A stretch of DNA of 59,695 bases from an uncultured Oscillospiraceae bacterium. GTDB taxonomy: Bacteria; Bacillota; Clostridia; Oscillospirales; Acutalibacteraceae. Positions 1-59,695 of this stretch are shown in pieces. Where the stretch lies: the NCBI GenBank assembly GCA_949283785.1, contig CASDTR010000033.1, positions 1 to 59,695 on the forward strand, in the 5' to 3' direction. Each line of letters starts with the position of its first letter. Within the stretch, counting starts at the first letter, position 1. Below the pieces are notes generated by a model. It saw only the letters and a program-made list of their open reading frames with translations. It was not told where the DNA came from and searched no databases. A program made the position numbers and the translations under genes.

Positions 1-232
1 GAGACGGGGGTTAGTGCCGAATTTGCGCTCGCGGGCACTTATAGTTATTTTTACCGTCACCGGGTGCGCGTCATGCGTGCAGGCTCAGCCTGCTTTACAT
101 AAGGGAGACGGGGGTTAGTGCCGAATTTGCGCTCGCGGGCACTTATAGTTATTTTTACCGTCACCGGGTGCGCGTCATGCGTGCAGGCTCAGCCTGCTTT
201 ACACAAGGGAGACAGGGGTGTGTGCCGAATTT
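1..232. repeat. 104-bp tandem repeat, two full copies plus a degenerate third
   Basis: Bases 1-104 and 105-208 are almost identical, and a third, diverged copy begins at 209 and fades near 232. The array probably continues left of the window. Each unit contains a perfect hairpin with arms GCAGGC/GCCTGC around a three-base TCA loop (79-93 and 183-197) and a GTGCC...GGGCAC pair. Read on the minus strand, the unit resembles elements at 22129-22290 and 51505-51640, so it belongs to a dispersed family. No open reading frame explains it. Confidence 0.85.
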
Positions 233-260
233 TAGTTTTCGGCGGCTGAAAAGATAAAAT

Positions 261-908
261 TCACTTTTTTATTCTGCGGCAGAAGAGATAAAAGAAAACG
301 GCGGAGAGAACCGTTACGGCAAGTCCCGCAAAAAACCATACCGTAACGGCTTCAAGGCTTTTTTCAAAGCTTATTCCCGCAAAATACGGTACTGTCGTTC
401 CGAAAAGCCCAAAAGATATTCCGACATAGGAGCCGGCAGGAATGGTGAGAAAATAATATATTTCCGATAAAATCACACAGGCAATTCCGACAAAGCCCAC
501 CGCCATGCGCTTCCCGCAGGATTTAAAATCATAGAAAACCGCGGCTATAAAGGCTGCCGCGCCCAAGGCTCCGAAGGGCTGAGCCAGAACGCTGAAGCCG
601 TCTATGGCGTTAATCCCCTCATAGCCGAACCACGGGCGGGTCATAAGGAGAAACAGCAAAGCCACAAGGGCAAAAAGCAGAAGCTGATTCTTGCGGTAAT
701 CGGTTATCTTTTTTGAAAAATCAAGAAAGCTTTTTGTGTCCGATTCGGCTTCCGCCTCCGATTCCTCATTTTTGTATTCGCTGTAAAACTTTCTGCATGA
801 GCCGCAAAGGGAAAGGTGCTCGTCTACGCTCTCTCTGCTTTTTCCGCTGAGAGCGCCGTCCATATAAAGAGTTACCACATCCTTTACAATACTGCATTCA
901 TATTTCAT
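261..908 (-). CDS. Zinc-finger anti-sigma factor, multi-pass membrane protein
   Basis: Probable anti-sigma factor that holds the ECF sigma factor encoded just upstream at the membrane. The first 40 residues carry a ZAS-type zinc-binding pattern: Cys5, His31, Cys35, Cys38 (H-x3-C-x2-C). About five hydrophobic segments follow (near residues 75-95, 108-128, 133-155, 160-178 and 190-212). The ATG at 906-908 overlaps the sigma gene by 11 nt, implying translational coupling. The inducing signal cannot be read from sequence. Role as sigma partner is inferred from the motif and gene order. Confidence 0.8.
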   Translation of the reverse strand: MKYECSIVKDVVTLYMDGALSGKSRESVDEHLSLCGSCRKFYSEYKNEESEAEAESDTKSFLDFSKKITDYRKNQLLLFALVALLFLLMTRPWFGYEGINAIDGFSVLAQPFGALGAAAFIAAVFYDFKSCGKRMAVGFVGIACVILSEIYYFLTIPAGSYVGISFGLFGTTVPYFAGISFEKSLEAVTVWFFAGLAVTVLSAVFFYLFCRRIKK

Positions 909-1410
909 ATCCGTATTCCTCCTTTAATCTTCTGCGAAGTATCTCCTTGCCTCTGAAAAAAATTACCTTTGCGGAATTTTCCTTTATGGAAAGCAGCTTT
1001 CCTATCTGGGCGTAGGGCATATCGGAATAAATTCGGTAAATCATCACGTCACGCATTTTCGGTTCCATGGACTCAATGATTTTTCTCCCGTGAAAAAGCA
1101 CCTGTCTTTTCGCCGCTTCGTCCAAAGGCGAGAGGGAGCGCCCGTCGGCGGTATCTCCGCTTATTTCTTCAAGGGACAGCGCCGCTTTCCTTTTGTCCCT
1201 GAGAAACATATAAAATCTGTTTTTAGCAATTGCGATAAGCCATGTTTCAGGCTTGCAGCTGCCTTTAAAATCGCCTATGGCAAGGTAGGCGTTGCAAAAC
1301 GTATCCTGCGTCAGCTCTGCGGCAATGTCTTCGTGATAATCGGTCAATTTCAGAAGGAAACCGTAAACCGTACCGTAGTAACAGGAAAAAAGCTTTTCAA
1401 AATCCTCCAC
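898..1410 (-). CDS. ECF-type RNA polymerase sigma factor
   Basis: A 170-residue sigma-70 family protein of the extracytoplasmic-function type. Region 2 is recognisable near residues 4-75 (the stretch ending in ETWLIAIAKNRFYMFLRDK). Region 4, with its helix-turn-helix (YAQIGKLLSIKENSAKVIFF), lies near residues 128-160. The start is a GTG at 1408-1410 preceded by GGAGGAGTAAG. It overlaps the downstream anti-sigma gene by 11 nt, the usual arrangement for an ECF sigma and its inhibitor. ECF factors commonly activate their own operon, but no target promoter is identified here. Confidence 0.85.
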   Translation of the reverse strand: MEDFEKLFSCYYGTVYGFLLKLTDYHEDIAAELTQDTFCNAYLAIGDFKGSCKPETWLIAIAKNRFYMFLRDKRKAALSLEEISGDTADGRSLSPLDEAAKRQVLFHGRKIIESMEPKMRDVMIYRIYSDMPYAQIGKLLSIKENSAKVIFFRGKEILRRRLKEEYGYEI

Positions 1411-1470
1411 CTTACTCCTCCTTTCCGGCGCCTCATAAGGTTAGTTGCGTTTTTACGGGAAAAGTTACAT

Positions 1471-1509
1471 AAAAAATAAAGCCGCTCTATTCTCTTCAGA
1501 AAAGAGCGG
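1471..1509 (-). terminator. Intrinsic terminator after rnmV
   Basis: On the minus strand, CCGCTCT and AGAGCGG form a 7-bp stem (1503-1509 with 1482-1488) followed by CTTTATTTTTT. The 5' arm lies inside the last codons of the rnmV-like gene. It marks the end of the alaS-to-rnmV gene row. Confidence 0.7.
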
Positions 1510-2089
1510 ATATAAGTGTTTTATATTCCTCGTAGCTCATTGTAATATTTAAAATTTTAATCAGGGATGAAGTGGAAATCCTTTCGGGGAGCATGAGCTT
1601 TTCGGTAAGCTTCCTGCGCTTTTCGGAGCTGTCCGTTCCCCCTGAAAGCCCGTCCTCATAAAGGTCGTATGGTGTTATCTGCTGTCCCTCGGGAGTTTTC
1701 ACCTTAGATTCCCCCGTCTTTATTCCGCTTCTCTCGAGAGCTTTTATGAGCACCTCGTTATCTATGCCTTCAACGCCCAGCTTTCCCTCCTTTGACGGAT
1801 GCTCCTTGCGCCGTTCCTTGCCGAAAATATCGGGTGTATAGACATGGGTTATCCTTTCCGGCTTTACCATTCCCGAAATAAATGAGCGGATTTTAAAGCC
1901 TGCGGAGTCGCTGTCGGTCATTACCACAATCCCGCGCTTTTCGGCAAGAAGCCTTATTAGAGCCTGTTTTTCCTTATCCTTGAAAATTGAAAATCCGTTT
2001 GTCTCGATGATTACTGTATCTAAAATTGAGGAAAGGCGGATTTTATCGTACTTTCCCTCAACAATTACAGCCTGATCTATTTTAATCAT
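1496..2089 (-). CDS. rnmV: Ribonuclease M5 (Toprim domain)
   Basis: Likely the 5S rRNA maturation nuclease RNase M5. The N-terminal half is a Toprim domain: AVIVEGKYD near residues 7-15 supplies the conserved Glu, and VVMTDSDSAGFKIR near residues 55-68 supplies the DxD. The C-terminal half matches the small helical domain found after Toprim in this family, and 197 residues is a normal length. The ATG overlaps the holA stop by 4 nt, so it is co-translated with holA. A Toprim protein of another kind is possible, but length and layout fit RNase M5. Confidence 0.82.
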   Translation of the reverse strand: MIKIDQAVIVEGKYDKIRLSSILDTVIIETNGFSIFKDKEKQALIRLLAEKRGIVVMTDSDSAGFKIRSFISGMVKPERITHVYTPDIFGKERRKEHPSKEGKLGVEGIDNEVLIKALERSGIKTGESKVKTPEGQQITPYDLYEDGLSGGTDSSEKRRKLTEKLMLPERISTSSLIKILNITMSYEEYKTLISALF

Positions 2090-3132
2090 ACCTTTTCGCC
2101 TCCTGCGGCAAGGAGAAGCTTAACCACCGTCTCTTCAAGGGCAAGGCGGTTATCGGTGCGGCTGCTCTTTAAAAGGGCGTCGCAGTCCCAGAGAATATCG
2201 AGGCATCGTCTGAGAGCCTCGTCCGAAAGGGACGCGGAATCCCTTGCGGCGTTGCGGAGCCTGAACTCCCTGCCCTTGTAGCCGTAATAATTTGCAACAT
2301 CCGCAGGCTGCTGACCTGCGTTTTTAGCTGCACGCACACGGTACATATCGCAATAGCTGCCGATTATCGCGCCTAAAATCATGACCGGTTCGGTCTTTTG
2401 AGAAAAAAGAAGGTTCAGAACGGAAAAGGCTTTCTCGCTTTTTCCCGCCGAAATGGCCTTTACTAAATCGAATACCGAGGCCTCAACGGATTTTACGGCG
2501 ATCTCGTCGATTTTGTTCCTTGTTATCTCTCCGCTCTGAGCGTAAAAGCACAGCTTTTCCGTTTCGCTGAAAAGGGTGTTCATATCCCCGCCCGTAAGAC
2601 CCGCAAGGTATGCAGCGTCGGCGTCGGAAATTTCGCAGCCCTGCTTTTTCGCCATGCGCTTAACGAGAGAGGCAAGCTGGCTTTGACTCATTTTGGTCGC
2701 CTCGAAAACCTCTGCGCAGTCGGTAAATTTCTTTATTATGTTTTTCCACTTTGCCGACTTTTTTTCGTCGTTATCGGCGCTGTACCAGAATATCAGCACA
2801 CAGGTTTCCGGAACGTCCTTTATTATCTCGTAGATTTTATCCATTTCCTTTTGCCCCAGCGACGCAAGGTCCATATCCTTTACGCTTATGCATACGCGCT
2901 CTGCCATCATGGGCATTATCTCCGCCTTTTCAAAAATCTCATCGGGCGTGGTCTTTTCTCCGTCCAGAAGATGCAGATTAAAGGCCTCCATACCCTTGGT
3001 AACGGCGCCTTCAGCTATTTTTGAAGCATAGTGCTTTACGAGATAGCTCTCTTCACCATAGAGAAAATAGAGCGTGGAAAAGTCTTTATTTTTTATCTGT
3101 TCTTTAAGTTTCTGCTCTGTTATTTTAGCCAT
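2086..3132 (-). CDS. holA: DNA polymerase III delta subunit
   Basis: Clamp-loader delta subunit, which opens the beta sliding clamp. The 348-residue length and the delta-type N-terminus (STLYFLYGEESYLVKHYASKI) match the family, followed by a RecQ-like AAA+ lid region and a helical C-terminal collar domain (VSLSDEALRRCLDILWDCDALLKSS-like text near the end). Delta lacks a functional Walker A, as here. It starts directly after the comEC stop and overlaps rnmV by 4 nt. comEC-holA is a common Firmicutes pair. Confidence 0.92.
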   Translation of the reverse strand: MAKITEQKLKEQIKNKDFSTLYFLYGEESYLVKHYASKIAEGAVTKGMEAFNLHLLDGEKTTPDEIFEKAEIMPMMAERVCISVKDMDLASLGQKEMDKIYEIIKDVPETCVLIFWYSADNDEKKSAKWKNIIKKFTDCAEVFEATKMSQSQLASLVKRMAKKQGCEISDADAAYLAGLTGGDMNTLFSETEKLCFYAQSGEITRNKIDEIAVKSVEASVFDLVKAISAGKSEKAFSVLNLLFSQKTEPVMILGAIIGSYCDMYRVRAAKNAGQQPADVANYYGYKGREFRLRNAARDSASLSDEALRRCLDILWDCDALLKSSRTDNRLALEETVVKLLLAAGGEKV

Positions 3133-5319
3133 TTAAACGCTCCTCCTTATACGGAAGCTTCCGTCCTCCCGCGCAAAAACCGTGATGCTGCCCATTTCCG
3201 CAGTCACCGCTTTATTCCCCGCTGCGGAATATATTTTACCTTTGTTTTCATCAAAGTAATCCCTGTCACAGGTTACTATTATATATGAAAATCCGAATTT
3301 TTCATAGTCCGAAGGAGGCTTTTCAGAACAGATAAGCAGATTATATTCCTTGTCTCCTTTGGGAAGCGACGAAATTTTCTCTTCGCTGTCATAACAGATA
3401 AGCGCCCTAAAATCATCATAGGTTATCACTGTAAAAGAGGAATAAAACTCCGCCTTGACTTTTTCGGAAAATTCGATACATTTTCCGCTGCTCTCAATAT
3501 TGAGCACATCCCCTTTCCTATACAAAAGCTCGTTTTCGCCGCCGTTTATCACAACGGGAATATCATACTCAGACGCTATGCTTTCGGCGCTCGAAAGATT
3601 GTCGAATTTTGTCAAGACAAGAGCGTTTATCTTTTCCGTACCCGCAGAGGAAAGAGCTTTATCAATGCTCGTTTCGGCGTTGTATCCGCTTCCCGTACCA
3701 AAGATAACGGCGCTCTTTCCGTCGGAGAGCACGACGCAGGGATTTTCTCCGCTGTCGCAGACAATTACCTCAAGGGTGTTCGCCTTTAAAAGGATTTCCG
3801 AAAACTCGGTGCATATCGCAAAGAGCAAACACAGGGACAGCGTAAGCGGCAAAGCTCTGCGGTAATTTTTAAACATAAAAGCAACCGCCAGAAGCAACAT
3901 GATACCCGCGCAGATAACTGCGGCGTTTTCACCGCTTATTCTGAAATGGGAAAATGCAAAGTCGCCGAGCCACAGGCAGAAATTAATGATAAAATTATTG
4001 ATTAAGCCGCACAGAAGGAAAAGAGGCTTTGTTATAAAGAAGAAAATGGGATGAGACGGAAAAATCGCCCCCAGACCTCCGCTTACCATGGAGACCGCGC
4101 TGAGATAGGGGACTATAAGATTTGCAAAGGGAGAAACTGCCGAAATTTCCCCGAAGGTAACGGCGGAGACGGGAAAGGTAAAAATCGACGCGCTCAGTGA
4201 CACTCCGCCCGCCGTCAGAAGCCATTTAAGGGCTCTGCCCGCAGATCCCTTCACCTTTTCCTGCACATTCTGCGCAAAAAGCGCAATGGGTTCATAGCAT
4301 ACGAGAATACCGAAGGTAGCGGAAAACGATAAAAGAAAGCTCAACTCAAGGCAAGTGTACGGATTTATCAGGCATAAAATCATCGCCGCCAAACCAAGAG
4401 AGTTGACCCCGTCTGCTTTTCTGCCGAGGTTTTGCCCCCCAAGGAAAATCAAAGTCATCACGCCCGCTCTGAAAACCGAGGAGGTAAAACCCGTAAGTGA
4501 CATAAAGAACACAATGAAAAGGACTGAAAAACCACGCATCAGAATTCTCAGGCTGTTACGTTTAAATTTTATGTAAGAAAACAAGCCTACCCATATTGAA
4601 AGATGCAGACCCGAAACCGCGAAGAGATGGGAAAGTCCGACATGGCGGAAGCTGTCGTTTATTTCATCGGAAACCCCCGTCTTTTCTCCCAAAAACATTC
4701 CTTTGAGAAGCTCGCCTTCATCTCCCGGAAGGGCATAGGAAATATTAGAAAGAAGATATCTTTTGACTTTATACATGAGAAGGCTCACTGAAAAGCCGTC
4801 TCCGCCTTCGACTTTGCCGTCGTCGCCCATATATCCGCCTATGAAAACACCGTCCGCTTTATTTTTGCCGCTGCTGTCCGTAAGGAGATACGGCGTCACC
4901 GTACAGATAACTTTATCGCCCGGTTCGGCATTCTGGGAACTGCTTGAGGAAAGCCTTATTTTGACATGCTGCTCTTTTCCGTTGACTTTTTCCGTTTTGA
5001 TGACCATGTAATACTGTCCGTAGGACCTGTACGGCGCGGAGATCACTTTTCCTTCGGCCGTTACTTCCTTTCCGCAAAGGTCTGCGGCGGGCTGATAAAA
5101 CACCCAGTCATAAAAGGTCAGCCATATAAATGAGCAGATTACGGCAACAAGACAGGCCGCAGTCACGCTGCGGTTTTCACGGTTTTTGAGAAGCGGGCAT
5201 AAAACAAGACCGATAGCTGCAGAAATTGCGGTGACTATTGCAACCCCCGTCCCCAGCAGCAAAAACGCAGCTAAGGAGAGGACTGCGCAGACACCTGTTA
5301 CAGCCATCGGTCGTTTCAT
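3133..5319 (-). CDS. comEC: ComEC/Rec2-family DNA uptake channel with degenerate C-terminal domain
   Basis: Polytopic membrane protein related to ComEC, the channel that passes single-stranded DNA into competent cells. It has N-terminal hydrophobic helices, an OB-like extracytoplasmic segment (about residues 75-170) and the competence domain with the hallmark RHVGLSHLFAVSGLHLSI near residue 225. The C-terminal metallo-beta-lactamase-like part (after about residue 510) lacks the usual Asp-Gly-Gly and HxHxDH metal motifs: the expected histidine site reads LTKFDNLSSAES. The channel may be intact while the nuclease-like domain is not catalytic. Whether the cell is competent is unknown, as no other com gene is in view. 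Confidence 0.88.
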   Translation of the reverse strand: MKRPMAVTGVCAVLSLAAFLLLGTGVAIVTAISAAIGLVLCPLLKNRENRSVTAACLVAVICSFIWLTFYDWVFYQPAADLCGKEVTAEGKVISAPYRSYGQYYMVIKTEKVNGKEQHVKIRLSSSSSQNAEPGDKVICTVTPYLLTDSSGKNKADGVFIGGYMGDDGKVEGGDGFSVSLLMYKVKRYLLSNISYALPGDEGELLKGMFLGEKTGVSDEINDSFRHVGLSHLFAVSGLHLSIWVGLFSYIKFKRNSLRILMRGFSVLFIVFFMSLTGFTSSVFRAGVMTLIFLGGQNLGRKADGVNSLGLAAMILCLINPYTCLELSFLLSFSATFGILVCYEPIALFAQNVQEKVKGSAGRALKWLLTAGGVSLSASIFTFPVSAVTFGEISAVSPFANLIVPYLSAVSMVSGGLGAIFPSHPIFFFITKPLFLLCGLINNFIINFCLWLGDFAFSHFRISGENAAVICAGIMLLLAVAFMFKNYRRALPLTLSLCLLFAICTEFSEILLKANTLEVIVCDSGENPCVVLSDGKSAVIFGTGSGYNAETSIDKALSSAGTEKINALVLTKFDNLSSAESIASEYDIPVVINGGENELLYRKGDVLNIESSGKCIEFSEKVKAEFYSSFTVITYDDFRALICYDSEEKISSLPKGDKEYNLLICSEKPPSDYEKFGFSYIIVTCDRDYFDENKGKIYSAAGNKAVTAEMGSITVFAREDGSFRIRRSV

Positions 5320-5340
5320 AAAATCAGCTCCGTTACGGTA

Positions 5341-5880
5341 TTATTTAAAAAACAGAGGAAGCTTTTCGAGATAAATAATATCGTCACGGTCGGCGGCATC
5401 GCCCTCTGCCAGAATGGCGGCCATACCCACAACGTTTACGTCAAACCTTTCAAGAAGGGTGAGAGCCGCTTTGAGGGATTCACCCGTACTGATAACGTCG
5501 TCAAGGACAAGGACTCTCTTGCCTCTCATCTGCTCGCCCTCTGCGCTGTCAAGGTAAGCAGTCTGAACAGCGGCAGTTGTAATTGAATGGACGTTAACGC
5601 ACACAGGCTCTTTCATATAGAGCTTTGCACCTTTGCGGATTATGAAATACTTCTTTCCGCTCTGTCTTGCCATTTCATAGGCAAGGGGTATGCCCTTTGC
5701 TTCGGGAGTTACTATGTAATCGAACTCGGGGCATTTTTTAAGAAGCTCCTTGACGGCAGCCACTGTTATTTCAACGTCGCCGAAAATAACGAATGCAGCT
5801 ATATCAAGCTTATCGTTAACGGCGCAGATAGGCAGTTCTCTTTCGAGCCCTGCTATTTTCATCTTATAAACTTCAGACAT
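5341..5880 (-). CDS. Purine-type phosphoribosyltransferase
   Basis: Type I phosphoribosyltransferase of 179 residues. The PRPP-binding loop VLVLDDVISTGES lies near residues 124-136. The N-terminal residues and the length resemble adenine or xanthine phosphoribosyltransferases, which salvage bases with PRPP. The substrate cannot be fixed from sequence. It starts at an ATG with GGAGGAG seven or so bases upstream and is 12 nt from the HIT gene, within the alaS-comEC row. Other options are an orotate phosphoribosyltransferase-like or regulatory PRTase. Confidence 0.8.
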   Translation of the reverse strand: MSEVYKMKIAGLERELPICAVNDKLDIAAFVIFGDVEITVAAVKELLKKCPEFDYIVTPEAKGIPLAYEMARQSGKKYFIIRKGAKLYMKEPVCVNVHSITTAAVQTAYLDSAEGEQMRGKRVLVLDDVISTGESLKAALTLLERFDVNVVGMAAILAEGDAADRDDIIYLEKLPLFFK

Positions 5881-5892
5881 TTTAACTCCTCC

Positions 5893-6231
5893 TCAGCCTG
5901 CGGGCCATGTAAACTCACGGCCTGCCATCATGTGGAAATGAATGTGCATAACAGTCTGGCCCGCCTTCTCGCCGCAGTTATTGACAATTCTGAAGCCGTC
6001 CTTTAAATCCATTTCCTTTGCAATCTTTGCCGCAGCTTCAAAAACCTTGGCAATAAGGAAGCTGTTTTCGGCGGTTATCTCGGCCGCCGATGCGATATGC
6101 TCCTTAGGTACAATAAGGACGTGTACGGGCGCCTGGGGCTCAAGGTCCTTAAAAGCCACTACCCACTCATCCTCATAGACCTTTGACGACGGGATATCGC
6201 CGCTGATGATTTTACAGAAAACACAGTCCAT
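5893..6231 (-). CDS. HIT-family (HINT-type) nucleotide hydrolase
   Basis: Histidine triad protein of 112 residues. The catalytic triad HxHxH is His96-Ile-His98-Phe-His100, just before the C-terminus. The N-terminal CVFCKIISGDIP is typical of the HINT branch, with two cysteines of a possible metal site. These enzymes split purine phosphoramidates or aminoacyl-AMP adducts. Sitting directly behind alaS, it might clear stray aminoacyl-adenylates, but that is inference. Confidence 0.9.
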   Translation of the reverse strand: MDCVFCKIISGDIPSSKVYEDEWVVAFKDLEPQAPVHVLIVPKEHIASAAEITAENSFLIAKVFEAAAKIAKEMDLKDGFRIVNNCGEKAGQTVMHIHFHMMAGREFTWPAG

Positions 6232-6245
6232 TTTCTTCGCTCCTT

Positions 6246-8873
6246 TTATGAAAGTAATTTTTCGACAGTATTGAGAGCTTCATCTATCTTTGAGGGATCC
6301 TTGCCGCCTGCCATTGCGCTGTCGGGCTTTCCGCCGCCTGAGCCCCCGCAGGCCTTTGCAGCTTCACGGACAATATTGCCTGCATGAGCGCCTTTATTGA
6401 CGGCAGCCTTTGAACATGCTGCAGCAAGACTGACTGTGCCCTTTGCCTTCTGTTCGCTTGCAAGAATTATTACAACTGCCTCGTAGCTGTTCTTTGCGCT
6501 GTCGCACATTCTGCGAAGTGCATCGGGAGCAGCATCGGGAACATTTGCGGCAATGAGTTTATATTCGCCCACTGTTTTATAGTTTTCGAGAAGACGTTTT
6601 GTATTAAGCTCTGCCTTTTCATTTTCAAGAGCTGCAACTTTCTTCTCAGCTGCCTTTACTTCTTCTGAAACCTGACGACAGCGTCTTGCAAGATCTGCGG
6701 GATTGCCGAGCTTGAGAGCAGCACAGCTTTCGTTTATAAGATTAAGGTTCTTTTCAATGAATTCGAGTACGCCCGCTCCCGTAACGGCCTGTATTCTTCT
6801 GACGCCCGAAGCAACTGAGGATTCGGAAATGATTTTGAAAAGTCCCAGCTTTGAGGTGTTGTCAACATGAGTACCGCCGCAGAGCTCTACGGAGAAATCG
6901 CCTGCTTCAACAACTCTTACAACATCGCCGTACTTTTCGCCGAACAGAGCCATTGCGCCCTTTTTCTTTGCCTCGTCAATGGGCATCTCGGTTGTGGTAA
7001 CAGTTAAAGCTGAAAGAATCTTTTCGTTTACAAGAGCTTCAACACTCTTTAATTCCTCAGGAGTAAGGGCTGAGAAGTGTGAGAAGTCAAAACGTACTTC
7101 AGCGCTGTTAACAAGCTGACCGGCCTGCTCAACGTGGCTGCCGAGAACCTTACGAAGAGCTGCCTGTAAAAGGTGAGCAGCAGTATGGTTTCTCATTGTG
7201 GCAAAGCGCTTTTCTTTATCAACTTCGAAAGAAGCTGTTTCGCCTGCCTTAACTGTACCGCTTACAAGACGGCAGGAGTGTACAAATACGCCGCCTGCGT
7301 TCTTGGAAGTTGAAAGGACTTCGGCAGTAAAGCTGTCATTTTTAATAACGCCTGCATCTCCTGCCTGTCCGCCGCTTTCACCGTAGAAAGGTGTCTTATC
7401 TGCAATAAGAGCAAATTCTTCCTCGCCGTCATAGCTTTCGGTTCTTTCGCCGTTTATCACAACACCGATGATTTTGCCTTCGCCCTCCGTTGCGCCGTAA
7501 CCCGTGAACTTCGTCGCCTCAAAATCGGCTCCCGCGTCTCCTGCGGCTTTCCATGCGTCGGCGCCTGCATCCTTTCTGGCGTTTCTCGCCTGGATTCTCT
7601 GCTGTGACATAAGCTGAGTAAAGCCTTCTTCGTCAACATGAAGTCCCTTTTCCTCTGCAATTTCCTTTGTAAGGTCAAGGGGGAAACCATATGTGTCGTA
7701 AAGTCTGAAAGCATCCTTGCCGCTGATTGTCTTTGAATCGCCGCTCTTAGCGATAACTTCTTCAAGAAGCTGAAGACCTGTATCAATTGTACGGCTGAAG
7801 TTTTCTTCCTCGTTGCTGATAACCTTTGTTATGAAGTCAACTTTCTCTGCAAGAGCGGGATATGCGTTCTTGTTGTTTTCTATAACTGTTTTTGCGACAT
7901 CTGCAAGGAAAGGATGGTCAATTCCCAAAAGTCTGCCATGACGTGCAGCTCTTCTGAGAAGACGGCGAAGAACATAGCCTCTGCCCTCGTTTGAGGGAAG
8001 CACGCCGTCACCCACCATAAAGGTAGTGCTGCGGATATGGTCGGTGATAACGCGAAGGGAAATGTCGTCCTTTTCGTTTTCGTGATATTTTTTATTTGCG
8101 ATTCTCGCGATGTGGGACATGATGTTCTGCATGGTGTCGATTTCAAAGATGTTGTTTACATCCTGAACAATGCAGGCAAGTCTTTCCAGTCCCATTCCCG
8201 TATCAATATTCGGATGGGCAAGACGAGTGTAATTGCCGTTGCCGTCATTGTCAAACTGAGTGAAAACAAGGTTCCAGAACTCCGTAAAGCGGTCACACTC
8301 ACAGCCCACCTTACAGTCGGGCTTTCCGCAGCCGTACTTTTCGCCTCTGTCAAAGTGAAGCTCCGAGCAAGGACCGCAGGGGCCTGAGCCGTGCTCCCAA
8401 AAGTTATCTGCTTTACCCATTCTGACTATTCTGTCGGGAGAAACGCCTACTTCCTTTGTCCAAATATCGAAAGCCTCGTCGTCATCTTCGTAAATTGTCA
8501 CCCAAAGCTTATCAACGGGCATTTCTATAACCTTTGTGCAGAACTCCCATGCCCATTTTGTAGCCTCATGTTTAAAATAATCTCCAAAAGAGAAATTGCC
8601 GAGCATCTCAAAATATGTTCCGTGACGTGCAGTTTTACCTACGTTTTCAATATCGGGAGTACGGATACACTTCTGGCAGGTTGTAACTCTCTTTCTGGGA
8701 GGAGTAACCTCGCCTGTAAAATACTTTTTCATAGGAGCCATACCTGAGTTTACCAGAAGAAGGCTCTTGTCGCCCTGGGGTACAAGGGAAAAGCTGTCAA
8801 GGCGGAGATGTCCTTTGCTTTCAAAGAAGCTCAGATATTTCTCTCTGAGCTCGTTAAGTCCCATCCACTTCAT
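6246..8873 (-). CDS. alaS: Alanyl-tRNA synthetase
   Basis: Charges tRNA-Ala with alanine. The 875-residue protein has the full bacterial layout: class II catalytic domain (motif GHLRLDSFSLVPQGDKSLL near residue 20, GTYFEMLGNFSFGDYFK near residue 85), tRNA-binding middle, editing domain with zinc-site motifs RNHTAAHLL and ELCGGTHVDNT (about residues 560-670), and a C-terminal DHHA1-like region rich in Gly-Gly (GGSGGGKPDSAMAGGKD). ATG at 8871-8873 follows AAAGGA. A T-box leader precedes it, so expression should rise when tRNA-Ala is uncharged. Confidence 0.98.
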   Translation of the reverse strand: MKWMGLNELREKYLSFFESKGHLRLDSFSLVPQGDKSLLLVNSGMAPMKKYFTGEVTPPRKRVTTCQKCIRTPDIENVGKTARHGTYFEMLGNFSFGDYFKHEATKWAWEFCTKVIEMPVDKLWVTIYEDDDEAFDIWTKEVGVSPDRIVRMGKADNFWEHGSGPCGPCSELHFDRGEKYGCGKPDCKVGCECDRFTEFWNLVFTQFDNDGNGNYTRLAHPNIDTGMGLERLACIVQDVNNIFEIDTMQNIMSHIARIANKKYHENEKDDISLRVITDHIRSTTFMVGDGVLPSNEGRGYVLRRLLRRAARHGRLLGIDHPFLADVAKTVIENNKNAYPALAEKVDFITKVISNEEENFSRTIDTGLQLLEEVIAKSGDSKTISGKDAFRLYDTYGFPLDLTKEIAEEKGLHVDEEGFTQLMSQQRIQARNARKDAGADAWKAAGDAGADFEATKFTGYGATEGEGKIIGVVINGERTESYDGEEEFALIADKTPFYGESGGQAGDAGVIKNDSFTAEVLSTSKNAGGVFVHSCRLVSGTVKAGETASFEVDKEKRFATMRNHTAAHLLQAALRKVLGSHVEQAGQLVNSAEVRFDFSHFSALTPEELKSVEALVNEKILSALTVTTTEMPIDEAKKKGAMALFGEKYGDVVRVVEAGDFSVELCGGTHVDNTSKLGLFKIISESSVASGVRRIQAVTGAGVLEFIEKNLNLINESCAALKLGNPADLARRCRQVSEEVKAAEKKVAALENEKAELNTKRLLENYKTVGEYKLIAANVPDAAPDALRRMCDSAKNSYEAVVIILASEQKAKGTVSLAAACSKAAVNKGAHAGNIVREAAKACGGSGGGKPDSAMAGGKDPSKIDEALNTVEKLLS

Positions 8874-8894
8874 CTTTTATCAAATCCTTTACAA

Positions 8895-9125
8895 AAAAAT
8901 ATAATGCCTCCTGTACAATAAGGGACGGTTAAACCGCGGTACCACCCTAATTGTGCAAAAAGCACCACCTTAATTTCTCTTTAACGCAGAAGCTACGCCG
9001 TATTCTTCACACGGTGCTCGGGAACGGCCCACGAAGAAAGCCCATAAAAGCCCTTGCAGCCGTGGAGCTCTCTCTCTGTAAAAAGCTTTTTCTTCGATGT
9101 TTTCCTTCAAAGCATTTGAAAATAT
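8895..9125 (-). promoter_or_regulatory. T-box leader upstream of alaS
   Basis: The minus strand carries the T-box signature AGGGTGGTACCGCGG (8934-8948). It is followed by ACCGTCCCT, which can pair back to form the antiterminator. Upstream lie stem I-like elements, including AGAGAGAG and GAAGAATACGG segments. T-box leaders bind uncharged cognate tRNA and let transcription proceed. The specifier triplet should be an alanine codon: GCG and GCU both occur in the 3' strand of the proposed stem I, but I could not settle which is used. A competing stem (GUCCCU with AGGAGGC) followed by a T-rich run suggests transcription attenuation. Confidence 0.88.
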
Positions 9126-9132
9126 TAAGTTA

Positions 9133-9161
9133 ATTATAGTCTTAAGAAATTGTTTTGTCAA
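9133..9161 (-). promoter_or_regulatory. Promoter of the T-box/alaS operon
   Basis: Perfect sigma-A consensus on the minus strand: TTGACA at 9156-9161, a 17-base spacer, TATAAT at 9133-9138. The -35 box overlaps the stop codon of the upstream penicillin-binding protein gene. Confidence 0.9.
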
Positions 9162-10771
9162 TCTACGCCCGTTTCATAGGCTTCAATTTTTTCGGCTATG
9201 TCCCTGAAAATGGGAGCGCAGTCGGTGGAGCCGCCGTCGCCCTGCTCTTTTAAAATCGCCATTACATATTTCGGGTTGTCCGCAGGATAATATCCCGCAA
9301 ACCATGCGTGATAGACTTCAACTCCGTTTTCGTACCAGCCAGTCTGCGCCGTAGCGGTTTTTCCTCCTGCTGTTGACCCCTCGGGCTTTGCGAGGCTTCC
9401 TCCGCCGTAATCAACGGAATATTTGAGAAAGCCCTTAAGCTGCTCCACGATTTTTTCGTCAAATACGGGTGTAGGCGGCTTCTGCTCCAAAGGGGTAATG
9501 TTCAAGTTTTCGTCGGCAAAGCCCTCCACTATGGTGGGATAACAATAATTGCCTCCCGATGCCACCGTCAAAAAGGCTGCGGCTATCTGTATAGGAGACG
9601 CCATGAGTTGCCCCTGACCAAAGGACAGATTCGCCAATGCTCCCGATGTGCTTATATCGTCAAGGGTCGGCAGATATCCCGCGTCGCTTGACAGGGAACG
9701 GGCTATCTCAACGGATGTGCCGAAGCCCATTTTTTCAGCCGTTTCTAGAATTTTTTCCCTGCCTACCTTCTGAGCCAGTTTTATAAAATAAGTGTTGCAG
9801 GAAAGGGCAAAGCCGCTTTTCATATCCAGTACCCCGTGGCCGTCAAGCTTATGGCAGTGAAAGATAATCCCGTCCACCTCAGTCTCACCCGTACAGTCAT
9901 TGGTAAAATCAGGAGAAATTCCCGCCTCCAGCGCCGCAGCGCACACTACAAGCTTAAAAACCGAACCGACAGAATATTCCGTAAGGGAACGATTTATGAG
10001 AGGTGAATTTTCGTCCTCAAGGTAAGCCTCGATATTATCGGGGTCAAAATTAGGTCTGCTAACCATGGCTCTTATTTTTCCGCTTTCAGCGTCCAGAATA
10101 ACTATGGAGCCTTTATCGAGACCGCCCTCGTCGGCACATTCCTCAGCAATACGCTGTATCCCTTTATCAATGGTCAAAACCAGCCCCGACTTATTATTGT
10201 ACTTATCATACAGCACTTCTCCCTCTCCGCCTGATAAAATCCTACCCAGGGCATCCACATAGTAGGCAACGCTCAGTGTCCCTGAATTTTCAGCAAAATA
10301 TTCGTCGTAGCTTTTTTCGAGTCCCGAAACGCCTTTTCCCGTTCCCGTATCAAGATAGCCGATTGTATGGGAAAGAAGCTGATTCTCCCCGTAGCGAAGA
10401 TAAGGACTCAATGGGATTATCCCCTCGGAGGATTCAATTTTTTCATCGGTTTCAACAAATACCGTTTCGCCTTTTGAAAGGCGCGAAACAAGATCAGCGT
10501 ATTCCTCAGCGCCCAGATAATTTTTCATAACAGCAGCCGATTCACCGACAGGGGCGACTGCCGCCGCATTATATTTTTCCTCGTTTACAAGAAGATTTAA
10601 ATTGCAGTCGTAAATATTCCCCCGCTTCTCGGAAACTTCCAGAACACGGCGGTTATTCTGCTGCGATGCCTGAGCAGTGGGAGAGATTATTATTGTCACA
10701 ATGTTTATACACAAAAATCCCAAAACAAACGCCATGACAGTATACAATACCGCAATTCTTTTATATAGCAT
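9158..10771 (-). CDS. Class B penicillin-binding protein (transpeptidase)
   Basis: Membrane-anchored DD-transpeptidase that cross-links peptidoglycan. One N-terminal membrane helix (about residues 7-30) precedes a PBP dimerisation region and the transpeptidase domain. The active-site motifs are Ser270-V-F-Lys273 (SxxK), Ser324-C-Asn326 (SxN) and a KTA triad in GGKTATAQTG near residue 470 in place of the usual KTG. The protein is 537 residues, short for a PBP2 or SpoVD. No division or rod genes lie beside it, so its role in division, elongation or sporulation is unresolved. Confidence 0.9.
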   Translation of the reverse strand: MLYKRIAVLYTVMAFVLGFLCINIVTIIISPTAQASQQNNRRVLEVSEKRGNIYDCNLNLLVNEEKYNAAAVAPVGESAAVMKNYLGAEEYADLVSRLSKGETVFVETDEKIESSEGIIPLSPYLRYGENQLLSHTIGYLDTGTGKGVSGLEKSYDEYFAENSGTLSVAYYVDALGRILSGGEGEVLYDKYNNKSGLVLTIDKGIQRIAEECADEGGLDKGSIVILDAESGKIRAMVSRPNFDPDNIEAYLEDENSPLINRSLTEYSVGSVFKLVVCAAALEAGISPDFTNDCTGETEVDGIIFHCHKLDGHGVLDMKSGFALSCNTYFIKLAQKVGREKILETAEKMGFGTSVEIARSLSSDAGYLPTLDDISTSGALANLSFGQGQLMASPIQIAAAFLTVASGGNYCYPTIVEGFADENLNITPLEQKPPTPVFDEKIVEQLKGFLKYSVDYGGGSLAKPEGSTAGGKTATAQTGWYENGVEVYHAWFAGYYPADNPKYVMAILKEQGDGGSTDCAPIFRDIAEKIEAYETGVD

Positions 10772-10819
10772 AATAAATCACCGGTTATAGTATTGGCATC
10801 GTAAAGTGATTTAAACGAA

Positions 10820-10843
10820 AAACCGCCCCTTTCGGAGCGGTTT
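10820..10843 (-). terminator. Intrinsic terminator after the GPH symporter gene
   Basis: Minus strand AAACCGCTCC-GAAAG-GGGCGGTTT forms a stem with one G-U pair, followed by TTTTC. The wobble is stable only on the minus strand, which assigns the direction. Confidence 0.8.
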
Positions 10844-10863
10844 GATTATTTGCGATTTATTGC

Positions 10864-12381
10864 TTATTCTTTTTCGCCTCTGCGCTTTACAAGTTCATCC
10901 AGCATTCTGTCATGCTCTTTATCGCTGAGAGCATATTTAAGAGTGGGAATTGCAGAGAGAAGCATTCCTATGCCGATCGGAACGGAGAGAAGGAAGAACA
11001 TCGCCGCAGCATATTCTCCGCCGTTATAAGTAATAAAGCTTTCTCCCTCGGTAAGACGCTGGTTCATAACCTCTATATTATTTTCCGAAAACTGAACCGC
11101 ACCGTAGACAAGTGACTGTATAAGAATGGCTATACCGCCTGAAAGCTTTGTGATAAAGCTTTGACCTGAGAAAAATACACCGTCGGGTCTTAATCCGCTG
11201 TGATATTCCTCGTAATCGACACAATCTGCAATCATTACGGACTGAAGCACGTTGATGCCGCCCATGGAAGCGCTGGCAAGGAGGAACGCAAGTCCCGTAA
11301 GCAGAGACCAACCGATAGGCGTTACATCTCCGCCCGCAAGCTTATATATGATATAGATTGCAAAGAACGGGAAAGCTCCGCCGATCGAGAAGAAATTGTA
11401 AAGAGTCTTGTTTTCAAATTTTTTGATAAGGGTGGGAGTGATTCCCATGGCCACAAACTGTCCCGCAAAAATGCTCACGGCCACAATCGCAATATTTATA
11501 AGCATCGTAACGTTGAGTCCGTCATCGGTAATGATATTCATGATGTTTCCGTTTGCATAGTAATATGTAACAAAGGACATGGCCACAAGCATGAGTATCT
11601 GAATGGGGCTTCTCAAAATACCTGAAACGAGAATCTGACGGAAGGGCTTGCACTGCCACATAAGCTTAAAGCTCTCTTTGATCGTACGATGCTCTTCGGA
11701 GGGCTCTACCCTTTCCTTGGTGCCGAGACCCGCAAATTCAAATAGGATCGTTGAACCGACGGTGAGCACCGATACTGCAATCAAAAAGCCGTACTGGTTT
11801 GCCTTTGAAACGTCCATACCCGAATCTATAAAATACTGACCGATAGCCTGAGCAACCTGCACTACCAGAACACCGAGTCCGCCGATGCCTGCAAAAATCC
11901 TGGCAAGGCCGAGCAGCTTTGAACGGTCGTGCTCATCCTCAGTCATAAGTGAGGTAAGGCCCCAGAGCGGAATATCGCAAACGGTGAAGAGCATACCCCA
12001 AAGAATATAGGATACGGCCGCCCACGCGATAATAAGAACTTTACCTGCATCGGAAGCCTGATTATAGTTTCCGTTTACGAAAGTCAAAATAGTAATAGCT
12101 CCGATAATTACGGGAGCAAAGATAAGATATGGACGGCATTTGCCCCATTTACTGTGAGTACGGTCAACAATAACGCCCATCATTGGGTCGTTGATCGCAT
12201 CCCATACTCTTGCAATTGCCACAATCCATCCGATAGCAACCACGGGAAGATATATGACATATTGCAGATAATAACCAACCAGGCCTGTTGTAACAACATT
12301 ATAAATGATGTTCTGACCCACCATACCCGCAAGATACGAATTACGCTCTTTAGCGGTATATGTTCTTACCGTTTTTTGCAT
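10864..12381 (-). CDS. GPH-family sugar:cation symporter (MFS)
   Basis: A 505-residue transporter with about 12 hydrophobic segments. It resembles the glycoside-pentoside-hexuronide:cation symporters (MelB/XynP/YicJ group). The early segment GYYLQYVIYLPVVAIGW and the loop DAINDPMMGVIVDRTHSKWG (about residues 62-81), with its conserved Asp and RT(H)SKWG, are family hallmarks for cation-coupled uptake. The substrate is unknown. A nearby GH3 enzyme could feed or use it, but it is not in the same operon. It is a single-gene unit with its own promoter and terminator. Confidence 0.88.
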   Translation of the reverse strand: MQKTVRTYTAKERNSYLAGMVGQNIIYNVVTTGLVGYYLQYVIYLPVVAIGWIVAIARVWDAINDPMMGVIVDRTHSKWGKCRPYLIFAPVIIGAITILTFVNGNYNQASDAGKVLIIAWAAVSYILWGMLFTVCDIPLWGLTSLMTEDEHDRSKLLGLARIFAGIGGLGVLVVQVAQAIGQYFIDSGMDVSKANQYGFLIAVSVLTVGSTILFEFAGLGTKERVEPSEEHRTIKESFKLMWQCKPFRQILVSGILRSPIQILMLVAMSFVTYYYANGNIMNIITDDGLNVTMLINIAIVAVSIFAGQFVAMGITPTLIKKFENKTLYNFFSIGGAFPFFAIYIIYKLAGGDVTPIGWSLLTGLAFLLASASMGGINVLQSVMIADCVDYEEYHSGLRPDGVFFSGQSFITKLSGGIAILIQSLVYGAVQFSENNIEVMNQRLTEGESFITYNGGEYAAAMFFLLSVPIGIGMLLSAIPTLKYALSDKEHDRMLDELVKRRGEKE

Positions 12382-12407
12382 ATTTTATGCCTCCTTTTAT
12401 AGGAGTA

Positions 12408-12436
12408 ATTATACAAAAATCTCTATATAAAGTCAA
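12408..12436 (-). promoter_or_regulatory. Promoter of the GPH symporter gene
   Basis: TTGACT at 12431-12436, a 17-base spacer, and TATAAT at 12408-12413 on the minus strand, about 27 bases before the start codon, with GGAGG between. Confidence 0.88.
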
Positions 12437-12662
12437 TAAAATATGTATTGAATTTGTTTAATATGCGGCAAAACCGATAATTTTTTGATAATTCGAAGAC
12501 TATACGCAAATTTATCGAAAACGGTTATCACGGATAAAAATATATTTAAATGCACAGATCTGCTTTAGGGCAAAACCTCCCCAAAGCAGCTTTTTATATT
12601 TGCTGATTCTTATTCTTTTCCGATCTTTCAGGTGCAGTCCTCTGAGAACTATGACAACCGCA
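12437..12662. other. Intergenic stretch with an operator-like site and a terminator-like hairpin
   Basis: Between azlD and the symporter promoter. It holds a sequence near 12513-12531 that resembles LacI-family or catabolite-response operators (GAAAACGGTTATCA), flanked by TTTATC and GGATAAA arms. It also holds a hairpin with arms CTGCTTT (12560-12566) and AAAGCAG (12583-12589). The hairpin pairs better on the minus strand (G-U in place of A-C), which suits azlCD termination, but the U-run CTTTTTATATTT is on the plus strand. No convincing gene lies here. Confidence 0.4.
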
Positions 12663-12989
12663 TTAAAACACAAACTGTATCAAAACCATGTACAGCGCCG
12701 TGGAAACAGCTATGCTCAGCAGGCTGTTTCTTTTTTTCCAATGAAGCAGTGCAGCCAAAGCTACACAGACAATTTCGGGAATACCATAGGGATACTTTAA
12801 AAAAGAAACTCCCGAAAAACAGCTCACAACTAAAAGTCCAACCGCCGCAAAGGGTAAAATCTTTCCGATGTATACTATAAAATCGGGAATTTTTCTGTCC
12901 TTCGGAAAAATCACAAAGGGCAGAAACCTTGTTACGGCAGTGGCGACAGCCAAAGCCGCAACTATTAAAAATATATCCTTGTTATCCAT
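12663..12989 (-). CDS. azlD: AzlD-like branched-chain amino acid exporter small subunit
   Basis: A 108-residue hydrophobic protein with about four membrane segments and the AzlD-type text VTRFLPFVIF near residue 20. With AzlC it forms an exporter of branched-chain amino acids in related bacteria. I chose the ATG at 12987-12989 (MDNKDIF), which overlaps the azlC end by 8 nt. A longer frame to 13058 would intrude into azlC and looks spurious. Confidence 0.85.
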   Translation of the reverse strand: MDNKDIFLIVAALAVATAVTRFLPFVIFPKDRKIPDFIVYIGKILPFAAVGLLVVSCFSGVSFLKYPYGIPEIVCVALAALLHWKKRNSLLSIAVSTALYMVLIQFVF

Positions 12990-13704
12990 TGCGGCTCCCT
13001 CTCTCTTTATGGGCTTCTCTTTTCTTTGCGAAATACAAAACGATGCACACCGCCGCAATCACCGCCATGGAAATCGGAATGAAAATTTCGGAACCGAAAA
13101 TCAAAAGGCATAAAGCCGACGCAGAAATCCCGAGAACCGCCCCCGTATGCTCTTTTGTGCTCCTCCACTGCTCTACGAATATAACCGTAAAGAGGGCCGT
13201 CAAAGCAAAATCTATTCCCGAAGTATCAAATGGGATAAACTCCCCCAGGAAAGCCCCTGCGGCAGTTCCGCAAATCCAGTAAAGATGATTTGCGAAAGTT
13301 ATCCAAAAATAAACCTTTGAAGCGCTCTGATTTTTCGGCACATCTAGGGAACAGACAACCGAAAAAGTCTCATCCGTAAGCCCTGCTATGAGATATGGCT
13401 TTACCTTGCCTGTTTCGGCGTATTTGCCCAGCATTGAAATCCCGTAAAAAATATGCCGAGCGTTTACCATCAGCCCCATTAAAAATGCGGTGAGGGGCGA
13501 AGATGCCGCAGTGAGCAGATTTACCCCTACATACTGCAAGCTTCCCGCATAGACAAATACGCTCATGGCAACCGCCCACCAGGGCGAAAAGCCCGAAACG
13601 CTCATAAGCACGCCGTAGGCCGCTCCCAGAAACAGATATCCTGTCATAACAGGAACCGTCTTATAAAAGACAAATTTTAAAATTTCCGCGGTTTCCTTTT
13701 TCAT
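12982..13704 (-). CDS. azlC: AzlC-family branched-chain amino acid exporter permease
   Basis: A 240-residue permease with AzlC hallmarks: TGYLFLGAAYGVLMS near residue 20, FVYAGSLQYVGVNLL near residue 50 and the segment MVNARHIFYGISML near residue 80. It is paired and overlapped with azlD, the standard two-gene arrangement. Substrate assignment to leucine, isoleucine or valine rests on family knowledge. ATG at 13702-13704 has AAAGGGAGAGG upstream. Confidence 0.92.
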   Translation of the reverse strand: MKKETAEILKFVFYKTVPVMTGYLFLGAAYGVLMSVSGFSPWWAVAMSVFVYAGSLQYVGVNLLTAASSPLTAFLMGLMVNARHIFYGISMLGKYAETGKVKPYLIAGLTDETFSVVCSLDVPKNQSASKVYFWITFANHLYWICGTAAGAFLGEFIPFDTSGIDFALTALFTVIFVEQWRSTKEHTGAVLGISASALCLLIFGSEIFIPISMAVIAAVCIVLYFAKKREAHKERGSRNG

Positions 13705-13745
13705 TTGCCTCTCCCTTTCATTTTATTCCGATTCAAACGACAGCT

Positions 13746-14468
13746 TCATCTCTCGTTATCGTACAAAACCCCGCCTTTCAGGCTTCCTTTGAGAAATTTT
13801 GCGGATATCCTCTTTGCTTCGTCATCGGAAGCAAGGGAAAACTCTTTTTTGAAATACTCTGCCGCCAATGCTTTCTTTCCGTGACCCGCGGCCAGCGTAA
13901 GAGGATAATCCCTAACGGCTTCAAGGGGCACAAATGCAAGGGGCGCATCCTTAAACTTGCCCGCTACTCCCTTTCGCACCGTATTGACGACGGAGAACGC
14001 CTTTTCATGCGACGGCGTCAGCATCCCGTTTTGCTCGATAAAATCGGCTTCCCCTGAACTTTCCTTTAAATACCGCAAAAGAGATACCTGAGTGCAGAAC
14101 TTTTTCTCCGTCCCGCCTTTTTCGTACACAAGGGAGTTTTTAATGAGAAATGAAAGGCAGTAATCGGTTTTAAGGGAAAGGCACACGTCGATTCCGCCGT
14201 AGCCGCGCCTGTGAACATAAAGTCCGCCGAAGTTATCCGCCTGCCGCTCAGCCGCTTTCGGACTTTTAAAGCCATGAGTGTTTTCATCCTCGAATTTCCC
14301 CTCGGCGTAATAATATGCCTCAACCAGAAGGGGCTCTGTAATGAGATTGCCGACCTCTATTATATACCTTTTAAGAATGAGGCCTCCGATTTTCTGCAAA
14401 AGCTCAATCTGCCTTCCTTCGTCATATTCACTTTCAAGGGCTTTAACCCGATTTTTAAGCTCTTCCAT
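13746..14468 (-). CDS. Protein of unknown function, faintly like alkylpurine DNA glycosylases
   Basis: Not confidently recognised. The 240-residue product has a charged N-terminal helix (residues 1-25, coiled-coil-like), then LLVEAYYYAEGKFEDENTHG near residues 45-65. Its layout (LL.EAYY, a Thr/Ser-His-Gly, then a Tyr-rich GGLYVHRRGYGGIDVCLS) recalls 3-methyladenine DNA glycosylases of the AAG type, but the similarity is by eye only. The start is the ATG at 14466-14468, because AGGTG sits 8 bases before it. A GTG at 14519 lacks a ribosome site. The gene lies between azlC and GH3 without an obvious functional link. Confidence 0.6.
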   Translation of the reverse strand: MEELKNRVKALESEYDEGRQIELLQKIGGLILKRYIIEVGNLITEPLLVEAYYYAEGKFEDENTHGFKSPKAAERQADNFGGLYVHRRGYGGIDVCLSLKTDYCLSFLIKNSLVYEKGGTEKKFCTQVSLLRYLKESSGEADFIEQNGMLTPSHEKAFSVVNTVRKGVAGKFKDAPLAFVPLEAVRDYPLTLAAGHGKKALAAEYFKKEFSLASDDEAKRISAKFLKGSLKGGVLYDNER

Positions 14469-14524
14469 TTTAGTTTCACCTATATTGAATTCGTCCCGTA
14501 TCCGATTGCGCGAAAACACAGGTA

Positions 14525-14558
14525 CGGACCGCCGCAGTTAAAGTTTTACGGCGGTCCG
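14525..14558. repeat. Perfect 10-bp intergenic inverted repeat
   Basis: CGGACCGCCG (14525-14534) and CGGCGGTCCG (14549-14558) pair perfectly around a 14-base loop between the GH3 stop and the next gene. No T-run follows on the minus strand, so it may be a processing or partial-termination hairpin rather than a classical terminator. Confidence 0.65.
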
Positions 14559-14583
14559 ACGCAATGTAATCGAGTATTTTCAG

Positions 14584-16656
14584 TTACCGCTGAGCGGTGC
14601 AGGTAAGCTTTTCGGCCTTTTCGCTGTCCTCACCCACAAAGAAATTATATGATTTCTCGTAATACCAGCCCTTACTTTCTTCGCTGTAAAAACGCAGATC
14701 CTCTTTTTCCACCTGTACGGTTATATCGGCAGCTTCTCCTGCGCGCAGAAGCACCTTTTTAAATCCTTTAAGCTGCTTTACGGGATGATCGCCCTCTGCC
14801 GCTCCCGCATACACCTGCACAACGGTTTTGCCGTCGGTTTTTCCGATGTTTTTCACCTTTACGGTGGCACTGATAAATTTATCGTCCTGAGAGACTCTCA
14901 AATCCGAATACTCAAACTCAGTGTACGAGAGCCCGAAGCCGAATGGGTACGCCGCTTTCTTCTTCTCCTTATCAAGAAGGGTGTAGCCGTGATAGTATCC
15001 GTAGGTGATGTCGTCGCGGTTATCGCCGGGGAAAAGAAAGTCGGGGTAATCCTCTTCACTTTTCGCCATGGTAAAGGGCAGGTGTCCCGAGGGATTCACT
15101 TTTCCGGTAAGGATATCCGCAAGGGCGTTTCCTCCCTCCATACCGCTGTAAAAGCTCTCAAGTATGGCGTCGGCCTTGTCCTTCCACTCCTCGATTATGT
15201 ACGCGCTGCCGCCGATTATATTTACAACTGTCTTTCTGCTCATGGCGCAGACCTTATGTATAAGCTCCACCTCGTCGGCGGGGATTCGCAGGGAATATCT
15301 GTCTCCGCCGAACATCATCTTCGCGGCGCCGTCCTTATGGGACAGATTGATGAGATTTTCGCCTTCCTGACGGAAATCGCTGCCGACGCACACCACGGCC
15401 ACGTCGCACATTGCAACTTCCGCTTTGTGCTTTTCTATATTCCTGCCGCTGAGACACACAACGTTTTCTTCACCGAGGGCGTTTTTAAGTCCCTCGTAAG
15501 GCGTTACCGTATAGGGGCTCGCGACGCTGCTGCTGCCGTGGTCGCCCACATTCTTTTTATTTGCATATCTTCCGATTACGGCGACTTTAACTTTCTTTTT
15601 AAGGGGAAGCACGCCGTCGTTTTTAAGTAGCACCGCGCTCTCCCTTGCGGATTCATGGGCAAGGTATGTGTGTTCGTTGCAGGCTATAATGGTTTTCGGA
15701 TATTTCTTCATGGACGGGGTTATTGTGATAAGTCCCGCCAAAATATGCTCAACGGCTCTGTCGATATCATTTTCACTTATATCGTCCTTTTCGAGAGCGC
15801 TTTTAAGGCAGGCGTATTTGTTTGTGGCGGGCATTTCGATGTCAAGTCCCGCCTTTAAAGATTTCGGTCCGTCGTAAACGCCGAAAATAAAATCGGAAAT
15901 GGTAAAGCCCTTAAAATTCCACTCCTTTCTGAGAACCTCGGTCAAAAGGTATTCGCTCTCGCAGCAGTGCTTTCCCCTTACTTTATTATAAGCTCCCATT
16001 ACGGACATGGCTCCGGCCTCTATGCATTTTCTGAAATGATAGAGATAAACCTCCTGCATGGTCTTTTCGTCGGCTGAAACGTCCACGGAAAACCTGAGAT
16101 TTTCTATGCTGTTGCAGGCAAAATGCTTTATGCAGGCGATAACGCCCTCATCCTGTACGGCTTTTACAAGGGCCGTTCCCATTCTCGCCTGAAGGTACTG
16201 GTCCTCGCCGTAGCTTTCCTGAGCTCTGCCCCAGCGGGGATTTCTGAGAAGATTGATGCACACGCCGCCGAAATAGTTGCCGCCACCCGCTATTATCTCT
16301 TTGGCCATGGCTTCGCCGATTTTGTACTCCAGCTCGTCGTTAAAGCTCGCCGCCCTGGCCATGGATACGGGAAAACAGGTGCTGTTTCCCATCACCACGC
16401 CTCTGGGACCGTCGGAAAAGGCAACTGCGGGTACCCCCAGCCTTTTTACGGGTCGGGTTTTATAGGGCAGGTAATTGTATTTTTGTCCCTTAGTGAGAAG
16501 TCCGTAAGCGCTCACTAAGAGAAAAGTACGGCTGCCCGAAAGCATACCTATTTTTTCCGAAAGGGTCATCTCCTCCCTGAGCTTTGCGCAGACGTCTGAA
16601 AGCACCTTGTTGCAGGGGTTCTCCCTGTAAAGTGCCGCAGCTTTTTTGAAATCCAT
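14584..16656 (-). CDS. Glycoside hydrolase family 3 (beta-glucosidase type)
   Basis: Retaining exo-glycosidase of 690 residues. The N-terminal barrel contains AFSDGPRGVV (about residue 80), NLLRNPRWGRAQESYGED (residues 135-152) and the nucleophile Asp255 in FTISDF. The second alpha/beta domain begins near residue 340 (AVLLKNDGVLPL), and a fibronectin III-like domain closes the protein. It lacks a signal peptide, so it acts on imported oligosaccharides in the cytoplasm. The exact sugar (glucose, xylose or other) is not determined. It has its own promoter. Confidence 0.93.
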   Translation of the reverse strand: MDFKKAAALYRENPCNKVLSDVCAKLREEMTLSEKIGMLSGSRTFLLVSAYGLLTKGQKYNYLPYKTRPVKRLGVPAVAFSDGPRGVVMGNSTCFPVSMARAASFNDELEYKIGEAMAKEIIAGGGNYFGGVCINLLRNPRWGRAQESYGEDQYLQARMGTALVKAVQDEGVIACIKHFACNSIENLRFSVDVSADEKTMQEVYLYHFRKCIEAGAMSVMGAYNKVRGKHCCESEYLLTEVLRKEWNFKGFTISDFIFGVYDGPKSLKAGLDIEMPATNKYACLKSALEKDDISENDIDRAVEHILAGLITITPSMKKYPKTIIACNEHTYLAHESARESAVLLKNDGVLPLKKKVKVAVIGRYANKKNVGDHGSSSVASPYTVTPYEGLKNALGEENVVCLSGRNIEKHKAEVAMCDVAVVCVGSDFRQEGENLINLSHKDGAAKMMFGGDRYSLRIPADEVELIHKVCAMSRKTVVNIIGGSAYIIEEWKDKADAILESFYSGMEGGNALADILTGKVNPSGHLPFTMAKSEEDYPDFLFPGDNRDDITYGYYHGYTLLDKEKKKAAYPFGFGLSYTEFEYSDLRVSQDDKFISATVKVKNIGKTDGKTVVQVYAGAAEGDHPVKQLKGFKKVLLRAGEAADITVQVEKEDLRFYSEESKGWYYEKSYNFFVGEDSEKAEKLTCTAQR

Positions 16657-16740
16657 TTTTCTCCTCCTTTTTATCTTAAATAAAAAAACATATCGGGAAT
16701 AAATAAATTTGCTTTTCAGTTTTCAAAACCCTATGTAAAT

Positions 16741-16769
16741 AATATATAATAATGAAATACGTTAGTCAA
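16741..16769 (-). promoter_or_regulatory. Promoter of the GH3 gene
   Basis: TTGACT at 16764-16769, a 17-base spacer and TATATT at 16741-16746 on the minus strand. It gives a leader of roughly 80 bases before the GH3 start. Confidence 0.8.
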
Positions 16770-16811
16770 TTGTTATTGTGCAAGTATTTGAATTTACGGC
16801 GAAAATATAAA

Positions 16812-16842
16812 AAACCGCTCTCCCAAAACGGAAAAACGGTTT
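16812..16842 (-). terminator. Second terminator-like hairpin, related in sequence to the tsf terminator
   Basis: On the minus strand AAACCG...CGGTTT pairs over 13 positions with several G-U pairs and is followed by TTTTTTAT. It shares the AACCGCTCTCCC arm with the hairpin at 17043-17070. The 200 bases between the two hold no gene I can support. Confidence 0.7.
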
Positions 16843-17042
16843 CTGATTATTGATAAAGTTGTTTTGTGCCGAAACATTTTTCGAATTGCTGTTTTGCATA
16901 ATTTATGTGAAACATGGTAAATGGCAGGAACAGCGAAATTTCAGTTTTCTGATACAACGCCTCTGTCAAAACTGCGTTTTGACATCTCCATTTTCACAAG
17001 GGAGCCGAGTTCTATGCCGTTTTTTGGGCTTTTGACAGTAAA

Positions 17043-17070
17043 AAACCGCTCTCCCGAAGGAAAGCGGTTT
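17043..17070 (-). terminator. Intrinsic terminator of rpsB-tsf
   Basis: On the minus strand AAACCGCTTTCC-TTCG-GGAGAGCGGTTT makes a 12-bp stem with a UUCG tetraloop, followed by a T-run. It lies about 40 bases after the tsf stop. Confidence 0.92.
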
Positions 17071-17107
17071 GATATTATCTGTTAAGTTTAAGCGGATAAG
17101 CCTGAAA

Positions 17108-18028
17108 TCAGCCCATCATGCTGGCAACTTCCTCAGCGAAGTTGTCCTCTCTCTTCTGGAGGCCTTCGCCCTTGGCGTATCTTGTAAAGCCTGTTACCTT
17201 GATGTCGGCGCCGATTTCCTTGGCAACCTTCTCAACGTACTTGGCAACAGTGTAGTCGCCGTCCTTGACGAACTGCTGATCCATGAGGCAGTTCTCCTTG
17301 TAGAACTTGCCGATTCTGCCCATAACGATCTTCTCGATAACGTTGGCGGGCTTATTCTTATTCTTCTCATCCTCAGCAAGCTGAGCTGTGAGGATGCTCT
17401 TCTCATGGTCGATAACCTCTGCGGGTACGCTTGCCTCGTCAAGATACTCGGGGCTCATGGCTGCAACCTGCATTGCAACATCCTTACCCATAGCCTTGAA
17501 AGCGTCGCTGTCGGCAGCGTCTGTGTCGAACTGAACCATAACGCCGACGGATCCGCCGCCGTGGATGTAAGTTGCAACTGTTCCCTCAACTCTTACAAAA
17601 CGGCGAACCTTCATGTTCTCGCCGATTGAAAGGATCTTGTCCTGAAGATTCTCCTGAACGGTTCTGTCCGTGCCGTAAAGCTTGCACTGAAGAAGAGCCT
17701 CAACGTCTGCGGGATTTGCCTCAACGATTGTCTTGGCAATGTCGGAAACGAGAGCCTGGAACTCGTCGTTCTTTGCAACAAAGTCTGTCTCGGAGTTAAC
17801 CTCAACGAGTACGCCGACCTTCTTCTCCTCGTCGTTGTATGCGAGAACTACGCCCTCAGCAGCGATTCTGCTTGCCTTCTTTGTAGCGGCAGCGAGTCCC
17901 TTTTCTCTGAGGATATCAATTGCCTTGTCCATGTCGCCGTTTGCCTCAGTCAGAGCTGATTTGCAGGCCATCATGCCAACGCCTGTCTTTTCACGAAGCG
18001 CCTTTACGTCCTGAGCTGTAAATGCCAT
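17108..18028 (-). CDS. tsf: Elongation factor Ts
   Basis: Guanine-nucleotide exchange factor for EF-Tu. The N-terminal UBA-like domain (MAFTAQDVKALREKTGVGMM) is followed by TDFVAKNDEF near residue 80, the family signature. The 306-residue length is normal. I start at the ATG at 18026-18028 after GGAGGAAT; the upstream frame extension is not translated. It lies 74 bases after rpsB, the conserved ribosomal pair. Confidence 0.98.
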   Translation of the reverse strand: MAFTAQDVKALREKTGVGMMACKSALTEANGDMDKAIDILREKGLAAATKKASRIAAEGVVLAYNDEEKKVGVLVEVNSETDFVAKNDEFQALVSDIAKTIVEANPADVEALLQCKLYGTDRTVQENLQDKILSIGENMKVRRFVRVEGTVATYIHGGGSVGVMVQFDTDAADSDAFKAMGKDVAMQVAAMSPEYLDEASVPAEVIDHEKSILTAQLAEDEKNKNKPANVIEKIVMGRIGKFYKENCLMDQQFVKDGDYTVAKYVEKVAKEIGADIKVTGFTRYAKGEGLQKREDNFAEEVASMMG

Positions 18029-18102
18029 TTTTATTCCTCCAAACATTTTTTGTGAAAATGCCCGGGCGTTACACACGGGCATTTGAAAATTTTTATTATT
18101 GA

Positions 18103-18840
18103 TTATGCCTCTTCGGAAACTTCCTCAGCGGCTGCCTCTTCCTCAGCGGGAGCATCGTTGCCGCCTCTGCCTTCGATAACGGCGTCAGCCATTGCAGCGG
18201 AGATAAGCTTTACCGCGCGGATAGCGTCGTCATTGCCGGGGATTACATAGTCAACCTCGTCGGGATCGCAGTTTGTGTCAACGATAGCCACGATCGGAAT
18301 GTGAAGCTTCTTAGCCTCAGCAACGGCAATTCTCTCCTTGCGGGGGTCAACGATGAACATTGCAGCGGGCTGCTTCTTCATCTCTGTGATACCGCCGATG
18401 AACTTCTCAAGCTTCTCGATTTCGAGCTTGAGCTTTACAACTTCCTTCTTGGGAAGCATATCGAATGTGCCGTCTTCCTCCATGCCCTTGAGCTGAGCAA
18501 GTCTCTTAATTCTGTGCTGGATTGTCTTGAAGTTTGTGAGCATACCGCCGAGCCAACGTGCGTTTACGAAAGGCATGCCGCAACGTACAGCCTCTTCACG
18601 AACGGAATCCTGAGCCTGTTTCTTTGTGCCGACAAAAAGGATTTCCTCGCCGTTTGCGGCAAGATCGCGAACGAACATGTAAGCGTCGTCAAGCTTCTTG
18701 ACTGTCTTCTGGAGGTCGATAATGTAAATACCGTTACGCTCCGTGAAAATGTACTCCGCCATTTTGGGGTTCCATCTTCTTGTCTGATGGCCAAAATGTA
18801 CGCCTGCTTCGAGCAGCTGCTTCATTGATACTACTGCCAT
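18103..18840 (-). CDS. rpsB: 30S ribosomal protein S2
   Basis: Small-subunit ribosomal protein. Hallmarks are [17 protein letters not shown] near residue 9, [11 protein letters not shown] near residue 62 and [19 protein letters not shown] near residue 180. The tail ([18 protein letters not shown]) is acidic. The ATG at 18838-18840 follows AAGGAGGAATAAAAAC. A structured leader and a consensus promoter lie directly upstream. Confidence 0.98.
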
Positions 18841-18939
18841 GTTTTTATTCCTCCTTAGTTTAACCTCCGCAGGGCCTATAAAACTGCAACGCATTTTATA
18901 ATGCGCACCGGCAGAACAAAACCTCTGCGTGCGATTTGC
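18841..18939 (-). promoter_or_regulatory. Structured rpsB leader, possible autoregulatory element
   Basis: About 100 transcribed bases contain three successive small hairpins on the minus strand: GCAGA...TCTGC (18911-18928), CGCATT...AATGCG (18890-18905) and GCAG...CTGC (18869-18887). The last abuts the ribosome binding site. Ribosomal protein operons are often self-regulated through such leaders. I cannot match this one to a named family with certainty. Confidence 0.5.
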
Positions 18940-18945
18940 CTTGAA

Positions 18946-18974
18946 ATTATATCATAATGTGACGAGGTTTGCAA
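18946..18974 (-). promoter_or_regulatory. rpsB-tsf promoter
   Basis: TTGCAA at 18969-18974, a 17-base spacer and a perfect TATAAT at 18946-18951 on the minus strand. Confidence 0.88.
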
Positions 18975-18997
18975 GAGTAAATATAAAATTTTCGCCT

Positions 18998-19297
18998 TTA
19001 AATTTGTTTAAAATTACTCTCAAAATATCCGCGCTTTCTTGCGGGATTCCTTCTCTCCTCGAGCTTAAAATCGACAATTATCGTGTCGTCACCTATGACC
19101 TTTATGCTCTTCCACGGGATAACTATATCCTCTTCCCTGCCCAAAAGTCCCAGCGCCTTCGGCCGTCCGTAAACTATTACGGAGACAAGGTCCCCCGTTT
19201 CGGTGTCGATTTCGATATCGCATATTCCGCCCATTTTCATGCCGTTGGAAACATTGATTATCTCCTTATTCCTCAAATCTGTTATCTTGCACTGCAT
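18998..19297 (-). CDS. YlmC/YmxH-family PRC-barrel protein
   Basis: A 99-residue PRC-barrel-like protein (MQCKITDLRNKEIINVSNG, then GREEDIVIPWKSIKVIGDDTI). It matches the YlmC/YmxH group found throughout spore-forming Clostridia and Bacilli and annotated as sporulation-associated. Its molecular role is unknown. I chose the ATG at 19295-19297 because GGGGAGG lies just upstream. It lies about 70 bases downstream of the antiporter gene. Confidence 0.85.
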   Translation of the reverse strand: MQCKITDLRNKEIINVSNGMKMGGICDIEIDTETGDLVSVIVYGRPKALGLLGREEDIVIPWKSIKVIGDDTIIVDFKLEERRNPARKRGYFESNFKQI

Positions 19298-19368
19298 AAA
19301 AGCGCCTCCCCTTAAATTCCTATACATTATATATTTATTTAAGAGAATGGGCGTATATCACTTTAATT

Positions 19369-20547
19369 TCAGTCCTTGGAAAGCAGCTTTTTATGCAGCG
19401 TATCTATAAGGAAGGCTCCCAAGGGAGCAGTTATGAAAATGGAGAGCACCGCAACGGTGAGCACTGCCATACCGCAGCTGAGTCCCATGGAGAGGGGTAT
19501 GGCTCCGATTGCCGCCTGAACGGTAGCTTTGGGAATATAGGAAATCATGCAGAAAAGCTTTTCTCTGCCGCTGAGCTTCGTGCCCAGCATACACACGAAT
19601 ACCCCCGCAATTCGGAACATCAGCGCTCCCAGCACCACAAGCACCGCCGAAACGCCGTACTTCACTGCATAGGACGGGTCGGCGCAGGCTCCCACCAGCA
19701 CAAACAGAAGTATTTCCGCCGCTACCCACAGCTTATTATATTTTTCCGAAAGCCTTTTTGCAAGGAAGTTGTAATCCCTGAATATGGCAAGACCCATGGC
19801 CATGACGGCGATAAGCCCGGAAAGAGGAAAAATCCCTTTGAGGCTGTTTTCGGCCTGTATAAACAGAAATGAAAAACTCAAAAGGATAAGGATTTTCAGA
19901 GAGTCCCGCATATGCACTTTCCTGAAAAAGCGGGAAAGGAGAAAGCCCATGACGACTCCCAGAAGGGCTCCGCAGATTATGGAGACGGGAACCTGCAAAA
20001 ACACTGTCGGAGAAAATGTGCCCTGCTGAGCAAGGGACGTAAAGGAGGTAAAGAGGACTATTACAAACACGTCGTCGGCGGAGGCTCCCGCGAGGATAAG
20101 CTGAGGTATGCTCTTTTTCGTGCCCCTGCCCTCCTCCATGATTTTGATTATTCTGGGCACTATTACGGCGGGGGAAACTGCCGCTATAACGCTGCCCATT
20201 ATGAGGGCTTCCGTTAAGGTTATCCCCAAAAGCTTCGGCGCCAGAAGAGCCGTGCCCGCTATTTCAAAGAGCGCCGGCACAAAGCACATCATTATGGCCG
20301 GTCTGCCCACCTTTTTAAGGTCGCCGATATTAAGGGACAGCCCCGCCCGCATCAGGATTATAACCAAAGCCAGCTGCCTTAAATCGGCGGAGATGCCGAG
20401 AATGGATTCGTCAATGAGATTAAGGGCGTAAGGGCCCAAAACTATGCCCGTCACTATCATACCTACAAGCGACGGCAAATGGAGCTTTTTGAAGATTCCT
20501 CCCAATATCATTCCCAGAAGAAAAATAAGCGCAAGACTTGTTAACAT
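19369..20547 (-). CDS. Na+/H+ antiporter (CPA family) under a fluoride-riboswitch-like leader
   Basis: A 392-residue transporter of the sodium/hydrogen exchanger fold with about 12 membrane segments. The motif GASADDVFVIVLF near residue 152 holds the paired aspartates typical of electrogenic CPA2-like exchangers, and MGSVIAAVSPAVIVPRI near residue 118 forms the partner segment. The leader matches the fluoride (crcB-motif) riboswitch. Such riboswitches are known to precede some Na+/H+ antiporters besides Fluc and CLC-F, so a role in fluoride tolerance is likely. No fluc gene is in the window. Whether it moves fluoride or corrects proton/sodium balance is open. Confidence 0.88.
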   Translation of the reverse strand: MLTSLALIFLLGMILGGIFKKLHLPSLVGMIVTGIVLGPYALNLIDESILGISADLRQLALVIILMRAGLSLNIGDLKKVGRPAIMMCFVPALFEIAGTALLAPKLLGITLTEALIMGSVIAAVSPAVIVPRIIKIMEEGRGTKKSIPQLILAGASADDVFVIVLFTSFTSLAQQGTFSPTVFLQVPVSIICGALLGVVMGFLLSRFFRKVHMRDSLKILILLSFSFLFIQAENSLKGIFPLSGLIAVMAMGLAIFRDYNFLAKRLSEKYNKLWVAAEILLFVLVGACADPSYAVKYGVSAVLVVLGALMFRIAGVFVCMLGTKLSGREKLFCMISYIPKATVQAAIGAIPLSMGLSCGMAVLTVAVLSIFITAPLGAFLIDTLHKKLLSKD

Positions 20548-20571
20548 AAAACACCCTCCGTTAAGTCGCAG

Positions 20572-20686
20572 AAAAAGAAAAAGCTGACAATTTCTGCGTA
20601 AAATTCGCAGAAGTCATCAGCATTAAAATCAGATTAAAATGCGGTTTCGGATTATATCCGCGGGAGAACCTCATTCCCTCTACCGA
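20572..20686 (-). promoter_or_regulatory. Fluoride riboswitch (crcB motif) with overlapping terminator
   Basis: Read on the minus strand it has the crcB-motif landmarks in order: GGGAATGAGGTTCTCCC (20662-20678), GCGG...AAACCGC (20641-20660), a P3 hairpin GCATT...AATGC (20620-20642), and GCTGATGACTTCTGC (20607-20621). The last element is shared with a terminator, TTCTGCG...CGCAGAA inside TCAGC...GCTGA arms, followed by TTTTTCTTTTT. Fluoride binding should stabilise the aptamer and prevent termination. Assignment is from memory of the consensus; a covariance-model search would settle it. Confidence 0.85.
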
Positions 20687-20689
20687 AAG

Positions 20690-20718
20690 AGTGTATCACA
20701 TCCGAAATATTTTTTCAA
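20690..20718 (-). promoter_or_regulatory. Candidate promoter of the riboswitch-antiporter unit
   Basis: TTGAAA at 20713-20718, a 17-base spacer and TACACT at 20690-20695 on the minus strand, just before the aptamer. It overlaps the MATE gene stop, so the antiporter can be transcribed independently. Confidence 0.6.
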
Positions 20719-22058
20719 GCTTCTTCGGGAAGATATTTTTTCCGTTTCGCCCTGTAAAGTGTCATTCCGAAAATATCGGCAATCGCCCAGCCGATGGGCA
20801 CGGAAATCCAGATGCCCGTGACTCCGAGTTCGGGAACCGACGAAAGAATGTAGGCCAGGGCAACGCGAAGGCCGAGGGAAATCACCGTGAGCACAAGCGA
20901 AATCGACGGCTTGCCGATACTCCTGTATAGTCCGTAGAGGAGAAAAAGTATCCCGATGCCCACATAGCAGGCGCCTTCCGTTCTGAGATAGCCGACTCCG
21001 ATTGAAATAATCTCTGCTTCCTCCGCCTTTACGAAAAGCTCCATAAGGGGCGAAGCAAAAATAAACACGCAGGCCGACGAAACAGCGCAGAAAAGGGACG
21101 AAATTAAAATTGCCGTTTTATATCCCCGATTTATTCTGTCGCTTTTGCCCGCGCCGTAGTTCTGCGCGACAAAGGTGGAAAAGGCGTTCCCGAAATCCTG
21201 GGCGGGCATATAGGCAAAGGCGTCTATTTTGACTACCGCCGCAAAGGCAGCGCTCACCGCAAAGCCGAAGCTGTTCACAAGCCCCTGCACCATGAGTATG
21301 CCCAGATTCATAACCGACTGCTGTATTGCAGTCAAAAGAGAATTTGAGAGGATCATTTTAATATAACGTTTTCCGAGGCGCATATGCTTTTTTGAGGGAC
21401 AGACGTCCTTTCCTTTAAGAAAGAAATAGACGGTAATGGCGAAGGCCGAAACTCCCTGAGCTATAACGGTGGCGAGGGCGGCTCCCTCAACGCCCATGGA
21501 GAAGCTGACAATAAAGACAATATCGAGGACAATATTCAGCACTGCCGACACCGCAAGAAAGATCAGGGGCACAAGGGTATTACCGATGCTTCTGAGAACA
21601 CAAGCGAAAAAATTATAGATATAGACGAAGATTATACCCGTAAAAATTACGCGGAGATATTCCCTTGTAAGCTCCACCGCCTGCGGAGGGATATTGAGCC
21701 AGACGATGAAATTTTCGAGGAGCAGAAAAGAGAGCACGTTTATCACTGCCGTCACGGCGAAAATAAAAATAAAGCCGTTGAAAATGCAGGTTTTCATGCT
21801 GTCCCTGCGTCCCGCTCCCCAGAGCTGTGAAAATACAACTCCGCTGCCCATGCAAAGGCCCAGTATAACGGAGGTGAGCAGCACCATTAAAGCATAGGAT
21901 GAGCCCACGGCTGAAAGAGCCGTGGCGCCTATCGTCCTGCCGACTATTAAAGTATCGGCAACATTGTAAAGCTGCTGCAATATGTTGCCGCAGATCATCG
22001 GCAGGCTGAAGCCGATAAGGGATTTGGCTATTTTCCCCTGAGTGAGATTGTATGTCAT
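20715..22058 (-). CDS. MATE-family efflux transporter
   Basis: A 447-residue multidrug and toxin extrusion transporter with about 12 membrane segments in two homologous halves. The N-terminus (GKIAKSLIGFSLPMICGNILQQLYNVADTLIVGRTIG region, residues 8-45) is typical, and the second half repeats it with MPAQDFGNAFSTFVAQNYGAG near residue 285. It belongs to the NorM/DinF-like branch and exports organic cations using an ion gradient; the substrate is unknown. The start follows AGGAGAACTC. The next gene downstream has its own riboswitch. Confidence 0.92.
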   Translation of the reverse strand: MTYNLTQGKIAKSLIGFSLPMICGNILQQLYNVADTLIVGRTIGATALSAVGSSYALMVLLTSVILGLCMGSGVVFSQLWGAGRRDSMKTCIFNGFIFIFAVTAVINVLSFLLLENFIVWLNIPPQAVELTREYLRVIFTGIIFVYIYNFFACVLRSIGNTLVPLIFLAVSAVLNIVLDIVFIVSFSMGVEGAALATVIAQGVSAFAITVYFFLKGKDVCPSKKHMRLGKRYIKMILSNSLLTAIQQSVMNLGILMVQGLVNSFGFAVSAAFAAVVKIDAFAYMPAQDFGNAFSTFVAQNYGAGKSDRINRGYKTAILISSLFCAVSSACVFIFASPLMELFVKAEEAEIISIGVGYLRTEGACYVGIGILFLLYGLYRSIGKPSISLVLTVISLGLRVALAYILSSVPELGVTGIWISVPIGWAIADIFGMTLYRAKRKKYLPEEA

Positions 22059-22128
22059 GGTAAAATGAGTTCTCCTGAAGTAAATATCCCGATTATTTTA
22101 GCAGAAAAGAAAGGTTACCGCAAGGCAG

Positions 22129-22290
22129 GCAGCGTGACGCTGCACCCAAACCGCGCAGCAAACTGAGTTTGCATCCAAATCGCACACCGACTGACAGCAA
22201 AAAGCAATTATGTGCCTGCGAAACAGGTTGAACCTGTACCCAATACGCACGCCAAATGACATATGTGCCTGTTTCTGCGCTTACGGTATT
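22129..22290. repeat. Cluster of compact hairpin repeats with TGA loops
   Basis: Three perfect 6-bp hairpins with the same TGA loop but different stems: GCAGCG/CGCTGC (22129-22143), GCAAAC/GTTTGC (22158-22172) and ACAGGT/ACCTGT (22223-22237). Each is followed by A(C/T)CCAA...CGC and, in two cases, by a TGACA...TATGTGCCTG tail. The compensatory changes between stems argue for selection on structure. The same layout appears at 1-232 and, more weakly, at 51505-51640. A frame across this stretch is not a credible gene. Confidence 0.7.
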
Positions 22291-22341
22291 TCCTTTTCCA
22301 ATCTTTAAAATCAGGCTTTTACACAGCAGCATAAAACCATG

Positions 22342-22782
22342 CTATTCCATATCCGCAAGATTTAAAACAATTTTGTTCTTTTTTTCGGCTGCATCCTTAA
22401 ATTTCTTTGCACATCCTGCTGGATTCTTAACATAAACCACTACAAAGTCAGCTCTGTCTGTCATCCACATATTGCGCTTTACTATAGCAAATTTATAAGG
22501 TGTTTTTGCAAGAATTTCAGGATAGATTGTGTCGGAATAATCTTCAGTATCCACGTTGCTTTTGCAGCCGGGTAAATATGCAAGAACCACATTATAGTTT
22601 ATGTGAGGATATTTTCTTTTTAATATTTTCAGATTGTTTTTTACAATAGAGTCAAAATTACCGTTGTTTCCTAAATAAAACATATCCTTTTTTTTATTCT
22701 CTATCAGGTCTGTCAACACATTATACAAAATTGGCTCAATACTTTTCGGAGTGTCTCTGTGTCCAAAAAACGTGCAAATCAT
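22342..22782 (-). CDS. SLOG-domain-like protein
   Basis: A 146-residue Rossmann-like protein. The N-terminus MICTFFGHRDTPKSIEPIL and the FYLGNNGNFDSIVKNNLKILK stretch (about residues 40-60) match the SLOG/YpsA-like group, which binds nucleotide-type ligands. Members act as sensors or effectors in diverse contexts; the function here is unknown. Start is the ATG at 22780-22782 behind AGGTGA. The gene is visibly more AT-rich than its neighbours and faces a divergent RHH regulator across palindromic sites, suggesting acquisition as a unit. Confidence 0.72.
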   Translation of the reverse strand: MICTFFGHRDTPKSIEPILYNVLTDLIENKKKDMFYLGNNGNFDSIVKNNLKILKRKYPHINYNVVLAYLPGCKSNVDTEDYSDTIYPEILAKTPYKFAIVKRNMWMTDRADFVVVYVKNPAGCAKKFKDAAEKKNKIVLNLADME

Positions 22783-22803
22783 AAAATCACCTGTCTGCAA
22801 AAA

Positions 22804-22880
22804 TTAGTATACTTGATTTAAGTATACTAATAACATTGTAGCACAAAATAATCTTAAAATGTACTCAAAATAAGATTATT
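22804..22880. promoter_or_regulatory. Two inverted repeats in the SLOG/RHH divergent promoter
   Basis: TTAGTATACTT (22804-22814) and AAGTATACTAA (22820-22830) form a perfect 11-bp palindrome with a 5-base centre. AATAATCTTA (22847-22856) and TAAGATTATT (22871-22880) form a second, 10-bp one. The first contains TATACT -10-like boxes for either direction. These are natural candidate operators for the RHH protein encoded beside them; binding is inference. Confidence 0.65.
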
Positions 22881-22890
22881 TGGTGATAGA

Positions 22891-23076
22891 ATGAGAAATA
22901 AAGAAAATAAACATTTGGGAATTGAAGTTGACCCTGAGCTGCACAGGAAATTACACTATATTGCAAAATACGAAGGACGTTCGGCTAACGGTCAGATATT
23001 GTATTTAATACGTCAGTGCATACGTGAATTTGAAGAGAAAAACGGACCTATTGAGAAAGATACAGAATCAAAATAA
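22891..23076 (+). CDS. Ribbon-helix-helix (Arc/MetJ-type) DNA-binding protein
   Basis: A 61-residue small regulator. The strand IEVDPELHRKLHYIAKYEGRS (residues 11-31) and helix GQILYLIRQCIREFEEKNG form the RHH fold. Arc-type proteins bind palindromic DNA as dimers of dimers and usually repress their own and neighbouring genes. It is divergent from the SLOG gene with two palindromes between. GGTGAT precedes the ATG by a short spacer, and a strong terminator follows. A role as antitoxin is possible but no toxin is recognisable. Confidence 0.82.
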   Translation: MRNKENKHLGIEVDPELHRKLHYIAKYEGRSANGQILYLIRQCIREFEEKNGPIEKDTESK

Positions 23077-23077
23077 A

Positions 23078-23118
23078 AACCCAACTGCAAACGGAATCTA
23101 ACCGGCGGCAGTTGGGTT
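23078..23118 (+). terminator. Intrinsic terminator after the RHH gene
   Basis: AACCCAACTGC (23078-23088) pairs with GCAGTTGGGTT (23108-23118), an 11-bp stem followed by TCTTTGTTT. It begins right after the stop codon. Confidence 0.85.
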
Positions 23119-23165
23119 TCTTTGTTTCAGTTTTGATGCCTGATTACTTTATAAACAACTATCAA

Positions 23166-23197
23166 AAACCGGCGTTGCCGTGTGGCAACGCCGGTTT
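23166..23197 (-). terminator. Strong intrinsic terminator after the methyltransferase gene
   Basis: AAACCGGCGTTGCC (23166-23179) pairs perfectly with GGCAACGCCGGTTT (23184-23197) around a GTGT loop, with T-runs on the minus side. It could work in both directions. A close relative sits at 24057-24085. Confidence 0.88.
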
Positions 23198-23225
23198 AAA
23201 TTAAAGTATACCTTTAAATTTAAGG

Positions 23226-23996
23226 TTACTTGAGCGCTCTTGTGGCAATGTACTGGGGCGCGTATTCTCTTATTAATCCCCGGCCCTCACGGTCCCTGTC
23301 CTCGTAAATATCCGTAAGAATAAAGCCCGCCTTGAGCTGACCGCCTATCTGCTCTTCCAAAGTATGGGAAAACTGGACGCTTCCGTCACATTGTTCTCTC
23401 ATTTCTTCAAAACGTTCTTTACTCTCTTTAAGAGGATTAAAAGGCAGCTTATTGGCTATTACAAGGGGCTCGCTTCCGTCATCGTTAATCAAAAAGTTTA
23501 TGCCGTTATCCATTCCCGCAAGGAGTATTCCTCCTTTTTTCAAAACACGGTAACACTCATTCCATATATGATATACATCCTCCACATAACAGTTTGAAAC
23601 GGGATGAAAAATCAGATCAAAGGTTTCGTCCTCAAAGGGAAGGCGCTTTGTCATATCCCCCTTGATTATTTCAATGGAATATCCCTCTCTGGCCGAAACC
23701 ATCCTTTCGGCTTCGAGCTGCCTGTCCGAATAATCGAAAACGGTACACTCTGCTCCCAAAGCCGCGAGAATGGGCATCTGCTGGCCGCCTCCCGAGGCAA
23801 GACCGAGAACCTTTTTATCCTTTAATTCACCGAACCATTCACGGGGAACCGTAATACATGGAGTGAGATATATGCCCCACTCGCCCTTCTGTGCCTTTTC
23901 ATATTCCTCACGGGTAATCGGTACGGACCAGTCGATGCCCTCAGCCGCCCATTTATCCCATGCTTCGGAATTGTAATTTGTATATTCTCCGTTCAT
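23226..23996 (-). CDS. SAM-dependent methyltransferase, class I
   Basis: A 256-residue Rossmann methyltransferase. Motif I reads KVLGLASGGGQQMPIL near residue 62, with the acidic position after (VFDYSDRQLEAE) near residue 88. The region FDLIFHPVSNCYVEDV near residue 125 is motif IV. A methyltransf_11-type acceptor domain follows. The substrate (small molecule, protein or quinone) is unknown. I begin at the ATG at 23994-23996, placed correctly behind AGGTGATAAAA, rather than the in-frame GTG. It stands alone with its own terminator. Confidence 0.88.
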   Translation of the reverse strand: MNGEYTNYNSEAWDKWAAEGIDWSVPITREEYEKAQKGEWGIYLTPCITVPREWFGELKDKKVLGLASGGGQQMPILAALGAECTVFDYSDRQLEAERMVSAREGYSIEIIKGDMTKRLPFEDETFDLIFHPVSNCYVEDVYHIWNECYRVLKKGGILLAGMDNGINFLINDDGSEPLVIANKLPFNPLKESKERFEEMREQCDGSVQFSHTLEEQIGGQLKAGFILTDIYEDRDREGRGLIREYAPQYIATRALK

Positions 23997-24056
23997 TTTT
24001 ATCACCTCTCATTATCCTTTAGTTATAGTTAGAATTAAAAAATCAAAACTGCAAAA

Positions 24057-24085
24057 ACCGGCGCTGTCGTGATGACAACGCCGGT
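24057..24085 (-). terminator. Intrinsic terminator after pckG
   Basis: ACCGGCG (24057-24063) pairs with CGCCGGT (24079-24085), extended by TGTC/GACA, and is followed on the minus strand by TTTTTGCAGTTTT. Confidence 0.85.
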
Positions 24086-24108
24086 ATTAATTTAAAGTAT
24101 ATCCTTAA

Positions 24109-25890
24109 TTATTTAAGGTTGGCTTTAAGGGTCTCAAGCTCTTCCTTGAGTGTCTCGGGAAGTCTGTCGCCGAACTTTGCATAGAACTCTGCAATGCCGT
24201 CGGCCTCCGCTGCCCAGAGATCCTTGTCAACGTCGAGAATGCTCTCGAGAGACTCGCGGGAAACCTCGCCCTCAAGTCCGTCAATGTTGATGTCCTCTGC
24301 CTTGGGAACAAAGCCGATAGCTGTCTCAGCAGCGTCAACCTTGCCGTCGCAGCGGTCAAGGATCCAGTCAAGTACGCGAAGGTTGTCGCCGAATCCGGGC
24401 CACATGAAGTTGCCTTCGTCATCCTTGCGGAACCAGTTTACGTTGAAGATCTTGGGAGCCTTATCGGGATCAAGCGTCTTGCCGATGTCGATCCAGTGCT
24501 GCCAGTAATCAGCCATGTTGTAGCCGCAGAAGGGAAGCATAGCCATGGGGTCACGGCGGACAACGCCTACTGCGCCCGCTGCTGCCGCTGTTGTCTCGGA
24601 AGCCATGATGGAACCGACAAATACGCCGTGGTTCCAATCTCTTGACTGATAGACAAGGGGAGCAAGCTTTGCGCGGCGGCCGCCGAATACGAATGCTGAA
24701 ATCGGCACGCCGTTAAGGTTCTCGAACTCGGGGCTGATGCAGGGGCAGTTTACAGCGGGAGCTGTGAAACGGCTGTTGGGATGAGCGCCCTTGACATCGG
24801 AGGTCTTGCCGTTCCAGGGCTTGCCTGTCCAGTCCATTGCATTCTCGGGGGGATTCTTATCGAGGCCTTCCCACCATACTGTATTGTCATCAAGGTTGTG
24901 AACAACGTTTGTGAAGATTGTGCCCTTCTTAGTTGAAGCAAGAGCGTTGGGGTTTGACTTCTCGTTTGTTCCGGGAGCAACGCCGAAGAAGCCGTTTTCA
25001 GGGTTGATAGCGTAAAGTCTGCCGTCGGCGCCCTTTCTGATCCAGGAGATATCGTCGCCTACGCACCATACCTTGTAGCCCTTCTCCTTGTAAATCTCGG
25101 GGGGAATGAGCATAGCAAGGTTTGTCTTACCACAAGCTGAGGGGAATGCTGCACAGATGTACTTTGTCTCACCGTCGGGCTTCTCAACGCCGAGGATGAG
25201 CATATGCTCTGCCATCCATCCCTCGTTCTTGCCGAGGTAGGAAGCGATTCTAAGGGCGAAGCACTTTTTGCCAAGGAGAACGTTTCCGCCGTAACCTGAG
25301 TTAACAGAGATAATTGTGTTATCCTGGGGGAACTGGCAGATGTATCTCTTCTCTTCATCTATCTGACATTTTGCGTGGAAACCACGAACCCAGTCATTGC
25401 TGTCGCCGAGAACATCGAGAACAGCCTTGCCGACTCTTGTCATAATAGCCATGTTGAGTACAACGTATATGGAGTCTGTAAGCTCAACGCCTATCTTTGC
25501 AAGAGGTGAGCCTACGGGACCCATTGAATAGGGGATTACATACATTGTTCTGCCGATGTAGCTGTCCTTTGCGATTTCGTCAAGCATCTTATATGCTTCG
25601 TCGGGAGCCATCCAGTTATTTGTGGGGCCGGCCTCCTCCTGAGTGGGAGTGCATATAAGAGTACGGTTCTCAACACGGGCAACGTCGTTTACCGCTGTAC
25701 GGTGAAGATAACAATCGGGGAGCTTCTCCTGATTGAGTTTGATAAGCTCGCCTGTGGAGCATGCCTCTGCGCGAAGCTGCTCGATCTGCTCTTTGGAACC
25801 GTCGATCCAAACAACCTTTTCGGGCTTTACGAGAGCTTTTCTGTCTTCAATCCAGCTGAGGATGCTGGGATTTGTTGTAAGATTAGCCAT
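24109..25890 (-). CDS. pckG: Phosphoenolpyruvate carboxykinase (GTP)
   Basis: Interconverts oxaloacetate and PEP with GTP/GDP. In gut anaerobes it often runs toward oxaloacetate for succinate or fermentation products. The 593-residue length and motifs fit the GTP class: the phosphate-binding loop FPSACGKTNLAML (about residues 270-282), SVNSGYGGNVLLGKKCFALR and the guanine-contacting FVFGGRR near residue 400. The start is the ATG at 25888-25890 with AAGGGGA upstream. A hairpin occupies its leader. It is a single-gene unit. Confidence 0.97.
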   Translation of the reverse strand: MANLTTNPSILSWIEDRKALVKPEKVVWIDGSKEQIEQLRAEACSTGELIKLNQEKLPDCYLHRTAVNDVARVENRTLICTPTQEEAGPTNNWMAPDEAYKMLDEIAKDSYIGRTMYVIPYSMGPVGSPLAKIGVELTDSIYVVLNMAIMTRVGKAVLDVLGDSNDWVRGFHAKCQIDEEKRYICQFPQDNTIISVNSGYGGNVLLGKKCFALRIASYLGKNEGWMAEHMLILGVEKPDGETKYICAAFPSACGKTNLAMLIPPEIYKEKGYKVWCVGDDISWIRKGADGRLYAINPENGFFGVAPGTNEKSNPNALASTKKGTIFTNVVHNLDDNTVWWEGLDKNPPENAMDWTGKPWNGKTSDVKGAHPNSRFTAPAVNCPCISPEFENLNGVPISAFVFGGRRAKLAPLVYQSRDWNHGVFVGSIMASETTAAAAGAVGVVRRDPMAMLPFCGYNMADYWQHWIDIGKTLDPDKAPKIFNVNWFRKDDEGNFMWPGFGDNLRVLDWILDRCDGKVDAAETAIGFVPKAEDINIDGLEGEVSRESLESILDVDKDLWAAEADGIAEFYAKFGDRLPETLKEELETLKANLK

Positions 25891-25896
25891 AACCAC

Positions 25897-26084
25897 TAAT
25901 CCCCTTTCTTAAAAATCTATCCTGAACGTTAAGAGAGTTTCGGCTCTTTAACGCGCTTGTTGTTATTATACCCTTATATGAAACAACAATCAATTGCCAA
26001 AATGTTAATTCTCTGTCAATTTTTCTGCATTATTCGGTCAAAATGAATAAACAGGAAGAAAAACTTGCAAAATTTACCCGTTTT
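25897..26084 (-). promoter_or_regulatory. pckG leader with a hairpin and a TATAAT box
   Basis: On the minus strand a TATAAT lies around 25966-25971, preceded by GGG but with no good -35 at 17 bases. Further on, CGTTAAAGAG and CTCTCTTAACG (25927-25953) form a ten-pair hairpin with one bulge in the transcribed leader. No known riboswitch class is recognised. The remaining sequence toward tsaD holds nothing else I can identify. Confidence 0.45.
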
Positions 26085-27101
26085 TCAGCGATTAAGGGTA
26101 TCAATGGACATTGTGGCGAAGGCGTTCAAATTCAAATCCGCAATATTGCCCGCCTTAAACTCGTAGTAGCCCTGGGAACCGATCATGGCGGCGTTGTCCC
26201 CGCAGTATTTTTTATCGGGCAAAAAAAGCTCAATACTACGCTCTTTACAGGCCTTCTCCATTTTTTCGCGAAGCATGGAGTTTGCGCTCACTCCTCCCGC
26301 AAGAGCTATTTTTGTGTAACCGTATTCCTCCGCCGCCTTCATTGTGTGCTCACAGAGAAGCCCCGTAACGGCGTTCATAAATGAAGCTCCGATATTTTTG
26401 ACGTCGGGCTCCTCGCCCTTCTGCTTCATATTGTGAAGCAGATTTATGACGGAGGTTTTAAGTCCCGAAAAGCTGAAGTCATAGACGCTGCCGTCAACCT
26501 TCGGTTTCGTGAAACGATATGCGTTTACATCCCCGCCCTGACAAAGCCTATCGAGATTAAGGCCTCCCGGATAGGGAATTCCCATTGACCTGGCGGCTTT
26601 GTCGAGAGTTTCCCCCGCCGCGTCGTCTCGGGTCATTCCGATGACGGAAAACTCAGTGTAATCCCTCACTTCCACAATATGGCTGTGTCCGCCCGAAACC
26701 ACAAGGGAGAGAAAGGGCGCCTCAAGGCTTGGGTAAGTGAGATAGTTTGAGGCGATATGTCCCCTTAAATGGTGGACGGGCACAAGGGGGATACCCGAAG
26801 AAACCGAAAGTCCCTTTGCAAAGTTGACGCCCACAAGCAGGGCTCCTATAAGCCCCGGGGCATATGTAACGGCTATGGCGTCTATATCAGAAAGCGCACA
26901 ATCGGCGTCGCCGAGAGCCTTTGAAACCACTCCCGAAATCGCCTCGGTGTGGCGTCTCGAAGCTATTTCGGGAACGACCCCGCCGTATATCTTATGCTCC
27001 TCCACCTGAGACGCGACAACATTTGAAAGGACCTTTCTGCCGTCCTCCACAACAGCCGCCGCCGTCTCGTCGCAGGAGCTTTCGATTGCAAGTATTTTCA
27101 T
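26085..27101 (-). CDS. tsaD: tRNA N6-adenosine threonylcarbamoyltransferase
   Basis: Transfers threonylcarbamoyl to A37 of ANN-decoding tRNAs, with TsaB and TsaE (not in the window). The 338-residue protein carries the ASKHA-fold start MKILAIESSCDETAAAVVED and the metal-binding histidines His111 and His115 in HHLRGH. DDAAGETLDKAARSMGIPYPGG near residue 160 and the late Asp motif (DNAAMIG) complete the site. It overlaps rimI by 4 nt. rimI-tsaD adjacency is common, usually with tsaB beside them. Confidence 0.97.
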   Translation of the reverse strand: MKILAIESSCDETAAAVVEDGRKVLSNVVASQVEEHKIYGGVVPEIASRRHTEAISGVVSKALGDADCALSDIDAIAVTYAPGLIGALLVGVNFAKGLSVSSGIPLVPVHHLRGHIASNYLTYPSLEAPFLSLVVSGGHSHIVEVRDYTEFSVIGMTRDDAAGETLDKAARSMGIPYPGGLNLDRLCQGGDVNAYRFTKPKVDGSVYDFSFSGLKTSVINLLHNMKQKGEEPDVKNIGASFMNAVTGLLCEHTMKAAEEYGYTKIALAGGVSANSMLREKMEKACKERSIELFLPDKKYCGDNAAMIGSQGYYEFKAGNIADLNLNAFATMSIDTLNR

Positions 27102-27553
27102 ATATTATCACCTGTTTTAAAATTTCTCGTCATTATAACAGCGTCCTCTTTGGGGTTTGTATAGAAGTTTTTCCGCTCACCCACGGGGACAAACTGAAAT
27201 TTCTCATAAAGAGAAACAGCTGCTTTATTTGATTTTCTCACCTCAAGGGAAATAAACTCCCAATGGTTTTCCTCGCACAGTGAGATAAGCTTTTCCAAAA
27301 GCATGGATGCTGCGCCCCTTCTGCGGAATTTCGGCATTACGGCAATATTGGCAATATAACATTCCCCGCACACCTCATGCATCCCGCAGTAGCCTGCAAA
27401 CTCTCCGTCAAAACTCAGCGTAAAAAAATGCGCCGTGGGATTACTGAGCTCCGCCCTTATTCCCTCTTCGCTCCAGGGGGAGGAAAAGCAGGCCCTTTCG
27501 CAAAGTGCTATATCCTTTACGCTTTTTTCCGTCATGGGCACAATCTCAGTCAT
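27098..27553 (-). CDS. rimI: Ribosomal protein alanine N-acetyltransferase
   Basis: GNAT-fold acetyltransferase of 151 residues, the RimI type that acetylates the N-terminal alanine of a ribosomal protein in known cases. The signature IANIAVMPKFRRRGAASMLLEKLI near residues 68-91 gives the acetyl-CoA-binding R/Q-x-x-G-x-A loop. LEVRKSNKAAVSLYEKFQF near residue 105 is characteristic of RimI. It overlaps both neighbours (tsaD by 4 nt, the phosphatase gene by 8 nt), so the set is one operon. Confidence 0.92.
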   Translation of the reverse strand: MTEIVPMTEKSVKDIALCERACFSSPWSEEGIRAELSNPTAHFFTLSFDGEFAGYCGMHEVCGECYIANIAVMPKFRRRGAASMLLEKLISLCEENHWEFISLEVRKSNKAAVSLYEKFQFVPVGERKNFYTNPKEDAVIMTRNFKTGDNI

Positions 27554-27989
27554 TTTCCTTCTCCATGGCTCTTATCTTATTTACAAGGTCCTGAAAGCCG
27601 TCGAGGATTTTATCGACACACTTTCTGTAAGCCCAGATGTCCCCACCGTAAGGGTCGCTGACCCCGCCGCTGAGCACCACAGTCTCAGCTTCGGGCAGGG
27701 CTCTTTTTATCGCTTCTTCGTGGTCAGGGGTCATGCATACGAATAAATCCGTAAACTCCGCAAGAGGCATACTCATCTGCCTCGAACGGTGGGAGGAGAT
27801 ATCGGTCCCCATTTCTCCTGCGGCTCTTACCGCGTTTTCGCTCGGGGCGTCTCCCGGGAAAGCGGCCAGTCCCGCGCTCTCACACCTTATGCCTTCAATT
27901 TTCCATTTCCTTATTAAATCGCAGAACAGCCCTTCCGCCATGGGACTGCGGCAGGTGTTGCCCGTACAGACAAAAAGCACGTTTATCAT
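27546..27989 (-). CDS. Low-molecular-weight protein phosphatase (arginine/tyrosine type)
   Basis: A 147-residue phosphatase with the P-loop VLFVCTGNTCRSPMAEGL at residues 4-21 (Cys and Arg catalytic) and the general-acid DPYG motif near residue 115. The Thr in CTGNTCRS is the feature that marks YwlE-type protein-arginine phosphatases in Firmicutes. That specificity is inferred. I take the ATG at 27987-27989; a TTG two codons earlier is also possible, with a closer Shine-Dalgarno. Confidence 0.9.
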   Translation of the reverse strand: MINVLFVCTGNTCRSPMAEGLFCDLIRKWKIEGIRCESAGLAAFPGDAPSENAVRAAGEMGTDISSHRSRQMSMPLAEFTDLFVCMTPDHEEAIKRALPEAETVVLSGGVSDPYGGDIWAYRKCVDKILDGFQDLVNKIRAMEKEND

Positions 27990-27995
27990 AATCAA

Positions 27996-30593
27996 TCATC
28001 CCTTTGCGTCATACCATGTTTTACCTATATTCACGTCGGCCGAAAGCTTTACCCGCATTTTGCAGGCGTTTTCCATTTCCTCTTTAAGAATATTCGCGGC
28101 TTTCACAGCTTCGTTTTCGGGAGCTTCAACAATAAGCTCGTCGTGTACCTGCATTATGAGCTTAGATTCCATATTCTCGGCCTTCAGCCGCTGACTTACC
28201 TTTATCATGGCGATTTTTATTATATCGGCGGCGGTTCCCTGAATGGGCATATTTCTTGCTACTCTTTCACCGAAAGCTCTCAGCATTCCGTTTGAAGCGG
28301 TGATTTCGGGCAGATAGCGCCTTCTTCCGAAAAGGGTTTCCGAATATCCCCGCTCCTTGGCGATTTTGATTACGTCCTCCATATATTTGGCAACGCCCGA
28401 ATAGTGGTGAAGGTAACCCTTTATATATCTGTCCGCCTCGGCTCTCGAAACTCCTATATCCTTGCCGAGAGAGAATGCGCCGATTCCGTAGACTATGCCG
28501 AAATTGACCGCCTTCGCCCTGCTTCGCATAAGGGGCGTTACCATGTTGAGAGGCATATTGAAAACCTGTGAAGCCGTTATGGCGTGTATGTCGTCGCCGT
28601 TATTGAAGGCCTCTATCATGTTTTCATCGTCCGCCATATGGGCAAGGACACGCAGTTCGATCTGCGAATAGTCGGCGTCCACAAGGACGCAGCCGTCCTT
28701 TGCGCGGAAAAACTTTCTCAGCTCCCTGCCCAGCTCCTGGCGTACGGGAATATTCTGAAGATTCGGCTCCGTGGATGAAATTCGTCCCGTTCGCGTCTCG
28801 GTCTGGTTGAGGGTCGAATGTATTCTGCCGTCATCGCCGATTGCCTTTGCAAGTCCGTCGCAGTAGGTGGATTTGAGCTTTGCAAGGGTCCTATATTCCA
28901 AAACGTCGGCGACTATTGGATAATCCGCCGCAAGGCCCTCCAGTACATCGGCGCCGGTTGAATATCCGCTCTTTGTCTTTTTCTTTGCGGGCAGTCCCAT
29001 TTTCTCAAAAAGCGCCTCTCCCAGCTGCTTTGGGGAATTTATATTAAACTCGAATCCCGCCTGAGAGTATATTCTCGCCACGATATCGCCTATCCTGCCC
29101 TCAAGGGAAACTCCGAATTTTTTAAGTCCCTCGCCGTCAACCATGAAGCCCGTCCGCTCCATATCCGAAAGGACTACGGCAAGGGGCAGCTCTATTTTTT
29201 CCATAAGCTCTTCCTGGGAATTTTCGTTAAGCTTATTTTGCAGCACCTGGCAAAGAGGCTTTAAATAAAGTATTTTCCTTACGCTTTCGGGTATATCCTC
29301 CCCGTCCGAGATCTCACAGGGCGAAACGGAATACTCACCCGCCAGGCGGACTGTATCGTAATCCGAGGCCGAGGGATTGAGAAGGTATCCCCCAAGGCTC
29401 GTATCGAAAAATTCTCCTTTAAGCTCCCCTCCCGAATCGGCACACAGGGAGGCGAAATTTTTAATATCACAGGTGTATTTTTTAATTTTTTCATTTTCAC
29501 AGATTTTCACGATAAAGGAATTAAAGGACAAATCGAGGGGGTTGACTTTATAGATTTTTTCCCCGCTTATGAAAGTGAAATCTTTAAATCCGCCTTCGTC
29601 AAAATCGAAGGTGAAATATATTTCTCCCTCTTTTTCAGCAGACGCAAAGGCTTCCTCGGCGGAAAAGCTTTTTTCAAAAGTCAGAGTCTCTTTTTTTATC
29701 TCAACTTCTGCCGCTGCTTCTTTTACGTTTACCTCAACACCGATTTTCTTGATAATGGAGAAAAGCTCAAGGGAGGCAAGCATGGCCCCCGCTTTTGACG
29801 TGGGCTCTTCTATAATATAGCTTTTCCATTCCTTCTCTATTGGAGCTTCAAGGTTTATGGTACCTAAAGTGCGGCTCAGATACGCCGAATCCTTTCCCGC
29901 GCTGAGCTTTTCACGGACTCCCTTTTTAATGTCGATTTCGTCAAGGTGCTCATAGATGTAGTCGATATTCCCGAAGCGCTGAACAAGGTCCTCGGCGGTC
30001 TTTTTGCCTATTCCCGCAACTCCCGGGATATTGTCGGAGCTGTCGCCCATGAGTGCTTTTATCTCAATCATGCCCTCTGGGTCAACTCCGTATTCCTCTT
30101 TAAGCTTTGCTTTGTCGTAAAGATTTGTTTCGGCTCTGCCCATTTTCGTTGAGGCAAGCAGCACGTTTGCGTTATCGCTCACAAGCTGCAGGCTGTCCCT
30201 GTCCCCTGTTGCAATATAGCAGAAATCCCCGTCCCCGCCGCTGCGCGAAAGAGTGCCCAAAATGTCGTCGGCCTCGTAGCCGGCACATTCAACGGTTTTA
30301 TATCCCAGTTCCTTTAAAAGCTCCTTTAAAACAGGCATCTGGGAGGCAAGCTCGGGAGGCATCCCTTTTCTTCCCGCTTTGTATTCTCCGTACATCTTAT
30401 GGCGGAAGGTGGGCTCTTTAAGGTCAAAGGCCACGGCCACGGCGTCGGGCTCGCACTGTTCTCTGAGCTTTAAAAGTATGTTTAAAAATCCGTAAATTCC
30501 GTTGGTGAATCTGCCGTCCTTTGTTGTAAGGAGCTTTATGCCGTAAAAGGCTCTGTTCACTATGCTGTTTCCGTCTATTACAAGCAGTTTCAT
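27996..30593 (-). CDS. polA: DNA polymerase I
   Basis: Repair and Okazaki-fragment polymerase of 865 residues. The N-terminal 5'-3' exonuclease (residues 1-290: LLVIDGNSIVNRAFYGI, AYLAGYEADDILGTL-type acidic cluster, GIGKKTAEDLVQRFG) precedes a degenerate 3'-5' exonuclease segment lacking the usual DxE proofreading site. The polymerase domain has VLVDADYSQIELRVLAHM, RSRAKAVNFGIVYGIGAF and QVHDELIVEAP. Loss of proofreading is common in Firmicutes PolA. It leads the operon polA-ywlE-rimI-tsaD. Confidence 0.97.
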   Translation of the reverse strand: MKLLVIDGNSIVNRAFYGIKLLTTKDGRFTNGIYGFLNILLKLREQCEPDAVAVAFDLKEPTFRHKMYGEYKAGRKGMPPELASQMPVLKELLKELGYKTVECAGYEADDILGTLSRSGGDGDFCYIATGDRDSLQLVSDNANVLLASTKMGRAETNLYDKAKLKEEYGVDPEGMIEIKALMGDSSDNIPGVAGIGKKTAEDLVQRFGNIDYIYEHLDEIDIKKGVREKLSAGKDSAYLSRTLGTINLEAPIEKEWKSYIIEEPTSKAGAMLASLELFSIIKKIGVEVNVKEAAAEVEIKKETLTFEKSFSAEEAFASAEKEGEIYFTFDFDEGGFKDFTFISGEKIYKVNPLDLSFNSFIVKICENEKIKKYTCDIKNFASLCADSGGELKGEFFDTSLGGYLLNPSASDYDTVRLAGEYSVSPCEISDGEDIPESVRKILYLKPLCQVLQNKLNENSQEELMEKIELPLAVVLSDMERTGFMVDGEGLKKFGVSLEGRIGDIVARIYSQAGFEFNINSPKQLGEALFEKMGLPAKKKTKSGYSTGADVLEGLAADYPIVADVLEYRTLAKLKSTYCDGLAKAIGDDGRIHSTLNQTETRTGRISSTEPNLQNIPVRQELGRELRKFFRAKDGCVLVDADYSQIELRVLAHMADDENMIEAFNNGDDIHAITASQVFNMPLNMVTPLMRSRAKAVNFGIVYGIGAFSLGKDIGVSRAEADRYIKGYLHHYSGVAKYMEDVIKIAKERGYSETLFGRRRYLPEITASNGMLRAFGERVARNMPIQGTAADIIKIAMIKVSQRLKAENMESKLIMQVHDELIVEAPENEAVKAANILKEEMENACKMRVKLSADVNIGKTWYDAKG

Positions 30594-30672
30594 TTGCTTT
30601 ACTCCTTTATCTTAAAATGAGGTATGAATTTATGTTTATGAGACTTAACATTCATTATTTGCATTTTATTTT

Positions 30673-30701
30673 ATTGTACCACATTTTTTCCCTTATGTCA
30701 G
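30673..30701 (-). promoter_or_regulatory. polA operon promoter
   Basis: CTGACA at 30696-30701, a 17-base spacer and TACAAT at 30673-30678 on the minus strand, in the 224-base divergent region between polA and the NUDIX gene. A plus-strand promoter for the NUDIX gene is less clear (a TAAAAT lies near 30780). Confidence 0.72.
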
Positions 30702-30817
30702 CCGAAACGGCAGTATTATATAAATTCCCCGCCATAATAAATTTTTCCCCGTAAAGGATGCAATTACTTTTCCTTTGTGCTAAAATACTGTTGTTTTTGA
30801 AAAAGGAGTGTTAAACC

Positions 30818-31279
30818 GTGGGCAATACATTCAAAGCAGAACTAACCAATATGGTAATGGTTTACGATAAAAACACAAACCGTGCTGTAGTACAGAACAG
30901 GGCCAAATACTGGAACGGCATTTCCTTCCCCGGCGGCCACGTTGAAAAGGGAGAAAGCTTTATTGATTCCGCCAAAAGAGAAGTTTTTGAAGAGACGGGG
31001 CTTAGAATTGATAACCTCAAACTGTGCGGAATCGTAGACTGGTGCCACAGAAAAAGCGGCGAAAGGTACATGGTTATACTTTATAAAACCGACACTTACA
31101 GCGGCGAACTCATAGGCGAAACCGAGGAAGGAAAGGTTTTTTGGGCCGATATGGACGAAATACCGAAAATGGAGCTTGCGCCGCATTTCGGGGACTATTT
31201 TAAAGTCTTTCGCGGCGACGACAAACAGGAATTTTTCGGTCTCCATGACAAAAAGAGCGAGAATATTTCCATTCTTTAA
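30818..31279 (+). CDS. NUDIX hydrolase (8-oxo-dGTP diphosphatase type)
   Basis: A 153-residue NUDIX pyrophosphatase. The box GGHVEKGESFIDSAKREVFEETGL spans about residues 38-61 and retains the REVFEE metal ligands. The family cleaves nucleoside diphosphate linkages, often damaged dNTPs such as 8-oxo-dGTP. Substrate is inferred from the MutT/YtkD-like N-terminus (LTNMVMVYDKNTNRAVVQNR). The start is a GTG preceded by AAGGAG. The dus gene follows 38 bases on. Confidence 0.88.
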   Translation: MGNTFKAELTNMVMVYDKNTNRAVVQNRAKYWNGISFPGGHVEKGESFIDSAKREVFEETGLRIDNLKLCGIVDWCHRKSGERYMVILYKTDTYSGELIGETEEGKVFWADMDEIPKMELAPHFGDYFKVFRGDDKQEFFGLHDKKSENISIL

Positions 31280-31317
31280 TCAATATAAAATCATTACCGA
31301 AAGGCATTAACGTTAAA

Positions 31318-32283
31318 ATGAAAATAGGAAATCTTGAAATAACAAAATATACAGCCCTTGCCCCCATGGCGGGAGTTGCGGACAGAGCTTTCCGTGAGCT
31401 GTGCGCTTCTTACGGAGCGGCCTTTACGGTAAGCGAAATGGTCAGCTCAAAGGGCATAACAATGGGCGATAAGAAATCGGGAGAGCTTATGTTTCTCTCG
31501 GATATTGAACGTCCCTCGGCTGTACAGCTTTTCGGCTGCGAGCCCGAGACAATGGCCAAAGCGGCCGTCGAAGCCCTTAAATACAGTCCCGATTTTATAG
31601 ACATAAATATGGGCTGTCCCGCTCCCAAAGTAGCTTCAACAGGCTCCGGGTCTGCCCTTATGAAAAATCCGTCCCTTGCGGAAGATGTGGTGAGAGCTGT
31701 TGTAAAGGCTGTGGAAATACCCGTTACGGTAAAAATCAGGGCAGGCTGGGATAAGGAAAGCATCAACGCCTGCGAAGTCGCCGAAAGATGCGAAAATGCC
31801 GGAGCCGCCGCTATAACGGTCCACGGCAGAACGAGAGATCAAATGTATTCGCCTTCCGTTGACATCGACATAATACGTCAGGTCAAGGAAAGGGTGTCCA
31901 TCCCAGTAATAGGAAACGGCGACGTTACCGACGGCTTTTCCGCGGCGAAAATGCTTGAGGAAACGGGCTGCGATATGCTCATGGTGGGCAGAGGCGCTCT
32001 GGGAAGGCCCTGGGTATTCTATCAGATAAACGCATATCTCAAAGACGGCGCAGTGCTCCCTGAGCCCCCCGTTTCAGAGAGAATGAGGGTAATGCTCAAG
32101 CACGTTGAGACAATCTGTAAATATAAAGGCAACTATATAGGCATGAGAGAAGCGAGAAAGCACGCCGCATGGTACACAAAGGGCCTCAGAGGCGCAGCGC
32201 AGAAGCGCCGTGAGATAGGCGAGCTTTCCTCCATGGAGCAGCTTTATTCTCTCGCCATGGACATAGTCCGCGAAAACTCATAA
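31318..32283 (+). CDS. dusB: tRNA-dihydrouridine synthase
   Basis: FMN-dependent reduction of uridines in tRNA. The TIM-barrel protein of 321 residues has LAPMAGVADRAFRELC near residue 16, the catalytic-cysteine motif DINMGCPAPKVASTGSGSALM (about residues 95-115, Cys in GCPAP), AAAITVHGRTRDQMY near residue 165 and the FMN-phosphate site MLMVGRGALGRPWVF near residue 220. The subfamily call DusB is from overall likeness to Firmicutes homologs. Confidence 0.93.
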   Translation: MKIGNLEITKYTALAPMAGVADRAFRELCASYGAAFTVSEMVSSKGITMGDKKSGELMFLSDIERPSAVQLFGCEPETMAKAAVEALKYSPDFIDINMGCPAPKVASTGSGSALMKNPSLAEDVVRAVVKAVEIPVTVKIRAGWDKESINACEVAERCENAGAAAITVHGRTRDQMYSPSVDIDIIRQVKERVSIPVIGNGDVTDGFSAAKMLEETGCDMLMVGRGALGRPWVFYQINAYLKDGAVLPEPPVSERMRVMLKHVETICKYKGNYIGMREARKHAAWYTKGLRGAAQKRREIGELSSMEQLYSLAMDIVRENS

Positions 32284-32335
32284 TCCCGTTTTTTTACTGA
32301 TTTCAAAATCAGTTTTATTTACAAGGAGAGATTTT

Positions 32336-33640
32336 ATGTTGAAAAAAGATTACTGCGCATTAAGGCCCCCCATGGGCTGGAACAGCTGGGACTGCTACGG
32401 AGCCGCCGTAAACGAGGAACAGCTTCTGGGCAACGCCCGATACATTGCGGACAATCTTAAACAGTACGGCTGGGAATACGTTGTGTGCGACATACAGTGG
32501 TACGAGCCGAAAGCGGTATCAAACACATACAACAATTTCGCAGACTTGGAAATGGATGAGTATTCCCGCCTCATTCCCGCCGTCAACCGCTTCCCCTCCT
32601 CGGCTGATGGTAAGGGATTCGCTCCCATTGCGGAAAAAATCCACAATATGGGTCTTAAATTCGGAATACATATTTTAAGAGGTATTCCGAGGCAGGCGGT
32701 TCACAGGAACACCAAAATCAAAAACAGCTCCCGCACCGCAAGAGAAATTGCGAGCCAGTATTCCCTTTGCCCCTGGAATACCGACATGTACGGCGTAAAC
32801 TACAGGGCCGAAGGCGCTCAGGAATATTACGACAGCCTCTTTGAGCTCTACGCCTCATGGGGAGTGGATTTCGTAAAGGTGGACGACATTGCAAACACTG
32901 AATTTTCACCGAATAATCCTTACAGCGCAAGAGAGGAAATTGAAATGATACGCTCTGCCATGGATTCCTGCGGCCGCGAAATGGTGCTCTCCCTCTCCCC
33001 CGGCCCCGCCGTTGTAAGCGAAGCCTTCCACCTTTCGCAGAACGCCAACATGTGGCGCATGACGGGAGATTTTTGGGATCAGTGGGATAAGCTTTACGAC
33101 ATGTTCCGCCGCTGCGAGCAGTGGGCCGACCATGTAAAACCCGGCTGCTGGCCCGACTGCGATATGCTGCCCCTGGGAAAAATCTCCAAAACCGAGGGCT
33201 GCCACGGCGAAAAGGACAGGTATACAAACTTTACCCGTAATGAACAGAAAACCATGATGACCCTTTGGTCAATATTCCGCTCACCCCTGATTCTGGGAGG
33301 AGAGCTCAGGGAGAACCGCAAAGAGGATTCGGAAATAATAACGAACTCCGACATCATCGGCATAGACCAGTATTCCTCCGACAACCGCCAGCTGAGAAGA
33401 ACCGCCCATGAAGCAATCTGGACCTGCCTCGACAGGGACTCAAACAGAGTTATCGCCATGTTCAACACATCGGACAGGGAGCGGGAAATTTCCATAAACC
33501 TTGAAGCATACGGATTCAATGGCAATTACAGCGGCACGGAGCTTTGGACGAAAGAGGTTTGCGAAAACATTCAGGGCGATTTTAAAGTGAAGGTTCCCGT
33601 CCACGGAGTAAAAATTATCAGGCTCAAAAAGAAAATGTAA
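32336..33640 (+). CDS. Glycoside hydrolase family 27 alpha-galactosidase
   Basis: A 434-residue retaining alpha-galactosidase (or related GH27 enzyme). The N-terminal hallmark is PPMGWNSWDCYG (residues 11-22). The nucleophile is Asp183 in FVKVDDI, and the acid/base is probably an Asp in WRMTGDFWDQW. A C-terminal beta domain closes the protein. No signal peptide is visible, so it cleaves imported galactosides in the cytoplasm. GH27 also includes other specificities, so the exact bond is open. It is a single gene with AAGGAGAG before the ATG and a terminator after it. Confidence 0.92.
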   Translation: MLKKDYCALRPPMGWNSWDCYGAAVNEEQLLGNARYIADNLKQYGWEYVVCDIQWYEPKAVSNTYNNFADLEMDEYSRLIPAVNRFPSSADGKGFAPIAEKIHNMGLKFGIHILRGIPRQAVHRNTKIKNSSRTAREIASQYSLCPWNTDMYGVNYRAEGAQEYYDSLFELYASWGVDFVKVDDIANTEFSPNNPYSAREEIEMIRSAMDSCGREMVLSLSPGPAVVSEAFHLSQNANMWRMTGDFWDQWDKLYDMFRRCEQWADHVKPGCWPDCDMLPLGKISKTEGCHGEKDRYTNFTRNEQKTMMTLWSIFRSPLILGGELRENRKEDSEIITNSDIIGIDQYSSDNRQLRRTAHEAIWTCLDRDSNRVIAMFNTSDREREISINLEAYGFNGNYSGTELWTKEVCENIQGDFKVKVPVHGVKIIRLKKKM

Positions 33641-33715
33641 TTTTCTATACTAAGATTTCTTTTGTACTGCTTTGAATTTGCTTACCGTAACTGACATTTA
33701 ACAAATACTTAAACA

Positions 33716-33755
33716 GCCTGCCCATAGGTCTTTCCTATACGCAGGCCGTTTTTAT
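33716..33755 (+). terminator. Intrinsic terminator after the GH27 gene
   Basis: GCCTGC (33716-33721) and ATAGG pair with CCTAT and GCAGGC (33741-33746), with a two-base internal loop, followed by CGTTTTTAT. Confidence 0.85.
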
Positions 33756-33790
33756 ATGGCAAAAAGATTTTAAAATAACTCCATTCGGAT

Positions 33791-34696
33791 TTATAAAGCA
33801 TTTTCATCATATTTTTCTATCTCGCTTTTCAGCATAGAGAGAAACTTTTCTTCGGCTTTTGAAAACTCACGGTATTTTTTCCATACAATATCCAAATGGG
33901 CCTCCAGCTTCGGATATAACGGTTTGAAACACAAGCTGCTGCCCCTCGACGTATTAACCAGCTTATCGAGACACAGGGCATATCCAAAACCTTCGTCCAC
34001 CATAAGTGAGGCGTTAAATACCAGATTATAGGTGGCCACTATGTTAAGCTTTTCAAAATCCACGCCCATCCAGCCTGATATCTCATTTCGCACCAGCGTC
34101 TGACGTGAGACTATAAGAGGAAGCCCCTCAAGGTCGGCGGGAGTTATCCTTTCCTTCTTCGCAAGAGGACTGTCATTTCTCATAAGAAGCCCCCAGCGGT
34201 CCGTCGCAGGCAGCCGAATATAGTTGTATTTTGCAATATCGGCGGGCTCGATGAGTATTCCGAAATCCAAAAGTCCGCTGTCAAGCTTTTCCGTCACATC
34301 GTCGGCGTTTCCGCTGAAAAGATGATAGCGTATACCCTGATGATCTCTTTTCAGCTTCTGTGCCGTCTTTGCAATAATGCGCATTGCGTCGGTTTCCCCG
34401 CCGCCTATATAGACGTCTCCGCTTATTAAAGAATCCGATGATGCAAATTCGCTTTCCGTCTTATCCGTAAGCGTTATAATTTCTTCCGCACGTTTGCGAA
34501 GAAGCATACCGTCCTGAGTCAGAGTGAGCTTATGGTTTCTCCCTCCGCGGCTGAAAAGTTTGCACCCCAGCTCCCTCTCAAGGTCCATTATCTGGCGTGA
34601 AAGGGTCGGCTGAGTTATATGCAGCGCCTGCGCCGCTGCGGAGATACTCTCTTCCCTTGCCACCGCCAAAAAATATCTCAGAACCCGAATTTCCAT
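33791..34696 (-). CDS. LysR-family transcriptional regulator
   Basis: A 301-residue LTTR. The N-terminal winged helix-turn-helix reads MEIRVLRYFLAVAREESISAA, with the recognition part ALHITQPTLSRQIMDLE near residues 27-43. The C-terminal effector domain follows from about residue 90. It is divergent from an acetyltransferase-hydrolase-lipoprotein row, which it probably controls; the co-inducer is unknown. I take the ATG at 34694-34696 behind GGGAGGGG, not the longer frame to 34723. Confidence 0.92.
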   Translation of the reverse strand: MEIRVLRYFLAVAREESISAAAQALHITQPTLSRQIMDLERELGCKLFSRGGRNHKLTLTQDGMLLRKRAEEIITLTDKTESEFASSDSLISGDVYIGGGETDAMRIIAKTAQKLKRDHQGIRYHLFSGNADDVTEKLDSGLLDFGILIEPADIAKYNYIRLPATDRWGLLMRNDSPLAKKERITPADLEGLPLIVSRQTLVRNEISGWMGVDFEKLNIVATYNLVFNASLMVDEGFGYALCLDKLVNTSRGSSLCFKPLYPKLEAHLDIVWKKYREFSKAEEKFLSMLKSEIEKYDENAL

Positions 34697-34723
34697 TAAT
34701 TTCCCCTCCCTTGCTTTGCTCAA

Positions 34724-34821
34724 TACAGTATAAAGTATATTGTGAAATTATATGCCCGTCAAGCATATTGTTTCATTTGATATAGGTATTTGATGCTTTC
34801 GGAAATCTATCTTATACTGTA
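34724..34821. promoter_or_regulatory. Divergent promoters and inverted repeat of the LysR/acetyltransferase region
   Basis: Minus promoter for the LysR gene: TTGACG (34757-34762), 17-base spacer, TATACT (34734-34739). Plus promoter for the acetyltransferase: TTGATG, 17-base spacer, TATACT (34813-34818). A perfect 10-bp inverted pair TACAGTATAA (34724-34733) and TTATACTGTA (34812-34821) brackets the region, overlapping both -10 areas. That layout suits coordinated control by the LysR protein. Confidence 0.75.
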
Positions 34822-34857
34822 CATGGAAACATCAATTATCTAATCGGAGCTGATAAA

Positions 34858-35448
34858 ATGGAGTTAAAGGAATTTTTAGAGCATTTAAACAGCGGAAAAG
34901 CTGTTTTAAATAATTCCGAGGTTCACAGGTTTATGCATAAAGTCAGCAGCGAAGCCATGCGCGTTACGGCAGAGCTAAACTGCGGATACCATGAGCCTGA
35001 AGAAATAAACCGATTATTCTCAAAGCTTATCGGAAAAGAAGTCGATCCCTCTTTCAGAATGTTCCCTCCCTTTTATTCCGACTGCGGAAAAAACATAACC
35101 GTAGGAAAGAATGTGTTTATCAATTCAGGCTGCCGCTTTCAGGATCAGGGCGGAATTACCATCGGAGACGGCGCACTTATAGGTCACAATGTCGTACTCG
35201 CTACTTTAAACCATGATTTTGATCCGAAAAACCGCGGCACGATGCATCCCGCTCCCATAAAAATAGGGAAAAACGTCTGGATAGGGGCAAACGCTACGGT
35301 CGTGCCGGGAGTAACAATAGGCGACGGCGCAATAGTAGCCGCAGGCGCGGTGGTGACAAAGGACGTGCCGAAAAACGTCATTGCAGGCGGCGTTCCCGCT
35401 AAGATAATAAAAGCACTCGACACTGAGGACAAAGTAAAAAATCATTAA
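34858..35448 (+). CDS. Sugar O-acetyltransferase (LacA/Maa family)
   Basis: A 196-residue left-handed beta-helix acetyltransferase. Hexapeptide repeats run from about residue 80 to 185 ([45 protein letters not shown]). The catalytic His is in TLNHDFDP near residue 118. The N-terminal cap (about residues 1-60) is shared with galactoside and maltose acetyltransferases. It may detoxify non-metabolised sugars, although the actual acceptor is unknown. It begins the LysR-linked row. Confidence 0.88.
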
Positions 35449-35465
35449 GACAGGAGGACATTAAA

Positions 35466-36437
35466 ATGGAAGAAAAATTAGTTTTGACTGAGGAATGGGA
35501 TAAAACCTTTCCGCAAAGCCAAAAGGTCAATCACCGCAAAATCACCTTTCACAACCGCTACGGAATCACACTGGCGGCAGATATGTACACCCCGAAAGGA
35601 ATAGAAGGCAAACCGGCCGCAATAGCCGTCAGCGGACCTTTCGGAGCGGTGAAGGAGCAGTCCTCGGGATTATACGCCCAGCATCTGGCTGAAAGAGGAT
35701 TTTTGACAATTGCCTTTGACCCCTCATTTACGGGAGAAAGCGGAGGAATGCCGAGATATGTAGCTTCACCCGACATTAATACCGAAGATTTTCAGGCGGC
35801 GGTTGATTTTCTTTCTGTTCAGGAAAACGTTGACCCCGAGAAAATAGCGATTATAGGAATATGCGGCTGGGGCGGAATGGCCATTAACGCTGCGGCTATC
35901 GACACGCGCATTAAAGCCACTGTTGCGGTTACAATGTACGACATGACGAGAGTAAATGCAAAGGGATATTTTGACAGCGAAGACAGCGAGGAGGCTCGCC
36001 ATGAAAAAAGAGCAGCCTTGAACAGGCAGAGAACTATCGACTATAAAAGCGGAAGCTATGAGAGAGCCGGCGGAGTAGTTGATCCCCTCCCCGACGACGC
36101 GCCGTTTTTCGTAAAGGACTATTATGATTACTACAAGACAGGCCGCGGATATCATAAAAGATCTTTAAACTCCAATGACGGTTGGAACATAACCTCTTCC
36201 CTTTCATTTCTCAATATGCCGATTTTAAGTTACAGCAATGAAATACGCAGCGCCGTACTGCTTGTACACGGAGAAAAAGCTCACTCCTGCTATTTCAGCA
36301 AAGACGCTTTTGCAAAGCTTACAGGCGACAACAAAGAGCTTATGATAATTCCCGGCGCGGTTCACACCGACCTTTACGACAGAGCCGACATTATCCCCTT
36401 TGACAAAATAACCGACTTTTTGAGGAAATATCTATAA
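35466..36437 (+). CDS. Alpha/beta hydrolase (dienelactone hydrolase/YcjY-like)
   Basis: A 323-residue alpha/beta-hydrolase fold enzyme. The nucleophile elbow reads GICGWGG near residue 136, placing a cysteine at the usual serine position as in dienelactone hydrolase-like enzymes. The catalytic His is in PGAVHTDLY near residue 299. An oxyanion-region VSGPFGAVKEQSS lies near residue 55. The substrate is unknown. It sits 17 bases after the acetyltransferase and overlaps the next start, so it is in the LysR-linked operon. Confidence 0.85.
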   Translation: MEEKLVLTEEWDKTFPQSQKVNHRKITFHNRYGITLAADMYTPKGIEGKPAAIAVSGPFGAVKEQSSGLYAQHLAERGFLTIAFDPSFTGESGGMPRYVASPDINTEDFQAAVDFLSVQENVDPEKIAIIGICGWGGMAINAAAIDTRIKATVAVTMYDMTRVNAKGYFDSEDSEEARHEKRAALNRQRTIDYKSGSYERAGGVVDPLPDDAPFFVKDYYDYYKTGRGYHKRSLNSNDGWNITSSLSFLNMPILSYSNEIRSAVLLVHGEKAHSCYFSKDAFAKLTGDNKELMIIPGAVHTDLYDRADIIPFDKITDFLRKYL

Positions 36438-36952
36438 TGAAAAAAATACTGTTTATTCTCACCGCCATAATCTTATTTATGACGGGCTGTACATCGAAGC
36501 CGGATATGACGGAATCACAGGAACCACAGTCGCAGTATGACATTTTATCAGATGAGGATATTTCAAATTATATGCTTGAAAATAACGAAAGCACAAAACT
36601 TACTCTATCAGTTGACGGAACTCCGTTAAGCGTAAAATGGGAAAATAACAAATCTGTATCCGCACTGAAAGAATTAGCCGCAGAAAAAGATTTAACCATT
36701 AAAGCTCAGCAATACGGCGGATTCGAACAGGTCGGAAGTCTGCCTGAGAAAATCGTCAGCGAAGACTCTCATATGACAGCCGAACCCGGAGATATCATGC
36801 TTTATTCAAGTGATTCCGTTGTAATTTATTACGGAACCAACACATGGTCCTATACAAAACTCGGCCATATTGAAAATCTTTCCGAGATACAGCTTAATCA
36901 GCTTTTAAGCGGTGAAGCTGTTACCTTAACCTTTTCTCTTTCAGAAAATTAA
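36437..36952 (+). CDS. Lipoprotein with a cyclophilin-like domain
   Basis: A 171-residue secreted lipoprotein. The signal peptide MKKILFILTAIILFMTGCTS ends in a lipobox with Cys18. After a short Gln/Ser-rich linker, the domain from about residue 50 (KLTLSVDGTPLSVKW...YGGFEQVGSLPEKI...PGDIMLYSSDSVVIYYGTN, given in parts) matches the cyclophilin-like fold family often found beside reductases and hydrolases. Whether it binds a ligand or isomerises proline is not known. Its ATG overlaps the hydrolase stop. Confidence 0.82.
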   Translation: MKKILFILTAIILFMTGCTSKPDMTESQEPQSQYDILSDEDISNYMLENNESTKLTLSVDGTPLSVKWENNKSVSALKELAAEKDLTIKAQQYGGFEQVGSLPEKIVSEDSHMTAEPGDIMLYSSDSVVIYYGTNTWSYTKLGHIENLSEIQLNQLLSGEAVTLTFSLSEN

Positions 36953-36956
36953 AAAA

Positions 36957-36977
36957 CTGCCGCCCTTTATGCGGCAG
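36957..36977 (-). terminator. Terminator of the XRE regulator gene
   Basis: On the minus strand CTGCCGC-ATAAAGG-GCGGCAG is followed by TTTTTTAATTTT. It lies in the gap between convergent genes. Confidence 0.8.
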
Positions 36978-36980
36978 TGA

Positions 36981-37016
36981 GAACCGGCAAAGAGCTGATG
37001 CTCCGCCGGTTCTTTT
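36981..37016 (+). terminator. Terminator of the lipoprotein operon
   Basis: GAACCGGC (36981-36988) pairs with GCCGGTTC (37005-37012), followed by TTTTACTT on the plus strand. Confidence 0.85.
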
Positions 37017-37018
37017 AC

Positions 37019-38122
37019 TTATCGGCAATCGAGAATTTTAACAATCTCCTTAAACTCCTGCGTTTCCTTAAATTCGTCTGAAAAGGGATATTTTTCCGTC
37101 ATAAGTTCATACATTCTCGTTGACGCTGTATAAGTGCTGCCGAGGGTATACTTATCAAATTCCCTGCCGCTGAAAAATGTTGAGCGCATGGTGGTAATTC
37201 TGTCCGTTTCATCAAATCTTTTCGCCAGCAAGGCGGACATTTTCAAGTTTTCAAAAGCCTTTTCCCTGTTTCCCTTCTCGAAATACAAATGTCCCAAATG
37301 ACCGTAAGCATAGGTTATGTTTCTCCACGCTCTGCCGTAATTGCCGTCGTCATAAAACATGTTCAGCATTTTGATTTCCGTTTCAAGTGTCTTTATCCTT
37401 TCATCAATATCAATGCTTTCATCTATGAAAGCTCCTTCAAGATGAGTAATACCGTGACACAGCAGGGTTATCTCCTCTTCCACCGCCTCCATGGTATATT
37501 CCTTCCACTTATCCGTATCGTTGGGATAAAGATAAGACATGAGAAATTCCTGTCCGTCCCGCATATACGGCATTTCCCTTATGATTTTCTCCGCATCCGC
37601 AAAGGTTATTCCGCTTTCATCGTACTCGGAAAGGGTTCTGTAATAGGCAGCCATATATCTTTCAGAGCAAACCCTGATAGTATCAGCGGTACAGTTATTC
37701 TGTATATTGTCATAGACAGACTGAATTTTCCCGAGTTTTTTCGAAAAATCCTCACCGTTTTTATAAAACATCAAATCAGCAAGGTATCTCAGCTGCACCC
37801 TGAAATCATTTGGATATTTTTCGATCATATCGATAACAGCCTTATGCTTTTCATCGCTGTCGTTAAAAAAATTATCATAATTATAAATAAGCTCAGCGAG
37901 TTCCGCCTCTTTTTTTGCCCTGTCGATGCCGAGCAATTCATCGACACTTATTGCGAAAAACTCCGCGATCTCGGGAAGCAGGGTTATATCGGGGCAGCTT
38001 TCGTTTCTCTCCCACTTGCTCACGGCCTGAAAAGATACTCCCAGATAATTTGCGAAGGACTCCTGAGTAATGCCTCTCGATTTTCTCAGTCTCTTTATAT
38101 TTTCACCGAAACAGATCGTCAT
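37019..38122 (-). CDS. XRE-family regulator with C-terminal helical repeat region
   Basis: A 367-residue protein. The N-terminal HTH_3 domain (NIKRLRKSRGITQESFANYL, recognition helix VSFQAVSKWERNESCPD, residues 8-45) binds DNA. The long remainder is mostly alpha-helical and TPR-like, a layout typical of Clostridia XRE regulators that sense peptides or partner proteins. The target is unknown; a neighbouring MATE exporter could be one. The start is the ATG at 38120-38122. Confidence 0.85.
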   Translation of the reverse strand: MTICFGENIKRLRKSRGITQESFANYLGVSFQAVSKWERNESCPDITLLPEIAEFFAISVDELLGIDRAKKEAELAELIYNYDNFFNDSDEKHKAVIDMIEKYPNDFRVQLRYLADLMFYKNGEDFSKKLGKIQSVYDNIQNNCTADTIRVCSERYMAAYYRTLSEYDESGITFADAEKIIREMPYMRDGQEFLMSYLYPNDTDKWKEYTMEAVEEEITLLCHGITHLEGAFIDESIDIDERIKTLETEIKMLNMFYDDGNYGRAWRNITYAYGHLGHLYFEKGNREKAFENLKMSALLAKRFDETDRITTMRSTFFSGREFDKYTLGSTYTASTRMYELMTEKYPFSDEFKETQEFKEIVKILDCR

Positions 38123-38397
38123 ACAAACACCTCATTTAAATATTTAACAGCTGTTACACCCTTATGATAATCTGTTCAATGAGTAAATACAATAATCCAT
38201 TATTTGAAGAGTACTCTACTTTTAGTTGAAAACTGCCCCCATGTTTTTAAGGCCAAACATATTCTGCATAAAGAAAATAAGCAAAAAGAAAGCGCCGCCT
38301 CCGTTTTAAGGGACACGGCGTTTATGCTTTCGTGATTTTCCGAAAATTATCAGAATTAAAATATTTCTTTTAAAACGTTTTGCGGCATCGGTACGCC
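38123..38397. other. Intergenic region between the XRE and MATE genes
   Basis: This 275-base stretch holds the XRE promoter side and, near 38296-38330, a weak GCGCCG...CGGCG hairpin that could end the MATE transcript on the minus strand. A frame through here into the MATE gene is out of register with it and is not a credible gene. I see nothing else. Confidence 0.35.
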
Positions 38398-39744
38398 TTA
38401 CGCCCCGCTGCTTATAAGTCTTTTGAACTGCTTTCTCTTGACTGAATATATAATGATAAGGGGAATATCCGCAAGCAGCCATGCGAAGGGTCCCGCAAAG
38501 CAAATGGCGGCAAAGCCGAAGCGGGCCGTTAAAACGTATGCCACAAACACTCTTCCCATCAGCTCCCCTGCTCCCGCAACGGCGTTGGCGTAGGTAAAGC
38601 CCAGTCCCTGCAAGGTGTTTCTGAACACAAAGAGGAGAGACACGAAAACGTAGCATCCTCCGATAGTATAAAGATACTGATTTGCATAGGAAAAAATTTG
38701 CGGGTCCCCGTCAGTGATGAACAATTTTACGGCATGAGGTCCCGCAAGAACCAATACGGCGCTGCAAAATACAGAAACTATTATATCGAGAACAAAAATC
38801 TTATTTACGGAATCTATTATCCTCTTATAGTCCTTTGCTCCGTAATTCTGAGAAACAAACGTCGCATTGGCAACGCCGAGGCTGCTCATGGGTACATTCA
38901 TGATCTGCTCCACCCTGCCTGCGGCGGTAATGGCTGCAATGGCCGACGAACCGAAGGAGTTTATCGCCGTCTGCAAAATCATGGAGCCGACGGAAGTTAT
39001 GGTAAACTGAAGGGAAACGGGTATTCCCAATTTCAGCTGCTCAAGGCTTATTTTCCATTTGAGCTTTAAGCTTTTGAAATTCAGATTTATGATGCTGAAA
39101 TTTTTCACAACGTACCACGCCGTAAAAGCGCAGGCAATCGAGTTTGCAAGAACCGTTGCAACGGCGGCTCCCTCAACTCCCATCCCGAAGGTTTTCACAA
39201 AAAGAATATCCAGAACGAGATTAAAGAAAACGCTCACTATAAGGAAATAAAGAGGCCGCTTGCTGTCGCCCAGAGCCCTTGCGATGCCGACAAAATTATT
39301 GAACAGCATTTGTACGGGTACGCCGAAATAAAGTATATTTATGTATGCTGAAGAAAGCTCAATTATGTTGTCGGGAGTGCGTATAAGATGCAAAATCGGC
39401 GTTGAGACAAGGTGGGCGATAATAATTATCGCAACGCCTATGACAAAAGACAGCGATATGCTGTTGGCGATATAATCGTTCATCTTTTTATAGTCCTGAG
39501 CTCCGAACCGCTGAGCTACGGGAATGGCAAAGCCGCTTGTAAGACCCAGCGCAGTGCCCACAATAAAGCTGTTTATAGAACCCACGTTTCCGACAGCGGC
39601 AAGGGCCTCGGTGCTGACAAATCTGCCCACTATGATATTATCCACAAAATTATATGAGAACTGCAAAACAGAACTCAGGGCAATGGGAATGGCGAAATAT
39701 ATTATTGATTTAATGGGCCTTCCCGTAAGCAAATCATTTTTCAT
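38398..39744 (-). CDS. MATE-family efflux transporter
   Basis: A 448-residue MATE exporter with about 12 membrane segments. The first half begins GRPIKSIIYFAIPIALSSVLQ and carries NFVDNIIVGRFVSTEALAAVG near residues 32-52. The second half has AAGRVEQIMNVPMSSLGVAN near residue 268 and FVSQNYGAKDYKR. It is distinct from the first MATE gene at 20715-22058 and is the second of two in the window. Drug or toxin substrate is unknown. It follows an XRE regulator on the same strand side. Confidence 0.92.
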   Translation of the reverse strand: MKNDLLTGRPIKSIIYFAIPIALSSVLQFSYNFVDNIIVGRFVSTEALAAVGNVGSINSFIVGTALGLTSGFAIPVAQRFGAQDYKKMNDYIANSISLSFVIGVAIIIIAHLVSTPILHLIRTPDNIIELSSAYINILYFGVPVQMLFNNFVGIARALGDSKRPLYFLIVSVFFNLVLDILFVKTFGMGVEGAAVATVLANSIACAFTAWYVVKNFSIINLNFKSLKLKWKISLEQLKLGIPVSLQFTITSVGSMILQTAINSFGSSAIAAITAAGRVEQIMNVPMSSLGVANATFVSQNYGAKDYKRIIDSVNKIFVLDIIVSVFCSAVLVLAGPHAVKLFITDGDPQIFSYANQYLYTIGGCYVFVSLLFVFRNTLQGLGFTYANAVAGAGELMGRVFVAYVLTARFGFAAICFAGPFAWLLADIPLIIIYSVKRKQFKRLISSGA

Positions 39745-39823
39745 GGCGCAGCACCTCCGTCGCTCTTAACAGTATACTACCGCTGATAAAAAAATCAACA
39801 CCGAATTTTGACGCCGTAAAAAT

Positions 39824-39854
39824 ATCGGCGGCAGCTGTGAAAGCTGCCGCCGAT
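39824..39854 (-). terminator. Intrinsic terminator of the ABC exporter operon
   Basis: ATCGGCGGCAGCT and AGCTGCCGCCGAT pair over 13 bp around a short loop, followed on the minus strand by ATTTTTACGG. Confidence 0.9.
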
Positions 39855-39890
39855 TTTAATGCATAAAGGACAGTATAAATATTGATCAAA

Positions 39891-41144
39891 TCACTTCTGT
39901 CTGCTCATTTTTATTGCGTCTTTAAATTTCAGCTTGTTTCCGTAATGCAGCACGGAGGCTGAGTAAATCTTTACGGAAAGGGCTCCCACAGCAACTACCG
40001 AAAGGGCAAGAATCAAAACCGAAATCACTATCTGATAGGGCTCCACCGAACCGCTGAGCATGCTCGAAGGAATTATAAAAGGAGAGGAAATGGGCACATA
40101 CATCGCAATTTTCCGGACCGTTCCGCTTCCGGGAGAAATGATATTTATGAAGTATCCGAGATAGAATCCCACCATAATAAGGAGCAGCACGGGCATCATG
40201 GCGGAATTGAGGTCCTCTATTTTGCTTACAAGGGCTCCGCTCACGGCGTTCATTACGGCGAAAAGGCTATAACCCAAAACGAAATAGATAAACATTACCG
40301 CCACAGTCTCCGCATTGAGCACGCTCAGGGAAAATTCCGCGTTCTGAGAAAGCAGTTCAGAGGGAATTATAAATTTAATGCAGGCAGCTCCCGTAAGAAC
40401 AATCAATGCAAACTGTATTATTCCCAGAACTCCCATGCCGAAGCATTTGCCCAAAAGTATCCTTGAGGGCTTTGCGGAAACTATCAGAGTCTCCATTACC
40501 CTTGAGGTTTTCTCTGTAGCAACGGACATGGCGACGCCGTAGCCGTAATAGTAAAATGCAAAAAACATAAGAAGGGTAAACACCACACCTATGACATAGG
40601 CGCTTGCGTTCATCTCTCCCTCAAAGACAGTTTCATACTGCACGGGCTGCCTTGAAAGAATCACCAGCTCCGAATCGACGCCTGCGTTTACAAGGTAATT
40701 CATCGAGTGTATCTCGTTGATTATCTGAGACACCACCGTAAGATTCGCTCCCGCCCCGCTCATGAAATCCTTGGAATAAACGGTCACAAGGGGCTGGGAA
40801 TTTTTTGCGCTGACTTCCAAAAGGGAAATATTTTTATCCTCTTTTATCTGAGCCACAATGCCCTCTTTTTCTTCAGGCGCTATCTCTCTTACGTCATAGA
40901 GCACGGAAAGGGCCTGAGACGCTCCCGGAAGTATATTGTGCTCGTCAAGATAGTAGCAGATATTTTTCGATGAAACGGAATCGCCCGCTTCACTGTCGGA
41001 CTCGTCGGAACCGCCCATGAAAACGGCCAGCACCGCAGAACCGCCGATAATGAGAACCAAAATCACGGCGGTGGAGATTATAAAGGCCTTTTTCCTGATT
41101 GCATCTTTAAGAGTAAAGGCGAAAACGGTAAAAATCTGCTTCAT
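39891..41144 (-). CDS. ABC-2 type exporter permease (NatB-like)
   Basis: A 417-residue permease. One N-terminal membrane helix (about residues 20-42) leads into a large extracytoplasmic domain. Five or so membrane segments follow from residue 180 on, including YGYGVAMSVATEKTSRVMETLI, which is the ABC-2 signature region. The arrangement matches NatB sodium-efflux permeases, but substrate is uncertain. It overlaps the ATPase gene by 4 nt, so they form one exporter. Confidence 0.88.
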   Translation of the reverse strand: MKQIFTVFAFTLKDAIRKKAFIISTAVILVLIIGGSAVLAVFMGGSDESDSEAGDSVSSKNICYYLDEHNILPGASQALSVLYDVREIAPEEKEGIVAQIKEDKNISLLEVSAKNSQPLVTVYSKDFMSGAGANLTVVSQIINEIHSMNYLVNAGVDSELVILSRQPVQYETVFEGEMNASAYVIGVVFTLLMFFAFYYYGYGVAMSVATEKTSRVMETLIVSAKPSRILLGKCFGMGVLGIIQFALIVLTGAACIKFIIPSELLSQNAEFSLSVLNAETVAVMFIYFVLGYSLFAVMNAVSGALVSKIEDLNSAMMPVLLLIMVGFYLGYFINIISPGSGTVRKIAMYVPISSPFIIPSSMLSGSVEPYQIVISVLILALSVVAVGALSVKIYSASVLHYGNKLKFKDAIKMSRQK

Positions 41145-42037
41145 TTTGCCCCACCTGCCTTTTCAATAAATATTTCATTGAGGCTGGGTTCCTTTATCTC
41201 ATATTTAACGGGATAAATCCCCTCTCTCAAAAGTCCTGACAAAAAGCTCTGCGCCATTTCGTCACCCGTGATTTTATACTCATATTCTCCCGCTCTCGTA
41301 TCGGAAAGGAGAAGCCCCGCCTCAGAGGCCAGCACGGAGATATCCTCCTTGCAGCTGACTATGAGATTCGTGTGGCCGTAGCCTTCCTTTATCTTTCGCA
41401 GACTTCCCTGAAGCAGCGTTTTCCCCTCATTGAGAATAACTATATCCTTACAGAAGTCCTCTACAACGTCCATTTGGTGGCTGCTCATTACAATATATTT
41501 TCCCTTTGCCGTAAGCTCTTCGATAAGCTCCTTCAAAACCATGGCGTTGACCGGGTCAAGACCGCTGAACGGCTCATCAAGAAAGATGAGCTGCGGGTCA
41601 TGGATAAGGGTGGCTATAAGCTGTATCTTCTGCTGATTGCCCTTTGAAAGCTTTTCGGCAAGGGTGTTTTTATATTCCGAAACCCCAAGTCTGTCCATAA
41701 GGCGAAGTGCGCAGGCAGAGGCGTCGCTTTTATTCATGCCCCTGAGCATTCCGAAATAAACAAGCTGCTCCAAAACCTTGTTCTTTGTGTATATTCCCCT
41801 CTCCTCCGGCATATATCCGAAAGAAAGCGTCTCTCTCGTTATAGGCTTGCCGTCCCATAGGGCTGTGCCGCTGTCGGCGGGCATTATTCCCAGAATCATT
41901 CTGATGGTGGTGGTTTTTCCCGCTCCGTTAGTACCGATAAGTCCGAAAACCCCGGGCCGAACGATTTCAAAGCTGAGACCGTCAACGGCTACCTTTTTTC
42001 CGAAGCTCTTTGTGAGCCCTTCAACTTTAAGTGCCAT
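41141..42037 (-). CDS. ABC exporter ATP-binding protein (NatA-like)
   Basis: A 298-residue ATPase with all nucleotide-binding motifs: Walker A GTNGAGKTTT near residue 35, signature KLSKGNQQKIQL near residue 133, Walker B LIFLDEPFSGLD near residue 152 and the switch SSHQMD near residue 187. The C-terminal extra domain is typical of NatA-type importers/exporters of the DRA family. It pairs with the NatB-like permease. The upstream alcohol dehydrogenase gene is 13 bases away. Confidence 0.94.
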   Translation of the reverse strand: MALKVEGLTKSFGKKVAVDGLSFEIVRPGVFGLIGTNGAGKTTTIRMILGIMPADSGTALWDGKPITRETLSFGYMPEERGIYTKNKVLEQLVYFGMLRGMNKSDASACALRLMDRLGVSEYKNTLAEKLSKGNQQKIQLIATLIHDPQLIFLDEPFSGLDPVNAMVLKELIEELTAKGKYIVMSSHQMDVVEDFCKDIVILNEGKTLLQGSLRKIKEGYGHTNLIVSCKEDISVLASEAGLLLSDTRAGEYEYKITGDEMAQSFLSGLLREGIYPVKYEIKEPSLNEIFIEKAGGAK

Positions 42038-42050
42038 ATTTTCCTCCGCG

Positions 42051-43157
42051 TTACTTTACAAAAAGTTTTTTGAGAAGCTCAAAAGCGTCCTCTTTCGTAT
42101 AGCCTCCGGGAACGATTTTGAAATTCTTCTGATTTTCCCAGCGGTTTGAGTATTCAAGAGCCTGTTCCCGCGTCATTGAGACATTGGAAATATCGACGGC
42201 CTTTTCGAGAATATCGGTAAATTCTCCCATATCGGATGAGATAAGTTCAAAAAGCTCTTCCGCTTTTTCCGGGGCGTATTTTACCCCACGCTGCACAAAG
42301 GCGGGAAGAAAGGCTCCGCAGGCAAAGCCGTGGGGGAAGCCGTAATCCTCCGTAAGGACGTAACCCATGGGATGAGGGAAGGCTGTTCCGCAGGCGTTGA
42401 GCACCATTCCTGCATAAAGAGAACCGTAATAAAGCCTCTCCCTGTCCTCTTCATCGGGAAGCTCCTTTGTTTCAACAAGCCTTTTAAGCTCCGAATATAT
42501 TATCGGTATTCCCTTTACCGCAAACACCTTTACGCTGTCACTGATTTTCGGGGAGAACCAGCCTTCAACTGCGTGAGAAAGGGCATCCACCGCCGTTGAC
42601 AGCGTAACGGAATAAGGCATGGTATTCGTATATTCGGGACAGCCAAAGGAAACATCAGCATAAATTCCGCCGATGCTCTTCTTTCTGCCCGCGGCGCCGC
42701 TTGTGAGCACCGACACTCCCGAAACCTCGCTGCCCGTTCCTGAAGTTGTTCCCACAAGAATTATGGGCAGATGCGCGGCTCCTGCTCCGAAAGAATATAT
42801 ATCCTCTGGAGAGCATCCCTCATGTACGGCATAAACCGCAACCGCTTTTGCGGCGTCCATTGGAGAGCCTCCTCCTATTCCGATTATGCAGTCGGCCTTC
42901 ATCCCGCAAGCGAGCTGCGCCGCCTCATGGCAGCTCTCAATAAGAGGATTGGGCCCTATTTTATCGTAAATTTTGTACTCGGCGCCTGCATCCTCAAGGA
43001 CGGAGCGTATATCTCCCAGAGCGCCGCTCTTTTCGGCAGAGCTGCCTCCCGTAACTATCAGAAAGCGCTTTCCTCTTTTCTCAAATTCGGCTCCGCTTTT
43101 AAGTACGGCTCCTTTGCCGCTGATTATTTTTACAGGCATAAAAAAGTCAAAATTCAT
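42051..43157 (-). CDS. Iron-containing alcohol dehydrogenase
   Basis: A 368-residue group III dehydrogenase that interconverts alcohols and aldehydes with NAD(P)H. The NAD-binding GGGSPMDAAKAVAVY is near residue 95, VGTTSGTGSEVSGVSV near residue 135, and the iron ligands lie in DALSHAVEGWFS and CGTAFPHPMGYVL (His residues near 195 and 262), with a further His in YGFPHGFACG. I start at the ATG at 43155-43157 behind AAGGAGATG; the longer frame to 43214 lacks a ribosome site. Confidence 0.93.
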   Translation of the reverse strand: MNFDFFMPVKIISGKGAVLKSGAEFEKRGKRFLIVTGGSSAEKSGALGDIRSVLEDAGAEYKIYDKIGPNPLIESCHEAAQLACGMKADCIIGIGGGSPMDAAKAVAVYAVHEGCSPEDIYSFGAGAAHLPIILVGTTSGTGSEVSGVSVLTSGAAGRKKSIGGIYADVSFGCPEYTNTMPYSVTLSTAVDALSHAVEGWFSPKISDSVKVFAVKGIPIIYSELKRLVETKELPDEEDRERLYYGSLYAGMVLNACGTAFPHPMGYVLTEDYGFPHGFACGAFLPAFVQRGVKYAPEKAEELFELISSDMGEFTDILEKAVDISNVSMTREQALEYSNRWENQKNFKIVPGGYTKEDAFELLKKLFVK

Positions 43158-43357
43158 TTTTTCATCTCCTTTCGGGAAAACTCCGTTCCCGTTTAAAAGA
43201 AACAGGACAGACAAATACGTCCGCTGTTCCAGTGTATTATATCATTTTTGAAATAGCGTGTCATTATCAATTTTCAATTTATTCAATATCACCAAATCAA
43301 CAGCTTTTTTCTTTTATAAAAAAATTGTAAAAACAGTATATGTTTTTTCATAAGTTG

Positions 43358-43386
43358 TTGAATTTTTTAACAAAATCATTTAAAAT
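43358..43386 (+). promoter_or_regulatory. Promoter of the apbE-rnf operon
   Basis: TTGAAT at 43358-43363, a 17-base spacer and TAAAAT at 43381-43386, about 33 bases before the GTG start of apbE. The region upstream to the dehydrogenase is AT-rich with no further structure that I can support. Confidence 0.65.
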
Positions 43387-43418
43387 AGATTGGTAATAAA
43401 TTAAAAGGATCGTTTAAT

Positions 43419-44459
43419 GTGAAAAAATTAAGGATATCATCAAAGACTTACAAAATAACATCGGTGATTTTGACCGTTGCAATAGTCGCTGCGGCAATTT
43501 TCGGTATAGTATATTTCAGCAGCAGAAACAATCCCTACGAGGAAAGCTTTATCGCCATGGGGACCGTTTTTTCCGTAAAAATTTACGGAGGCGACAAGGA
43601 AAAGGCAGGAGAGCAGATAAAGGAAGCCGTTGTAAAATATGAAGACGAGCTGCTTTCCAAAAATTCCGAGGATTCGGCGATTTACAAAATTAACGAAAAC
43701 GGTGAAGGTGAAATATCCGAAGAACTTTATGAGCTTATGACCCTCTCACAGCAGATCTCGGCTGACAGCGACGGAGCCTATGATATGACAGTAGGCGCTC
43801 TCACGGGACTTTGGAACATCGGCACCGAAGATGCCCGCGTCCCCTCTCAGGAGGAGCTTTCTCAGGCTCTCAAAGCCACAGACTATAAGAGCGTAAGTCT
43901 CACGGAGACTTCAATCACTCTGGCACAGGGACAGCAGATAGACCTGGGCGCAATCGGCAAGGGCTATATGTGCGACAAAGCCACGGAGATTCTCAAAGCA
44001 AACGGAGTTGAAAGCGCCGTAATATCAGCAGGCGGCAGCGTGCTGGTTTACGGAAAAAATCCCTCGGGCGGAGAGTGGAAGGTCGGCATAAGAGACCCCT
44101 TCGGCACCTCCTCCGATATTTTCAGCGCACTTTCCGTTGAGGAAAGCTACATATCCACCTCAGGGGATTACGAACGCGCCTTCACGGAAAACGGCAAAAC
44201 CTATCACCATATTTTGAACCCGCAGACGGGATATCCCGCAGACAGCGGTCTTTCCAGCGTAACGGTTATTTCCTCCTCGGGAGCTTTAAGCGACGCCCTT
44301 TCTACGGCTTGCTTTGTGCTGGGCTATGAAAAGAGCCTCCCCCTCCTTGAAAAATACGGCGCAGAGGGAATATTTGTCACCCACGATAAACAGGTTTACG
44401 TAACCGACGGAATCAAGGCCTCCGTTCAAATTACCGAAGAAGATTTCACTTTAAACTGA
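43419..44459 (+). CDS. apbE: FAD:protein FMN transferase (ApbE)
   Basis: Attaches FMN covalently to threonines of RnfD and RnfG. The 346-residue protein has an N-terminal membrane helix (residues 14-33) that keeps it at the outer face. The FAD/Mg site motifs are DLGAIGKGYMCDKA near residue 172, HHILNPQTGYPADSGL near residue 261 and SDALSTACFVLG near residue 289. The start is GTG. It leads the Rnf operon, placing the maturation enzyme with its substrates. Confidence 0.95.
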   Translation: MKKLRISSKTYKITSVILTVAIVAAAIFGIVYFSSRNNPYEESFIAMGTVFSVKIYGGDKEKAGEQIKEAVVKYEDELLSKNSEDSAIYKINENGEGEISEELYELMTLSQQISADSDGAYDMTVGALTGLWNIGTEDARVPSQEELSQALKATDYKSVSLTETSITLAQGQQIDLGAIGKGYMCDKATEILKANGVESAVISAGGSVLVYGKNPSGGEWKVGIRDPFGTSSDIFSALSVEESYISTSGDYERAFTENGKTYHHILNPQTGYPADSGLSSVTVISSSGALSDALSTACFVLGYEKSLPLLEKYGAEGIFVTHDKQVYVTDGIKASVQITEEDFTLN

Positions 44460-44489
44460 ACGATAAATTAAAACCCTTACGAAAGCGAA

Positions 44490-44888
44490 ATGACTATGGA
44501 AAAAAGAAAGCTCTTCGGCAGGAGCGACTTGATTTTGATATTGTCCGTCGCAGCGGCGGCAGCCATACTTTTTGCATTGATGCGCTTTAACGGCTCAGGA
44601 GTCCTCAAAGCCGAAATCATTGTGGACGGCGAAGTTTATAAAACCGTCGAACTCAAAGACGGACAGAGTGAACGATTTGTAATAGACAGCACAAAGAGCG
44701 GCATCTCATGCGAAATACTGGCAAAAAACGGTGAAATACAATTTGTGTCCTCTCGGTGCCGCGACAAAATCTGTGTTGCCGCAGGTGCCCTTTCCCATAA
44801 GGGCGATACTGCTGCCTGCCTTCCTGCCGGAGTGCTTGTAAGGGTAATATCGGGAGAGGATTCTCCCGTTGACGTTATCGCCTATTAG
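44490..44888 (+). CDS. NusG domain II-containing membrane-anchored protein
   Basis: A 132-residue protein with one N-terminal membrane helix (about residues 12-32) and a NusG-II domain. Its Cys-rich hallmark VSSRCRDKICVAAGALS and ACLPAGVLV near residues 90-120 is seen in the small proteins that accompany apbE and rnf genes. The function is not established; the paired cysteines face the outside and could be redox-active. It lies between apbE and the Gx-family gene. Confidence 0.88.
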   Translation: MTMEKRKLFGRSDLILILSVAAAAAILFALMRFNGSGVLKAEIIVDGEVYKTVELKDGQSERFVIDSTKSGISCEILAKNGEIQFVSSRCRDKICVAAGALSHKGDTAACLPAGVLVRVISGEDSPVDVIAY

Positions 44889-44904
44889 CTTATCGGAGGC
44901 ACAG

Positions 44905-45435
44905 ATGAAGGTAAACATAGATAAACGGACAGCGAAAACCGCGCTCATAGGTATTCTTACGGCACAGGCTCTCGCCTTTTCTTTTCTCGAAAGCATGATT
45001 CCCCCTATTCCCGGACTTCCGCCGGGAGCAAAGCCGGGATTTTCAAATATCATCACCATGTTCGCGGCTGAAAGCATAAGCCTTCCCTGCGCTTTGGGCA
45101 TTACGGCGGCCAAAGCGGTATTCGCTTTTATTACCAGAGGCTTTTCCGCAGCGCTGATGAGCTTTTGCGGAGGAATGCTCAGCACCGTCGTAATGTATTT
45201 TCTTCTCAGGAGCAAAAAGTGCCCTTTCGGATTTTCAGGCATAGGCATACTCTGCGCCTGCTCCCACAATTTAGGCCAACTCACTGCGGCTGCGTTTCTT
45301 ATGGGCACTTCCGCAACCTTCGGATATGCCCCCGTCATGCTTGTTTTTGCCGTTATAACGGGTCTTGTCACAGGCAGTATTTTTAAAATATTATTGCCCG
45401 TGCTGAAAAAGCAAAAACGCTTTTTCCTCAAATGA
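44905..45435 (+). CDS. Gx-transporter-family membrane protein (HepS-I-like)
   Basis: A 176-residue membrane protein with about five segments. The Gly/Pro-rich MIPPIPGLPPGAKPGFSNII near residues 32-51 is the family hallmark. Members are annotated as heptaprenyl diphosphate synthase component I or Gx transporter, but their location with ApbE and Rnf genes suggests a role in respiratory or flavin chemistry. The ATG at 44905 has TCGGAGGC before it; the longer frame overlaps the previous gene. Confidence 0.85.
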   Translation: MKVNIDKRTAKTALIGILTAQALAFSFLESMIPPIPGLPPGAKPGFSNIITMFAAESISLPCALGITAAKAVFAFITRGFSAALMSFCGGMLSTVVMYFLLRSKKCPFGFSGIGILCACSHNLGQLTAAAFLMGTSATFGYAPVMLVFAVITGLVTGSIFKILLPVLKKQKRFFLK

Positions 45436-45496
45436 TCCGTCGGCATTGCATATATATGTACCATATTCGAGCGTAAAGCTCAAAGGAGTTGAAAGA

Positions 45497-46846
45497 ATGA
45501 AACACGACAATCTCAGCGGGGTTCTCAAACCCGTTGTGCGTGGACGCGGAGGGGTAAGTGTTGCTCACCACAAGAACACCTCTTCCCTTGAGAGCGTGCG
45601 TATGCCCGCTCCCGCCAGAGTGATTCTGCCGATGCAGCAGCACATCGGCGCACCGTGTACTCCCACGGTAAAGCCAGGAGACAAGGTGGAAATCGGTCAG
45701 GTGGTCGGAGACAGCGACAAATTTGTCAGTGCCCCCATCCACGCTACCGTTTCCGGCACCGTAAAGGCTATTGCAGACATAAAGCTCACAAGCGGAGCAC
45801 CGTCAAAGGCAGTGGTCATCGAATCCGACGGTGAAATGAAGGTCTGGGACGGCGTAAAGCCCCCCGTAGTTGAAACCAGAGAGGATTTCCTAAAGGCGGT
45901 ACGGGCTTCCGGTCTTGTAGGTCTGGGCGGCGCAGGCTTCCCCACCCATGTAAAGCTCGCCTTTGACCAAAGCAAAAACATCGACACCCTCGTTGTAAAC
46001 GCCGCAGAATGCGAACCTTACATCACCGTTGACTTCCGTGAATGCGTCGATAATTCATGGGATATTCTCAACGGCGTCTATCTGCTCAAGGAAATGCTTG
46101 GCTTTAAACAGATTATCATCGCCGTAGAGGACAACAAACCCGAGGCTATCGAGGTCCTCAAAAACATCGCTGACCATGAAATGGATATAGGCGATACGGT
46201 AAAGCTCATGACCCTTAAATCACGCTATCCTCAGGGCGCCGAAAAAGTCATGGTCCAGTCCGCAACGGGAAGAAAGGTCCCCCCCGGAAAGCTTCCCGCA
46301 GACGTAGGATGCGTCGTTATGAACGTTGGCTCCGTCGCCTTTATTTCACGCTACATGAAGACAGGCAAGCCACTCGTAAGCCGCTCCATAACAGTTGACG
46401 GCTCGGCCATAAAAGACCCCAAAAACGTAAGGGTCGCAATAGGCACTCCCATCAATGAGATAATCGACTTCTGCGGCGGCTATAAGGCCGAACCCTATAA
46501 GCTGCTCATGGGAGGCCCCATGATGGGCATCGCCCTTCACGACGACACATATCCCGTTCTCAAAAACAACAACGCCATTCTGGCCTTCGCTGATAATGAC
46601 GTACACGTTAAAAAGGAACGTGACTGCATAAGATGCGGCAGATGCGTAAGCGTATGCCCCATGGGTCTTATGCCCACTCTCATCGAGAGATACGCAAAAA
46701 TCAAGGACGCCGATTCCCTTAACAAAATCGGTGTTAACGTATGCATGGAATGCGGCAGCTGCGCTTACTCCTGTCCCTCCGGCAGACCCCTTGTGCAATA
46801 TATGCGTCTTGCGAAATCCGTAGTAAGAGAAGCGGAGGGAAAGTAA
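45497..46846 (+). CDS. rnfC: Rnf complex subunit C
   Basis: Peripheral subunit that takes NADH/NAD electrons from or to the Rnf chain. The 449-residue protein has the NADH/FMN-binding fold (SGLVGLGGAGFPTHVKLAF near residue 135) and two ferredoxin-type [4Fe-4S] sites, CIRCGRCVSVCPMGL and CMECGSCAYSCPSGRP, near residues 377-430. ATG at 45497 follows AAGGAGTT. The order rnfC-D-G-E-A-B matches clostridial Rnf operons. Confidence 0.96.
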   Translation: MKHDNLSGVLKPVVRGRGGVSVAHHKNTSSLESVRMPAPARVILPMQQHIGAPCTPTVKPGDKVEIGQVVGDSDKFVSAPIHATVSGTVKAIADIKLTSGAPSKAVVIESDGEMKVWDGVKPPVVETREDFLKAVRASGLVGLGGAGFPTHVKLAFDQSKNIDTLVVNAAECEPYITVDFRECVDNSWDILNGVYLLKEMLGFKQIIIAVEDNKPEAIEVLKNIADHEMDIGDTVKLMTLKSRYPQGAEKVMVQSATGRKVPPGKLPADVGCVVMNVGSVAFISRYMKTGKPLVSRSITVDGSAIKDPKNVRVAIGTPINEIIDFCGGYKAEPYKLLMGGPMMGIALHDDTYPVLKNNNAILAFADNDVHVKKERDCIRCGRCVSVCPMGLMPTLIERYAKIKDADSLNKIGVNVCMECGSCAYSCPSGRPLVQYMRLAKSVVREAEGK

Positions 46847-46847
46847 A

Positions 46848-47867
46848 ATGGAAATGCAGAAACAGAGAAAATTTACCGTAAGCGCCTCTCCACATGTACG
46901 CTCCGGAGAAACTACCACAGGCATAATGCTTGACGTTATAATCGCCCTTATGCCGGCTCTGATAGCTTCCGTCATTATTTTCGGCGCAAAAACCCTTGCG
47001 GTTACGGCGGTCACCGTTGTGACCTGCGTGCTCTCCGAGTACATAAGCCGCAAAGTGATGAAAAGAAGCAACACTATCGGCGATTTGAGTGCAATCGTCA
47101 CGGGTATGCTCCTCGCCTTCAACCTGCCCGTTGACATCCCCCTTTGGATGGCAGCCATCGGCGCCGTTGTTTCCATAGTGGTCGTAAAGCAGTTCTTCGG
47201 CGGTATCGGCCAGAACTTCGTAAACCCCGCTCTGGTTGGCAGGATCGTGCTCATGTCATCATTCCCAACAGCTATGTCAACCTGGGCTCAGCCCTACGCC
47301 TGGAAAGGAGTGGCAGCCGTTACAAGTGCCTCTCCCCTTGCGGAAATTTCCACAATGTTCAACGGCGGAAACGTTTCAGCTGCCGCTTTTGAGGCAAATC
47401 AGGCTCTCCCCAGTCTCGGAGAAATGTTTATCGGCCAGCGTCAGGGATGTCTCGGTGAGGTTTGCGCCGTCGCCCTTCTTCTCGGCGGCGTCTACCTTAT
47501 AGCCAGAAGAGTCATCTCTCCACTTATCCCCGTTCTCTATGTGGGAACGGTCGCTGTATTCATGTTCATAGCAGGCGGCGGAAGCTTTACCTTTATGATG
47601 TACGAGATCCTCGGCGGAGGCCTTCTCCTCGGAGCCATTTTCATGGCCACGGATTACACCACCTCCCCGATCAATACAAAGGGCAAAATCATTTATGCCA
47701 TAGGCTGCGGTCTCATCACCTGCGTAATCAGGCTTTTCGGCAGCCTTCCCGAAGGCGTTTCATTCTCAATCATCCTTATGAACATACTCGTTCCCCATAT
47801 TGAAAAGCTTACAACTCCTAAGCCCTTCGGATATGTCAAGGAAAAGAAAGGAGAGAAAAAGGCATGA
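46848..47867 (+). CDS. rnfD: Rnf complex subunit D
   Basis: A 339-residue integral membrane subunit with about ten segments. It normally carries FMN bound covalently to a Thr in an SGAT-like site. Here the equivalent site reads TSASPL with Ser162 where Thr is expected. Other landmarks are FVNPALVGRIVLMSSFP near residue 125 and FMATDYTTSPINTKGK near residue 268. It overlaps rnfG by 4 nt. Confidence 0.95.
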   Translation: MEMQKQRKFTVSASPHVRSGETTTGIMLDVIIALMPALIASVIIFGAKTLAVTAVTVVTCVLSEYISRKVMKRSNTIGDLSAIVTGMLLAFNLPVDIPLWMAAIGAVVSIVVVKQFFGGIGQNFVNPALVGRIVLMSSFPTAMSTWAQPYAWKGVAAVTSASPLAEISTMFNGGNVSAAAFEANQALPSLGEMFIGQRQGCLGEVCAVALLLGGVYLIARRVISPLIPVLYVGTVAVFMFIAGGGSFTFMMYEILGGGLLLGAIFMATDYTTSPINTKGKIIYAIGCGLITCVIRLFGSLPEGVSFSIILMNILVPHIEKLTTPKPFGYVKEKKGEKKA

Positions 47868-48442
47868 AAAAATTCCGGTCAAAGGAAGTCCTCGTTCCCT
47901 CCGTTTCACTGTTTGTAATAAGCCTTGTGGTAACCCTTCTACTTGCCGTGACAAACGGCGTCACCGCTCCGCTTATAGAACAGCTCAGCGTCGAAACCGA
48001 AATCCAGACGAGAAAAACCGTCCTTTCGGAAGCTTCATATTTCGATGACGAAAACAAAACCGTAACCCTCGACGGCACCGAATACACCTACTGCGTCGGC
48101 CTCGACGCTGAGGAAAACGTTGTGGGATACATCTTCACCACCTCTACCAAGGGCTACGGCGGAGAGGTCAAAGTAATGACGGGCGTTTCTGCGGACGGCA
48201 AGGTCACGGGAGTTGAGGCTCTCTCTCTTTCCGAAACGGCAGGCCTCGGAATGAACGCTCAAAAGGCAGAATTCAGAGAGCAATATATCGGAAAAACCGG
48301 TGAAATCGGCGTTGTCAAAAATTCACCCACAGAAAACGAAATTCAGGCTCTTACGGGCGCAACAATTACATCCAGAGCGTTTACTGACGCTGTAAACATC
48401 GCCCTTGAGCTTTACGGCATGGTCACAGGAGGTGTTAAATAA
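47864..48442 (+). CDS. rnfG: Rnf complex subunit G
   Basis: Single-span subunit of 192 residues with an FMN-binding domain on the outer face. The flavinylation motif LTGATITSRA near residues 162-171 supplies the Thr that ApbE modifies, and KGYGGEVKVMTGV is the domain hallmark. The N-terminal helix (about residues 10-32) anchors it. The stop overlaps the rnfE start by one base (TAATG). Confidence 0.95.
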   Translation: MKKFRSKEVLVPSVSLFVISLVVTLLLAVTNGVTAPLIEQLSVETEIQTRKTVLSEASYFDDENKTVTLDGTEYTYCVGLDAEENVVGYIFTTSTKGYGGEVKVMTGVSADGKVTGVEALSLSETAGLGMNAQKAEFREQYIGKTGEIGVVKNSPTENEIQALTGATITSRAFTDAVNIALELYGMVTGGVK

Positions 48443-49146
48443 TGGCTGAAAAGAAGAGTCTTGCCAAGGAATTTACCAAAGGCATAATCATTGAAAACCC
48501 CGTTTTAAGGCTTGTACTCGGCACCTGCCCCACATTGGCCGTTACAACCTCCGTTGAAAGCGCCCTCGGCATGGGAGCCGCCGCTGCCATTGTTCTTGTC
48601 TGTTCAAACATCGTTATTTCCGCACTCAGAAAGGTCATCCCCCAGAAAGTGCGTATCCCCGCGTTCATCGTGGTTATAGCAGGCTTCGTTTCAATCGTTC
48701 AGATGCTTGTAAAGGCATTCCTTCCCCAGATCGACGAACAGCTGGGCGTCTATCTGCCCCTTATCGTCGTCAACTGCATCATTCTCGGCAGAGCTGAAGC
48801 CTTCGCAAGCAAAAATCCTGTTCTCGCCTCCGCCGTTGACGGTCTCGGAATGGGCGTAGGCTTCACAGCCTCCCTTCTCGCCATGGGCACTATCAGAGAG
48901 CTTCTGGGCGCAGGTACATTTTTCGGCGCACAGATAATCCCCGCTTCCATCTCTCCCATGGTAATCTTCATCCTGCCTCCCGGAGGCTTCTTCGTATTCG
49001 GTATGCTCATCGCTCTTTCAAACCGTATCTCCGAAAAGAAGGGCAAGCCGAAAGCGGAGCTCAAGGGCTGTGAGGGATGCCCCATGGCCGCCACCTGCTC
49101 CATGAAGGGCGACGAAAACAAATGTGAGGGAGGAGAAAAGGCATGA
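48442..49146 (+). CDS. rnfE: Rnf complex subunit E, with a Cys-rich tail
   Basis: A 234-residue integral membrane subunit with six segments. NPVLRLVLGTCPTLAVTTS near residue 20 includes the cysteine of the intramembrane Fe centre shared with RnfA, and LPLIVVNCIILGRAEAF is the second Cys segment. The last 30 residues form a charged tail with GCEGCPMAATC and a further Cys (about residues 210-230), which is longer than the core RnfE. It overlaps rnfA by 4 nt. Confidence 0.95.
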   Translation: MAEKKSLAKEFTKGIIIENPVLRLVLGTCPTLAVTTSVESALGMGAAAAIVLVCSNIVISALRKVIPQKVRIPAFIVVIAGFVSIVQMLVKAFLPQIDEQLGVYLPLIVVNCIILGRAEAFASKNPVLASAVDGLGMGVGFTASLLAMGTIRELLGAGTFFGAQIIPASISPMVIFILPPGGFFVFGMLIALSNRISEKKGKPKAELKGCEGCPMAATCSMKGDENKCEGGEKA

Positions 49147-49730
49147 GAGTATTTTTAGCTATCCTTTTGACAGGTATCCTTACCGAAAACTTCGTTCTTG
49201 CCAAGTTCCTCGGTATCTGCCCCTTCCTCGGAGTTTCCAAAAAGCTCTCAACGGCTACTGGCATGAGCGCCGCCGTTATTTTCGTTATGGTCCTTTCAAC
49301 TGCCGTTACCTACCCCATTAACCTGCTCCTTGTTAAAAACGATATGGCATATCTCCAGACTATCGTCTTTATCTTGGTTATCGCGGCTCTGGTTCAGCTG
49401 GTTGAAATCATTCTTAAAAAGTATATGCCCCCTCTCTACAACTCACTGGGCATATATCTTCCCCTTATCACAACAAACTGCGCGGTTTTGGGCGTTGTAC
49501 TGCTCAACATCGACGAAGGCTACAACTTCATGCAGTCGGTTGTCAACTCTCTCGGCGCGGGCCTCGGCTTCATGCTGGCAATGGTCATGTTCGCCGGAGT
49601 CAGAGAAAGACTCGAATCCTGCGATATTCCCAAGTCACTTAAAGGTCTGCCCATCACACTTGTTGCCGCTTCTCTCGTTTCCGTTTCCTTCCTCGGATTT
49701 ACGGGAATTATTGACGGCATTTTCGGTTAA
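49143..49730 (+). CDS. rnfA: Rnf complex subunit A
   Basis: A 195-residue integral membrane subunit with six segments, paralogous to RnfE in inverted topology. NFVLAKFLGICPFLGVSKK near residue 17 and LPLITTNCAVLGVVL near residue 102 supply the two cysteines of the intramembrane [2Fe-2S] centre shared with RnfE. It sits between rnfE and rnfB, as expected. Confidence 0.96.
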   Translation: MRVFLAILLTGILTENFVLAKFLGICPFLGVSKKLSTATGMSAAVIFVMVLSTAVTYPINLLLVKNDMAYLQTIVFILVIAALVQLVEIILKKYMPPLYNSLGIYLPLITTNCAVLGVVLLNIDEGYNFMQSVVNSLGAGLGFMLAMVMFAGVRERLESCDIPKSLKGLPITLVAASLVSVSFLGFTGIIDGIFG

Positions 49731-49745
49731 GGAGGCGGAAAAATC

Positions 49746-50552
49746 ATGTCAATATTTTTACCTGTAGTTATAGTTTCCGCCATCGGACTTATAGCGGGTC
49801 TCGGACTTGCAATCGCTTCAATTGTAATGGCCGTTCCCGTCGATGAAAAGGCTGAGGAGATCGAAGCCGTGCTTCCAGGCGCAAACTGCGGAGCCTGCGG
49901 CTTCTCGGGCTGCTCAGGCTACGCCAAGGCCCTTTCAGAGGGCAAGACAAAGGAAACGGCCCTCTGCGCCCCCGGCGGCAACGATGTAGCCGCAAAGGTC
50001 GCTGAAATTATGGGCGTTTCGGCAGGAAGCATTAAGCCTCAGACCGCCGTTGTACTTTGTAACGGCACTTCAAAGAGCACCGATACAAAGCTCATTTACA
50101 GCGGCGTTGAAAGCTGTAAAATGGCCTCCCAGCTTTTCGGAGGTCCCGGTGAATGTACATACGGATGCATCGGCTTCGGCGACTGCGCAAACGTCTGTCC
50201 CTACGGAGCAATCTCAGTTTGCGACGGCGTTGCCAGAGTTAATCCCCTCGCCTGCCGCGCCTGCAAAATGTGCATTAACACCTGCCCCAAGCATATCATC
50301 AAGCTCATGCCTCTCCATGAGGCGAAGGCGGTCGTCCTTTGCAGCAACGGCGATAAGGGCGCGGCCACGAGAAAAGCCTGTTCGGCAGGCTGCATAGGCT
50401 GCATGAAATGCGTTAAGGCCTGTCCCGAAGGCGCCGTCACGGTCACGGGCAACTGCGCAAAGGTTGACTTTGACAAATGTACCGGCTGCGGCAAATGCGC
50501 CGATGGCTGTCCCACAAATGCAATTCAGGTTATTATTGCAGGCGGCAAATAA
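49746..50552 (+). CDS. rnfB: Rnf complex subunit B (ferredoxin subunit)
   Basis: Cytoplasmic ferredoxin-oxidising subunit of 268 residues, anchored by one N-terminal helix. The Fe-S domain near residue 45 has CGACGFSGCSGYA. Ferredoxin-type clusters follow in CTYGCIGFGDCANVCPYGA, CKMCINTCPKHI, CIGCMKCVKACPEGA and CTGCGKCADGCPTNAI. It receives electrons from ferredoxin and passes them on toward NAD while Na+ or H+ is pumped. A strong terminator ends the operon. Confidence 0.96.
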   Translation: MSIFLPVVIVSAIGLIAGLGLAIASIVMAVPVDEKAEEIEAVLPGANCGACGFSGCSGYAKALSEGKTKETALCAPGGNDVAAKVAEIMGVSAGSIKPQTAVVLCNGTSKSTDTKLIYSGVESCKMASQLFGGPGECTYGCIGFGDCANVCPYGAISVCDGVARVNPLACRACKMCINTCPKHIIKLMPLHEAKAVVLCSNGDKGAATRKACSAGCIGCMKCVKACPEGAVTVTGNCAKVDFDKCTGCGKCADGCPTNAIQVIIAGGK

Positions 50553-50564
50553 ATATGATATTAT

Positions 50565-50599
50565 AAAAGCTGCGGTCACTTACCGCAGCTTTTATTTTT
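50565..50599 (+). terminator. Intrinsic terminator of the Rnf operon
   Basis: AAAAGCTGCGGT (50565-50576) pairs with ACCGCAGCTTTT (50582-50593), a perfect 12-bp stem, then ATTTTTG. Confidence 0.95.
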
Positions 50600-50630
50600 G
50601 ACTTTTATCTAACAGAAAGGAATTTTTAAA

Positions 50631-51482
50631 ATGGCTAAAAAGGTTTTTATCACCTCGGACAGCACCTGCGACATTTCCCCGGAAATGAGACAGCAGCTCG
50701 GAATTGAAGTTGCCCCCCTTAAAATCCTTTTAGGAGATACCGAACATCAAGACGGAATAGACATAGTCCCTGAGGATATTTTTAAATTTTATAACGAAAC
50801 CAAAAAGACACCTAAAACCGCTGCGGTAACTCCCGCGGAATACACTGAGCTTTTTGAAAAATATACCTCTCAGGGTTATGCGGTGGTTCACGTTGCCTTT
50901 ACCTCGAAGCTCTCCTCCTCCTGCCAGAACGCCATGGTGGCCGCCTCAGACTTTGAGGACGTTTATGTGGTAGACTCCCTACAGCTCTGCTCCGGACAGG
51001 CGCTCCTTGTATTTGAAGCCTGCCGCCTTCGCGACAGCGGCATGGAAGCCTCTCAGATAGCCGCCGCTCTCGAAGAACAGAAAACAAAAGTGAGAACCAG
51101 CTTCGTCATACCCAGCCTCGAATTTCTCAGCAAGGGCGGACGCTGCTCTTCCCTCACGGCTTTGGGCGCAAACGTTCTCGGCATCAAGCCCTCAATAGAA
51201 ATGGCAGACGGCTCCCTTTCGGTCGGCAAAAAATACAGAGGCAAAGCGGAAATCGTCTACGAAAAATACATCGAGGACAAGCTCAGAGAAAGCGGGGAAA
51301 TCGACCTTTCGGCAAAAGTGGTTTTTGCAAATTCCGGTATCCCCAAGGAGCTTTCTCAGAAGCTTGTAAAACTGATAAAGAGCAAGCTGCCCAAAGCGGA
51401 TATAATCGAAATGATCGCAGGCTGCACAATCACATCACACTGCGGCCCCGGAACAGTCGCCGTCATATTTATGGTGAAGTAA
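50631..51482 (+). CDS. DegV-family fatty-acid-binding protein
   Basis: A 283-residue EDD-fold protein, the DegV/FakB family that binds a fatty acid for phosphorylation by FakA. The N-terminal FITSDSTCDISPEM (residues 6-19) carries the Thr/Ser-Asp motif, PKTAAVTPAEY near residue 63 follows, and LEFLSKGGRCSSL near residue 163 contacts the ligand. No FakA gene is nearby, which is common for DegV paralogs. GAAAGGAA precedes the ATG. Confidence 0.9.
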   Translation: MAKKVFITSDSTCDISPEMRQQLGIEVAPLKILLGDTEHQDGIDIVPEDIFKFYNETKKTPKTAAVTPAEYTELFEKYTSQGYAVVHVAFTSKLSSSCQNAMVAASDFEDVYVVDSLQLCSGQALLVFEACRLRDSGMEASQIAAALEEQKTKVRTSFVIPSLEFLSKGGRCSSLTALGANVLGIKPSIEMADGSLSVGKKYRGKAEIVYEKYIEDKLRESGEIDLSAKVVFANSGIPKELSQKLVKLIKSKLPKADIIEMIAGCTITSHCGPGTVAVIFMVK

Positions 51483-51504
51483 TAAAAAGGTTAAGATTTC
51501 GCAA

Positions 51505-51640
51505 GTGCGCAAACATGACACCATATACTATAAGCACGCTCAGCTGCGCAAGGCAAAAAATATAAACGCATAATCAATAAGAATAAAAATGTAACAGATC
51601 GTGCATGACAAACCGTGTGCGATTTGTAAAGCAAGCAAAG
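51505..51640. repeat. Diverged member(s) of the dispersed hairpin-repeat family
   Basis: The stretch GTGCGC...TGAC...ACTATAAG...CTCAGCTGCGC (about 51505-51550) follows the same order of short blocks as the reverse complement of the 104-bp left-edge repeat. CCGTGTGCGATTTG near 51613-51626 matches the reverse complement of 22171-22189 at nearly every base. Similarity is patchy and judged by eye. No gene is supported here. Confidence 0.5.
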
Positions 51641-51684
51641 TGCCTGCAATCTGGTAAATCCGATTGCAGGCACTTTTATTTTAC
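51640..51684 (+). terminator. Intrinsic terminator after the DegV gene, probably bidirectional
   Basis: GTGCCTGCAATC (51640-51651) and GATTGCAGGCAC (51662-51673) form a perfect 12-bp stem, then TTTTATTTT on the plus side and a T-rich tail on the minus side for the convergent peptidase gene. Confidence 0.88.
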
Positions 51685-51737
51685 ACTATTGATATCAAAA
51701 CATAAATCGGATGCAAAACCGAATCAGCCCTGTTTAT

Positions 51738-53582
51738 TTATCTTCCCAGATACGGGTTCGGGTTGACCTTGCGTCCGTTGACAATAACCTCAAAGTGAAG
51801 GTGGGCACCTAACGAATATCCGGTGTTGCCGACTCGCGCAATCGGCTGACCCTGAGATACATACTGTCCGACAGAAACACTAAGGGATGAACAATGAGCA
51901 TAAAGAGTTCTTACTCCTCCGCTGTGCTGAATGGTTACGCTGTAACCGTAGCTTCCGTTCCAGCCGGCCTGAACTACAGTACCGCTGTCTGCGGCAATAA
52001 TTGTTCTGCCGTAGGCTCCGCTGCCTGTTATATCTATGCCCGTATGGTAACCGCTTGAGTAAGCACTGGAAGCATAGCCGTAGCTTCTTGAAATACTGTT
52101 AAGACCGATAACAGGCCATACAAATCTTCCGCTTGTAGTGGTGATTGTTCCGCTGCTTCCGCTTACGGCAAGAGACTTGGTACCAACAAGTATTTCACGG
52201 TCCACAGGCTCCTGTACGACAACTCTCTCTATTTCTTCCGTGGATACCTTTACACCGTCAACATATGAGACAAGCTCCGTTACACGAGCGATACCCTTTG
52301 TTCCCTCAGTCTTTACCCTTTGGGTACCCTTATAAAGGCTGGCAGATTCTGTTTGTATAGTCTCATAGGGTATCTCCTCTGTACGCACCTCGGTCTTCAT
52401 AACCTTTACACGGACATAGTTTACTTCCATTGAAACTACAATCTGATCACCCATATATATGTTTTCACCCATATCGGGGTTCATAGCGTAAAGCTGTTCA
52501 ATAGTTGTGTCGTATTTAAGGGCGATATCATAAAGGGTGTCGCCATCCTGAACAGTGTGATAAACCGCTTCCGTCTTATTAGTCGCAAGCTTCGCTTTCA
52601 GCTTCGCTGCGTCCCAAATCGTCTCATCGTTATCGGGGTAAAGACCCTGAACGTATTCTATATCCTCAACAAAGCCAACAATTCCGTCGCCGTCGGCAGG
52701 CTTGTTTTCCTCCAATATTTCATCAAAAACGCTGGTGGCGTCAGTTTCGTTTTTAACGGCGCAGAGGAACTCTCCGTCAACGTATATACCGCAGGCATTA
52801 GTTATATTGCTCTGGGAATTTTCAATAAGCGCGTCGCATAAAGCGGAAGAGTCCGTAAGCTCGTTTTTGGATACGACTCTTATTTTATATGTAGGCTTCT
52901 CGATAGAAACCTCAGTCTTCTGAGCCTGCGTTTCAGATTCTCCGAGATTAAGCCTTTCGTTTGCAAGATTCTCCGCGTCAAGATATACATTCTCATCGGC
53001 CACATAACCTAAGCTCACATTGCCGTAAAGAATTTCCAAAGCAAAAGTTCGTCCGTTCCAGTAATTGATTGTAAGCATAAGAACAACAAATCCAGCAACG
53101 GGCATGATTACTCTTATAACCGTACGCATAAACATCCTGTGGCGGCTGAATCCTTTTTTAATATAGTGGCGCAGCACGGAACAGATGAGGCCCACATTTG
53201 TTATTGAAATTCCCTGCATATTTTCATATGCGGATTTCACTTCTCTTTTAATATAGTGAAGTTCATTGAGAAAACGGTGGAACCATTTGAAAAACAGATG
53301 GTCTATACCTATAACAAATATTCGCGCCAGAGTATAAAGGGACCTGAAGGGTTTTACAGCAATACGACGAAGTCCTTTTAAGAACCTTTTTCCCGTCCTG
53401 ATACAGTTAGCTCCCAAAAGGTAAACGAAGCTGTAAAGGACCGTATAGGCGCTACTTTCAAGATCCTCCTGTTCGCTGCCGCCCTCATTTTCAGGCTCGG
53501 TCTCTTCAGTTATATTATCAAGCTTTTTCCCGTCATCTTCCGGTATGTCTTTTGCTTTGTCACGTTTTCTGAATTTAAGCAA
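51738..53582 (-). CDS. M23 peptidase with LysM and G5 domains, membrane-anchored
   Basis: A 614-residue peptidoglycan hydrolase. After a charged N-terminus comes a membrane helix (VIRVIMPVAGFVVLMLTI, about residue 155), then a long outer region with LysM (YHTVQDGDTLYDIALKYDTT, about residue 350). A G5 domain follows (ending VDREILVGTK), and last a C-terminal M23 domain with zinc ligands in YHTGIDITG and LGAHLHFEV. The family cuts peptide cross-links of the wall. I choose a TTG start at 53580-53582 since AGGAGG lies 9 bases before it; the longer reading adds residues that look untranslated. Confidence 0.88.
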   Translation of the reverse strand: MLKFRKRDKAKDIPEDDGKKLDNITEETEPENEGGSEQEDLESSAYTVLYSFVYLLGANCIRTGKRFLKGLRRIAVKPFRSLYTLARIFVIGIDHLFFKWFHRFLNELHYIKREVKSAYENMQGISITNVGLICSVLRHYIKKGFSRHRMFMRTVIRVIMPVAGFVVLMLTINYWNGRTFALEILYGNVSLGYVADENVYLDAENLANERLNLGESETQAQKTEVSIEKPTYKIRVVSKNELTDSSALCDALIENSQSNITNACGIYVDGEFLCAVKNETDATSVFDEILEENKPADGDGIVGFVEDIEYVQGLYPDNDETIWDAAKLKAKLATNKTEAVYHTVQDGDTLYDIALKYDTTIEQLYAMNPDMGENIYMGDQIVVSMEVNYVRVKVMKTEVRTEEIPYETIQTESASLYKGTQRVKTEGTKGIARVTELVSYVDGVKVSTEEIERVVVQEPVDREILVGTKSLAVSGSSGTITTTSGRFVWPVIGLNSISRSYGYASSAYSSGYHTGIDITGSGAYGRTIIAADSGTVVQAGWNGSYGYSVTIQHSGGVRTLYAHCSSLSVSVGQYVSQGQPIARVGNTGYSLGAHLHFEVIVNGRKVNPNPYLGR

Positions 53583-53780
53583 GGGGCACAACCTCCTATT
53601 TCCACACACATTTATAAAAGCAAATACACAATTCCTCTCATAAATAACACATTTTATTATACATTTTTTGACCGAAAAAGACAAGTATATTCATCTATTT
53701 TAATGTTGAATGAAACTAAACTGCATTTTACCGCTCTTTCGGAGCAAACAAAGCAGCAAAACACGGCTTCGGAGAATCAC

Positions 53781-54242
53781 TTATTTTACGGGATAAACAA
53801 GCTTTTCCTCGCTCCAGTCGGCCAAAACCTTTTTCATTTCCTCGGCCTCTTTCTTCGCCCCTTCAAGGCTGTGCTCAAGATAATTGCCGCATTCAAGCGC
53901 CGTCGCTCCCGGGATTTCACCCTCAAAATCCGCAATGAAATCGAAGGCTCTCTTTGTAAGGGCTATGGCGTCAGCGTGGGAAAGTTCCCTTGTGAGAAAA
54001 TAAAAGCCTGTACGGCATCCCATGGGCCCGAAATAGACGACATTTTCCGAAAACTCGGAATTCCTTACATATGTGGCAAAAAGATGCTCAACGGTGTGCA
54101 TAGCATCGTTTTCCATAAAGGGAGGAATATTTGGCCGTCTCGTCCTGATGTCATATGTAATAACATCGCCGTCTTTGCGCGAAATATACATCCCTCTCTG
54201 AAGGATCGTGTGGTCTATGGTAAAGCTTGCTATTTTTTCCAT
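53781..54242 (-). CDS. luxS: S-ribosylhomocysteine lyase
   Basis: Splits S-ribosylhomocysteine to homocysteine and the precursor of autoinducer 2 in the methyl cycle. The 153-residue protein has zinc ligands His49 and His53 in HTVEHLFAT and Cys118 in ALECGNYLEH, and the catalytic Cys76 in FGPMGCRTGFYF. It is 16 bases downstream of the phospholipase C-like gene in the rimM-trmD row. Whether AI-2 signalling is used is unknown. Confidence 0.97.
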   Translation of the reverse strand: MEKIASFTIDHTILQRGMYISRKDGDVITYDIRTRRPNIPPFMENDAMHTVEHLFATYVRNSEFSENVVYFGPMGCRTGFYFLTRELSHADAIALTKRAFDFIADFEGEIPGATALECGNYLEHSLEGAKKEAEEMKKVLADWSEEKLVYPVK

Positions 54243-54258
54243 TCTAATTTCTCCTCTC

Positions 54259-55203
54259 TCAGCATACGTCGGTTCCCGTCAGAAAAGAGCGGTGTCCGAA
54301 AACTTCGGCGCAGTCCGCCTTTCCCTCAAGGATTTTCATAAAGCCTGAAATCATATCCGCAGCATCTTGTTTAGCTTCATCAAAAAGCTCCTGTACGCTT
54401 TTATTTAGCTTAATTGTCTTATCCGCCGGATAGTACCATTCCCTTTTTTCTCTGTTCATATAATCATATTTTTCATCCGCCTTTTCCTGAAGCATCATGG
54501 CCGTAACTCCGGGGCCTATTACAGGATAAAGGGGAAACTGTATAGCTTTGAGAAAATCATTTCTTCTCTTGCTGCCGCTGTTTATAACTCCCTGCATATA
54601 GCGAAAATCACGGAAGGCCTGCTCAAATTTTTTCTCGCTGCATGGAGTTTTCAAAGTGACGGAAAAAGCGTAGGCGGCCGCTCTCGCCATATTCTTTATA
54701 AGCTCCCCGTCATCTGACAGAAGGGTCTTCGTTGAAAACTCGAGAGCGTTTTCAATATTTCTCTTCCCTTTTAGGAAAATCATGTCAATACTGAATTCAA
54801 TTCTGTTATGGAGAACAAAGGGATGATAGGTTATATGTTCCTTCTGCTTTATATCCTCCATAGCCCAGTAGACAAAGGGGTGAACGCTCCTGTCGAGGGC
54901 ATAGTGACAGATAAAGCCGCAGAAATAGGAAATAACCGTATCACGGTCGTAATTTCTTCCGTTTATAAGATATTCGGCCATTGCCCCGAAAAGCTTCGCG
55001 GGGTCGCTCCTGTGTACGGCGGAGCCTGTACCCATGAGGCTTTTACCCGGCATTGTGGGCAGTATTCTGTGAAAAAACAGAAAATCGGGGCCCTGAGTAC
55101 CGTAAATAACGGCACTCTCGTCTATATTCACGCCCTCTGCTCTCTGACGGATCGTATCCATCATTTCGTCGGAAAAAATATAATGTGTTGAAAACGCGGG
55201 CAT
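54259..55203 (-). CDS. Zinc-dependent phospholipase C-family protein
   Basis: A 314-residue protein with a mainly helical fold related to zinc-dependent phospholipase C and similar hydrolases. Metal-ligand candidates include His in MPAFSTHYIF, Asp in GTQGPDFLFFH (about residue 38-48) and His in GFICHYALDRSVHPF near residue 100, an HxxxD/HP motif of the family. No signal peptide is evident. Start is the ATG at 55201-55203 after AGGAGG; a GTG one codon earlier is less likely. The stop of trmD overlaps it. Confidence 0.8.
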   Translation of the reverse strand: MPAFSTHYIFSDEMMDTIRQRAEGVNIDESAVIYGTQGPDFLFFHRILPTMPGKSLMGTGSAVHRSDPAKLFGAMAEYLINGRNYDRDTVISYFCGFICHYALDRSVHPFVYWAMEDIKQKEHITYHPFVLHNRIEFSIDMIFLKGKRNIENALEFSTKTLLSDDGELIKNMARAAAYAFSVTLKTPCSEKKFEQAFRDFRYMQGVINSGSKRRNDFLKAIQFPLYPVIGPGVTAMMLQEKADEKYDYMNREKREWYYPADKTIKLNKSVQELFDEAKQDAADMISGFMKILEGKADCAEVFGHRSFLTGTDVC

Positions 55204-55967
55204 CACTGTTCCTCCTTCCGCTTTTTCTCTTCTTCCTTCTCTTTTATCAGCCTGTCGAGATATTTTCTGTCTTCCCTTGTAAGGTCGGCTTTTTCCAGCA
55301 TCTCAGGCCTTTTCTCAAGGGTTCGCTTTAAAGATTGCTCCCTTCTCCACTTTTCTATATTAGCATGGTGTCCCGAAAGGAGCACCTCGGGAACCTCCCT
55401 GCCTCTCCATTCAACGGGCCTCGTGTACTGAGGATATTCCAAAAGCGACGAAAAGTGGCTCTCGTTTGTGAAGGCTTCCTCCCCCGAAAGGACTCCCGGT
55501 ATCATCCTCGCTACGCAGTCCGCAAGCACCAGCGCGGGAAGCTCACCCCCCGTGAGCACATAGTCGCCGACAGAAATTTCCTCATCGACTATTTCCTCAA
55601 GCACTCTCTCGTCAACGCCCTCATAGTGGCCGCAGAGAAGGGCTATATGCTCAAACCGCGAAAGCTCTATGGCTCGCTTTTGAGTGAGTGTCTTTCCCTG
55701 AGGCGACATATATATAAGATGAGGCCGCCTGCCCGAATCCTCACAGAGCGATTTGAAACAGTCGTATATGGGCTGGGTCTGCATGACCATTCCCATACCT
55801 CCTCCGTAGGGGGTATCGTCTACGCGGCGATGCTTATCGGCGGTATATTCCCTTATGTCGCGGCAGCTTATCTCAATAAGCCCACGCTCCCTCGCCCTTC
55901 CGATTATGCTCTCTTTCAGGACGTTTTCGCACATCTGGGGGAAAAGTGTGAGAATGTCAATTCGCAT
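55203..55967 (-). CDS. trmD: tRNA (guanine-N1)-methyltransferase
   Basis: Methylates G37 of tRNAs. The 254-residue trefoil-knot SPOUT enzyme has DILTLFPQMCENVLKESIIG at the start, RRVDDTPYGGGMGMVM near residue 50 and LLCGHYEGVDERVLEE plus ISVGDYVLTGGELPALVL near residue 110-145, the SAM-binding knot. The ATG at 55965-55967 overlaps rimM by 11 nt; a TTG two codons earlier is a weaker alternative. rimM-trmD is the conserved order. Confidence 0.97.
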   Translation of the reverse strand: MRIDILTLFPQMCENVLKESIIGRARERGLIEISCRDIREYTADKHRRVDDTPYGGGMGMVMQTQPIYDCFKSLCEDSGRRPHLIYMSPQGKTLTQKRAIELSRFEHIALLCGHYEGVDERVLEEIVDEEISVGDYVLTGGELPALVLADCVARMIPGVLSGEEAFTNESHFSSLLEYPQYTRPVEWRGREVPEVLLSGHHANIEKWRREQSLKRTLEKRPEMLEKADLTREDRKYLDRLIKEKEEEKKRKEEQ

Positions 55968-56475
55968 CGTCAAATATTCCTTTCATGGGCCTGATTTTGA
56001 TTATGCCCTTTTCCACATCGGTCTCGGCAATGACCTCTTTTATCGCGGGAATCAGATATTCCCTGCCCTTGTCATCGGTTATCTGCCAGACGTCATTTGC
56101 GCCTGTCTCCATGACGTCGGTTAGCTTTCCGTAAACAATGCCCGTATCGGCATCGAAAACGGTGCATTCAATAAGATCCTGTATAAAGTTTTCACCCTGC
56201 TTTAAATTTGCCTCGGCTCTGTCCATATACAGCACCTTGCGCATGATTTTATTGACCCCTTCAATTGAGTCAATGCCCTCTACCTTCAAAAGGGCTATAT
56301 TGCCGTGAGGACGGCAGGAGATCACTTTTAACGGCTCACCGCCCTCACTGCTCAAATAAAAATTTTTGAACCGCTTCATAAATTCGGGGGAATCGCACCA
56401 GGGATTTACTCGCATCTCGCCCCTGACGCCGTGGGTACCTACAACCTGTCCCACCTCTAAATATTTTTTAAGCAT
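55957..56475 (-). CDS. rimM: 16S rRNA processing protein RimM
   Basis: Assembles the head of the 30S subunit. The 172-residue protein has the RimM N-domain LEVGQVVGTHGVRGEMRV near residue 5 and a PRC-barrel C-domain (DLIECTVFDADTGIVYGKL, then ANDVWQITDDKGREYLIPAI). I start at the ATG at 56473-56475 because AGGAGGAATTC sits just upstream; the reading frame extends far beyond without a ribosome site. It leads the trmD-phospholipase-luxS row. Confidence 0.96.
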   Translation of the reverse strand: MLKKYLEVGQVVGTHGVRGEMRVNPWCDSPEFMKRFKNFYLSSEGGEPLKVISCRPHGNIALLKVEGIDSIEGVNKIMRKVLYMDRAEANLKQGENFIQDLIECTVFDADTGIVYGKLTDVMETGANDVWQITDDKGREYLIPAIKEVIAETDVEKGIIKIRPMKGIFDDAN

Positions 56476-56601
56476 ACGAATTCCTCCTGTTGATAAGGAC
56501 TTTATATTATATAATAACATCGCCCGAGATAAAAAACAACATAAACCGCTGTCGCTTTTGACTTTAAAACCCCAATATGTGCCTTGTATCACAGGACAAT
56601 A

Positions 56602-56630
56602 TTGACGATTGTACACATATGTAGTATATT
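56602..56630 (+). promoter_or_regulatory. Promoter of the RHH-SPFH operon with an operator-like palindrome
   Basis: TTGACG at 56602-56607, a 17-base spacer, TATATT at 56625-56630. The spacer contains ACATATGT inside TAC...GTA arms, a palindrome between the promoter boxes. An RHH protein encoded immediately downstream could bind there and repress the operon. Binding is inference. Confidence 0.65.
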
Positions 56631-56671
56631 TTAATAGCATAAAGTCATATATGCCATGGAGGTGTCCTACC

Positions 56672-56875
56672 TTGGATGATAAAAAACTATACATTCCATC
56701 AAAGCTTTATAAAGGTGAAACATCAGTTGTATCTGCAAGGCTTCCCAACAGTATGATCAAAGAAATAGACACGATAGCTGAAAATACAGGACGCAGCAGA
56801 AATGAAATTATTTCCATTTGTCTTGAATTTGCAATAAGTAATCTTCAAACCGAAACCAACGAAAAAGAGGAATAG
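56672..56875 (+). CDS. Ribbon-helix-helix (CopG-type) regulator
   Basis: A 67-residue RHH protein. The beta-strand SVVSARLPNSM (residues 15-25) leads into KEIDTIAENTGRSRNEIISI (residues 27-46), the helix-turn-helix of CopG/Arc proteins. It probably represses this four-gene operon. I prefer the TTG at 56672 because GGAGGT is 8 bases before it; the ATG upstream of this lacks a ribosome site. The four-TM gene begins 4 bases after the stop. Confidence 0.78.
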   Translation: MDDKKLYIPSKLYKGETSVVSARLPNSMIKEIDTIAENTGRSRNEIISICLEFAISNLQTETNEKEE

Positions 56876-56879
56876 TTTT

Positions 56880-57611
56880 ATGAAAAAATCAGCTTTGGGT
56901 ATTGGATTGACATATGGTGCGGCTGTTATAGTTTATGGGATAATATCGTCAATGTTTGCTTATGAAAAAAGCACCGTTTTTTGGATAGGACTTCTGACAG
57001 TTGTATTTTCTTGTGTCCTGAGCGCTTATATTACTGTATGGTCAAACAAAAAACGAGATGCTTCTTTTCCGCTGACAATGTCAGTAAGTGTTTTATGCGG
57101 AATTTATTCATTTACCGCAATTATAATCAATATACTCGTCATAATCTTAAAGGCGGGCACAGCTCCTTTAATTGCTGCTCAAATAATATCCTTGGCTCTT
57201 TTTGCGGTTATAACAGCAGTTTTGCTTGCAGCAAAAAAACATATTTCAGAGCAAAACCGCCGTGAAAATGATAAAACAAAGAAGCTTGCAGCAATAATTT
57301 TCGAATGTGAAAAAATTAAAAGCAAGCTCGTAAAGTTACCCTTTAAACAGCAGAAACAAGCCTTGTCAGTAATTGACAGTATAATCGAGGATCTGCGGTT
57401 TTCAAATTTGAGTGTTTCACCTGATATTTTGGAAATTGACGACAGAATTTCCTCTATGATCTGTTTACTGTCATCAGAAACCGATAATTTGATAGAAATA
57501 CAGTCAGATGATATCACCGCTTTTGAAGAGAGCGCAAATGAAATTAAAGTACTGATCAAAGACAGAAATTCAAGGATTAAATTATTAATGAGCATAAACA
57601 GCAAAACTTGA
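56880..57611 (+). CDS. Unrecognised membrane protein, four segments plus helical tail
   Basis: Not recognised. The 243-residue product has four hydrophobic stretches in its first half (near residues 6-27, 35-53, 65-90 and 94-117). The second half is a charged, helical, coiled-coil-like tail (about residues 118-243) without cysteines of note. It reads as a membrane-anchored scaffold or sensor. Sitting between an RHH regulator and an SPFH protein, it may partner the latter. It is AT-rich relative to the rimM side. Confidence 0.65.
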   Translation: MKKSALGIGLTYGAAVIVYGIISSMFAYEKSTVFWIGLLTVVFSCVLSAYITVWSNKKRDASFPLTMSVSVLCGIYSFTAIIINILVIILKAGTAPLIAAQIISLALFAVITAVLLAAKKHISEQNRRENDKTKKLAAIIFECEKIKSKLVKLPFKQQKQALSVIDSIIEDLRFSNLSVSPDILEIDDRISSMICLLSSETDNLIEIQSDDITAFEESANEIKVLIKDRNSRIKLLMSINSKT

Positions 57612-57625
57612 GGAGGCAAAACCAA

Positions 57626-58939
57626 ATGGCAATAGTCGACATAGTTAAATATAACGGAGGTCCTGATGTGTTCGCCCGGAAATATCCGAACGAAGAGCTG
57701 AGCACCTGGACACAGTTAATAGTTAACGAATCACAGGAAGCAATTCTTTTTAAAGGCGGAAAGGCCCTTGACGTCTTTCAAAGCGGACGCCACACTCTTG
57801 AAACAGCAAATATACCGCTGCTCAACAATATTATAAACCTTCCCTTCGGCGGACGTTCTCCCTTTACTGCGTAAGTCTGGTACATAAATAAAACCAGCAC
57901 TCTCGATATAAAATGGGGCACTGCTTCGCCTATTCAGCTTCAGGATCCCAAATATTCCGTATTTGTGCCTGTGAGGGCTTTCGGCCACTTTGGCATCAGC
58001 ATAGAAAACTCAAAGCAGTTTTTGGTTAAATTAGTAGGAACTCTTACTGAATTCAATAAATCCAACATTGTAAAATATTTCAGGGGTTTGTATCTTACTA
58101 AAGTAAAGGATGCTATTTCTTCATATCTCGTCTGTAAAGAGATAAGTATTTTGGAAATAAACGCATATTTAGAGGAGATTTCTGAATTCCTTAAGGAGAA
58201 AATGCAGCCTGTCCTTCAGGAATACGGTATAAATCTCATTAACTTTTATGTAAACGACATAAGCGTTCCTGAAGACGACACTGCCGTTATGAAACTCAAA
58301 GACGCTCTTGCAGGAAAAGCAGAGATGAATATAATCGGCTATAATTATCAGCAGGAGCGTTCTTTCAATACTTTAGAGGAAGCAGCAAAAAACTCCGGCT
58401 CATCAGGTGATATTATGGGTACAGGCCTCGGCCTCAGCATGGGTATGGCGATGGGCGGAACAATGGGCAGCGAATTTTCTTCCATTACTAAAAGCATTAA
58501 CACCGGGGCCCAAGAAACCAAAACTTGTCCTTCATGCGGTTCGTCAATGCCCAAGGATAAGCGTTTTTGCCCTGACTGCGGATGTGACACCGCAGAAAAA
58601 AAGAATAAGAAAAAAAGAAGCACTGCAATCAAATGCAGCAACTGCGGATTCGAATATGCAAACACCGTTAAATTCTGTCCCCAATGCGGCGACAAATATA
58701 AGCCCTGTCCGCGCTGCGGGGCAGACAGGGCTGAAGGCTCAGAAGTATGTTCAAATTGCGGATATGCCGAACCTAAGCCGTGCCCTTACTGCGCAAGTCC
58801 TCTTCCTGAAGGCGGAGCACGTTTTTGTCCCGAATGCGGCCGATCTCTGGCCAAGAACTGCCCCTCATGCAATGCGCCTATCACGGGCAATCCTAAATTC
58901 TGCACACAATGCGGAACTAAATTGAGAACAGATAATTAA
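57626..58939 (+). pseudogene. SPFH-domain/zinc-ribbon protein with one in-frame TAA
   Basis: Homologous to YdjI-type 'virion core protein' SPFH proteins. The reading frame stays continuous from the ATG at 57626 (GGAGG upstream) to 58939, about 437 codons. It is broken once by TAA at 57872-57874 after GGRSPFTA; the next residues VWYINKTSTLDIKWG are the expected family sequence, so GAA-to-TAA is the simplest change. The SPFH region spans about residues 20-290. From about residue 300 there are five CxxC...CxxC zinc ribbons. Read-through, sequencing error or recent loss are all possible. Confidence 0.82.
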
Positions 58940-58955
58940 ACGGAGGATAAATCTC

Positions 58956-59528
58956 ATGGAGAACAATTCAGTAAACAAAACAATAGCAATCATAAGAATA
59001 AAATCCCTTCTTTACAGGATTTTAGGTTTGATAATAGCAATTTTTTGCGGGCTCTTCGCTATTGTGGGCACAACACAAATCGCAGAGGCTTTAGACGTAT
59101 TTCTGGTGATACTTTTTATCATCTTTACTGCTCTGGGCATCAAACTTTTTCTATCAGGAAAAAACAAAGCAAAACTGCTGTCTAAGTTTAATTTTTACTC
59201 ATCTCGCCTTGCAAGCGATCCCCAAAAATCATTAAACATTTTAGCTTCTGAAATCAATGTGCCTATCAGCGAATTAATAAAAGATATAAATAAAATGATT
59301 GTTTTAGGTTTATTTCCTGACAGCTTTATAGATGCAAAAAGCGGATGTCTCATAATTCCGGATTGTGATGCAAATTCCCCTGAGAACCGATATGCAGGCA
59401 TGCAGAGCAGCTCTTTGGGCGAGCCTGAATACATAACCGTAAAGTGCAAAAACTGCGGAGCGACTAATAAACTTGTTAAAGGCTCAGTGGGAGAATGTGA
59501 ATTCTGCGGTTCACAGATTTCACAGTAA
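58956..59528 (+). CDS. Two-TM protein with C-terminal zinc ribbon
   Basis: A 190-residue protein. Two membrane segments (near residues 20-40 and 46-66) are followed by a soluble helical part resembling a winged-helix or PCI-like fold (residues 75-130). A single zinc ribbon CKNCGATNKL...CEFCGS closes it (about residues 168-187). The zinc-ribbon-plus-membrane design recalls YdjG/YdjH-type proteins that accompany SPFH and PspA proteins in Bacillus. GGAGG precedes the ATG. It is the last gene of the RHH-SPFH operon. Confidence 0.72.
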   Translation: MENNSVNKTIAIIRIKSLLYRILGLIIAIFCGLFAIVGTTQIAEALDVFLVILFIIFTALGIKLFLSGKNKAKLLSKFNFYSSRLASDPQKSLNILASEINVPISELIKDINKMIVLGLFPDSFIDAKSGCLIIPDCDANSPENRYAGMQSSSLGEPEYITVKCKNCGATNKLVKGSVGECEFCGSQISQ

Positions 59529-59538
59529 AACATGATAA

Positions 59539-59570
59539 GTCATGACCACCCCTAAGAGGGGTGGCATGAC
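59539..59570. mobile_element. Long palindrome with one bulged base, possible IS200/IS605-type right end
   Basis: GTCATG and CCACCCCT (59539-59544 and 59546-59553) pair with AGGGGTGG and CATGAC (59557-59570), a 14-bp stem with a single extrahelical A at 59545. Imperfect palindromes with one unpaired base are the ends recognised by TnpA-type HUH transposases. A small palindrome GGCCTATAAGGCC follows at 59575-59587. No transposase lies inside the window. Confidence 0.4.
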
Positions 59571-59587
59571 GAGCGGCCTATAAGGCC

Positions 59588-59619
59588 TTAACAAAAGCCA
59601 GCGCCTAAATGACGCTGGC
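59588..59619 (-). terminator. Intrinsic terminator of a leftward transcript from beyond the window
   Basis: On the minus strand GCCAGCG (59613-59619) pairs with CGCTGGC (59597-59603), followed by TTTTGTT. It would end the partial frame at 59650-59695. Confidence 0.65.
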
Positions 59620-59649
59620 TTTCACTTTGTTCAAGCCTCGGTGGTATGA

Positions 59650-59695
59650 TTACTTGCTACCCTTGAAAGGGTCTACATACTCTTTTCTGCTCAAA
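59650..59695 (-). CDS. Possible 3' end of a gene running off the window
   Basis: On the minus strand a reading frame entering from the right edge gives LSRKEYVDPFKGSK then TAA at 59650-59652, followed by a terminator hairpin. Too short to identify. If the palindrome at 59539 is an IS200/IS605-type right end, this could be the tail of its accessory tnpB-like gene. The tail sequence itself does not prove that. Confidence 0.3.
   Translation of the reverse strand, partial: LSRKEYVDPFKGSK

Follow-up and report, generated by a model that had tools for sequence, protein, structure and literature searches.

A predicted fluoride-ON riboswitch before an animal-NHA-like antiporter gene that is rare beside Fluc

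In the published view, export through Fluc or CLC-F is the main way in which bacteria withstand fluoride, and antiporters assist in pH control (PMC11139923). The locus studied here raises the question of what a fluoride riboswitch does in front of an antiporter gene and whether such a gene accompanies an exporter or stands in for one. The window, that is, the whole stretch of 59,695 nucleotides that was analyzed, is contig C33 of a draft genome of 2.41 Mb (71 contigs, 97% complete). An initial annotation, made from the letters of the window, had proposed that a fluoride riboswitch controls a Na+/H+ antiporter rather than a fluoride channel and that this antiporter is part of fluoride tolerance.

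Aptamer, terminator and antiporter gene

The elements of the locus are listed below, 5' to 3' on the minus strand.

20690..20718, minus: promoter-like site TTGAAA, 17 nt, TACACT, with TG before the -10 (extended -10); 9 of 12 consensus matches
20601..20687, minus: fluoride riboswitch aptamer RF01734 (crcB motif); Rfam cmscan, 42.8 bits, E 1.5e-8
20662..20678, minus: P1 stem-loop, GGGA (20678-20675) with TCCC (20665-20662); covariance model and alignment
20672-20668, minus: 5' pseudoknot strand GAGGT, inside the P1 loop
20648..20660, minus: extra hairpin CGGAT / ATCCG between P1 and P3; alignment of 20 leaders
20620..20642, minus: P3 stem, GCAT (20642-20639) with ATGC (20623-20620); covariance model
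20610..20614, minus: 3' pseudoknot strand ACTTC, also part of the terminator 5' arm (switching overlap)
20571..20621, minus: intrinsic terminator, stem 20621-20583 (GCTGATGACTTCTGCG / CGCAGAAATTGTCAGC) and then TTTTTCTTTTTC; folding and leader comparison
20554..20559, minus: likely ribosome binding site GGAGGG, 6 nt before the ATG; sequence
19369..20547, minus: antiporter gene, 392 aa, PF00999, NHA-like CPA2 type, with E95, D158-D159 and R312; ATG at 20547

The crcB-motif blocks had been read in order on the minus strand, and the Rfam covariance model confirms them with a significant match at 20687..20601 that spans the full model (positions 1 to 64) and exceeds the gathering cut-off of 34 bits. 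RF01734 was the sole family at or above its gathering threshold in the whole window, and this match was the single one in a search of the draft genome in which 150 of 220 first-look candidates were scored. We then compared the leaders of 20 orthologues. The aptamer pairs were held in 97.2% of the cells, and 7 of 16 pairs had changed on both sides, two of them in the pseudoknot; pairing fell to 38 to 60% when the partners were slid, and one of five covariation measures (further pair types) was matched by 102 of 500 shuffles. The individual elements behaved as follows. (i) The pseudoknot GAGGT/ACTTC was paired in 99% of the cells, and 2 of its 5 pairs had changed on both sides; its 3' strand lies in the conserved 3' block of the aptamer, GCTGATGACTTCTGC, in which ACTTC pairs with the P1 loop. 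(ii) The P1 pairs are invariant and are therefore neutral as to covariation, and the 2 of 4 P3 pairs that were counted are both invariant. (iii) In the extra hairpin between P1 and P3, the relatives vary in sequence yet keep the pairing: all five counted pairs had changed on both sides, and 91.9% of the cells were paired. In another genome of the same genus, the core blocks, the pseudoknot and the terminator are intact and nearly identical, and the antiporter there is 91% identical. A chance or decayed aptamer was rejected on the basis of score, covariation and conservation, and the window's copy is predicted to bind fluoride.

The last crcB block had also been described as one arm of a terminator just before the antiporter gene. 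This was borne out by a stem at 20621-20583 of 15 pairs with one mismatch, followed by the T run TTTTTCTTTTT (-20.1 kcal/mol), which is present in the minimum-energy fold too (z -2.91); the stem is not among the sites listed by a consensus terminator scan. A hairpin precedes a T run in all 20 orthologous leaders (-20.0 to -26.9 kcal/mol). In the aligned stem, 88.5% of the cells were paired, compared with 85.5% in shuffles and 32 to 53% when slid; the covariation is weak, the 5' arm being constrained by the aptamer. The conserved 3' block of the aptamer is this 5' arm, 53 nt upstream of the antiporter gene, and since the pseudoknot strand is common to both structures, aptamer and terminator are mutually exclusive. 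An aptamer and a terminator that share a pseudoknot strand are the published architecture of fluoride-ON switches (PMC11077080), and overlap with a terminator was the basis on which the ON direction was proposed in PMC2864571; because the window's leader matches this architecture, it would probably act as an ON switch too. The promoter-like site extends over the stop codon of the MATE gene upstream and is present again in the leader of the same-genus genome; it is a consensus match only, from a scan that gave 11 such sites in 3.3 kb compared with 4.1 expected.

The antiporter matched the Na_H_Exchanger family PF00999 over residues 12 to 379 with 154.5 bits (cut-off, 26.2). All of the 20 orthologues matched the family at an E value of ≤0.001; none of the cut-offs was passed in an NCBIfam search of the window's product. 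Its closest solved relatives are NHA2 structures, with an E value of 6.3e-38 for the single protein and of 1.2e-56 for a profile of 20 members against NHA2 (7b4l), the next group following at 2.1e-14. The NHA2 ion-site residues are conserved, in that E95 and R312 were found in 145 of 145 aligned rows, in which two genes stand twice, and D158 and D159 each in 144. The exception, L223, has GN at the latter positions, possibly a trimming or frame artefact. The protein carries the conserved TM3 Glu, an Asp-Asp pair at positions 6-7 of the motif and an Arg at its position 8, which have been described as marks of NHA2 and of animal-NHA-like CPA2 proteins (PMC8850199, PMC6181914), and we place it in this group by residues and best match, rather than by a tree of characterized CPAs. 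Since the NHA2-type residues are kept and NHA2 has been reported to carry out electroneutral Na+(Li+)/H+ exchange (PMC8850199), cation/proton exchange is the default expectation for the window's antiporter. On the protein tree, its nearest named homologues are from Caproiciproducens and Clostridium, and the window's class is therefore probably Clostridia.

The gene is flanked upstream by a MATE efflux transporter gene (PF01554, TIGR00797; 20715-22058, minus) and downstream by a gene for a YlmC/YmxH-type sporulation PRC-barrel protein (18998-19294, minus). The gene after the latter encodes what we take, from its sequence, to be ribosomal protein S2.

Linkage of riboswitch and antiporter across genomes

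The linkage was surveyed in a sample of 200 genomes of the window's family (family sample) and one of 389 genomes of its class (class sample; 398 asked). The family sample contained a riboswitch match in 34 genomes, above the cut-off in 28, and an antiporter (E ≤ 1e-60) in 20, with the riboswitch directly upstream in 20 of 20. At the class-sample threshold of E ≤ 1e-40, there were 67 antiporter copies in 63 genomes, and 51 copies (50 genomes) were preceded by a riboswitch match on the same strand, the coordinate gaps ranging from 34 to 341; one of these 51 matches, in G211, is just under the cut-off. By identity band, a riboswitch was in front of 32 of 38 copies at ≥50%, 16 of 26 at 40 to 50% and 3 of 3 below 40%, and 10 of the 16 copies lacking a match in front fall in the 40 to 50% band.

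The reverse view, from the riboswitch, bears on a general statement in the initial annotation, namely, that fluoride riboswitches mostly precede Fluc and CLC-F genes and sometimes Na+/H+ antiporter genes. The second part agrees with the literature: Na+/H+ antiporters are stated to rank directly behind the exporters among the genes that follow the riboswitch (PMC11139923), genes for K+ and Cl- transport were named when the motif was first described (PMC2864571), and C. difficile is reported to have a fluoride riboswitch before a CLC gene plus an "NhaP-type" antiporter gene (PMC11477304). The pairing seen in the window is thus of an already known kind. The first part did not hold in the class sample, in which a survey that covered Fluc and the antiporter, CLC-F being outside it, found a riboswitch before the antiporter gene in 50 of 85 genomes with a riboswitch match (76 over the cut-off) and Fluc in 19, with both in 1 and neither in 17.

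Among the best 80 of at least 565 named homologue loci, 60 had an Rfam-grade riboswitch within 300 nt upstream. Several other leaders show weaker or partial features: both blocks are visible in the leaders of L128, L159, L171 and L193, below the cut-off; L127 and L176 have only the 3' block and the terminator, and L133 has only a terminator-like remnant. Hosts of the pair in these 80 loci include Anaerotignum, Terrisporobacter, Clostridium, Agathobaculum, Blautia, Parabacteroides and Jeotgalibaca; with hosts ranging from Anaerotignum to Parabacteroides and Jeotgalibaca, some spread of the pair between lineages is likely.

An antiporter tree was built from 141 of 146 rows, rows of ≤340 residues being left out and L332, L333, L126 and L323 dropped as duplicate or short, after the riboswitch state of L324 and L329 (false positives) and of L131 and L132 (missed) had been corrected by hand. 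The 24 rows lacking a riboswitch are scattered over the tree, requiring 20 changes, a number as low in 29 of 500 shuffles. Such scattered absence, together with the modest score of 42.8 bits, could be taken to mean that the window's leader is itself a decayed riboswitch that has lost its response to fluoride. We consider this very improbable, given that the core blocks, pseudoknot and terminator are all intact and almost unchanged in the same-genus genome.

Several loci depart from the simple arrangement. At L119 (Anaerotignum neopropionicum), the antiporter follows its riboswitch at a distance of 2.2 kb, and the stretch just before the antiporter resembles a universal stress protein by eye. 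L136 (Firmicutes bacterium UBA6113, a MAG) has riboswitch matches 233 nt before and ~0.5 kb after the antiporter match. Four loci of class family f43 (L322, L324, L329 and L330) have no riboswitch and sit directly behind another gene, whose product, on inspection by eye, has a similar YPFE motif at its end; this suggests a different operon and control for the f43 homologues. L054 (G152:C1:65000-82000) contains six fluoride riboswitch matches within 5 kb (70863-75851; one below the cut-off); the genes around them encode a universal stress protein, four proteins with a MutS_V domain, an MFS transporter, a GNAT enzyme, a pyrophosphatase and a CoA-binding Rex-like protein, and its genome has eight fluoride riboswitch matches in all.

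Fluc and CLC homologues in antiporter genomes

The initial annotation had noted that no fluc gene lies alongside. This is correct and extends to the genome: Fluc (PF02537) had no match anywhere in the window's draft genome, in a search that was positive in 10 of 14 control genomes, and none in the same-genus draft genome G123. The class sample points in the same direction. Fluc was found in 75 of its genomes and the antiporter in 63, and the two occurred together in 1 (G567), compared with 12.1 expected (Fisher p 1.4e-5, a value that is too small, since shared ancestry inflates the significance at the genome level). Counted by genus, 50 class-sample genera had the antiporter, 52 had Fluc and 6 had both, compared with 11.7 expected (p 0.036), and in 5 of the 6 shared genera, antiporter and Fluc were in different sampled species. 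A genus-level p value of 6.8e-6, for which only genomes with both genes counted as shared, mixes two units and was set aside. Taken by itself, the family sample shows a weak contrast (Fluc in 1 of the 20 genomes with the antiporter versus 25 of the other 180), and a swap was seen there within one genus, g54 (G053 and G172). Pooling the two samples gives 79 distinct antiporter genomes, of which two, G029 and G567, have Fluc.

The antiporter was also considered as a neighbor of Fluc or CLC genes, and this was rejected: tblastn gave no CrcB match in 80 named loci of 3.3 to 6.2 kb, with 122 queries, 8 of which had been chosen as CrcB on their motif (one or more of the 8 being doubtful). At L136, a weak CLC-like match (383-847; 25 to 27% identity, E ~1e-5) lies on the other strand, ~1.4 kb before the riboswitch.

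The same comparison was extended to CLC proteins, typed by signature motifs, in 50 antiporter genomes: the 20 of the family sample and 30 of the 63 of the class sample, which were picked by hand and do not include G567. Published CLC-F signatures are GNNLI or GMGLI, GREGT or GREGV, and GEVTP (PMC11139923), and a CLC-F with these signatures was found in none of the 50 genomes. The protein at L304 in G407, with the intermediate signature GNDLV / GREGA / GEVIP, was left uncounted as CLC-F; at L106, L307 and L310, the typing took a neighboring ORF, and the CLCs of G441 and G234 are of the GTN / GEIVP type from their motif lines. Small second fragments and subthreshold CLC matches of the family sample were left untyped, none of them in antiporter genomes. 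Neither Fluc nor any CLC match was found in 21 of the 50 genomes (9 of 20 in the family sample, 12 of 30 in the class sample), some of which absences may be false, because some genomes are incomplete drafts.

Since the antiporter is rare beside Fluc, and 21 of the 50 genomes checked have neither a Fluc nor a CLC match, it may itself export fluoride, with or against protons, as a third exporter type that is annotated as a cation antiporter. There is a precedent for such mislabeling, since the riboswitch-linked EriC was misannotated as a chloride transporter (PMC7266159); Drosophila Nha1 has been proposed to be an H+-Cl- cotransporter (PMC9174904). However, the cation/proton machinery of the window's protein is unchanged, with the Glu, the Asp-Asp and the Arg of NHA2 all kept; NHA2 is reported not to carry chloride (PMC8850199), and a model of human NHA1 showed no chloride-favoring charge change (PMC9174904). 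We therefore regard fluoride export by the antiporter as unlikely.

The window's genome does contain one CLC homologue, on contig C61 (L002:1267-2568). Its best solved relative is the CLC-F 6d0j (E 3.3e-50), and the next chain, which is not a CLC-F, follows at 1.7e-10. This similarity, and the assignment of antiporters to pH homeostasis in a review (PMC11139923), would fit a scheme in which the antiporter is a pH-homeostasis accessory and the C61 protein, which has no riboswitch, is the real exporter; if the C61 protein moves fluoride, the organism has an exporter after all, outside riboswitch control. Four observations speak against this scheme. (i) The signature of the C61 protein, GTNSI / GREGA / GEIVP, differs from that of CLC-F. 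(ii) The 21 antiporter genomes described above have neither a CLC nor a Fluc match. (iii) The group of CLCs with GTN / GREGA / GEIVP, present in ~60 of the 200 family genomes, shows no significant enrichment alongside the antiporter (9 of 20 genomes that have it versus 51 of 180 others, p 0.13) and is found in 9 of 26 Fluc genomes. (iv) An accessory would be expected beside Fluc, yet the antiporter is rare there. An accessory role with C61 as the exporter accordingly appears improbable to us.

Proposed mechanism and comparison with known systems

Built on the aptamer, the terminator, their overlap, the conserved linkage and the rarity beside Fluc, all of them established at the level of sequence, the reading that we favor is that a fluoride-ON transcription switch before an animal-NHA-like cation/proton antiporter gene probably constitutes a stand-alone fluoride defense that replaces Fluc or CLC-F. 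Counting against this reading are the CLC on contig C61, the weak contrast in the family sample, the 16 of 67 class copies lacking a riboswitch match in front, the two genomes with both genes and the reported C. difficile arrangement. When fluoride is absent, the terminator stem would invade the pseudoknot and transcription would stop. When fluoride is present, the aptamer would hold the pseudoknot, the terminator would be blocked, and the antiporter would be made. By swapping a monovalent cation for protons, the antiporter would then reset the pH difference on which HF entry and the trapping of fluoride depend, fluoride being known to enter as HF and to be trapped as F- by this difference (PMC11139923). 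The same review sees antiporters as restoring the internal pH, as helpers beside the exporters Fluc and CLC-F. A helper role for Fluc fits poorly, because the antiporter mostly occurs where Fluc is absent, and it most likely acts alone, through cation/proton exchange that sets the internal pH and HF trapping. The useful direction of exchange calls for caution, since proton expulsion would raise the cytoplasmic pH and trap more fluoride. For the part in fluoride tolerance that the initial annotation had assigned to the antiporter, the conserved linkage and the rarity beside Fluc are circumstantial support; the role itself, like the ions carried, is what the antiporter's sequence and context would predict.

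The consequences depend on what the antiporter does. If it suffices alone, either fluoride is beaten by the balance of protons and cations or an exporter is hidden under the label of a cation antiporter. A bolder and quite speculative proposal, which we rate as doubtful, is that NHA-like antiporters under riboswitch control evolved independently as a third stand-alone type of fluoride-resistance transporter, taking the place of Fluc and CLC-F across the window's class, and that at least some of them, if not all, move fluoride itself. We found no report that joins the window's antiporter group to NHA2 or describes its rarity beside Fluc in the open-licence literature, most subscription papers being outside it, and as far as this search reaches, the pattern of an antiporter in place of Fluc is new.

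Fluoride-riboswitch-linked Na+/H+ antiporters were reportedly described by Baker et al. in 2012 (via PMC11139923). The gene class and the riboswitch class behind which it stands are equal in both cases; what differs is that the window's antiporter, by residues and best match, falls within the NHA-like branch and that in the class sample it seldom occurs together with Fluc. In its leader, the window resembles the crcB riboswitch of Bacillus cereus, which has the same aptamer blocks, the same pseudoknot and a terminator arm that shares the pseudoknot strand (PMC11077080), but the window's switch is placed to drive an antiporter gene instead of Fluc, and its copy has the added hairpin between P1 and P3, the pairing of which is conserved in 20 relatives. 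In its protein, it resembles NHA2 (SLC9B2; 7b4l), the best solved relative, with which it shares the Glu-Arg pair and the Asp-Asp of the ion site, whereas the window's antiporter has Tyr at the position of Trp456 of NHA2 and is a bacterial protein of 392 aa encoded behind a fluoride riboswitch. With Fluc (CrcB) and CLC-F, finally, it has in common that they stand behind the same riboswitch class elsewhere, as in G170 and G136, but the antiporter belongs to a different protein family.
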